Origin: a virus
Reading direction: 5' to 3' (one strand)
Virus record (IMG/VR): IMGVR_UViG_3300025810_000038
Coordinates: 1-32,642 of that record
Length of the DNA stretch: 32,642 bases
Shown here: in pieces, positions 1-32,642 of the stretch
Layout of the letters: every line of letters begins with the position of its first letter
Position numbering within the stretch: position 1 is the first letter of the stretch
Notes under the pieces: generated by a model
What the model was told of the DNA's origin: nothing
What the model saw: the letters and a program-made list of their open reading frames with translations, nothing else
Database searches by the model: none
Position numbers and translations under genes: made by a program

Positions 1-1
1 T

Positions 2-103
2 GGAAGCCATCTGCCTATCAACGACTTTGTCTACAACTCTTTTCTTATCGTGACGCTCGGCAGTTTTGGAATAGCAGGGCTTGAAAAATTTGCAAAGAAG
101 TGA
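2..103 (+). CDS. C-terminal fragment of a small membrane or lysis protein (partial)
   Basis: Only the last 33 codons are present; the gene enters from the left edge and stops at 101-103. The fragment has a hydrophobic stretch (SFLIVTLGSFGIAGL) followed by a basic tail, as at the end of a small holin-like membrane protein. Its stop overlaps the GTG start of the next gene at 100, so the two are probably translationally coupled. Too little is visible to name a family. Confidence 0.6.
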   Translation, partial: GSHLPINDFVYNSFLIVTLGSFGIAGLEKFAKK

Positions 104-504
104 AACAGATACAGCGCATAAAGTTGTTAGTATCCAAAATACGTCACATCTATCTGTATAGTGACAGCCAACCCACAGAGATTACTCTTGCGATTTGTCT
201 GATTGTTCTTTCCCCCGCTGTAACTATTGCAGAGGTAGGGTGGATGCCGATATACAATTTAGCGTGTATTGGATTTGGTTTATTTCAACTGTATTGTGTC
301 GCCAATGAGGACTTGCATTGCAGGATGCGAGCAGCCGTTCTAAGCATGAGTGCCTACATATCTACCTTCCTAATATATACGATAGAAGGAACTATCTTTG
401 TGTCACCCACACACTGGGGCTGGTTTGTCCTGGCCTTTAGCGCATGGGGCGTAGTTCGTAGACTGAACGCAGAATATTTACACAGAAAAACCAGAGAAAA
501 ATAA
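100..504 (+). CDS. Small multi-pass membrane protein, holin-like by context
   Basis: A 134-residue protein starting at GTG that overlaps the preceding stop. It has about three hydrophobic segments, near residues 26-46 (ITLAICLIVLSPAVTIAEV), 49-66 and 83-115, and a basic C-terminus rich in R and K. The last base of its stop codon is the first base of the next ATG at 504. Small polytopic proteins beside spanin-like genes are often holins in phages, so a lysis role is inferred from position and topology only. No family was recognised. Confidence 0.6.
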   Translation: MKQIQRIKLLVSKIRHIYLYSDSQPTEITLAICLIVLSPAVTIAEVGWMPIYNLACIGFGLFQLYCVANEDLHCRMRAAVLSMSAYISTFLIYTIEGTIFVSPTHWGWFVLAFSAWGVVRRLNAEYLHRKTREK

Positions 505-815
505 TGGAGTCTTGGATCCAGATAGCGATAACAGTTGTTACTGTATTAGGTAGTGGTGCGGCGTTCCAGTTTTACACCAATCGAATGAAGATGAAAGCAG
601 AAGAACGCAAAGGTGCTGAGGCTAACAATGATACTACCCTTTATCGTGACGACTTGAAGGCACGTGTAAGAAACCTTGAGGAACTATTAGCACACAGCGC
701 TGAAGAGAAAGAGAAGATGCGTGGTTCTATCTTAGAACTCACAGCAGAAGTTCATTCGCTTCGAGTCAAGGTAGAGTTCCTGGAAAAGGAAAACGAAATT
801 CTAAAATCAAGATAA
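504..815 (+). CDS. Membrane-anchored coiled-coil protein, possible inner-membrane lysis component
   Basis: A 103-residue protein with one N-terminal membrane segment (about residues 5-25, IQIAITVVTVLGSGAAF) followed by a long charged helix rich in E, K and L. The region from about residue 50 to 102 shows heptad-like spacing (ARVRNLEELLAHSAEEKEKM and onward). This is the topology of an inner-membrane spanin subunit, but many small phage proteins share it. Its stop overlaps the ATG of the lipoprotein gene at 815, which supports co-translation. Function is inferred from topology and neighbours. Confidence 0.6.
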   Translation: MESWIQIAITVVTVLGSGAAFQFYTNRMKMKAEERKGAEANNDTTLYRDDLKARVRNLEELLAHSAEEKEKMRGSILELTAEVHSLRVKVEFLEKENEILKSR

Positions 816-1234
816 TGAAATGGCTGGTCGGGTTAATCACAATAGGCTTGTTGAGTTCTTGCAGCGCTCAATGGCACCTCAAGCGCGCGGTAAAGAAGGA
901 CCCGACACTACTCAAGACGGACACGATTGCTATTGTGGATACGGTTGTGACTCCGCCTGTTACTTTGACGGACACGGTGATAACACGTGCACAGGATACC
1001 GTAGTAGTTCAGAAAGATAAACTCAAAGTCCAGGTAGTACGATCATATGATACTATCATGGTCGATGCTATATGTGAATCCGACACTATCGTTCAAATTG
1101 TAGAAGTACCTGCCCCATCCATCGTTATGAAGGACAGCGACAGGTGGTACAACAAGGTGTACAAGTTTTCTTTTTACGTGTTGTTGATTCTTCTACTACT
1201 TCTTTGGTTCCTAAGAGTGAATAGACCAGTCTAA
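815..1234 (+). CDS. Lipoprotein with C-terminal transmembrane segment, candidate unimolecular spanin
   Basis: A 139-residue protein with a lipoprotein signal ending in a lipobox (GLLSSC, lipidated Cys at residue 16), a threonine/valine-rich periplasmic segment of about 100 residues with beta-prone repeats such as TDTVITRAQDTVVV, and a strongly hydrophobic segment near residues 116-134 followed by a short basic tail. An outer-membrane lipid anchor plus an inner-membrane C-terminal anchor in one chain is the arrangement of u-spanins such as phage T1 gp11, which disrupt the outer membrane at the end of lysis. It is the last gene of the rightward cassette; the next leftward stop lies at 1235, so the two arms converge with no spacer. 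The u-spanin role is inferred from topology, not homology. Confidence 0.65.
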   Translation: MKWLVGLITIGLLSSCSAQWHLKRAVKKDPTLLKTDTIAIVDTVVTPPVTLTDTVITRAQDTVVVQKDKLKVQVVRSYDTIMVDAICESDTIVQIVEVPAPSIVMKDSDRWYNKVYKFSFYVLLILLLLLWFLRVNRPV

Positions 1235-1333
1235 TTAGGAACCGCAAGCCTCACAATCTTCTGGGTTAGAGATGTTACAAGTTGGCTGTTCAGCGGACTC
1301 AAGTTCCGCTACGAATTTGTCGAAGTCTTCCAT
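1235..1333 (-). CDS. Tiny Cys-containing protein of unknown function
   Basis: A 32-residue reading frame from ATG at 1331-1333 to TAA at 1235-1237, beginning MEDFDKFVAELESAEQP and ending in a cluster of three cysteines (CNISNPEDCEACGS). It is acidic and its stop abuts the stop of the convergent lipoprotein gene. It would be the last gene of the leftward block. Its size makes it uncertain, but the tight convergence and the Cys spacing favour a real gene. No function is proposed. Confidence 0.45.
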   Translation of the reverse strand: MEDFDKFVAELESAEQPTCNISNPEDCEACGS

Positions 1334-1402
1334 AGTGATTGATAAAAAAATAGGTTGTATCCCACGAAATTATGGGAGCCGTGAAGGTACAAAAGGAAAC
1401 GA

Positions 1403-1912
1403 TTAGGGTTTCAATTCGTAATAGGGTGAGTATGCGTGCTTTACATTCCACTCCCTTACTTCTGCTGGTGTGAAATCGGCGAATATGTAATCCTCGGGTG
1501 ATGTAAACAAGATGAAGAGTACCAGATCTGACTCCTCTTTGTCCATGGCTGGCTTGTTAGCCTTGAATGTTTTCTCGCAGGTCTTAACACTCAGTCCATA
1601 GTTCTTATCTGTCGCCTCAACTATGATGTCTGGGTCATCCGTCACGCTCTTGGTTTCTTTCAACAGCGTTGAGACTGTGTAGCGTATAACCTGTGGTGTG
1701 ATTTCAAAGTAGTGACGCATCAGTAACTCACCAAGTATGCCTATATATTCTGTATAGTATTCCCTCGATACCTCGCCAAGCAGTACAGACTTCTTTGTTC
1801 CTGTGCGCTGTTTATGTGTGCCCTCGTATCGTTGGCGATTAGCCTCAATGCGCATGAGGGTAAGGTCGTTTGCGTAATGCTTTAGGTATGGCGGTATGGT
1901 TAGGTTCTTCAT
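1403..1912 (-). CDS. Hypothetical protein with a PD-(D/E)XK nuclease-like core
   Basis: A 169-residue protein. Visible features are an early helix with a conserved-looking Glu (YIGILGELLMRHYF), then DDPDIIVEATDKNYGLSVKT, which has the spacing of a PD-x(n)-(D/E)xK-type catalytic core (PD, then S-V-K on the next strand), then a hydrophobic strand (DLVLFILF). That order resembles restriction-endonuclease-like folds, but the match is weak and read by eye. The start overlaps the stop of the glycosyltransferase gene by 4 bases, so the pair is co-translated. It could equally be another small enzyme. Confidence 0.6.
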   Translation of the reverse strand: MKNLTIPPYLKHYANDLTLMRIEANRQRYEGTHKQRTGTKKSVLLGEVSREYYTEYIGILGELLMRHYFEITPQVIRYTVSTLLKETKSVTDDPDIIVEATDKNYGLSVKTCEKTFKANKPAMDKEESDLVLFILFTSPEDYIFADFTPAEVREWNVKHAYSPYYELKP

Positions 1913-2874
1913 GACAGTCCTTCCAATCGTAGTTTGTTTATGGTAGACAAATCGTAGTGCTCTTTACAATACTCATACAGATTGTTTCCAAGTCTCTGCG
2001 CTTTGCTTAGTGTCATGCTTTCTACGGCCTCTTTCCATTCCTTTGGATTACTACATAGGATGCCTGTCTCTTCGTGCTTTATAACCTCCTTATATGGCGT
2101 TACGTTGGATGCTATTATTGCAGTACGAGTGAACCCCGCTTCTACTACCTTCAGTTCTGATTTGCACTTGTTGAATCTTGAGTTCTTCAAGGGGCTGAGG
2201 GAGACGTCGAAGAACTTATACAACTGTGCATACTGAGTAATATCCACGGGGTTCATTCTATACTTTGCTTTCAATCTATCGGGATAGTCCATCAGACCCA
2301 TGCAATATAACTCATGGTCTTCAAATGTCATTCCCATTTCATCTAAATCTTTTTGATGCCCATTAGCCCCAAGGTATCCAAAGCGAACCTTGTAATCTTT
2401 AGGTATATCCTTTTCCCAATCAGCCCACTGCTTCTCCTTCTGATGGATGGTATTTGGAATAACCCTATACACAGTGTCGGGGTTAATCTTCTTCATCCTC
2501 TCAGCGAGGTACGCTGATGGTGTCCAGATCTCATCCGCTATCTGTATGCTGTCTTTAATAAAGTACTGTTCGTTGTTCTTGTAATGGTCGTACGCTGGAT
2601 TGTCCTTTGGTAGTTCCCAATAGTCATCGTTGTCAAGTATAAGTTTGACATCGTTGTCTACTAAGAATTGTTTAAAGGCTTTAGCATCCGACACCCCGAA
2701 CCTTCTTGATCCCACCAAGTGCGACACACCAGATAAGTCAAACTCTTTGAGTTCGTTAAGGCTGTCAATAAAATGCACGTTGATTCCCTCCTCTTCCTTT
2801 AATCGGATGAAGGGTGTCATCAATCTGTGGTAGTTAATACCGTTTAGTCCGTCAAGATAAATCAGCGTCATCAT
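1909..2874 (-). CDS. Glycosyltransferase, GT-B fold (GT4-like)
   Basis: A 321-residue protein that probably transfers a sugar from a nucleotide-sugar donor. The C-terminal half carries the usual donor-binding pattern: KSELKVVEAGFTRTAIIAS (about residues 239-257), then PYKEVIKHEETGILCSNP, with the two Glu residues of the E-x7-E-like motif. The N-terminal half ends at a hinge near VIPNTI and has Rossmann-like strands (VSHLVGSRRF, KLILDNDDYW). Phage glycosyltransferases modify DNA, virion proteins or host surface sugars; the target cannot be told here. A sulfotransferase and an FkbM methyltransferase in the same block suggest a glycan route. Two ATG codons lie in tandem at the start. Confidence 0.8.
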   Translation of the reverse strand: MMTLIYLDGLNGINYHRLMTPFIRLKEEEGINVHFIDSLNELKEFDLSGVSHLVGSRRFGVSDAKAFKQFLVDNDVKLILDNDDYWELPKDNPAYDHYKNNEQYFIKDSIQIADEIWTPSAYLAERMKKINPDTVYRVIPNTIHQKEKQWADWEKDIPKDYKVRFGYLGANGHQKDLDEMGMTFEDHELYCMGLMDYPDRLKAKYRMNPVDITQYAQLYKFFDVSLSPLKNSRFNKCKSELKVVEAGFTRTAIIASNVTPYKEVIKHEETGILCSNPKEWKEAVESMTLSKAQRLGNNLYEYCKEHYDLSTINKLRLEGLS

Positions 2875-3076
2875 AATACTCCAGCAGCGCAGAACGTATT
2901 AGGTCAAATTCTGAATCAATGTTTCTCTTGTACTTACGGATGGTGTTGTGTAGTCTCTCGGCGTCCGTTCTTGGAGACCCTGCGTTTGTATGCAGGCTCT
3001 CGTACAACTCAGTCGCTGCCTCGTGCATGCGGCTGGTCGCAAGAAAGTAAACCTCACTCAACGATTTGATATCCAT
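2852..3076 (-). CDS. Hypothetical helical protein
   Basis: A 74-residue, mostly helical, charged protein (MDIKSLSEVYFLATSRMHEA at the N-terminus, acidic end EYYDDADLS). No motif was recognised. It overlaps both neighbours by 23 bases, the RusA-like gene upstream and the glycosyltransferase gene downstream, which fits the compact leftward operon. Confidence 0.6.
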   Translation of the reverse strand: MDIKSLSEVYFLATSRMHEAATELYESLHTNAGSPRTDAERLHNTIRKYKRNIDSEFDLIRSALLEYYDDADLS

Positions 3077-3428
3077 GGCATTTTATTTTGGCAACAAACT
3101 CATCCTTCTCTAACGTCGGGTCATATGCTGTTGACTGTGACGTAAAGAACTTTGGGTTGTCATCTTGAATATACCCATGATTTCGCAAATAATCCGCCAA
3201 AAACTTACAACAACATATAGCGTTATCAACATCGAAGCGACAATTGTAGCGAACATGTATAGACATTTTGTCCATACTGAACTTATCCAACTTGTCCATG
3301 GCCTTTGCAATTTCACCCCAGTACTTGTCCTTATACTTCTTGCGCACCGCATAGTGTCTACCAGAGTAGAACTGGTTGAGCGACGGTGGCTTCGGTAGAG
3401 TTACAATGATTTCTTCATATTCATTCAC
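3054..3428 (-). CDS. rusA: RusA-family Holliday junction resolvase
   Basis: A 124-residue endonuclease expected to cut four-way DNA junctions symmetrically during phage recombination and before packaging. The RusA pattern is clear: LPKPPSLNQFY near the N-terminus, then RFDVDNAICCCKFLADYL (residues 64-81) with the paired aspartates D66 and D68, then the GYIQDD motif (85-90) with the third acidic site. Length fits the family (about 120). The start is GTG at 3426-3428, three bases after the stop of the primase-helicase gene; no in-frame ATG lies near the N-terminus. The gene is next to the replication gene, as is common in phages. Confidence 0.88.
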   Translation of the reverse strand: MNEYEEIIVTLPKPPSLNQFYSGRHYAVRKKYKDKYWGEIAKAMDKLDKFSMDKMSIHVRYNCRFDVDNAICCCKFLADYLRNHGYIQDDNPKFFTSQSTAYDPTLEKDEFVAKIKCHGYQIVE

Positions 3429-3431
3429 ACC

Positions 3432-5198
3432 CTAATATAAGTCCAATGTGCTATTCTTGTATGCTAATGGCTTAAAGTTTTTAACACCCGTTCCAAGTTC
3501 AGTGAAACCTGTGTAAGAGGAATTGATTTCTATAAGGATAGGATCCAGGTATGGTGTTGGCATACCGCCCGTCTCTTGGTTGCGTTGTTTACGTACGTGT
3601 ATCTCTGTGCGTATACGTATAGCGTGCTCATCGGACTGAACCTTTCTATGGAATGTCAAGAAGGAATCGCAGCGGTTCACGAACTTACCACCGCCTTCAG
3701 TCATGGCCGCACCAGGTGCAACGGGTAGACCATCGGGCCCGGTAATGCGCTGTGCCTCCGTGATGCTGTGAGTGTTCAGCCATATCGCTATGTTATTAGT
3801 AACGCTAAACGTCAGCATTTCAGATGCCGCTTCATAGTGGTATTCATGTGAGGACAGTTGCGCCCCCTTAGATATCGTAGTCTTGAGTGAGTTGTATGGG
3901 TCAATCAAGAACCCATCGTACTTCTCCTGGCGTATGAGTTTCTCAGCGAACACAAGCAGGTCTGTGTAACTGTACACTTGCTCGTTGCTGATGACTGTGA
4001 AGTGCTCATTGACCCACTTGTATGCAGCGATACGTTCCTCGTAGTGCATGTCAGTAATACGTAGGTCAACCAAGAACTCCATCAACCTCATCTTAATAGA
4101 GGCGGTCTTGTTCTCCGAGGAGTATATAATCCAACGCCAACCATGTAGCACGGAAGCAGACACCATCAGATACAGCGCCGTCGTTGTCTTACCTACGTTG
4201 CTGTGTCCATTGATAATGGTAAACTCTTTCTTGAATAAGAAGTGCTTGTCAAGTTTAGGGAAGCCTGTGCTTAGTCCTTTCTCGATTTCTCCGTTGGCGA
4301 ACTTGTTAATCCATTCCAGATCATGGTGGTCAGAGGATATGAAAGACATGTCGCCATCATTGATACGCATCTCTCTGCGAATCTTGTTCTCGTCATCAAT
4401 GACCTCACGTATAGGCATCGAGCGCCCCTGCGTGATACCATCCATGATAGTCTTGCGTGCCAGGTCTGGGTCTTCCACATCCCTGCGCATGAGTTCACGT
4501 TCCATTACACGGATAGCCTCTTGCTCTTCCATCCGTCCAGCGCTGATGTATCCACCACATAGGATAGCGGCACGCAACAATGTGTTGTGCTTCTGCCCAT
4601 CGGGTGCCTTGCGTATCATGCGTGCAACGATGTCTATCTTATCGTAGTCGGTATAGGAGTCTTGTTGTACTACCTCCTGGTGTTGGCTACTCTCCGATAG
4701 CATAGCACCGAATACCTTACACTCATCGTTCTTGATGAGGTCTGGGTCGTAACTCTCGAAGCAGGCGCGCGATACATTAATCCCAGAAGGGTCTACCTCT
4801 AACCCATAGTTTCTTTCAAAGTAAGATTGCAGTGCACGGAAGTGGTCACGATGTCGCTCGGGATTACTGATACGGACAAGTGCTTTGAGACCGTCTCCAC
4901 TTGGAGACACCCAGCATGCTCGGATGTATTCATCAGTACCAAGCAATGCTTTGTAATCATTCGTGTCGATGTGGTCAAAGTCTAACACAACCATGCCACT
5001 GTGTCCTTCTATTTGCTCATCCCTCCTCCCTGTAAATACTCCAGAGAACAGCGATACAGGTAGTGTCTTCTTGACCTGCTTGTCTCCAGATCTCACCTGC
5101 TCGACCTTATCTTTGCTCTTGCCTTCAATGATTCGGTCAAGCGCAGAGTCTAATGTAATGTAATAGGGATTGTCAATCGCCGTGATTGACGGGAACAT
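3432..5198 (-). CDS. Primase-helicase: VirE/BT4734-like primase domain fused to DnaB-like helicase
   Basis: A 588-residue protein combining priming and unwinding. The N-terminal part has a PrimPol-like pattern seen in Bacteroidetes mobile elements: VVLDFDHID (about 70-78), SPSGDGLKALVRI (98-110) and SRACFESYDPDL (143-154). The C-terminal part is a RecA/DnaB-type ATPase with Walker A GHSNVGKTT near 331-339, a likely Walker B around KYDGFLIDPYNSL, and a later HVRKQRNQETGG segment like the DnaB arginine-finger and loop region. I chose the ATG at 5196-5198, which gives the usual MFPSI-type start and leaves a 10-base gap after the upstream stop at 5209. A longer in-frame start at 5264 (610 residues) would overlap the upstream gene by 56 bases. 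Confidence 0.88.
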   Translation of the reverse strand: MFPSITAIDNPYYITLDSALDRIIEGKSKDKVEQVRSGDKQVKKTLPVSLFSGVFTGRRDEQIEGHSGMVVLDFDHIDTNDYKALLGTDEYIRACWVSPSGDGLKALVRISNPERHRDHFRALQSYFERNYGLEVDPSGINVSRACFESYDPDLIKNDECKVFGAMLSESSQHQEVVQQDSYTDYDKIDIVARMIRKAPDGQKHNTLLRAAILCGGYISAGRMEEQEAIRVMERELMRRDVEDPDLARKTIMDGITQGRSMPIREVIDDENKIRREMRINDGDMSFISSDHHDLEWINKFANGEIEKGLSTGFPKLDKHFLFKKEFTIINGHSNVGKTTTALYLMVSASVLHGWRWIIYSSENKTASIKMRLMEFLVDLRITDMHYEERIAAYKWVNEHFTVISNEQVYSYTDLLVFAEKLIRQEKYDGFLIDPYNSLKTTISKGAQLSSHEYHYEAASEMLTFSVTNNIAIWLNTHSITEAQRITGPDGLPVAPGAAMTEGGGKFVNRCDSFLTFHRKVQSDEHAIRIRTEIHVRKQRNQETGGMPTPYLDPILIEINSSYTGFTELGTGVKNFKPLAYKNSTLDLY

Positions 5199-5208
5199 TG
5201 TAATTGAG

Positions 5209-5520
5209 TTAGCCCCATTCGTTGGCATAGTCTTCTTCTTTATGTATCTCCGAATATCCGACAATCTTTTGGGACTTGATGTTGAACACTCTAAAATTTT
5301 CTTTCTTGGCTGTGAGTTTAGTTTGGTCCTCTAAAAAGTTGAGGGCCTTGCTGTCTTTGTTGAGGTGCATCAAAGTCTTTGCTCTGCTTATACACTCCAT
5401 GTCATGCCACTTATGGATAGACATCTTCTTGCCTCGACGTGTTTGCCACATGATGTCTACCACGTACCAATGAATTGGCTGACCATACCGTCTTATTTCT
5501 TTTAGTTCATTGTCTTGCAT
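5209..5520 (-). CDS. Hypothetical protein
   Basis: A 103-residue basic protein with several Trp, Tyr and His residues (GQPIHWYVVDIMWQTRRGKK near the N-terminus) and a C-terminal acidic end (KEEDYANEWG). No family was recognised. It overlaps the sulfotransferase gene by 19 bases and precedes the primase-helicase gene, so it is within the replication operon. Confidence 0.6.
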   Translation of the reverse strand: MQDNELKEIRRYGQPIHWYVVDIMWQTRRGKKMSIHKWHDMECISRAKTLMHLNKDSKALNFLEDQTKLTAKKENFRVFNIKSQKIVGYSEIHKEEDYANEWG

Positions 5521-6134
5521 AATCTCTCGTAGTATTCAAAGTCCTCAGCATAATACATCTCTACAAGTTTCTTGGCATCATCATCAAGTTTGTATCCATC
5601 TTTAGGAGTGGTGTTGGACACGGGTAGTTTTGCTTTTAACCCAATGTTGCAGCATATGAAATCCCATTCACTCTCAATCTTGTCCATGTTGGCTACATAA
5701 ATATCCTTCTCGTTCAACCAATGCATTTGTTGATACGACCCATGTGGTCTTGACCAAGACTTATCGTATATATGGAAGTCGACAAAGCAGTGCTTATCAA
5801 TTACCTTGTCCTCTCTTCGGTAAAGGTTTTTCTCTGGCGTTAATAGCCACCACAATTTCTCAGTCTCTGGCCAATAAAAATCTACGTTGTACCTGTAGTG
5901 AGAGACGAACCTTTCGTATGGATTGCGAAAGAATGTAAACTTGAAGTACTCATTCCACTTTTCTTCGCCGACCTTCTCTCGTATCTCTGATGCAAGTTCG
6001 TGTCCGTATGGTGGTCGGTGGTTGCTTGGTACTGATCCTGGGTCTGCTACGTTAAACAAATCCTCTACGGATGTGCTTGCGTTCTTGGGAATGCGTATGA
6101 ATATACACTTATACTTATCGCTGACCACCATCAC
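5502..6134 (-). CDS. Sulfotransferase (Sulfotransfer_2-like carbohydrate sulfotransferase)
   Basis: A 210-residue protein that probably moves a sulfuryl group from PAPS to a sugar hydroxyl. The 5'-phosphosulfate-binding loop is IFIRIPKNASTSV (residues 11-23), where K and the following N-A-S-T match the family loop. The 3'-phosphate-binding segment is FTFFRNPYERFVSHYRY (66-82), with the family's R-N-P-Y-x-R-x-x-S pattern. The length is short but complete for bacterial and viral members. It overlaps the DnaA-domain gene by 4 bases. Together with the glycosyltransferase and FkbM methyltransferase it suggests that the phage decorates a glycan; the acceptor is unknown. Confidence 0.85.
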   Translation of the reverse strand: MMVVSDKYKCIFIRIPKNASTSVEDLFNVADPGSVPSNHRPPYGHELASEIREKVGEEKWNEYFKFTFFRNPYERFVSHYRYNVDFYWPETEKLWWLLTPEKNLYRREDKVIDKHCFVDFHIYDKSWSRPHGSYQQMHWLNEKDIYVANMDKIESEWDFICCNIGLKAKLPVSNTTPKDGYKLDDDAKKLVEMYYAEDFEYYERLCKTMN

Positions 6135-6586
6135 ATCAAGTTTTTCACGGTCATTATCTCATAGTAATCCAAGGTATCTGGATTATCTGTGTACAATACA
6201 ACTCTGTACTTCAAGTGGCGTGCAGAGGTTCTTTTCTTTCCCATTACCTGGTCGAGAATCTCAGACCCTTCTAAGAACTTCTTAGTGTATAGTTCGTTGA
6301 CTCTTCGTCCGTTGCTAAAAACATCTACTTGTCTCTTATGTGTCTTCAAACAAGCGATAACCGTAGTGTGGTGTCTGTTAAATAACTTACCAAGGTTATG
6401 CATAGTCAGTGTAGAGTTCTCTCTTAAGTATGCCCAAACCATACAGCGTGTTTCAACCAGCGGTCTATCTCTACGTGTGCTCGATAGGTCTGAGGGTATT
6501 ACCCTGTTCAACATGCTAAAGGTTTCAGTTGCTTCGTCGATTGCGTGCTGGTCAATCGTGCGAATGAAATGATATTCGTTACTCAT
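6131..6586 (-). CDS. DnaA domain-IV-like DNA-binding protein
   Basis: A 151-residue protein with the helix-turn-helix of the DnaA C-terminal domain, which reads DnaA boxes in double-stranded DNA. The segment from R45 to about K85 includes VETRCMVWAYLRENSTLTMH, followed by NLGKLFNRHHTTVIACLKTH, which matches the DnaA signature (G-x-x-F-x-x-R-x-H-T-T-V-x-x-A). No AAA+ ATPase domain is present, so it cannot act as a full initiator. It may mark an origin, load the phage primase-helicase, or compete with the host DnaA. The start overlaps the upstream stop by 4 bases. Confidence 0.82.
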   Translation of the reverse strand: MSNEYHFIRTIDQHAIDEATETFSMLNRVIPSDLSSTRRDRPLVETRCMVWAYLRENSTLTMHNLGKLFNRHHTTVIACLKTHKRQVDVFSNGRRVNELYTKKFLEGSEILDQVMGKKRTSARHLKYRVVLYTDNPDTLDYYEIMTVKNLM

Positions 6587-6810
6587 TTGTCAATGATAAT
6601 TCTTTTGTAGTACTCTGGTGCTACCCTTTTGATTTCTCTGTATATCTCATTCTCTGCTTCCCGTAATCCAGATTTGGTTTTCGTGTCTCCATATCCTCCC
6701 GTTCCGAATGATGTGTGTAATGAGGCAAGTGCCTCGAGTTGTTTGTCTACGTGCGCGCGTACAGAAGCGCACATCTTGGCACGTGATGCGCCTTTGCATA
6801 CCTTATCCAT
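6583..6810 (-). CDS. Hypothetical protein
   Basis: A 75-residue basic, largely helical protein with a Gly-rich middle (SFGTGGYGDTKTKSGLREAE). No motif was recognised. It overlaps the DnaA-domain gene by 4 bases, and its ATG shares one base with the stop of the FkbM methyltransferase gene. Confidence 0.55.
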   Translation of the reverse strand: MDKVCKGASRAKMCASVRAHVDKQLEALASLHTSFGTGGYGDTKTKSGLREAENEIYREIKRVAPEYYKRIIIDK

Positions 6811-7418
6811 TATGTAAGTGCGTTAAAATTATAATCGAAATGATTCCGTAGCGGATCTGGCTTGGTCAAGACATCTATTGCGTAGACGTCATACCTTTCA
6901 ACGAACACCAAGTAGCCTCGGCTTTCAAGTAGTTCCTTGATTACGTATGCGCCATTCTGAATGTGCTTGTGTTCCGCCTTGATGATTCCAGGCCTGTGCT
7001 TTCCGTCGTATATAACCTGGTTAAGTATCACTAAGTCATGTCCTTCGGTGTCTATCTTAAGGAAGTCTACCCTTGGTATTCCACTTGACTGTATAGCGTG
7101 CTGATAGGTGATTGTTTCTACTGTGCGTGAGGTTACGTTGGATTGGTTGGACGTATGCGTGTACTCCGCAAACGAACTCATGCCTGCAAAGTCTCTGTCG
7201 TTATCGACTACCTCCTTGTTAAAGACATTCATCTCACGTGTACCAGGCAGCACATCTACTGCTGCGTTAATGTAGTGTACACCCTTGTGCTTCTCCAGGT
7301 TGTTGAGGTATTCTGATATAGGTTCAACTACAACTCCTTTCCATCCTTCTTTAGCAAGGTCATTGAGTGAATCAAAATCACAACTACCTATCTCAACAAA
7401 GTATTTAGTATTCTTCAT
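6810..7418 (-). CDS. FkbM-family SAM-dependent methyltransferase
   Basis: A 202-residue methyltransferase. Motif I is YFVEIGSCDFDSLNDL at the N-terminus, the acidic strand-2 end is VVVEPISEY, and the family hallmark VDFLKIDTEGHDLVIL lies around residues 114-130. FkbM enzymes commonly O-methylate sugars or small molecules. I chose the ATG at 7416-7418, which starts directly at the Rossmann fold and overlaps the cyclotransferase gene by only 14 bases; an upstream in-frame start at 7505 would add 29 residues and a 101-base overlap. The enzyme fits a glycan-modifying set with the sulfotransferase and glycosyltransferase. Confidence 0.85.
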   Translation of the reverse strand: MKNTKYFVEIGSCDFDSLNDLAKEGWKGVVVEPISEYLNNLEKHKGVHYINAAVDVLPGTREMNVFNKEVVDNDRDFAGMSSFAEYTHTSNQSNVTSRTVETITYQHAIQSSGIPRVDFLKIDTEGHDLVILNQVIYDGKHRPGIIKAEHKHIQNGAYVIKELLESRGYLVFVERYDVYAIDVLTKPDPLRNHFDYNFNALT

Positions 7419-7887
7419 ACAGCGTTTCTGATTCTGAGTAATAATCATCGGGCGCCATGTAAACCCATGGCTCAAGTATTGCGTTGTGGTATGAGAATCC
7501 TTCACGGTCTAAGCCAGTAACTAAGACTGGTTTCTTCTCACGTCTGTACCATTCGGGATGTCCTTCGAGCATGTCCAATCGGTTGAGCGTAGGTTCATCC
7601 ACCAGATACACCTCTACCTTGACACGCTTACCCGTGCCCTTCATGTCTACGAGGAAGGGTAGTCCAGATCCACGTACCACGAGCGGGTACTCATCCTCTG
7701 TATAGCCCTCGCCTACGAACACAGAGTCTGCTAATAGCATGTGATTACCGTACCCTCTCTTGAGTGTACCATAAACAGCGACTAAAATATCGTGCAGTTC
7801 TTCGCTATTATTTCCTCGTACCAGAAATCGACGTCTATCTTCTGCGTACTGCTGAAGACTGTTGTCCCTTTTCTCTTTAGTATCCAT
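7405..7887 (-). CDS. Gamma-glutamylcyclotransferase (GGCT/AIG2-like)
   Basis: A 160-residue frame with the cyclotransferase fold from about residue 35. VAVYGTLKRGYGNHMLL (37-53) is the substrate-binding Y-G-T-L loop, and RLDMLEGHPEWYRR (103-116) holds the expected catalytic Glu108. These enzymes release 5-oxoproline from gamma-glutamyl amines or peptides. The amidoligase and class II amidotransferase genes lie in the same leftward block, a grouping described for amidoligase systems. The start is uncertain: the ATG at 7887 gives a 106-base overlap with the preceding gene, and the 34 residues before the fold do not look like part of the domain. A non-ATG start near 7785 is possible. Confidence 0.82.
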   Translation of the reverse strand: MDTKEKRDNSLQQYAEDRRRFLVRGNNSEELHDILVAVYGTLKRGYGNHMLLADSVFVGEGYTEDEYPLVVRGSGLPFLVDMKGTGKRVKVEVYLVDEPTLNRLDMLEGHPEWYRREKKPVLVTGLDREGFSYHNAILEPWVYMAPDDYYSESETLYEEY

Positions 7888-8006
7888 CGTTTCTTGCGTT
7901 TATTAAATTGAATTGAGTAGTTGGTCTTTACCTGGACTGGTGGTTTACCACTCCACGGTCTGTTACTTCCGTAGGGTATGCGTTCTTCTCCTCGTTTGTG
8001 TGCCAT
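7782..8006 (-). CDS. Small basic hypothetical protein
   Basis: A 74-residue basic protein (MAHKRGEERIPYGSNRPWSG at the start; FNKRKKRWILKRKGTTV in the middle). I chose the ATG at 8004-8006 because a 20-base leader directly upstream is identical to that of the next gene at 8244. An in-frame extension to 8108 exists but would read through that leader. No family was recognised. It overlaps the cyclotransferase frame by 106 bases and the upstream gene by 44. Confidence 0.6.
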   Translation of the reverse strand: MAHKRGEERIPYGSNRPWSGKPPVQVKTNYSIQFNKRKKRWILKRKGTTVFSSTQKIDVDFWYEEIIAKNCTIF

Positions 8007-8244
8007 TCTCTTTGGTGTTAAAGGTTTCGTTGTAGTATTGTTCTCCGAACTTTTCTTGACCAATGTAAAAAGGGTCAAATGCTGCGACAGCATCGTCATA
8101 GATTCCACACATTACCTCTTTCTCTTTCTCAAGTAGTGATTCTGCTAACTCCACTATCTGTTCAAGCCACATAAATGGTTGCACATCTTCATCTTCTTGT
8201 CTCTTTCTGATTACAGAAATCAACTCTTGCATTGGTGTTTTCAT
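7963..8244 (-). CDS. Small helical protein ending in a YYNETF-type motif
   Basis: A 93-residue protein with two helical stretches (MQELISVIRKRQEDEDVQPF and LEQIVELAESLLEKEKEVM), followed by FGEQYYNETFN near residues 67-76. Short proteins of this general form are common in Bacteroidetes phages, where I know no function for them. The start ATG at 8242-8244 follows the 20-base leader repeated upstream of the next gene. The last 15 or so residues are read through the leader and start of the downstream gene and may have no role of their own. Confidence 0.6.
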   Translation of the reverse strand: MKTPMQELISVIRKRQEDEDVQPFMWLEQIVELAESLLEKEKEVMCGIYDDAVAAFDPFYIGQEKFGEQYYNETFNTKENGTQTRRRTHTLRK

Positions 8245-8265
8245 TTCTCTTTGGTGTTAAAGGTT
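8007..8265 (-). repeat. Duplicated translation leader upstream of two consecutive genes
   Basis: Identical 20-base segments lie at 8007-8026 and 8246-8265. On the coding strand each reads AACCTTTAACACCAAAGAGA directly before an ATG (one base apart in the first case, one extra A in the second). There is no GGAGG-type Shine-Dalgarno. The conserved block probably acts in translation initiation or its control; a recent duplication of the gene start is also possible, but the coding parts after the ATG differ. A related TTAACACC sits 7 bases before the lipoprotein start at 24394. Confidence 0.6.
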
Positions 8266-8271
8266 AAATGT

Positions 8272-8330
8272 GGGGAGGGCTTCTCTTTCGAGAGGGGTTT
8301 TGCCAAACTGTTATTAATCACACCCTCCCC
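8272..8330. other. Long-range stem enclosing a small hairpin between genes
   Basis: GGGGAGGG at 8272-8279 pairs with CCCTCCCC at 8323-8330 (8 bp, all G-C except one A-T). Inside it, CTCT at 8283-8286 and AGAG at 8291-8294 close a TTCG tetraloop on the + strand, with further G-T pairs extending outward. The element fills the gap between the SSB-like gene (stop at 8342) and the leader of the gene at 8244. No T-run follows on the leftward strand, so it is not a standard terminator; it may stabilise or regulate the transcript. Confidence 0.5.
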
Positions 8331-8341
8331 GACATTAAACT

Positions 8342-8620
8342 TTAGAACGGCAAGTCACTACTGCCTTGCGCTACCGTCTGGTTCGCTTGGCTGTTAGAGT
8401 ACTTCGTTCCATTGGCACGTGGATTAAACACAGACGTGAATGCTGTGCCGTCGGTCTTGATGATGAAGTCTACGTTCACATTACCTGCGCCCGTGAGATA
8501 CTTCTTCATCTCATCCAACTGTGCTTCTTTAAACGAGATAGAGTACTTGACAACACCGCTGTCAAACTCCTTGCGTTCGCCTACATATCCGATGTAGACA
8601 TCTTTCTTTTGCTGATCCAT
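8342..8620 (-). CDS. SSB-like protein with an acidic DLPF tip
   Basis: A 92-residue protein with a beta-rich body (KDVYIGYVGERKEF, GNVNVDFIIKTDGTAFTSVF), a Gln/Asn/Ser linker (SNSQANQTVAQG) and the last residues SSDLPF. The linker plus an Asp-Leu-Pro-Phe end is the hallmark of bacterial SSB tails, which recruit replication and repair proteins. The body is shorter than a usual SSB (about 110-residue OB fold), and I do not see the standard SSB aromatic pattern, so it may be a divergent single-strand binder. It sits directly downstream of the exonuclease and annealing genes, which supports a role on single-stranded DNA. Confidence 0.68.
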   Translation of the reverse strand: MDQQKKDVYIGYVGERKEFDSGVVKYSISFKEAQLDEMKKYLTGAGNVNVDFIIKTDGTAFTSVFNPRANGTKYSNSQANQTVAQGSSDLPF

Positions 8621-8630
8621 AGCAATCGAA

Positions 8631-9410
8631 TTAAATTTCCCCTTGGATAAAGAACGTAGAGGATGGCTTGTCCTGTTGATAGTGCTCCTTGATTATATTC
8701 AAGGCACGAGCCACCTTACGCTTGCCGGAGTCAAGGGTTTCCTCCGATGCTTTGTATACTGCTGGTAGGTATGGGTATGCTTTCTCTTGCACTACCCAAT
8801 AGAAATCTTGGATACCAAACGCATGCGTATATAAGAAGGCCTGGATGTCATACCCAAAGAAACGTACGTCTCTTGTAAAGCCCTTAACACTACGTGATGA
8901 TTTGCTGTCGGCTATGAAGCCTTCTCCAAGACAGTCTAAGAAACCACGGAAGGGGATTACCTCTCCGCCGATGTCAAGTTTCTGGTGAAACTCAACCTGG
9001 TAATCCCCATCCAGGTATATGCTCAGAACTTTTGAGTCGTCCAAGCGAGTAATCATGTCGATGCATTGCTGATAATCTTCAATACCTAAGACGGTCTTGC
9101 CTTCAGCCAATGCTTCTTGTTCTTTCTTCCACTCCTTGTACGCCTTAGTAACACGTGGGTTCTTCCCTCCCAGATCCTGTATAATCTGCGTGTCATCCAT
9201 GACGAAGAACGTGGAGTCAAACTCATGCGGCGTGAAGAGAAGGCAATCGTAGGCACTACCAAATGTGAGTGCCTCCGATTCCTTACGCAACTTGCCTTGC
9301 ATGTATAATTCAAACAGCGCTATGTCTTGTAGCGCGTACTTTATAGATGAGTACGATAGGTATTGCTTACCCGTTCTCTCTACTAAAGATTCAAACCATC
9401 CATTAGTCAT
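8631..9410 (-). CDS. RecE-like PD-(D/E)XK exonuclease
   Basis: A 259-residue protein like the nuclease domain of exodeoxyribonuclease VIII (RecE) and related YqaJ-type enzymes, which resect double-stranded ends. LTFGSAYDCLLFTPHEFDS (about residues 48-66) matches the family's G-x-x-x-D/H segment. The core reads VIPFRGFLDCLGEGFIADSKSS (156-177), with D164 and the D-x-K site at D173 and K175, followed by YDIQAFLYTHAFG with the helical Gln. It overlaps the ERF-like gene upstream by 4 bases. An exonuclease with a single-strand annealing protein is the usual phage recombination pair. Confidence 0.85.
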   Translation of the reverse strand: MTNGWFESLVERTGKQYLSYSSIKYALQDIALFELYMQGKLRKESEALTFGSAYDCLLFTPHEFDSTFFVMDDTQIIQDLGGKNPRVTKAYKEWKKEQEALAEGKTVLGIEDYQQCIDMITRLDDSKVLSIYLDGDYQVEFHQKLDIGGEVIPFRGFLDCLGEGFIADSKSSRSVKGFTRDVRFFGYDIQAFLYTHAFGIQDFYWVVQEKAYPYLPAVYKASEETLDSGKRKVARALNIIKEHYQQDKPSSTFFIQGEI

Positions 9411-9940
9411 ACTAACTTATCGAGTTTGGTTTGCTGTGCTTTAGTAAGAGTGTCTCCGTACTTGTCTTTAATCTGAGTCAATCGAGTTGCACGCTCGGGC
9501 TTGTTCTTGCCGTCCTTGATGTAGGTAACAGCGCTCGCATAGATTTCGTTGTTGCTTTTCGCAGGTGCAGCAGGTGCATCTTGCTTCTTGATAGCCATGT
9601 CAACTTCATCTGCTGTTGCGATAGAGGTTTCGATACCAATACCCAGAAACCCAAGCGCACGACCTACGGCTGAGGTCTCGCAGTTCTCTACGTATGATGT
9701 TTGATTGATGCGTGAAGAAGACTTGTCTTCCTGGGCCATGCCTTCTGCAACCACGGCTCCGTCCGCATTCCTAATGGTTGCCTGCACTACGCATGAGTCT
9801 GCGTCCAGGTGTAGCATTTGAGTTGTAAGTCCGTAGCCTTTGAACTCGGACAGTGTGCGGAATGCAATCACACGTTGGTTAACCTCAACGTATTGCTTTC
9901 CTTTGATGTTCGTTGTCTTGAACTGATAAGTATTACTCAT
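9407..9940 (-). CDS. ERF-like single-strand annealing protein
   Basis: A 177-residue protein expected to pair complementary single strands made by the neighbouring exonuclease. It contains GKQYVEVNQRVIAFR near the start and the strongly conserved SYVENCETSAVGRALGFLG with following GIETSIATADEV (about residues 80-113), typical of phage ERF/Rad52-like recombination proteins. The Ala/Pro/Lys linker near 118-126 and a helical C-terminal domain follow. A TAnnTTTG box lies 30 bases upstream, so this may be the first gene of a transcript that also carries the nuclease and SSB-like genes. Confidence 0.8.
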   Translation of the reverse strand: MSNTYQFKTTNIKGKQYVEVNQRVIAFRTLSEFKGYGLTTQMLHLDADSCVVQATIRNADGAVVAEGMAQEDKSSSRINQTSYVENCETSAVGRALGFLGIGIETSIATADEVDMAIKKQDAPAAPAKSNNEIYASAVTYIKDGKNKPERATRLTQIKDKYGDTLTKAQQTKLDKLV

Positions 9941-9969
9941 ACTATTTGATTTATTGAATTAAAGTTTTT

Positions 9970-10000
9970 CAAATCTAACTAATCCTCATTTAATTCACAA
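9970..10000 (-). promoter_or_regulatory. Bacteroidetes-type promoter before the annealing-protein gene
   Basis: On the leftward strand TAGATTTG (9977-9970) fits the TAnnTTTG -7 consensus, and a TTG at 10000-9998 lies 20 bases upstream, within the usual spacing for the -33 element. The start codon of the ERF-like gene is at 9940. The element overlaps the end of the small gene at 9979-10077. Confidence 0.6.
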
Positions 10001-10077
10001 GGATTGTCGTGTATTTTTTCCAACGCCTCTGCCAGTCTGCGATCGTCGGCCATGTACACGTTGTTAATTTTCCTCAT
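9979..10077 (-). CDS. Tiny hypothetical protein
   Basis: A 32-residue frame beginning MRKINNVYMADDRRLAEALE and ending CELNED. Its ATG (10075-10077) overlaps the final codons of the helix-turn-helix gene, a spacing like that of its neighbours. It is highly charged and helical. An internal Met at position 9 is another possible start. No function is proposed. Confidence 0.45.
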   Translation of the reverse strand: MRKINNVYMADDRRLAEALEKIHDNPCELNED

Positions 10078-10282
10078 CCATTCCAGGAATTGACTCTTTC
10101 TTTCCATTGTCTTTAGGTTTTTTCCACTTGATGTCCCACTCATTGATGTATCGGAATACGGTACGGTCGGTCACGCCCAGGTGTTGGGATGCGACCTTAA
10201 CGCTCTGGTACTTTCGTAACGCATAGGTCACGAGTATCTTCCAATTGTACTCAATGTTTAGGTTTTCTTTCTGTTTCTCCAT
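10064..10282 (-). CDS. Helix-turn-helix DNA-binding protein
   Basis: A 72-residue protein with a Fis/resolvase-type helix-turn-helix: YQSVKVASQHLGVTDRTVFR (about residues 25-44), followed by a basic stretch (KWKKPKDNGKKE). The pattern A-S-x-x-L-G-V-x-x-R-T-V-x-R-Y is typical of DNA-reading helices. It may be a phage transcription regulator. Its target is unknown; spaced TTTAACA heptamers elsewhere in the window are one candidate. Its ATG overlaps the end of the 47-residue gene upstream. Confidence 0.72.
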   Translation of the reverse strand: MEKQKENLNIEYNWKILVTYALRKYQSVKVASQHLGVTDRTVFRYINEWDIKWKKPKDNGKKESIPGMDEEN

Positions 10283-10401
10283 CTCGCATACATTTTAGAG
10301 GCCCACGCCTTTCGTTGACGTGGGTTCCTGTACATACTGCGCAGTCTCGCCATGGCGATGCGCATGAACTGTTCCATAGTTTTAGTCTCGTTCGATTCCA
10401 T
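10258..10401 (-). CDS. Small basic hypothetical protein
   Basis: A 47-residue frame from ATG at 10399-10401, reading MESNETKTMEQFMRIAMARL and continuing into an Arg/Lys-rich C-terminus (YARWRNRKKT). The strong positive charge suggests nucleic-acid binding. It overlaps the helix-turn-helix gene by 25 bases. Short but placed exactly in the chain of overlapping genes. Confidence 0.5.
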   Translation of the reverse strand: MESNETKTMEQFMRIAMARLRSMYRNPRQRKAWASKMYARWRNRKKT

Positions 10402-10444
10402 ACTCATCCAAGTCTCTGTTACACAAGTCAATCATGTCCATCAT
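10382..10444 (-). CDS. Possible 20-residue peptide
   Basis: A frame reading MMDMIDLCNRDLDEYGIERD from tandem ATGs at 10439-10444. It overlaps the end of the small membrane protein gene upstream and the start of the basic gene downstream. The length is too small to judge; I list it because the chain of overlaps continues through it and the leader before it is purine-rich (CCAAAAGAAAAG). Confidence 0.25.
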   Translation of the reverse strand: MMDMIDLCNRDLDEYGIERD

Positions 10445-10523
10445 CTTTTCTTTTGGGTAGTAACATGATGAGTAACGCAAGCGTCCACATCAATATCACT
10501 ACCATTATTGGGAAACTAATCAT
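10428..10523 (-). CDS. Small single-pass membrane protein
   Basis: A 31-residue protein: one hydrophobic segment (MISFPIMVVILMWTLALLIM and two more Leu) followed by a charged tail PKRKDDGHD. Its ATG overlaps the stop of the zinc-ribbon gene (ATGA). Short membrane proteins in early phage operons sometimes act on host envelope enzymes; no specific role is visible. Confidence 0.5.
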   Translation of the reverse strand: MISFPIMVVILMWTLALLIMLLPKRKDDGHD

Positions 10524-10705
10524 CTCTTACTACGTGTATAGGTTAGCCAATCTTCTTTCTCAACACCTTCATCACAGGTGTTACACCATAGGGCTGTCCA
10601 ATTGAAGTGCCCTACATTCCTTTCCGTGTTACACGTCGGGCAGAATATCTGTCTCTGCCCCTCACGTGGTGCACGAGTACGTCTGTTTACATTTTTGAGT
10701 TCCAT
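10520..10705 (-). CDS. Small zinc-ribbon protein
   Basis: A 61-residue protein with two CxxC knuckles, FCPTCNTERN (about residues 21-30) and LWCNTCDEG (39-47), the spacing of a zinc ribbon, preceded by a basic N-terminus (MELKNVNRRTRAPREGQRQI). Such proteins bind nucleic acid or protein partners. It overlaps the small membrane protein gene by 4 bases and lies next to the gene at 10707. Confidence 0.65.
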   Translation of the reverse strand: MELKNVNRRTRAPREGQRQIFCPTCNTERNVGHFNWTALWCNTCDEGVEKEDWLTYTRSKR

Positions 10706-10706
10706 A

Positions 10707-10892
10707 CTACATCTTTATTAACCGTAATCTTCTCTGGTATTTACGTATCAACATCGCTGAGTTTACCAACTGATGTTGCAGTTCATCCGTCCATCCGAAC
10801 CTACTCGCATGGATCGTGAGGTTTACCTGGTCAAGCATGAGCATGTCCAGGTACGCCTCGGTCCGTTTGATGTGCTTGTACTTCCGTGTCAT
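10707..10892 (-). CDS. Hypothetical helical protein
   Basis: A 61-residue basic helical protein (MTRKYKHIKRTEAYLDMLML at the start, RKYQRRLRLIKM at the end). No family was recognised. Its ATG overlaps the stop of the membrane protein gene upstream (10889-10891). Confidence 0.5.
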   Translation of the reverse strand: MTRKYKHIKRTEAYLDMLMLDQVNLTIHASRFGWTDELQHQLVNSAMLIRKYQRRLRLIKM

Positions 10893-11029
10893 GAGAAAAG
10901 ACTTTGGAGTCCCTTGATTATCACGTAGAAGAACGTGAAGATAGGGCCGTACAAAAACACATAGGCAAGCACCTCCACTAACAGCGAAGGTTTCTTGCGG
11001 GGTTGAAATTCTTTGGGTGTCTTAGGCAT
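10889..11029 (-). CDS. Small membrane protein
   Basis: A 46-residue protein with a basic, Pro-containing N-terminus (MPKTPKEFQPRKKPS) and one hydrophobic helix (VLAYVFLYGPIFTFFYVII). It overlaps the C5-methyltransferase gene upstream by 8 bases and the next gene by 4. Function unknown. Confidence 0.55.
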   Translation of the reverse strand: MPKTPKEFQPRKKPSLLVEVLAYVFLYGPIFTFFYVIIKGLQSLFS

Positions 11030-11645
11030 AAGCAGTTGCATTTAAAATTTCTAAACATAATTCATGAGGAATCTTACTCCTCTCGTGGTTGTTGGCACGA
11101 CCTTGCGTGCCTGTCCTGGATCCACGTGGTGCAGGTTCGTGGCACGGAGCACCGTTCTTACACATTGGACGAGGGTTCCAGCGTAGGTCGTTCGTCCATA
11201 TGTCGGTCGGCTTCATACGGGTGTCTCCGTACTGGCAGTACGTAACCGTATGTCTCACAGGGTGGCGACGCATGAAGTCCATCTTGCGTAGCATACCACG
11301 TGGGTTCTCAATGTAGTACACAAGGTCGGGATTCTTTTCGGTAAAGTAATCTATAATCTCATGCACCTTAGTAATCATCAAGTCAGACTTCTTAGCGAAC
11401 TCTGTCTTGGGTTCTTGTCCGTTGCGATGATGACTGATAGCGGCTATACTGTACGTTGTACATGGGGGTGACGCCCAGATCACATCGGGTATCATCATGA
11501 CCTCACGTACATCCAGGTCCAGGATGTCAACCACGTAATCAATACCACCGAACTGAGTGATGTCACTTGAGAATACACGCATCCCAAGTTCCTCTGCGGC
11601 TTTACCCACTGAGCGTGAGCCCGCAAATAATTCTAACACATTCAT
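11022..11645 (-). CDS. DNA (cytosine-5)-methyltransferase
   Basis: A 207-residue protein that should methylate cytosine at C5. MNVLELFAGSRSVGKAAEEL is motif I (SAM binding), WASPPCTTYS (about residues 58-67) is motif IV with the catalytic Cys after Pro-Pro, and YYIENPRGML (about 110-119) is motif VI with the ENP form. The chain is much shorter than typical enzymes (300-400), so the target-recognition domain is minimal or absent; short versions like this occur in phages. It may protect phage DNA from restriction. No matching endonuclease gene is evident beside it. Confidence 0.82.
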   Translation of the reverse strand: MNVLELFAGSRSVGKAAEELGMRVFSSDITQFGGIDYVVDILDLDVREVMMIPDVIWASPPCTTYSIAAISHHRNGQEPKTEFAKKSDLMITKVHEIIDYFTEKNPDLVYYIENPRGMLRKMDFMRRHPVRHTVTYCQYGDTRMKPTDIWTNDLRWNPRPMCKNGAPCHEPAPRGSRTGTQGRANNHERSKIPHELCLEILNATAYA

Positions 11646-11950
11646 CGGTATTGAATTTTGTGCACCTTGACAGTGCCTTCGTTAATCATAGCGAACACGC
11701 TATCCCAATCGCCAGCATCCATCGACCACTCAAGGTCATCCTTGTGGTGTGGTATTCCAAAGTTGCTGTACGCAAATCCACCGGTGTTGATATAGAAATC
11801 TCCATCGTCGTTCTTCTTCGCTATCCATCTGTACTTGTTATCGCACATCACGGATACTAAATCAATCTTGATTTGGTGTACTGAATCGTATGGACTTGGG
11901 TCCACTACGAATGTCGGCGGGTTGTCCCGCAGTAATTTATACAAACTCAT
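11642..11950 (-). CDS. Hypothetical protein
   Basis: A 102-residue protein rich in aromatic and acidic residues (MSLYKLLRDNPPTFVVDPSP at the start; YINTGGFAYSNFGIPHHKDD in the middle). I chose the ATG at 11948-11950, 17 bases after the stop of the small gene upstream; the longer frame to 12040 overlaps that gene. Overlaps the C5-methyltransferase gene by 4 bases. No family was recognised. Confidence 0.6.
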   Translation of the reverse strand: MSLYKLLRDNPPTFVVDPSPYDSVHQIKIDLVSVMCDNKYRWIAKKNDDGDFYINTGGFAYSNFGIPHHKDDLEWSMDAGDWDSVFAMINEGTVKVHKIQYR

Positions 11951-11966
11951 AGGCAAGTTATTAGAG

Positions 11967-12128
11967 TTATTGTTTCCAAAAGTCCATCGTATCTTCTTGT
12001 TCCACCTCGACTTTGTATAGGTGGGCAAGTGCTTCGTCAAGTTTTACACGAACGAAGGTGCTGTGTAGAAGTTGAGCAGTGTCCCTCGCATGTTCCACGA
12101 GGGCTACTGCCTTTTGTAACTCAGTCAT
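11967..12128 (-). CDS. Small helical hypothetical protein
   Basis: A 53-residue frame from ATG at 12126-12128, which overlaps the TAA of the upstream gene by one base (TAATG). The sequence is one or two amphipathic helices (MTELQKAVALVEHARDTAQL, then DEALAHLYKVEVEQ). Its overlap with the neighbour and helical pattern favour a real gene. Confidence 0.55.
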   Translation of the reverse strand: MTELQKAVALVEHARDTAQLLHSTFVRVKLDEALAHLYKVEVEQEDTMDFWKQ

Positions 12129-12685
12129 TACTCCCCACGTTTTTTGGTGAGACGGTCAAAGAAACTGAGCCGTTGGTTGATGTCGTCAGCCACCTCATCC
12201 GCAAGTGCCTGGGCTTTATCCGCCTGGGCTTGCATGAGTTCTTCGATGGGAACCTCAATTACTTCTGGCTCCTCTCCACGTGTGCGGAGCGTAAATGGTT
12301 CGTACTCATCCAACTGTACTACCTTGCGAATCGCCTCAGCCAATAGCGGGTCATCGTTTCCTTTCAAGAAGGAACGCAGTATGTCCTTCGCCTTACCTGC
12401 GTCAATCGTGCTGACCTCTACGCTGTCATACACAACGGGCGTCTGATCAACTACCACTCGGTTGGATACACGCTGGTCACTGGCTATCTCTATGATGTCA
12501 GTACCTGTGGGTAGTTTCTTGTTGCGACCACAAAATTCCACGAACAACTGCCGTGCATCATCAATGTCTTTTGCAAAGACAGTGAAGTAAGACAGTGTAG
12601 TTTGACCTAATGGTGCTACACGGTCTGTGCGTTGACTGCCCTCCCCTACATATGGGTTAGGCACAGTGATTGAGAATACTCTCAT
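12128..12685 (-). CDS. Hypothetical protein
   Basis: A 185-residue protein with an N-terminal beta-rich part (MRVFSITVPNPYVGEG, TTLSYFTVFAKDIDDA) and an acidic, Ala-rich helical C-terminus (EELMQAQADKAQALADEVAD). No enzyme motif was recognised. Its leader contains the 33-bp sequence that is repeated before the class II amidotransferase gene. Confidence 0.6.
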   Translation of the reverse strand: MRVFSITVPNPYVGEGSQRTDRVAPLGQTTLSYFTVFAKDIDDARQLFVEFCGRNKKLPTGTDIIEIASDQRVSNRVVVDQTPVVYDSVEVSTIDAGKAKDILRSFLKGNDDPLLAEAIRKVVQLDEYEPFTLRTRGEEPEVIEVPIEELMQAQADKAQALADEVADDINQRLSFFDRLTKKRGE

Positions 12686-12694
12686 AAGAATCGG

Positions 12695-12727
12695 TGTGCA
12701 GTGTTATCCTCTTGCACTCGTGAGTTT
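12695..12727 (-). repeat. 33-bp leader repeat, copy 1
   Basis: Matches 14753-14785 at 32 of 33 positions (A at 12700 against G at 14758). On the coding strand it contains CTCACGAGTGCAAGAGGATA and lies 10 bases before the ATG at 12685. It also codes the last residues (LTSARG) of the gene ending at 12704. The GAGG core may act as a ribosome-binding element. Confidence 0.7.
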
Positions 12728-12910
12728 ATCGTTAATTAAATCATCAAGGTCGGATAGCGCAAGTTCTACCTCATGGGATTCACTCTCGCCCAACTCTATC
12801 TCCATCATACACAGGTCAAAGATTCCGTGTATGTCATCCCGTAAGTCGGGGTGTTCTTTCAGTGCTGTCTTACAGCGCTCGATTAGTGTGTCAATCATAA
12901 TGTCATTCAT
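12704..12910 (-). CDS. Hypothetical acidic protein
   Basis: A 68-residue protein starting at ATG 12908-12910 (MNDIMIDTLIERCKTALKEH), acidic and helical (MMEIELGESESHEVELALSD). A TTG at 12964 would extend it by 18 residues directly against the upstream stop; I prefer the ATG. Its C-terminal residues are encoded by the 33-bp repeat, so either the tail was replaced when the leader was copied or this is the source copy. Confidence 0.55.
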   Translation of the reverse strand: MNDIMIDTLIERCKTALKEHPDLRDDIHGIFDLCMMEIELGESESHEVELALSDLDDLINDKLTSARG

Positions 12911-12965
12911 TACGTGCGTATATAAGTTCGGATTATCCGTGAACAATCCAAACTTGTTAAACAAA

Positions 12966-13241
12966 TTAGGTATTTGTACCTACTCCTTCATACTCATTTA
13001 TGAGTTGCTCAAGTGCTTCCTCATACTGCATCGACCCATGACTTACGTTAGGGAAGTAAGTCTTGTGAAAGTCTCGGTTCGTGTACTCGCTCAATACCAC
13101 GTCCATGTAGGTTCCCCCACCATGTCCGTCGTTCCATATACGTGCACCAGGAATGGTGGTCGTACATTCGTAACCCAATCCACGTCGGGTGTTAAAGTAA
13201 CGGACTCCCGTTACCCTTAATTCAATCTTGCTCATAGGCAT
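12966..13241 (-). CDS. Hypothetical protein
   Basis: A 91-residue protein with a beta-rich N-terminal part (KIELRVTGVRYFNTRRGLGY), a Gly/His-rich loop (WNDGHGGGTYMDVVLSEY) and an acidic C-terminal helix. No family was recognised. The start could be either of two Met codons (MPM). It follows the MGLDMYL-family gene by 6 bases. Confidence 0.55.
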   Translation of the reverse strand: MPMSKIELRVTGVRYFNTRRGLGYECTTTIPGARIWNDGHGGGTYMDVVLSEYTNRDFHKTYFPNVSHGSMQYEEALEQLINEYEGVGTNT

Positions 13242-13247
13242 TTGTAT

Positions 13248-13625
13248 TTAGTACCAAGCGAGGTAACTCACTCGGTCATTAGGTTTCCAATCATCTAACA
13301 CATCCCCTATAATAGTGAGTGTGTCTTGCACATCCTTGATGTACCACTCATCGTAGGTAGTGTCTCCCCAAAAGAACCCACTTGCTGTGGGCAACAGTTC
13401 TTCGGCGACCTTTGGTCCGCCTGCCAGTACCTTGATGCACCTATCTTGTAGGTCTATCAAGTCATTCTTACTCACTCGCACTGGCTCCATGTTGTCTTCG
13501 CCATCCTCCAGATCACGTGTGAAGTACGCGTGTATGGCATTGGCTTTGCGCCAATACCCTAAATCAACTGAGTCAACGTCCTCGTCCTTGCGAGGTGTAC
13601 GTTGCAAATACATATCTAATCCCAT
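13248..13625 (-). CDS. Conserved phage protein of the MGLDMYL type
   Basis: A 125-residue protein that begins MGLDMYLQRTP and contains LGYWRKANAIHAYFTRDLED (22-41), then LLPTASGFFWGDTTYDEWYI (78-97). This combination (MGLDMYL start, YWRKANAIH, GFFxGxxxYDexY) recurs in many phage and bacterial proteins of unknown function, so conservation is recognised but no activity can be assigned. It overlaps the next upstream gene by 10 bases. Confidence 0.7.
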   Translation of the reverse strand: MGLDMYLQRTPRKDEDVDSVDLGYWRKANAIHAYFTRDLEDGEDNMEPVRVSKNDLIDLQDRCIKVLAGGPKVAEELLPTASGFFWGDTTYDEWYIKDVQDTLTIIGDVLDDWKPNDRVSYLAWY

Positions 13626-13849
13626 ACTTTACTATCAATTATGTTATCAATTCTATCTCTCAAATCTCTTGAGAGTAACTCAACGGGAACAATCACACTG
13701 CTCCCATACTTGTCGGTTATACCAACCTCTAAGTCTTCCACCTCATACTCATAGTGCGGTGGTGTATCGTACGTGCCCTCGTCCACATAGCATGCGACTT
13801 GGGCAAGTACAGATAAGGTCAATCCTTCGTATTCAATATCAAACTCCAT
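13616..13849 (-). CDS. Hypothetical acidic protein
   Basis: A 77-residue acidic, beta-rich protein (MEFDIEYEGLTLSVLAQVAC, YEYEVEDLEVGITDKYGS) ending in a helix (RDLRDRIDNIIDSKVWD). No family was recognised. Its ATG overlaps the stop of the amidotransferase gene by one base. Confidence 0.6.
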   Translation of the reverse strand: MEFDIEYEGLTLSVLAQVACYVDEGTYDTPPHYEYEVEDLEVGITDKYGSSVIVPVELLSRDLRDRIDNIIDSKVWD

Positions 13850-14742
13850 TACGCTTCGGGTAAATTTTTCTTAGATTTATTCGAGTCAATCATATCCCAC
13901 ATCTCGTACACCTCATCAACAGCGCCGAGTAAGTAGGCACCACAATCCATGCACTCCGAGTTGAAGTTCACTCGTGTGTCCTCAGTCTCACACACAGGGC
14001 AGTCGTATGTCCCTTGCGTTGGTGCTTGGGTGTCGAAAGCAATATCATCTAACTGCTCAAGGGTCAAGCCCTCGTATGGTTCTAAACCAAATGATGCGTT
14101 GTAGTCAGCGACCTCATCGTAGTCATCATCCCAATCGTACGCATACTTGCTTGACCCTGTGACTGCGGTACTCCCGTAGTAGCGTACGGCACGTGAGTGG
14201 CTGTCGTTGCTGTACCAGTTGTTGCCTATCCACTCGCCGATTTGCTCGTTGAATATGCGGTAGTCGCCCGTGTCGTCCATGAATACGACCTTGTTTGACG
14301 AACCTAAGTAAGTGAAGATAGAATCCTCAACGAACGGTACATCGAGAGTGTCGATAGTCACGCCTGGAATAGTACCCACGAGTTGGGCGAACTCGGCGGT
14401 GTCGCTCTTGTCCTTAGTACCGAAGCCCGAAATCACACCGTTGTGTATGAGTCCGAGTTGCTCGGTCACGAGGAATGGGTGTAGGTACTCATCACTCATG
14501 CCGTGCGTTGCGATACGGAAGTGCAACAGCATAGGTAGGTCACCCGAAGGCGAGGTCTTGACCGTAGTATATCGGTCAAAGAATTGGGTAAACGAATCGC
14601 CCCCCGTGTTGGGGAACTTTTCTACTTGCAGTTGTCCATCTTGGATGTACAACATACCTGCGCCATCATCGTTATTGTTCCAACAATTTTGCAGTTTTTT
14701 CTTAGGTAACATCTTACCATCGTTAAGAATTGCAATACACAT
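13849..14742 (-). CDS. Class II glutamine amidotransferase (Ntn hydrolase) with C-terminal zinc ribbon
   Basis: A 297-residue protein expected to release ammonia from glutamine. I chose the ATG at 14740-14742 because it places Cys at residue 2 (MCIAILNDGKM), the N-terminal nucleophile after Met removal. The fold's other marks follow: WNNNDDGAGMLYI (21-33), LHFRIATHG (73-81) and GLIHNGVISGFG (97-108). An in-frame GTG at 14775 would bury the Cys and is unlikely. A CPVC and later CMDC near the C-terminus (about residues 248-270) form a zinc-ribbon-like pair. It lies 42 bases downstream of the amidoligase gene, and Gln hydrolysis could feed or reverse amide-bond formation there. The 33-bp repeat forms its leader. 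Confidence 0.85.
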   Translation of the reverse strand: MCIAILNDGKMLPKKKLQNCWNNNDDGAGMLYIQDGQLQVEKFPNTGGDSFTQFFDRYTTVKTSPSGDLPMLLHFRIATHGMSDEYLHPFLVTEQLGLIHNGVISGFGTKDKSDTAEFAQLVGTIPGVTIDTLDVPFVEDSIFTYLGSSNKVVFMDDTGDYRIFNEQIGEWIGNNWYSNDSHSRAVRYYGSTAVTGSSKYAYDWDDDYDEVADYNASFGLEPYEGLTLEQLDDIAFDTQAPTQGTYDCPVCETEDTRVNFNSECMDCGAYLLGAVDEVYEMWDMIDSNKSKKNLPEA

Positions 14743-14752
14743 AAGGCATAGT

Positions 14753-14785
14753 TGTGCGGTGTTATCCTCTTGCACTCGTGAGTTT
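14753..14785 (-). repeat. 33-bp leader repeat, copy 2
   Basis: Copy 2 of the sequence at 12695-12727, with one mismatch. It fills most of the gap between the amidoligase stop (14785) and the amidotransferase ATG (14742). The coding-strand sequence includes AAGAGGATAACACCGCACA. Two unrelated genes sharing this leader suggests shared translational control or copying of a useful start region. Confidence 0.7.
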
Positions 14786-16701
14786 TAGTTGTTAAGTAAT
14801 TCATCAATGTATTCCAATGATGACTGAGCATCGGTCACATAGTTGCGACCAAAGGTGTTGCGAAGTCTGTCGGTTGCCTCGCTGGTGTAGGATACAATCT
14901 GCGTACCCTTGACCTTGCGGTTCTTGAGTCGGCGCACTGCGCTCTTGATGAACACACCTGCACCATCGCTCGTGAAGTTGAACGATGAGTACATATCATC
15001 AGCGAACTGAGCGTAGATACTTACAATCTTGTGTATCTGCTCCTCGCTTGTGTACACTTTGCGTAAGTGCTGACCGAGTGCGCTCTTTGAACTGAGCATC
15101 ATCGTTATCACTTGCAGTGGTTTGACTCCGCAGTTTGATGCAACGATGCGCATCAAGTCTCTGCGCCATAGTAGGTTGGTCACACTCTTGACTGCGGGTG
15201 GTACACGAATCTCCAGGTACGAACCCTTCACGTGGATCGCGCTATACTTACCTGCACGTTTGTAGTCATCGGGTTTGCGTTTCATCTGTGAGTAGTGGTT
15301 GCCCAATCGGTGTCTCCAAATAGTTATGAACAAGGGAACGAACGCTTGTATTTGGTCAAACAATTCCTCGCCTGTAATTCCACGCTTACCGAAGTTAATG
15401 TGCCCACCGCAACTCGATGAGTATTCTGCATCAATGTGGTCACGCAGTATTCGTGACTCGGCAATATCGTTGTCCATTCTATTTTGGAATAGGTCGTAGA
15501 CAGGGCTGACTAACTCGAAGCCATCATGACCAAGCGAACCATCCTCCTCACGACACCATCCCGTGTCATCTACATCATACAAGTCATGCGCATCCATAGG
15601 GTATTCATCCTCTTTCTCCACCTCGAAGCCGATAGTCCAAACAGTGTTGTCGCTCAAGCGGTTTCTACGAAACCCAGAGTGGTAGTCATGACATCTTTCC
15701 GTGCCTGGTGGGTCGCACTGGTACTGGTCGGTACGCTCGTTCCAGAATACGTACTCGCCCTCATCATCCAAGTGGTAGTAGCGACTATCATCCTCACACC
15801 ATAGCGAGTCATCTCTCCAGCACCATTCATCTGCGTGCCTACCGCACTCCAGGTACACCAAGTCATCTTCACAATCGGGAAGCCATACATTATCTCTATC
15901 TACGGTTCGTCTCCAATGTTCTTCCGCCTCGTATTGGGTCACAACTACCTTGACCTTACCATCGTTTGTGTGACATTCCTCTATCACGACACACTCATCG
16001 AAGCGTACGTACTCGCCTTCGTAGTTGCTCTGCGCTGTGAATACGAGCGCATCTTGGCATGCAATCTCGTTGCCCTCAAAATCAATTACCTTTTCCATCT
16101 TATTCAATTTAACATATCGTTGTGCTGTTTCTATTCTCTTAAACATGGGTTGCAAGTTGAAGTATTGATTACGCTCATTTGCTATACTCCTCAGCAATGC
16201 GGCTGCATTGACTACCCAATCTCTATTGTGCCTTTCCGTAGGTTCACTCGCCTCCCTCATCCTATCAAACAAACTTTCTACTCGTTCACGCAGGATCGCG
16301 TACCTGCGCTGAAGTCTTTTGTTTAGTGTATCTCCACCAGTTACTGAATCATACAACGGTTCATACATACTGTTTTTCGGAACCCAAACAGCACGCACTA
16401 TCTCATCCGCCGTCATGGTGCTGTGCTTTGGGTACGCATCCAGCATTTCACGCACCTTGTCCTTGTGCGACATGATGGTTTCAAAATTATTGGACTGCAT
16501 CCACGTAGTTTGATTCAGTTCATCCACTGCATCGCCAAGACCTTTGAGTGTCTCGATTAGGTATGGCGTAGGTAACGCTGCGAGTTTCTGCGCAGGTAAG
16601 TCATCGGGTCGGTCATAGTCAAGCGATGACTCATTCCAAACAAGCCCTACATCAGATATGTATTCCGAGAGGGCGGATAGATTCTTCGTATCCATAGGCA
16701 T
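14785..16701 (-). CDS. GS-like COOH-NH2 ligase (Amidoligase_2 family)
   Basis: A 638-residue protein. The C-terminal half carries the amidoligase pattern in order: WTIGFEVEKE (355-364), DGSLGHDGFELVSP (387-400), SCGGHINFG (430-438), an Arg in IWRHRLGNHY (461-470) and SYLEIRVPPA (494-503). Such ATP-dependent enzymes join a carboxylate to an amine and are thought to make peptide tags or small amides. The N-terminal half is helical, then has a Trp/Cys/Asp-rich stretch (around 270-345) with repeats such as DEWCWRDDSLWCEDDSRYYH that may be a metal-binding or recognition module. Genes for a class II amidotransferase (next downstream) and a cyclotransferase (7405) lie in the same block. A GTGTGTA/TACACAC hairpin at 16709-16730 sits just before the ATG. 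Confidence 0.82.
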   Translation of the reverse strand: MPMDTKNLSALSEYISDVGLVWNESSLDYDRPDDLPAQKLAALPTPYLIETLKGLGDAVDELNQTTWMQSNNFETIMSHKDKVREMLDAYPKHSTMTADEIVRAVWVPKNSMYEPLYDSVTGGDTLNKRLQRRYAILRERVESLFDRMREASEPTERHNRDWVVNAAALLRSIANERNQYFNLQPMFKRIETAQRYVKLNKMEKVIDFEGNEIACQDALVFTAQSNYEGEYVRFDECVVIEECHTNDGKVKVVVTQYEAEEHWRRTVDRDNVWLPDCEDDLVYLECGRHADEWCWRDDSLWCEDDSRYYHLDDEGEYVFWNERTDQYQCDPPGTERCHDYHSGFRRNRLSDNTVWTIGFEVEKEDEYPMDAHDLYDVDDTGWCREEDGSLGHDGFELVSPVYDLFQNRMDNDIAESRILRDHIDAEYSSSCGGHINFGKRGITGEELFDQIQAFVPLFITIWRHRLGNHYSQMKRKPDDYKRAGKYSAIHVKGSYLEIRVPPAVKSVTNLLWRRDLMRIVASNCGVKPLQVITMMLSSKSALGQHLRKVYTSEEQIHKIVSIYAQFADDMYSSFNFTSDGAGVFIKSAVRRLKNRKVKGTQIVSYTSEATDRLRNTFGRNYVTDAQSSLEYIDELLNN

Positions 16702-16708
16702 ATGTTTT

Positions 16709-16730
16709 GTGTGTAACGTGCCCTACACAC
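16709..16730 (-). promoter_or_regulatory. Hairpin immediately upstream of the amidoligase start
   Basis: GTGTGTA at 16709-16715 and TACACAC at 16724-16730 form a 7-bp stem with an 8-base loop, ending 7 bases before the amidoligase ATG and 7 bases after the CCA of the tRNA-like element. No T-run follows, so it is not a standard terminator. It may control access of ribosomes to the start or separate the RNA from the mRNA. Confidence 0.55.
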
Positions 16731-16737
16731 TTGGGCT

Positions 16738-16831
16738 TGGGGGACTGTGTGGGACTCGAACCCACAGCGTACACCTCCGACCATGTTGTAACCAAAAACC
16801 AATCGAATGAGTGGTCGGCTGTACTCAGTCC
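16738..16831 (-). ncRNA. tRNA-like RNA element 1 with T-arm and encoded CCA
   Basis: Reading leftward from 16831: GGACTG at the 5' end pairs with CAGTCC near the 3' end (acceptor-like stem, 6 of 7 pairs). A T-arm of GTGGG-TTCGAGT-CCCAC lies at 16765-16749, then exactly 7 bases of acceptor strand, one discriminator C and an encoded CCA (16740-16738). Between acceptor and T-arm is a single long arm: GTACA with TGTAC (5 bp) and CCGACCA with TGGTCGG (7 bp) around a 28-base loop. No D-arm or anticodon arm can be fitted, so this is not an ordinary tRNA; the plan recalls the tRNA-like domain of tmRNA. Total 94 bases. It lies 37 bases upstream of the amidoligase gene. Confidence 0.6.
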
Positions 16832-16834
16832 GTT

Positions 16835-16855
16835 TATAGTGTGGTCTCCACTATA
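16835..16855 (-). other. Conserved 5' hairpin preceding tRNA-like element 1
   Basis: TATAGTG at 16835-16841 pairs with CACTATA at 16849-16855 around a 7-base loop (GAGACCA on the leftward strand). The same loop closed by GGTG/CACC occurs before element 2 at 17102-17116. Changed stem bases with pairing kept and the loop conserved support a real structure. Confidence 0.6.
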
Positions 16856-16872
16856 CCATCAAATCATCCCCA

Positions 16873-16880
16873 CAAACGTA
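16873..16880 (-). promoter_or_regulatory. Possible -7 promoter element before tRNA-like element 1
   Basis: TACGTTTG on the leftward strand fits TAnnTTTG. Transcription would begin near 16866 and run into the conserved hairpin, the tRNA-like element and the amidoligase gene. No TTG is visible at the -33 position; instead two TTTAACA heptamers 11 bases apart lie at 16902-16919. Confidence 0.45.
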
Positions 16881-16901
16881 GGGTAAATAACTGAGAATCA
16901 G

Positions 16902-16919
16902 TGTTAAAGCGTTGTTAAA
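16902..16919 (-). repeat. Paired TTTAACA heptamers upstream of the promoter-like box
   Basis: On the leftward strand TTTAACA occurs at 16919-16913 and 16908-16902, 11 bases apart, ending 21 bases before the TACGTTTG box. The same heptamer with the same 11-base spacing occurs at 18058-18099. This could be an operator or activator site. Confidence 0.4.
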
Positions 16920-16920
16920 A

Positions 16921-17007
16921 CTACTCCTTACGTGTAGGCTCTGGTAAGCCTGCAATAATGAGCATGGTTGAGTTTGCTAACAGCGAAAGGACGAACAATA
17001 AAAACAT
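16921..17007 (-). CDS. Possible 28-residue hydrophobic peptide
   Basis: A frame from ATG at 17005-17007 reading MFLLFVLSLLANSTMLIIAG and a short polar tail LPEPTRKE. It begins 25 bases downstream of tRNA-like element 2 and ends before the promoter-like box of element 1, so it sits between the two RNAs. It would be a single-span membrane peptide. Small size keeps confidence low. Confidence 0.35.
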   Translation of the reverse strand: MFLLFVLSLLANSTMLIIAGLPEPTRKE

Positions 17008-17031
17008 AGTTAATCGGGTTTAAAAATTAGG

Positions 17032-17095
17032 GGACTGCGAGTGTCTCGCTCACTCAGTACAAACAGGGCACAGGTAACCCCTTTGTAGGCAGTCC
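17032..17095 (-). ncRNA. tRNA-like RNA element 2 (shorter relative of element 1)
   Basis: Reading leftward from 17095: GGACTGC at the 5' end and GCAGTCC at the 3' end form a perfect 7-bp acceptor-like stem. A TACAAA/TTTGTA arm follows (17087-17082 with 17063-17058), then a two-base linker and a T-arm-like hairpin GAGTG-AGCGAGA-CACTC (17055-17039) with a 7-base loop, exactly 7 bases from the 3' end. The loop lacks the TTC of a true T-loop, and the bases after the stem read C-CTA rather than C-CCA. The order of arms matches element 1 although the arm sequences differ, and GGACTG, CAGTCC and an internal GGTTAC are shared. It is 64 bases long. Confidence 0.55.
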
Positions 17096-17101
17096 GTTGT
17101 A

Positions 17102-17116
17102 GGTGTGGTCTCCACC
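17102..17116 (-). other. Conserved 5' hairpin preceding tRNA-like element 2
   Basis: GGTG (17102-17105) and CACC (17113-17116) close the same 7-base loop (GAGACCA on the leftward strand) seen at 16835-16855. It ends 6 bases before element 2. Confidence 0.55.
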
Positions 17117-17133
17117 ATCCAAAAAGTACGGTA

Positions 17134-17355
17134 CTATTTTCGTTTGGCTCTACGAGCATCACGCTGGGCTTGTGCCCTATACACCTTGCGGTCTATGCGG
17201 TTGGCGTAGGTCATCTCAAGGGCATCGGCTTTTGCCTTGCCTCGTGCCTTACGCTTGCTGGCACTTGCGGTCTTGCCCTCCAGTGAGGGTGCGCTCACCA
17301 CTCGGACTACGTACTCGTAGCCCTTGTGGTTGCGGTGTGTAGCGTACATACCCAT
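17134..17355 (-). CDS. Small very basic protein
   Basis: A 73-residue protein with a short beta-like N-terminal part (MGMYATHRNHKGYEYVVRVV) and a long Lys/Arg/Ala-rich C-terminus (SKRKARGKAKADALEM, RAQAQRDARRAKRK). It probably binds nucleic acid. Its ATG and the stop of the upstream gene share one base at 17355. No family was recognised. Confidence 0.6.
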   Translation of the reverse strand: MGMYATHRNHKGYEYVVRVVSAPSLEGKTASASKRKARGKAKADALEMTYANRIDRKVYRAQAQRDARRAKRK

Positions 17356-17615
17356 TAGTCGGCTGGGTTTTCTGCCGATAGGTCGGCTGGGTTGAGGAAC
17401 ATATCCGCATTGCCTTGTACGAGTAGGCGGAACTGCGGGTCACGGACACTTGCATATGCTCCAGTGAGCAGGTCTGTGAAGAAGCCAAAACTTGCGTAGG
17501 CATCAGTGAGTAGAAAATCCTCGAACAAGTTTTCGATGAAGTCACTGCCCATCTTACGCTCAAGGGCTTGTAGGAGTGCTTGTGTGCTTGGCTGTGTGTT
17601 GTCTCGTGTTGTCAT
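17355..17615 (-). CDS. Hypothetical protein
   Basis: An 86-residue acidic protein with amphipathic helices (LLQALERKMGSDFIENLFED) and two similar segments, LLTDAYASFGFFTD and LLTGAYASVRDPQF, about 16 residues apart. That internal repeat may reflect a small helical repeat. No family was recognised. Confidence 0.55.
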   Translation of the reverse strand: MTTRDNTQPSTQALLQALERKMGSDFIENLFEDFLLTDAYASFGFFTDLLTGAYASVRDPQFRLLVQGNADMFLNPADLSAENPAD

Positions 17616-17697
17616 GGCATATAATTTTTTTGGTTAAACAATCAATCGAACAGCACAAACATCTGTCAAATAATTTTAGGACTATCACAAAGAAATG

Positions 17698-17910
17698 TTA
17701 AAATCCCTGCGCATAATGCGCACCAATTTTCCTGCGTGCGTGATCAGGGCGTGTGATGTAGGGAGGTAAGTCAGTCAGTCCTTCCTCATATATGCGGTTG
17801 AGCAAGGCACTGCCTTGCGAAGGTGCGTATGTGGTGCAGATGTGATGCACTTGCGTTACGGCTTTGCCGTTAACACTCTTTAACATTTGCCTGATTTGGC
17901 GATTTCGCAT
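17698..17910 (-). CDS. Hypothetical basic protein, first gene of the leftward block
   Basis: A 70-residue basic protein (MRNRQIRQMLKSVNGKAVTQ at the start, ITRPDHARRKIGAHYAQGF at the end). A second possible start is the ATG at 17886, nine codons in. No family was recognised and no TAnnTTTG box lies directly upstream. It is the gene nearest the non-coding divergence region. Confidence 0.5.
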   Translation of the reverse strand: MRNRQIRQMLKSVNGKAVTQVHHICTTYAPSQGSALLNRIYEEGLTDLPPYITRPDHARRKIGAHYAQGF

Positions 17911-18114
17911 TTTAAGGGGTGCTGAGTGGCTCGAAAGGGGGGCTGAGATACTTGGGGTAAGGCGACACCGAGAAAGTATATAGATATCCCTATAGCACTA
18001 CGTACTATAGGGTATATATATAGAAAAAAGTTGAGAAAAACAAGCCCAAAAACACGCTTTAACAAAACTTTAACAGCGCATTTTAACAAGGCTTTAACAG
18101 AATTTTTTTGTATT
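17911..18114. other. AT-rich non-coding segment with hairpin and spaced heptamers, origin-like
   Basis: No gene is supported here. CCCTATAG and CTATAGGG (about 17984-18012) form an 8-bp hairpin with a 9-base loop, followed by an alternating TATATATATA tract and an A-run. TTTAACA then occurs four times on the + strand, at 18058, 18069, 18082 and 18093 (steps of 11, 13 and 11), ending in a T-run. Hairpin, AT-rich tract and phased short repeats together resemble a replication origin or multi-site operator. The DnaA-domain and helix-turn-helix proteins are possible binders. This is inference; no canonical DnaA box was identified. Confidence 0.4.
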
Positions 18115-18715
18115 CACGTGTGTGGGTAGGCGTGCAGGCAGGTGGGCACCTGGATCCGTGCGTGTGCGCGTATATGTAGGTGTGCCCGAGCGAGGGCGCG
18201 TACAGCGTGTGTAGGCATGCGTGGGGGCGCGAGTGTGTACATGTGTGAGTGGGTGCGAGCGCATGCCCGTAGTGAGCGTGTGGGGGTGCGTATGTGTGTG
18301 TATGTACACGAGGCGATTTTCAGCCGTTTTAAGGGACTTTCTCCTTTCTGGTGGTATCAGTGTACCACTTGGGGCGGTCATGCTCTTAGATGGCTTGTGA
18401 GGTTCTTCAGTGTGCCTCCATTGGTGGGGTGCGGTGGTGGTTTGTGGGGTTGGGTGGTGTGTGTGGGCGTGTATTGTTCGCCCCTCCCTTGTACGTGGGG
18501 GCGGGTGCGGGGCTGTGGGTGCACCTTCGGGGGCGGTGTGTACCTATGCGCCCCTGCGCAAGCATGCGTGCGTACATGCACGGCTGCGTACGTGTGCACT
18601 CGTGCGCTCAAACGCCCAAACCTGTGTGCGTTCTTGCGTACGGACGCACCCCCGTCTGCGCCCGGATGCGTTCGGGTGTGCGCGCGCCAGCGCCCCTATA
18701 CTATATTATCCCCAT
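18115..18715. other. Strand-biased GT/GC-rich non-coding island
   Basis: About 600 bases unlike anything else in the window. The + strand is dominated by G and T with runs such as GTGTGCGCGTATATG and GTGTGTGTATGT, then alternates purine and pyrimidine (GCGTGCGTACATGCAC), with A scarce and later C-rich patches (CGCCCCTCCC). Frames stay open on both strands because A-containing stop codons are rare; their translations are low-complexity and not gene-like. A small non-repetitive part near 18310-18390 includes a GTGGTA/TACCAC hairpin at 18351-18368. Possible roles are an origin-associated element, a Z-DNA-prone or supercoil-absorbing segment, a packaging or termination signal, or foreign DNA. Confidence 0.6.
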
Positions 18716-18804
18716 CCCGATTATTTCTCAGCAATTTTTTCGAGTGTATTCCAGAGCATATAAAAAAGGACAAGACCTTTACATTGTATGTCACTGCATA
18801 TAAC

Positions 18805-18826
18805 ATCGCAATTCGCGAATCGCGAT
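18805..18826. promoter_or_regulatory. 22-bp near-perfect inverted repeat, operator-like
   Basis: ATCGC-A-ATTCG faces CGAAT-C-GCGAT: 10 of 11 positions are symmetrical, with a perfect ATTCGCGAAT centre. This is the size and form of a site for a dimeric regulator. It lies upstream of no gene start within 800 bases on the + strand and beyond the stop of the leftward holin-like gene, so its target is unclear. Confidence 0.45.
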
Positions 18827-18843
18827 ACTGCTGATCTGTTGAA

Positions 18844-18999
18844 GGCGAATGCCTGCGAAATTTTGAGCAAAATAGGGGCCCTTGGAAACCGAGCACCTTA
18901 CGATTAGTTCAAGACTGTCCATGTAAGCGTTTAGTAATCCATTGTAGCCTGGGGGCTATGGATTATAAACTTCTGTTCAGTACGTACTTCGTTAGTACG
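18844..18999. ncRNA. Run of six short hairpins, candidate structured RNA
   Basis: Consecutive complementary pairs are visible: GGC/GCC (18844-18853), ATTTT/AAAAT (18860-18873), CTTGG/CCGAG (18881-18893), CTTAC/GTAAG (18897-18927), TAATCCAT/ATGGATTA with inner AGCC/GGCT (18935-18965) and CGTACT/AGTACG with loop TCGTT (18983-18999). The fifth is strong, with 12 pairs and a TGT bulge. No convincing gene covers this stretch. The strand is not determined; it lies just beyond the stop of the leftward holin-like gene and could be its 3' region or a separate RNA. Confidence 0.4.
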
Positions 19000-19057
19000 G
19001 TGTGAAGGTACAGCATATTTTCGAGAATGTCAATAGGATAAAATACCTAATGATGGA

Positions 19058-19222
19058 TTATTCCTTCTTAAACCCCTCAATCATCTTCTCAATGATGTAA
19101 ATTCCCACCACACAGAACAGTGCGAAGAACAATCCAGTGATGATTCGGTTCTGCTGTGAAGCCAATGCCCCAGAAACGAACGCTGCTGCGGCTGGTTTGA
19201 TGTACTCTTTGATGTTTTCCAT
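19058..19222 (-). CDS. Small holin-like membrane protein
   Basis: A 54-residue protein: a polar N-terminus (MENIKEYIKPAAAAFVSGAL), one strong hydrophobic helix (IITGLFFALFCVVGIYII) and a charged end (EKMIEGFKKE). An N-terminal amphipathic part, one or two membrane helices and a charged C-terminus fit a small holin. Its ATG (19220-19222) overlaps the stop of the DUF5675 gene by one base (TAATG), so the two are coupled. The holin role is inferred from form and partner. Confidence 0.6.
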   Translation of the reverse strand: MENIKEYIKPAAAAFVSGALASQQNRIITGLFFALFCVVGIYIIEKMIEGFKKE

Positions 19223-19674
19223 TATGCGTAGTCTTCATATGTTATCCATACATCCTCTCCTTCCAGTAATGCGTCTGCAATTGGAGGATAGATGTCTTTA
19301 TAGGCGTCAGTACTTCTTCCGATAGTACCTTTCATGTCCGCAGTGCGACCCACCAGCAAGCATCCTGCGGTGTCACGCTCTGTATTACCGATATGAATAA
19401 GGATATATTCAAAGTTCGGTACGTCTCTAACCCACAACATACCCTTGTGCATGTTAGGAAACTTCTCTGTGTAGCGCTTATGGTGGCCACCTACCTTTCT
19501 CAACGTGATACGGTAACGCCCCATAGGGATCCTGGTCTCTGCCATAACCTTCTCATCACGGTGTTCATCTTCTAATGTAAAGCAAAGGAACTTCCTTTCC
19601 TCTCCAGATGTTTCAAACAGCGCTCCAATAGTGAAATCGTCTTCGCTGTATAGTCTTTTTACAAGTAACTCCAT
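19222..19674 (-). CDS. DUF5675 family protein, possibly lysis-related
   Basis: A 150-residue protein starting at ATG 19672-19674 (MELLVKRLYSEDDFTIGALF). It has the DUF5675 pattern common in Bacteroidetes phages and mobile elements: FLCFTLEDE near 30-38, ETRIPMGRYRITL near 46-58 and ILIHIGNTERDTAGCLLVG near 92-110. The last motif, with His and a conserved Cys in T-x-G-C, resembles a catalytic site of the kind found in L,D-transpeptidases, but the family has no proven activity that I know. Pairing with a holin-like gene suggests cell-wall action. A GTG two codons upstream is another possible start. Confidence 0.75.
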   Translation of the reverse strand: MELLVKRLYSEDDFTIGALFETSGEERKFLCFTLEDEHRDEKVMAETRIPMGRYRITLRKVGGHHKRYTEKFPNMHKGMLWVRDVPNFEYILIHIGNTERDTAGCLLVGRTADMKGTIGRSTDAYKDIYPPIADALLEGEDVWITYEDYA

Positions 19675-19679
19675 AGTCA

Positions 19680-19687
19680 CAAAGGTA
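19680..19687 (-). promoter_or_regulatory. Promoter -7 element for the DUF5675/holin-like pair
   Basis: TACCTTTG on the leftward strand fits TAnnTTTG and ends 5 bases before the ATG at 19674, so the mRNA would start at or very near the start codon. It is 3 bases from the opposing element at 19691. Confidence 0.6.
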
Positions 19688-19690
19688 CCC

Positions 19691-19698
19691 TATATTTG
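19691..19698 (+). promoter_or_regulatory. Promoter -7 element for the rightward structural arm
   Basis: TATATTTG fits TAnnTTTG exactly and ends 4 bases before the ATG at 19703, again predicting an almost leaderless mRNA. With the box at 19680-19687 it forms a compact divergent promoter pair. Confidence 0.6.
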
Positions 19699-19702
19699 TG
19701 AC

Positions 19703-20269
19703 ATGGATTTAATAGAACTATATAACAAGGGGTACGCTACATGTTCAGACAAGGGAAATGTACATACCTACATACAGGACTACTACTCTAAGGAGTTTAC
19801 AGCGCCTAAGAAGGTAAAGAACGTATTAGAGATAGGTATTATGCATGGTGGTAGCATCATGTTATGGCACGAATGGTTTACAGAAGCCAACATCGTGGGT
19901 ATGGATATCGCAGAAGATGCACTCGAATATCTTGAGAAGAATAAGAAGGGAAATGAGTATAACCGTATTTCTACGCATATACTCGATGCATATACGCAAG
20001 AGGGACTGGATTTATTCGAGGACGACTACTTCGACTACATTATAGACGATGGACCACACTCTCTCCCGTCCCAGGAGTATGCTGTAAAGCATTATCTTCG
20101 CAAGGTAAAGCCTGGTGGTAAACTAATTATCGAAGACGTACAGGACGTAAAGTGGTTTGATAACCTTCGTGCGGCCGCAGACAAGAGTTTAGTGGAGGGT
20201 ACAGAAGAGGTGAAGTTAAACATCAAGCGCAGATATGATGATATGATATTCGTCGTAACCAGAAATTAA
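19703..20269 (+). CDS. Class I SAM-dependent methyltransferase
   Basis: A 188-residue protein starting at ATG 19703-19705 (MDLIELYNKGYATCSDKGNV). Motif I is VLEIGIMHGGSIMLWHEWF (about residues 40-58), the acidic end of strand 2 is IVGMDIAEDALEYL, motif post-II lies at YIIDDGPHSLPSQ, and KVKPGGKLIIEDVQD follows. This pattern is seen in sugar or macrolide O-methyltransferases. An upstream in-frame ATG at 19631 would overlap the divergent promoters and is unlikely. The target is not known; other glycan-modifying genes are present in the leftward block. Confidence 0.82.
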   Translation: MDLIELYNKGYATCSDKGNVHTYIQDYYSKEFTAPKKVKNVLEIGIMHGGSIMLWHEWFTEANIVGMDIAEDALEYLEKNKKGNEYNRISTHILDAYTQEGLDLFEDDYFDYIIDDGPHSLPSQEYAVKHYLRKVKPGGKLIIEDVQDVKWFDNLRAAADKSLVEGTEEVKLNIKRRYDDMIFVVTRN

Positions 20270-20565
20270 TGAAGTACAGAAGCACACCAGGAGATCCAAA
20301 GAAGAAGAAAAGCATAGACCCAAGACGATTACGTAGTCTGAACCAGGGGGGTCCGTTCTATAAGGGCCGATACAGTGACCCAGATGTGGTAGATCAGATA
20401 TTTGACCCGGAGACCTACGAGATGGTTGATGGTAAACTGTACTATAGAGACTCTGGTGAAGAAGCAGGTCCGGTTCCAGGGCCATATGCTGATTTACCAA
20501 CAGGCAGAATAAAACCACACGAGAAGACTATATTAGATTACTTTACAGCATTGTTTGGAAAATGA
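20269..20565 (+). CDS. Hypothetical protein
   Basis: A 98-residue protein with a basic N-terminus (MKYRSTPGDPKKKKSIDPRR) and a Pro/Gly-rich centre (EEAGPVPGPYADLPTG). Its ATG overlaps the methyltransferase stop by one base. No family was recognised. Confidence 0.6.
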   Translation: MKYRSTPGDPKKKKSIDPRRLRSLNQGGPFYKGRYSDPDVVDQIFDPETYEMVDGKLYYRDSGEEAGPVPGPYADLPTGRIKPHEKTILDYFTALFGK

Positions 20566-20771
20566 AACTAAAGAAGACAAATAAGAGCATTAAGGTACCA
20601 GCACCAGATGGATACCACTGGATGACAGAGGGTGGTCGTCACTTTTTAATGAAGGGTGCATACAAACCACACAAAGGAGCATCACCAGAAGCGCCTTTCC
20701 GTTTGGTTACCCATGAGAAGGGTGAGCCAAATAGGGCTATGGATTCGGCTCGTCGTGCAAAGAAGAAGTAA
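20562..20771 (+). CDS. Small basic hypothetical protein
   Basis: A 69-residue Lys-rich protein (MKLKKTNKSIKVPAPDGYHW, ending ARRAKKK). It overlaps the previous gene by 4 bases and overlaps the convergent winged-helix gene by 35 bases at its 3' end. Possible nucleic-acid binder; no family was recognised. Confidence 0.55.
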   Translation: MKLKKTNKSIKVPAPDGYHWMTEGGRHFLMKGAYKPHKGASPEAPFRLVTHEKGEPNRAMDSARRAKKK

Positions 20772-21204
20772 CCCAACGCTCTTCACCCCGCATTTTTCTA
20801 TAATACCTGGCAACTAACAACCTGCCCTTCTGGGATAAGGCATACCGTACCCTGTAGTTCATCTTGGTCTCGTCACGGAAGTAATGGTCTTCCATCGTAT
20901 TGCTTGGCGTGAGTTTATCAAAGTGCTTGTACACGTATCCTTCACGCATCAGTGGGTACACAATCCTTTCTGATAACTTATTCTTACTCTTACCCATGGC
21001 GTCTGCTACGTATCTCAGAGTCCAGAACTCCAGATCATAGATAAAGAACAGGAACTCTATCTCTGCTTTACCCAGGTTATAGTTCTGCTTTGCATCTATA
21101 TACAGTTTGTGAAGGTTCTTTAGACCGTTCTCCTGGATGTACTTCTTGTCAATCTTGGAGAACTCACGGAACTTCTTCTTTCGGCTTACAGTACTTTTCG
21201 GCAT
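20737..21204 (-). CDS. Winged-helix (MarR-like) DNA-binding protein
   Basis: A 155-residue protein starting at ATG 21202-21204 (MPKSTVSRKKKFREFSKIDK). The core from about residue 45 reads KAEIEFLFFIYDLEFWTLRY, then VADAMGKSKNKLSERIVYPL (recognition helix), then a wing-like segment YVYKHFD and YALSQKGRLLVARYYRKM. Order and spacing resemble MarR-type winged helices. It is transcribed against the structural arm, overlapping the gene before it by 35 bases, and its 5' end faces a TATCTTTG promoter box, so it might control the structural genes. Confidence 0.65.
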   Translation of the reverse strand: MPKSTVSRKKKFREFSKIDKKYIQENGLKNLHKLYIDAKQNYNLGKAEIEFLFFIYDLEFWTLRYVADAMGKSKNKLSERIVYPLMREGYVYKHFDKLTPSNTMEDHYFRDETKMNYRVRYALSQKGRLLVARYYRKMRGEERWVTSSLHDEPNP

Positions 21205-21209
21205 ATGAG

Positions 21210-21217
21210 TATCTTTG
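21210..21217 (+). promoter_or_regulatory. Promoter -7 element for the fibre-like gene
   Basis: TATCTTTG fits TAnnTTTG and lies 19 bases before the ATG at 21237, leaving an A-rich leader (GGTAAAAGTAATACAT). It is in the 32-base gap between two divergent genes. Confidence 0.6.
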
Positions 21218-21236
21218 TTAGGTAAAAGTAATACAT

Positions 21237-22205
21237 ATGGCATCACTTAGCGGAAATAAAATTAAGGACACCTACAACATCCTATTGAAACTCGAATCTG
21301 GAGAGGCGTCTTCAAGTGAACAAGTGGTAGAAGATGGCGCAGGAAACGGCACTGCCCTCAAGTTATCTACCGACACTGTAGAGACTACAGGGGATTTAAA
21401 GATATCTGGCACACCATCAACCTCAACCAGCGATGTAAAAGCATTAATGCTCAGTACATCCGGTGTAGTAGTGACACGTGACCTTAACACAAACCCTATT
21501 GGTACAGCGTCAATTACTGCAAATGCACCACTGTCTGCTACTGGTAGCACTGTTGAGTTAGATGATCCAGCAAATATCTCGCAGATTACCTCTCCCGCAG
21601 ATAATGACAAGTACCTCATCTGGGATGAAAGTGCAAGCGAGTACAAGTATATTGAGCAAAGCGACTTGGCTTCTTCTATATCTGGCTCCATTGGAGTAAC
21701 AACAGAGCAGTCTTTATATGCACGACCCAATAGTAGTAACGCTATATCGAGCACTGCAATCGTTCCTATACAGATGGCGGAGATATATGGCGACTCTTCA
21801 GCGACTGGTTCTACTTCTGCTGCAACATCTTCAGTAGTGTTCGGCACAGGAGCCGCGACTTTCTTGCAATTAGCACAAGTATCTGACCCAAGAGATACCA
21901 TTCTATTAAACGAGAAGGCCGGGTATTACAGAATCACAGCATCTATTGAGTTGGATTCTTCAGCGAATACTGACGTAGACCTACAGATATACGACTACAG
22001 TAGTGCTACATCGCTCGGTGATTCCTTTAGAACAGTGAAATCTGGTGAGACATACCATGCTCAATTCAGTATATTATACTACAGTGACGGGCTTGCTGGA
22101 TATTACATCCAGATGAGAGCACAGGCAGGTGCTTCGGGTGTCACTGTAAATCAAGCAAATACGTTTGTACAAGTTGAGTATATTGGTACAAACGAATCTT
22201 TCTAA
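21237..22205 (+). CDS. Tail-fibre-like protein with C1q/TNF-like C-terminal domain
   Basis: A 322-residue protein. The N-terminus (MASLSGNKIKDTYNILLKLE) and the following Ser/Thr/Gly-rich repeats (GDLKISGTPSTSTSDVKALM) resemble phage fibre or appendage proteins that open with a short capsid- or tail-binding segment. The C-terminal 110 residues, from KAGYYRITASIELDSSANTD to NTFVQVEYIG, have the alternating strand pattern of a C1q/TNF-like jelly-roll, which usually trimerises and binds surface ligands. It probably contributes to receptor binding, but its location on the virion is not shown. It has its own promoter box. Confidence 0.68.
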   Translation: MASLSGNKIKDTYNILLKLESGEASSSEQVVEDGAGNGTALKLSTDTVETTGDLKISGTPSTSTSDVKALMLSTSGVVVTRDLNTNPIGTASITANAPLSATGSTVELDDPANISQITSPADNDKYLIWDESASEYKYIEQSDLASSISGSIGVTTEQSLYARPNSSNAISSTAIVPIQMAEIYGDSSATGSTSAATSSVVFGTGAATFLQLAQVSDPRDTILLNEKAGYYRITASIELDSSANTDVDLQIYDYSSATSLGDSFRTVKSGETYHAQFSILYYSDGLAGYYIQMRAQAGASGVTVNQANTFVQVEYIGTNESF

Positions 22206-22507
22206 TGACTCACAAGGATAGAATTGAATTTTTCCAATTACTTCGACTTAAACTTGATGAAATAGAAGACATTATGGAAGCGTATGGAGGTAAACAACAG
22301 TTTCTTTCCATGTGGTGTTTCGGTGTGTATGTGCCAGAAAGCAAGCAAGACCCAGATCGCTATGAGATGATAGCAGGAATGCACATGGCTATGGAAGATG
22401 AATTTGATTTAATGGCTACCACTGTAGAGGAATGCTTCGAGGAACACCGAAACAACCCAGATGACGAAGCGGATTCTGGAACAATTGACTACTGGTTAAA
22501 TAAATAA
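22205..22507 (+). CDS. Hypothetical acidic protein
   Basis: A 100-residue acidic protein with an N-terminal helix (MTHKDRIEFFQLLRLKLDEI) and a C-terminal Asp/Glu-rich part. Its ATG overlaps the fibre-like gene stop by one base. No family was recognised. Confidence 0.6.
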   Translation: MTHKDRIEFFQLLRLKLDEIEDIMEAYGGKQQFLSMWCFGVYVPESKQDPDRYEMIAGMHMAMEDEFDLMATTVEECFEEHRNNPDDEADSGTIDYWLNK

Positions 22508-22508
22508 A

Positions 22509-22748
22509 ATGGAACTTATTAGAAAAATCATCATCGGGCAGAACCCGAAGGATGCCATGGCTTATTACGTGGGCCAGCGTGCAGGAGACTCAATCATTGA
22601 TTCAATAGTAATGGACGAAAGATGTTTTGTAAAACACGGAATTCGTCGCTATCTTGTATACATCTATAATGAGGACGAGGGCACCATGCTCTGGAAGACG
22701 ATAGATGATATGCCAGTATTAATTGAACATGATTGTGACTTCAAATGA
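22509..22748 (+). CDS. Hypothetical protein
   Basis: A 79-residue protein (MELIRKIIIGQNPKDAMAYY at the start; HGIRRYLVYIYNEDEG in the middle) that looks like a small alpha/beta protein. It overlaps the oxygenase gene by 4 bases. No family was recognised. Confidence 0.6.
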   Translation: MELIRKIIIGQNPKDAMAYYVGQRAGDSIIDSIVMDERCFVKHGIRRYLVYIYNEDEGTMLWKTIDDMPVLIEHDCDFK

Positions 22749-23293
22749 TTGTAATTGACGACTTTGTAAGAGACTATTCACTTCTAAAAGAGATAGAGGA
22801 GAATAAGGAAGAATTCTTTTCCGACAACGGAAACTACTATTGGTGGGACGGCTGGTGGGCTTCACCAGATGATACCTTAAAGAAAAGGCTCATTAAGTAT
22901 TTGTGGGCAGACCGTTCGCCGTATGACCCTGTGACCATCTCTGGTTTTGAGTATTGGACAGGTCAGTTTGGTCCGGATAAGGGATCAGATTATCTCAATA
23001 TGCACCTTGACAAGGATGAAGACCTATGGAAATCGCAGGGAGAACTATCCAGTCCTATTATCGGAACAGTCTTCTACCCTGTTCCCATGGATATAGAGGG
23101 TGGGTACTTAGAGATATTTAATCATGGTGTAGACAACGAGCCAGAAAGGATAGAAGCAAAGTTCAATAGGCTTATCATATTTGACGCAGGTGGCACACAC
23201 CACAGGGTAACCAAGGTAACGAAAGGGTTACGTTCTGCAATTGCAGTCAACTTATGGGACCCAAAGCCAACAGGTAATCTAAAACAGGAATGA
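22745..23293 (+). CDS. 2-oxoglutarate/Fe(II)-dependent oxygenase-like protein
   Basis: A 182-residue protein with the iron-binding H-x-D...H pattern of a double-stranded beta-helix oxygenase. MHLDKDEDL places His87 and Asp89, AGGTHHRVTKV places the distal His at about 152-153, and KGLRSAIAVNLW supplies the 2-oxoglutarate-binding Arg163. The N-terminal part (MIVIDDFVRDYSLLKEI) resembles prolyl-hydroxylase-like family openings. Such enzymes hydroxylate protein side chains or nucleobases. The rightward arm carries a collagen-like protein, and prolyl or lysyl hydroxylation is one possible role, but no direct link is visible. Confidence 0.82.
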   Translation: MIVIDDFVRDYSLLKEIEENKEEFFSDNGNYYWWDGWWASPDDTLKKRLIKYLWADRSPYDPVTISGFEYWTGQFGPDKGSDYLNMHLDKDEDLWKSQGELSSPIIGTVFYPVPMDIEGGYLEIFNHGVDNEPERIEAKFNRLIIFDAGGTHHRVTKVTKGLRSAIAVNLWDPKPTGNLKQE

Positions 23294-23955
23294 AATCGCT
23301 ACGTCATTTCTTAGTTCGTGTTCCAAACGTCACTAAGGACACCATAAAGATTAATGGTGAGACCATGTATCTGGACACTAAGTTCGATGAGTTCAATCAC
23401 AGGACTATGGACGGGGAGGTTGTCGCCACTCCTGCTAAATACGAAACAGAAGTAGAGGTAGGAGACACCATGTATTTTCATCACCATGTAGTACTCGGGG
23501 GTAATCACCTCATGTTGTCTGATGAGACCACTCAGTTAGAAGAAACAAAGAAGCGTGGTCAGTTCATTGACCCAGACGATGACATCTATGTAGTGTACTA
23601 CGACGGTAATCGTGATCCTATATCCACACAAGCCTACGCATTCAAGAGTAAAAGAACCGGAGAGATTCGGTTACTTAGTGATTGGATTTTCCTTGTACCA
23701 GAAGACCAGGAAGAACCAGAGGAGGAAGAATACGAATTCGGAGACCATGTGATATACCTTCTCCCAAAGAAAGAGGAACCGGAGGAGAAGTTTGGTTATG
23801 TGAAGTGGTCTTCACCTAAGTTGGAAGAACTCGGCTTAGAGCCAGGAGACAAGGTACTGATTAGAAAGAATGCCGACTACCAGATGGAGGTAGACGGAGA
23901 GAGGCTGTATAGAACTTATTTGAAATCAATCCATGGCAAGGTCGAAGAAGTATAA
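23290..23955 (+). CDS. GroES-like co-chaperonin-type protein, tandem domains
   Basis: A 221-residue protein that seems to have two GroES-type folds. The second is clearer: PKLEELGLEPGDKVLIRKNA (about residues 177-196) and MEVDGERLYRTYLKSIHGKV follow the GroES order of G-D-K-V-L, mobile segment, x-V-D-G-E-x-x-Y-R and a final strand. The first part has GEVVATPAKYETEVEVGDTM with YFHHHVVLGGN in a similar position. Acidic linkers (PEDQEEPEEEEYEFGD) separate them. A phage co-chaperonin (as T4 gp31) could help host GroEL fold a capsid protein. It overlaps the oxygenase gene by 4 bases and the next gene by 23. Confidence 0.7.
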   Translation: MKSLRHFLVRVPNVTKDTIKINGETMYLDTKFDEFNHRTMDGEVVATPAKYETEVEVGDTMYFHHHVVLGGNHLMLSDETTQLEETKKRGQFIDPDDDIYVVYYDGNRDPISTQAYAFKSKRTGEIRLLSDWIFLVPEDQEEPEEEEYEFGDHVIYLLPKKEEPEEKFGYVKWSSPKLEELGLEPGDKVLIRKNADYQMEVDGERLYRTYLKSIHGKVEEV

Positions 23956-24226
23956 CAACATTGATACCGCAGAGCGTTTGATGCAAGCGATGCAGGTTGC
24001 TATAGAGAACATGATTAACGAGATACAGAAGCCCGTGGATCAGGAACTCAGTGGCTCCCAAAGAAAAGCGGAGTTGCAATCCATAAAGCAAACAGCGGTT
24101 GATGCAAAAGAACTAATTGTTGAAAGAGAAAGACTTGAGCAACTCATTAAAGGACTTAAGCAAGATGGAGAAATCAAAGAAGAACGAGACTACTCCGGAG
24201 GATTCGCAGAGCAATACTCCAAGTAG
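23933..24226 (+). CDS. Probable small terminase subunit-like helical protein
   Basis: A 97-residue mostly helical protein (MARSKKYNNIDTAERLMQAM at the start, LEQLIKGLKQDGEIKEERDY near the end) with a long charged coiled-coil-like centre. Its place shortly before the large terminase gene, its length and its helical make-up fit a small terminase or DNA-recognition subunit, but no helix-turn-helix signature is obvious. The call rests mainly on position. Confidence 0.45.
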   Translation: MARSKKYNNIDTAERLMQAMQVAIENMINEIQKPVDQELSGSQRKAELQSIKQTAVDAKELIVERERLEQLIKGLKQDGEIKEERDYSGGFAEQYSK

Positions 24227-24250
24227 TCAAGTCTTCATTTACTGGGATTA

Positions 24251-24394
24251 TTAGTACGTAGCCCAGTATGTAGTGTGTGAGTGTACGGCGGCGATATCAC
24301 AGTCTTCAAAGACACAGGTTTGACCCGCTGTACTTGCGCTACTTGCGCAGGATGTAAGTGTACACACCACTACGAATAGAAATAGTTTCTTCAT
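24251..24394 (-). CDS. Tiny lipoprotein transcribed against the structural arm
   Basis: A 47-residue protein with a lipoprotein signal (MKKLFLFVVVCTLTSCASSA, lipobox L-T-S-C, Cys at 16) and a short mature part with two more Cys (TCVFEDCDIAAVHSH). The leader has paired TTAACA sequences 11 bases apart (24403-24419) and a TTAACACC block 7 bases before the ATG. A small lipoprotein inserted opposite to its neighbours is typical of a phage moron, for example for superinfection exclusion at the outer membrane. That role is inferred, not shown. Confidence 0.6.
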   Translation of the reverse strand: MKKLFLFVVVCTLTSCASSASTAGQTCVFEDCDIAAVHSHTTYWATY

Positions 24395-24428
24395 AGTCCT
24401 GGTGTTAATTTAGTGTTAAGATAGTAAA

Positions 24429-26528
24429 ATGGCGGGACTTATACAAATAGAAGATGAATTAGTAGTCAATATATGCCCTGACGAAACATCAGGCGACGTC
24501 AGTCTATACTTTGACTTACCTATACAGTTCCCTAAGAAACCCGCTAAGAAAGACATACTGTTCCACGACAAGCCCAAGGAAGAGCAACGCTGGGTGAGAG
24601 AGGAACTACCACAAGAACTCAGAAGGATACGCTCTATGGAGGAGTGGATGGAAATGCCAGAGGCATTCCGAAGGAAACACACCCCATACATCAGTCAAGA
24701 ATATAAAAGAAGAAGAAATGGAGTATGGTTCTACAACAACGGGGTACCTACCTACATCACAGGAAACCACTACTTTTTCCTACAGTGGTGTAAGATTGAT
24801 ATCGGATACCCATCTTACCTCGACTTTCAGCGGGAACTATTCATACACCTTGAAGCCTGTATAGCAGACCCACGCTGTATAGGGCAGATATACGTAAAGT
24901 GTCGTCGATCTGGATACACGAATATGTCTGCGGCTATCCTGGTGAACGAAGGTACACAGGTTAAGGAGAAACTACTGGGCATCATGTCAAAGACAGGATC
25001 AGATGCGCAGGAGAATATATTCATGAAGAAGGTGGTGCCTATTTACAAGTCGCTACCTTTCTTCTTTAAACCTATTCAAGATGGTACTACTAACCCCAGG
25101 ATGGAACTCGCTTTTAGAGAGCCTTCAAAACGCATTACCAAGAAGAACAAAACTTCTTCCAGAGGAGAGGCGCTTAACACAATTATTAACTGGAAGAACA
25201 CCACGAACAACGCATATGATGGTGAGAAACTACACATCCTGTATCTGGATGAGGCGGGTAAATGGGAAAAAGGTAATGATATACGAGAAGCCTGGAGGAT
25301 ACAGCGCACTTGTTTGCTGGTAGGTAGAAAGATTGTAGGTAAAGCATTGGTAGGTAGTACAGTAAATCCACTGGACCGAGGAGGTACTCAGTACCGGGAA
25401 ATGTTTTACTCAAGCGATGTTAATGACAGAAACGCAAACGGCAGAACAAAGACAGGTTTGTATGGATGCTTTATACCAGCGTATGACGCATTAGAAGGAT
25501 TCTTTGATATATATGGTATGCCTGTAGTAGACGACCCAGAGAAACCAACAATAGGACTTGAGGGCGAATACATAAGCATAGGTGCAAAGACCTATTTGAA
25601 GAATGAAAGAAAAGGACTGGCAGGAGATTCTTACGAACTCAATGAGGTAATTAGACAGTTCCCCTTCACTGAGGCTGAGGCATTTAGAGATAGCGCCAAG
25701 GCTTCTTTGTTTAACGTCCAGAAGATATACGAGCAGATAGAATACAATCAAGACCTGTTTCCATCACCTGTTGTTGTAGGGAACTTCAATTGGGCAAACG
25801 GTGTACAAGACAGCGAGGTTGTGTTTAGTCCAGATCCAAATGGGAGATGGAGAGTAACATGGATGCCCCCAGTAGATTTAAGAAACAAGACCAAGCCAGA
25901 GAACAACTGGCTGGGCTGTGCTGGTGTGGATAGTTATGATATTGACGCCACTGTAGACGGGCGTGGTTCTAAGGGCGCATGTCACTTCTTTAATAAGTTT
26001 AACATGACCCACCCTTCTAATATGTTTGTGGCAGAGTATGCGTCACGTCCACCGTTGGCTAAAATATTTTATGAAGACATACTGATGGCTGCTAAGTTCT
26101 ATGGTTACCCTGTACTGATTGAGAACAACAAGTATGGAATCGCAAGGTACTTTGAATCAAGGGGTTACGACCACTTCTTGTTAGACAGACCCGCTCACCT
26201 TACCTCAACATACGGAAGTAAGACAAAGACTAAGGGTATACCATCAAACTCACAGGACGTTATCCAGGCACATGCACAGGCTATTGAATCTTACATACAT
26301 GCACACGTAGGGCTGAACGAGGAGACCCTTGAGTTTGGTAAGATGTACTTTGAAAGAACCCTCGAGGATTGGATTAATTTTAAGATAGACGATCGTACCA
26401 AATATGACCTTTCAATTTCAAGTGGATTAGCACTTCTTGCAGCGCAGGGGCATAAGCCAGAGAAACCAAAAAGTGATTTCACTGGCAAGCAATTCTTCCG
26501 TAAAGGTCAGATAATTATACGAAGATAA
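24429..26528 (+). CDS. terL: Large terminase subunit (DNA-packaging ATPase and nuclease)
   Basis: A 699-residue packaging motor. The N-terminal ATPase has a divergent Walker A (KCRRSGYTN, about 157-165) and a clear Walker B (LHILYLDEAGKW, 268-279), followed by a coupling-type segment ALVGSTVNPLDRGG. The C-terminal RNase H-like nuclease shows the first acidic strand CAGVDSYDIDAT (497-508), a middle segment IENNKYGIARYFESRGYDHF, and the last site around IDDRTKYDLSISSGLAL. The Walker A lacks the usual GKT, a known variation in phage terminases. It lies directly before the portal gene. Confidence 0.9.
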   Translation: MAGLIQIEDELVVNICPDETSGDVSLYFDLPIQFPKKPAKKDILFHDKPKEEQRWVREELPQELRRIRSMEEWMEMPEAFRRKHTPYISQEYKRRRNGVWFYNNGVPTYITGNHYFFLQWCKIDIGYPSYLDFQRELFIHLEACIADPRCIGQIYVKCRRSGYTNMSAAILVNEGTQVKEKLLGIMSKTGSDAQENIFMKKVVPIYKSLPFFFKPIQDGTTNPRMELAFREPSKRITKKNKTSSRGEALNTIINWKNTTNNAYDGEKLHILYLDEAGKWEKGNDIREAWRIQRTCLLVGRKIVGKALVGSTVNPLDRGGTQYREMFYSSDVNDRNANGRTKTGLYGCFIPAYDALEGFFDIYGMPVVDDPEKPTIGLEGEYISIGAKTYLKNERKGLAGDSYELNEVIRQFPFTEAEAFRDSAKASLFNVQKIYEQIEYNQDLFPSPVVVGNFNWANGVQDSEVVFSPDPNGRWRVTWMPPVDLRNKTKPENNWLGCAGVDSYDIDATVDGRGSKGACHFFNKFNMTHPSNMFVAEYASRPPLAKIFYEDILMAAKFYGYPVLIENNKYGIARYFESRGYDHFLLDRPAHLTSTYGSKTKTKGIPSNSQDVIQAHAQAIESYIHAHVGLNEETLEFGKMYFERTLEDWINFKIDDRTKYDLSISSGLALLAAQGHKPEKPKSDFTGKQFFRKGQIIIRR

Positions 26529-26535
26529 TAAGAGG

Positions 26536-26543
26536 TATATTTG
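26536..26543 (+). promoter_or_regulatory. Promoter -7 element for the portal gene
   Basis: TATATTTG fits TAnnTTTG, lies 8 bases after the terminase stop and 20 bases before the portal ATG at 26564. It suggests that portal and later genes can be transcribed separately from the terminase. Confidence 0.55.
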
Positions 26544-26563
26544 CAGTAGTAGCAATCTTGAGT

Positions 26564-28996
26564 ATGGACAACGAATACAAAAATGGACAATCATCCTTTC
26601 CGGACCCATTGGCGCCAGTAGAGGAGAAGATGTCTAACGAATACGGCCTATCGTATGCGAAGGCTATGTTTGCTCAATGGATTGGTAGTGACTATCAGAA
26701 CTCTCTGTACGGGAGAAGAAACGGCGAGTTTGAGCGCTGTAGAGATTACGCACAAGGAACGCAGGACACATCAATCTATAGACAAATACTAAACTCTCTC
26801 GAGAACAACAACGGCGATGGAACATTGTTGACTCTGGATTACACACCAGTGCCTATCGTTCCTAAGTTTGTAAAGATTGTTGTAAATAAGATTCTTTCAA
26901 AAGAACCATACCCACAGATTGAGGCTATTGACCCACTCTCTAAATCAGAGAAGGACAAGAAAAAGAATGCTACAGTATTGCGTATTGAGAATCGTGATAT
27001 GATTGAAGAGGCTAAGTCGCTTGGCCTTAATGTAAAACAAGACCCATCACAACTTCCAGAGACCCCAGAGGAGACTGAGATATTCTTAGATACAAACATC
27101 AAGACGGACGCAGAAATCTCTGCACAAATTGCTACTGAGATGACATTGAAGTGGAACGACTTCAATCAATCTATCTACCGTCGTTGTGTCGAAGACTTGA
27201 CCACCCTCGGTATGGGTGTTGCTAAACGAAGCAACGACCCTAACTATGGAATCAAGGAAGAGTATGTAGACCCAAAGAAGTTTATCCACAACTACACGGA
27301 TGATCCGAACTTCACAGAACTCACTTACGCTGGACACTTTAAGTACATCACAATTATGGACTTGAAGCGTATTGCTGGTGACCAGTTCACTGAAACGCAG
27401 TATGAGGAGATTGCTAAGACGGTAATGAACAAGTACGGCAATAACCCTACACAATTCTCTACTACTGGGTATACTTACGACAGACCAGGAACCAGGTACC
27501 GTCAAGGATACGACGAGTACAAGATTGAAATCCTGGACTTTGAATACATGTCTGTTGATGACATCATCTACGAGAAGAAAGAATCAGCATACGGTAACAT
27601 TGGTTTCTATTACAAGGGTAACGAGTACAATGCACCTCAGCAATCTGTATACAACAGAGAGGCGGTGTACATGAAGAATGCAACTGTATATGGTGGTTCG
27701 TACATCACAGGCACAGAGCATATCTTCAACTACGGACCTAAGAAGAACATTCCTAAGAACGTACACGATATCTCACGTGCACGTTTATCGTACAGCATTG
27801 TCGCAACCAACATCCGTGGAATGATACCTAAGTCAATGGTATCCTCTGTTATCGGATTTGCCGACATGCTCCAGATCACACACTTGAAACTTCAACAGTC
27901 TATTGCGAAAGCAAAACCAGATGGACTCATCATTGACATTGAGGGATTAGAGAATGTACAACTTGGACGTGGTGGAGAACTACAGCCGTTAGAAATCCAG
28001 GACATCTACGAACAAACTGGTGTGTTCTATTACCGCAGTAAGAATCCAGAAGGAGGATTCCAAAACCCACCTGTTCGAGAAATCGGAAACCGTATCCGAA
28101 ATATTCAAGAACTGGTAGCGCTATACAACCACTACCTCGGAATGATTAGGGATGCTACAGGTATCAACGAGGTGATGGATGGCTCTACACCAAAAGGAGA
28201 AGCACTCGTAGGCGTGAATCAGATGGCGATGGCTGCAGGTAACAATGCGATATTCGATATTACGAATGCCGCTATGGTTCTGTACAAAAAAGTATGTGAT
28301 GATATTGTACGCTGTCTACAGGTTATTCCGCCAGAGAGTATTCTTTATAAAGTTTATACGAACGCTGTTGGTGATACCAACATGGCTGTTCTAAGTTCAT
28401 TTGACAACCTGTCCATGTACAACTTTGGCGTTATGGTTGTGACGGAGATGAACGACACAGACAAACAATACCTTGAACAAAACATTCAGATTGCACTTGG
28501 ACAAAGAGAAATTGATCTTGAAGATGCGATTGCCATTCGTCAAATCAAAGACGTTGAGCAGGCTGAAAGACTCTTGGTTGTTCGCAGAAAGAAACGAATC
28601 AAGCAGCAGCAAGAACAAGCCCAGCAGCAAGCACAAGTAACAGCGGAGGTAAATGCTCAGCAAACTCAGATGGCGGCACAGATGGAGATGCAGAAGAAAC
28701 AAATGGATGCGCAGATAGAAGCGCAGCGCATGCAATTAGAGGCACAGGTCAAAGCACAGTTGATTCAACTTGAGTACCAGTATAAGATTGAAATCGAGAA
28801 GATGAAGGGAGAGTACGGGGTAGTTGAGCAACAAATAGAAAGCGGTAATCGAATGATGGCGGACGCCGAATCAGAGAAACGCAAAGACCAACGAATAGAC
28901 AAACAAGCCTTGGCTCAAAGTAAATTGATTGCACAGCGTCAAGGGCAACGCCCACCGCTTGACCAAGACATAGTAACTAACCTAACAATATCATAA
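26564..28996 (+). CDS. Portal protein
   Basis: An 810-residue protein placed right after the large terminase and of the size of a large portal. The central part (about residues 100-650) has mixed strands and helices, including RPGTRYRQGYDEYKIEILDF, PKSMVSSVIGFADMLQITHL and RNIQELVALYNHYLGMIRDA, where the last resembles the long central helix of portals. The C-terminus is a long Gln-rich coiled coil (RIKQQQEQAQQQAQVTAEVN, MQKKQMDAQIEAQRMQLEAQ). A TTG two codons upstream is an alternative start; I prefer the ATG. It would form the dodecameric gate for DNA entry. Confidence 0.82.
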   Translation: MDNEYKNGQSSFPDPLAPVEEKMSNEYGLSYAKAMFAQWIGSDYQNSLYGRRNGEFERCRDYAQGTQDTSIYRQILNSLENNNGDGTLLTLDYTPVPIVPKFVKIVVNKILSKEPYPQIEAIDPLSKSEKDKKKNATVLRIENRDMIEEAKSLGLNVKQDPSQLPETPEETEIFLDTNIKTDAEISAQIATEMTLKWNDFNQSIYRRCVEDLTTLGMGVAKRSNDPNYGIKEEYVDPKKFIHNYTDDPNFTELTYAGHFKYITIMDLKRIAGDQFTETQYEEIAKTVMNKYGNNPTQFSTTGYTYDRPGTRYRQGYDEYKIEILDFEYMSVDDIIYEKKESAYGNIGFYYKGNEYNAPQQSVYNREAVYMKNATVYGGSYITGTEHIFNYGPKKNIPKNVHDISRARLSYSIVATNIRGMIPKSMVSSVIGFADMLQITHLKLQQSIAKAKPDGLIIDIEGLENVQLGRGGELQPLEIQDIYEQTGVFYYRSKNPEGGFQNPPVREIGNRIRNIQELVALYNHYLGMIRDATGINEVMDGSTPKGEALVGVNQMAMAAGNNAIFDITNAAMVLYKKVCDDIVRCLQVIPPESILYKVYTNAVGDTNMAVLSSFDNLSMYNFGVMVVTEMNDTDKQYLEQNIQIALGQREIDLEDAIAIRQIKDVEQAERLLVVRRKKRIKQQQEQAQQQAQVTAEVNAQQTQMAAQMEMQKKQMDAQIEAQRMQLEAQVKAQLIQLEYQYKIEIEKMKGEYGVVEQQIESGNRMMADAESEKRKDQRIDKQALAQSKLIAQRQGQRPPLDQDIVTNLTIS

Positions 28997-28999
28997 AAA

Positions 29000-29401
29000 A
29001 TGGGATGCTCATCTTGTGGATCTGGGGCTTGCGGTTGTAGCAATCCCACTAATGTAGACCTAAACAGCGCAGCGCAAGTAAACATTTGCTGCCGCAGAGG
29101 GGATACCTTTACATTGAACTCAACAGTAAAAGATACTGATGGAACAGCGATAGACTTAACGCTGTATACTTATAAAATGGAAGTAAGAGAATATGACAAT
29201 GGGCCTATTGTTATTCCAAGTACAGACATAACAATTACGGGCACCGCAGCAGGTGCTCTTAGTATTTCTATATCTGCCACCGACATGCAGGTAGATGCAG
29301 GCACTTATGTGTATGGCTTGCAGGCTACGCTTATATCAGACAGCAGTGTAGACACGTGGTTTTACGGATTGTTTGACGTAGTTCAAGACATCGTACAATA
29401 A
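29000..29401 (+). CDS. Cys-rich N-terminal, Ig-like structural protein
   Basis: A 133-residue protein that begins with an unusual Cys-rich segment (MGCSSCGSGACGCSN) and then a beta-sandwich-like domain (RRGDTFTLNSTVKDTDGTAI, GALSISISATDMQVDAGTYV, YGLQATLISDSSVDTWFYG). The second part resembles N-terminal domains of phage baseplate or fibre proteins. The start is 3 bases after the portal stop. It may attach the collagen-like protein whose gene follows by 15 bases, but this is inferred from position. Confidence 0.6.
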   Translation: MGCSSCGSGACGCSNPTNVDLNSAAQVNICCRRGDTFTLNSTVKDTDGTAIDLTLYTYKMEVREYDNGPIVIPSTDITITGTAAGALSISISATDMQVDAGTYVYGLQATLISDSSVDTWFYGLFDVVQDIVQ

Positions 29402-29416
29402 AAATAAACTAAGCAA

Positions 29417-32642
<3,226 letters not shown>

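Follow-up and report, generated by a model that had tools for sequence, protein, structure and literature searches.

Anticodon-less tRNA-like elements between phage genes as candidate RNase P processing signals

Two tRNA-like elements that have no anticodon arm, hereafter TLS-A and TLS-B, lie in tandem on the leftward (minus) strand of a 32,642-base virus record (IMGVR_UViG_3300025810_000038; the whole of this stretch is hereafter the window), each with a hairpin on its 5′ side, as a first-pass annotation had described. Comparison at the sequence level establishes their structure, homology, covariation and gene context, as well as their exchange with tRNA and with a ribozyme. These elements are probably cis-acting RNA processing signals, placed between the genes of a leftward phage transcript and cut by RNase P. 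The terminase shares 40-49% identity with its counterparts in Flavobacterium phages, Maribacter phage Panino and the uncultured podophage MW202828.1, and Cellulophaga phages are also among the matches, so that the host is probably a Bacteroidota bacterium.

Architecture and folding of the two elements

The order on the minus strand, to which all window coordinates below refer, is gene X, hairpin A, TLS-A, a 28-aa ORF, a promoter-like palindrome, hairpin B, TLS-B, a pseudoknot and a 638-aa ORF. Gene X (17134..17355) encodes 73 aa and has a basic C-terminus (...QRDARRAKRK), an arginine-rich tail that presumably resembles phage N-type RNA-binding peptides. Its stop codon lies 18 nt before the GTGG of hairpin A (17102..17116), in which the stem GGTG/CACC carries the 7-nt loop GAGACCA and is followed by ACGGAC. 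TLS-A (17028..17095) was delimited by folding, covariation and hand parsing, and 20 nt past it starts a putative gene of 28 aa, MFLLFVLSLLANSTMLIIAGLPEPTRKE (16921..17007), proposed from sequence only. The palindrome CCCTACGTTTGTGGGG (16868..16883), possibly an operator, surrounds a promoter-like TAnnTTTG box (16880-16873), which we take to be the Bacteroidota -7 box and which, by eye, is retained in homologues. The arms of the palindrome co-vary in homologues (CCCTAC/GTGGGG, CCCTAT/GTAGGG, TCCTAC/GTGAGG). Hairpin B (16835..16855), recognized by folding and motif comparison, reads TATAGTG-GAGACCA-CACTATA and is followed by AACGGAC; ahead of each TLS the loop consensus is GNGACCA, with ACGGAC after the hairpin. 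TLS-B (16738..16831) was delimited by folding, hand parsing and covariation. Both elements are real, but the feature is larger than the first-pass annotation had it, since it takes in the 7-bp stem of hairpin B and, directly after TLS-B, an H-type pseudoknot identified by comparison (16709..16736; stems GCCC/GGGC and GTGTGTA/TACACAC, loops of 2 and 4 nt). The last base of this pseudoknot is 7 nt upstream of the ATG of the 638-aa ORF, a putative amidoligase (14785..16701).

The acceptor stem of TLS-A is formed by GGACTGC (17095-17089) and GCAGTCC (17038-17032), with one arm in between, and its T-arm, GAGTG-AGCGAGA-CACTC (17055-17039), is followed by C at position 73 and the tail CTA. Its T-loop, AGCGAGA, is non-canonical, and close homologues have TTCGTGA or CTCGTGA. 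In TLS-B the acceptor consists of GGACTGA (16831-16825) and ACAGTCC (16748-16742), the long arm contains the helices GTAC/GTAC and CCGACCA/TGGTCGG with a GGTT loop, and the T-arm GTGGG-TTCGAGT-CCCAC (16765-16749) is followed by C73 and the tail CCA. As a correction to the first-pass annotation, the acceptor has 7 pairs in TLS-A, and 6 pairs and an A-A mismatch in TLS-B. In both elements the acceptor is stacked on a 5-bp T-stem with a 7-nt loop, so that 12 positions are stacked in all, including the mismatch of TLS-B (relatives have 11-12), and an unpaired C(-1) faces C73, an arrangement typical of RNase P substrates. The 3′ motif is C-C-C-A in TLS-B, C-C-T-A in TLS-A and A-C-T-A in several relatives. 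An encoded CCA is present in TLS-B of the window, as had been claimed, and of L030 and L044, but it is not conserved: other parsed elements end in CTA or CAA, and CTA is found in most homologues.

TLS-A folds into a three-helix structure of -26.7 kcal/mol (z -2.94), equalled by 2 of 200 shuffles. TLS-B also folds into the proposed structure, with an unexceptional energy (z -0.93) that 30 of 200 shuffles equalled. Energy alone is therefore convincing for TLS-A and not for TLS-B, and it is the comparison with homologues that decides whether the elements stand above chance. Within the window, the hairpin followed by ACGGAC occurs exactly twice at up to 3 mismatches, versus 0.00 expected from shuffles, and a TLS descriptor composed of T-arm, acceptor and C-N-A tail, run at three settings, matched only the TLS-A and TLS-B places, versus 0 to 0.2 matches in shuffles. 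ARAGORN found 0 tRNA or tmRNA genes in the window, fitting no cloverleaf, and no Rfam family reached its cut-off there; the best sub-threshold match in the region was YrlA (RF02553), at the chance level of 17 bits against a cut-off of 69 (E 2). Together with the missing anticodon arm, these scans agree with the earlier view that neither element is a standard tRNA. The suggestion of a tmRNA-like mimic was not borne out, as the window has no reading frame for a tag and gave no tmRNA match with ARAGORN or Rfam, and the arm is too short for a tag frame plus pseudoknots.

Homologues and covariation

Homologues were collected by motif searches of three stringencies. A loose search returned 32 virus stretches, 13 of which contain real homologues; the other 19 look like chance by inspection and were dropped (L003, L005, L007, L009-L013, L015, L018, L019, L023-L028, L031, L034). 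A stricter search gave 35 loci, all judged real. A looser one gave 67 loci, of which 49, including those 35, were judged real by inspection of context, and 18 were dropped as chance (L064, L066, L071, L073-L075, L078, L079, L081-L087, L090, L092, L093). A DNA search of named phages with the element or with 25 kb of the window gave no match, and a short hairpin query against named phages matched weakly, and only within annotated genes of unrelated phages. Five matches from a pattern search of genome contigs look by inspection like chance matches in coding sequence and were rejected.

The homologues, from uncultured phages, keep the pairings through compensatory changes in acceptor stem, arm, T-stem and pseudoknot, which bears out the covariation first noticed by inspection of the two window elements. 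In the TLS-A family (11 distinct homologues, the window included) 97.4% of cells are paired and 6 pairs are changed on both sides, versus 0-1 in slid controls. In the TLS-B family (10 sequences, aligned without L063 and L088, whose T-arms misalign, and without L036, L038, L044 and L046) 100% of cells are paired and 4 pairs are changed on both sides, versus 0-1 in slid controls; four such changes were reached in 8 of 500 letter shuffles. For the minihelices described below, pairing amounts to 93.3%, and 8 of 10 pairs are changed on both sides versus 1-3 in controls. Both stems of the pseudoknot form in all 11 elements examined, the window included, with changed pairs among them. Twenty-one elements, two tRNA-Tyr among them, were parsed with boundaries set by hand. 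In every one the T-stem adjoins the acceptor directly, the third base of the loop is C and the tail reads C-N-A, the stretch from acceptor to T-arm ranging from 14 to 60 nt. The T-stem has 4 positions in 7 of the 21, with one mismatch in 2 of those 7. ARAGORN called a tRNA-Gln on the TLS-B homologue of L008 and made no such call on the near-identical L004 and L014.

The closing pair of the hairpin is paired in 34 of 41 distinct contexts, versus 19.3 expected if its two sides were independent. It covaries as an RNA hairpin would, and on this ground the shared hairpin was rejected as a T7-type promoter.

These compensatory changes also bear on the possibility that the elements are decaying tRNA genes, or a copy of a tRNA 3′ end that serves as integration site. 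The T-arm and tail of TLS-B do resemble a tRNA 3′ end, and in one lineage of relatives the TLS-A position is taken by an intact tRNA-Tyr. However, compensatory changes in acceptor, arm and T-stem indicate that the structure is maintained, and no integrase was found among the 20 window proteins compared with PHROGs, the record being a fragment, so that decay or integration appears highly improbable.

Exchangeable modules and flanking genes

The place that follows gene X and the hairpin is occupied by different modules. A tRNA-like module is present at 26 of the 49 hairpin loci, an Rfam-supported ribozyme at 2 and something else at 21; because many of the loci are near-identical, these are counts of loci and not of independent events. 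A TLS like TLS-A accounts for 20 loci and tRNA-Tyr for 3, namely L036 and L038, where ARAGORN called tRNA-Tyr(GTA), and L047, a repeat of an earlier sequence. A minihelix of acceptor plus T-arm takes the place of TLS-A in L044 and L046 and follows a longer insert in L051. A twister-sister ribozyme exceeds the Rfam cut-off of 34 in L045 (37.9 bits) and L054 (38.4 bits). The remaining 21 loci, folded by program in part only, comprise long stems (6), a plain hairpin (7), structures that are twister-sister-like by eye only (4) and unclassified structures (4). RNA cutting is argued for chiefly by the way in which tRNA, tRNA mimic, minihelix and self-cleaving ribozyme replace one another at one syntenic place. 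The main objection to a universal rule comes from the seven plain-hairpin loci, which imply that cutting is not a function common to all.

Twister-sister assignments in L037, L039, L052 and L076 were rejected; the Rfam model stayed below cut-off in the first three. A hammerhead in L053 or L050 was likewise dropped, Rfam being unsupportive and the core of L050 broken by eye; the core seen by eye after the hairpin of L053 (3416-3560) is hammerhead-like and has no Rfam support. In L045 and L054 the hairpin is flanked on either side by copies of TGTTCCACGTGAAACA (two copies), which we take to be parS-site-like. Gene X of L126 has a hairpin on either side: besides the copy after it, another, with ACGGAA, precedes it (~1387-1415, plus strand), and GGGATAACTATG, which follows this preceding copy, resembles the arm loop of TLS-A.

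Of the 35 stricter-motif loci, all but L040 (34 loci) have an ORF whose tail looks similarly basic by eye and whose end lies 10-48 nt ahead of a hairpin; gene X itself has no PHROG or Pfam match. The hairpin could accordingly be thought of as a binding site for a protein such as the basic product of gene X, in the style of antitermination or autoregulation, with the TLS as a secondary spacer or insulator. The recurrence of gene X-like ORFs would fit this, as would the presence of the hairpin at all 49 loci (it was used to find them) ahead of modules that vary. Such a reading would nevertheless leave unexplained the tRNA geometry kept by covariation, and minihelices recur in phages where no such hairpin was seen; we regard it as improbable.

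The 638-aa ORF downstream of TLS-B is a putative amidoligase, as suggested by profile and model matches: Pfam Amidoligase_2 matched 4 of 9 aligned homologues (best E 3.8e-5) and did not match the window's own protein, and Dop, YbdK and glutamine synthetase were weakly matched in fold by a low-confidence model. As a single query the protein reached only the near-identical phage L035, and an alignment search retrieved 79 loci with amidoligase-like proteins. The hairpin occurs at 46 places in these loci, versus 0.3 in shuffles, all of them in contigs already found by the pattern searches and none in other loci. In L044 and in a new contig, L114, TLS and pseudoknot are kept beside amidoligase-like genes without the hairpin.

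The rival ranked strongest is a role for TLS-B in translation. TLS-B and the pseudoknot would form, without any cutting, a translation-control leader of the amidoligase-like gene, either a tRNA-mimicking ribosome recruiter or an operator, and TLS-A would act likewise for the next gene. The pseudoknot covaries strongly and leaves, by eye, a gap of 6-8 nt to the probable ATG of the window, L004 and L030, the promoter-like box lies just upstream of TLS-B, and the amidoligase-like genes of L044 and L114 retain TLS and pseudoknot when the hairpin is missing. By contrast, TLS-A of the window's closest relatives has no pseudoknot and precedes varied genes, and a swap with a self-cleaving ribozyme and with tRNA is hard to square with ribosome recruitment. 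A leader of this kind is rather unlikely.

The adjacency of several TLS to an amidoligase-like gene could also suggest free, aminoacylated or CCA-tailed tRNA-like RNAs, for example amino-acid carriers for the amidoligase-like enzyme, and acceptor plus T-arm is a minimal substrate of tail-adding enzymes. However, base 73 varies (C, A or T), the tail is variable and mostly not CCA, the elements have no anticodon arm, and TLS-A and most of the minihelices seen precede other genes. Aminoacylation, one of the functions raised in the first-pass annotation, is hence unlikely, and the whole free-RNA reading is quite improbable.

A TLS scan of 483 kb of amidoligase-like loci yielded 17 matches versus 0.8 in shuffles; 8 belong to the TLS families of the window, two look by eye like ordinary tRNA genes, and minihelices are among the rest. 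These natural minihelices of ~45 nt are found between genes of other phages and follow the plan acceptor, 10-11-nt linker with GGT, T-arm, acceptor, A-C-T-A. A search by pattern returned 14 stretches; T-stem pairing is complete in 7, one of which has two copies, and the other 7, with an unpaired T-stem, were dropped (L174, L175, L179-L182, L184). When a covariance model was made from six minihelices found in G001-G004, 12 of 50 records had matches at E <= 0.01, with 3 copies in G001, 4 in G002, 4 in G003 and 2 in G008. The last of these is the record to which the window relative L030 belongs, and it also contains TLS-A and TLS-B. When ORFs of at least 35 aa with an ATG start were counted around the 11 minihelices of G001-G003, 8 had the next ORF 19-48 nt downstream and none spanning them, 2 lay inside a short ORF (the next listed ORF being 201 nt on for one of these), and for the last one the next listed ORF was 266 nt on. 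For some minihelices the proposed shape is not the one of lowest energy (L044 has z -0.09, and L176 adopts a different fold). Next to minihelices of other phages lie 16-bp palindromes that could act as DNA operators, for which reason they were not counted as RNA hairpins.

ARAGORN and Rfam made no call in the minihelices of the five stretches examined. Since these and the window elements escaped both programs, others may hide in known phages. An unannotated TLS candidate lies between CDS0022 and CDS0023 of the cultured Maribacter phage Panino (L206, PP540027.1; 4941-5035). Of the 12 matches in the Panino scan, 7 are annotated tRNAs; shuffling the part that contains the candidate gave an expectation of 0.5, and 10 of 200 shuffles equalled the candidate's fold. 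A second unannotated candidate, in MW202828.1 (44484-44536), has a proposed shape that is not its minimum-energy fold. The descriptor found no match in 49 kb of Flavobacterium phage elemoF (L208) or in bases 1-40700 of MW202828.1 (L205). In bases 40792-53036 of the latter (L204) the palindrome GTGTCGTTAACGACAC occurs 13 times in 12 kb, with none in bases 1-40700, possibly an operator array. A larger TLS candidate, GGACGAG...CTCGTCC-A-CTA, was seen on the reverse strand of L195 (~1500-1600), near the far end of the L030 record.

Proposed punctuation by RNase P and known systems

Among the functions listed in the first-pass annotation, an RNase P site fits best, by its geometry and by the exchange with tRNA and ribozyme; we infer cleavage, together with transcription, the enzyme and an effect on expression. 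Each element would offer RNase P an acceptor stem stacked on a T-arm, 11-12 positions long and with an elbow-like loop. The host enzyme would cut at the AAC/GGAC junctions, 17096/17095 and 16832/16831. This would place the 3′ end of the upstream message a few nucleotides past the conserved hairpin, which could shield that end, and the downstream message would begin with a base-paired, tRNA-like 5′ end. After the cut at TLS-B, the pseudoknot would be retained next to the amidoligase-like start codon in a structured mRNA 5′ end. RNase Z might make a further cut past base 73 and so free a small RNA. Two features speak against simple tRNA maturation: CTA or CAA tails would weaken the RCCA contact that aids RNase P, and a pseudoknot directly after the tail of TLS-B would hinder RNase Z.

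More generally, and more tentatively, Bacteroidota-type phages may possess an undescribed form of message punctuation, in which elements ranging from anticodon-less tRNA mimics to ~45-nt minihelices are cut by host RNase P between genes, are interchangeable in evolution with tRNAs and self-cleaving ribozymes, and leave hairpin-capped 3′ ends upstream and tRNA- and pseudoknot-capped 5′ ends downstream. Should cutting be demonstrated, minimal RNase P substrates of the laboratory type would exist in nature as signals at phage gene boundaries, and they would provide a direct test of the reason why RNase P acts on non-tRNA messages and of the shaping of polycistronic RNA by a phage without a nuclease of its own. 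That a single genomic position can hold a tRNA, a tRNA mimic or a self-cleaving ribozyme amounts to an unusual natural experiment in RNA function. No earlier description of such elements was found in the open-access literature, as judged by titles and abstract openings; in our analysis, what would be new is RNase P-type tRNA mimicry as gene punctuation, with an unusual ribozyme exchange.

In mitochondria, transcripts are punctuated by tRNA-shaped signals that lie between genes and show where cuts are made; here, by contrast, the proposed signals belong to a bacterial virus, and most have no anticodon arm and cannot decode. YrlA, a bacterial Y RNA with a tRNA-like module, shares a T-arm-like hairpin next to other structure, its match being at chance level. 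Phages P1 and P7 are the source of the antisense C4 RNA. According to one source, this RNA, phage M3 RNA and T4 gene 32 mRNA are RNase P substrates, and the enzyme also cleaves model substrates of acceptor plus T-stem-loop (PMC11143913). These RNAs share with the present elements the acceptor/T-arm geometry or a phage origin, but the model substrates are laboratory constructs and the named phage substrates single RNAs, whereas the elements described here form a covarying intergenic family in many phages that swaps with tRNA and ribozyme. The nearest published idea found is that of theta ribozymes, which adjoin tRNAs of gut phages with hosts said to be Bacteroidota and Bacillota, and of which an HDV-like example was proposed to trim a true tRNA (PMC10879173). 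Both cases involve phage tRNA regions and self-cleaving ribozymes, but here tRNA-like RNA and twister-sister are alternatives at one place.
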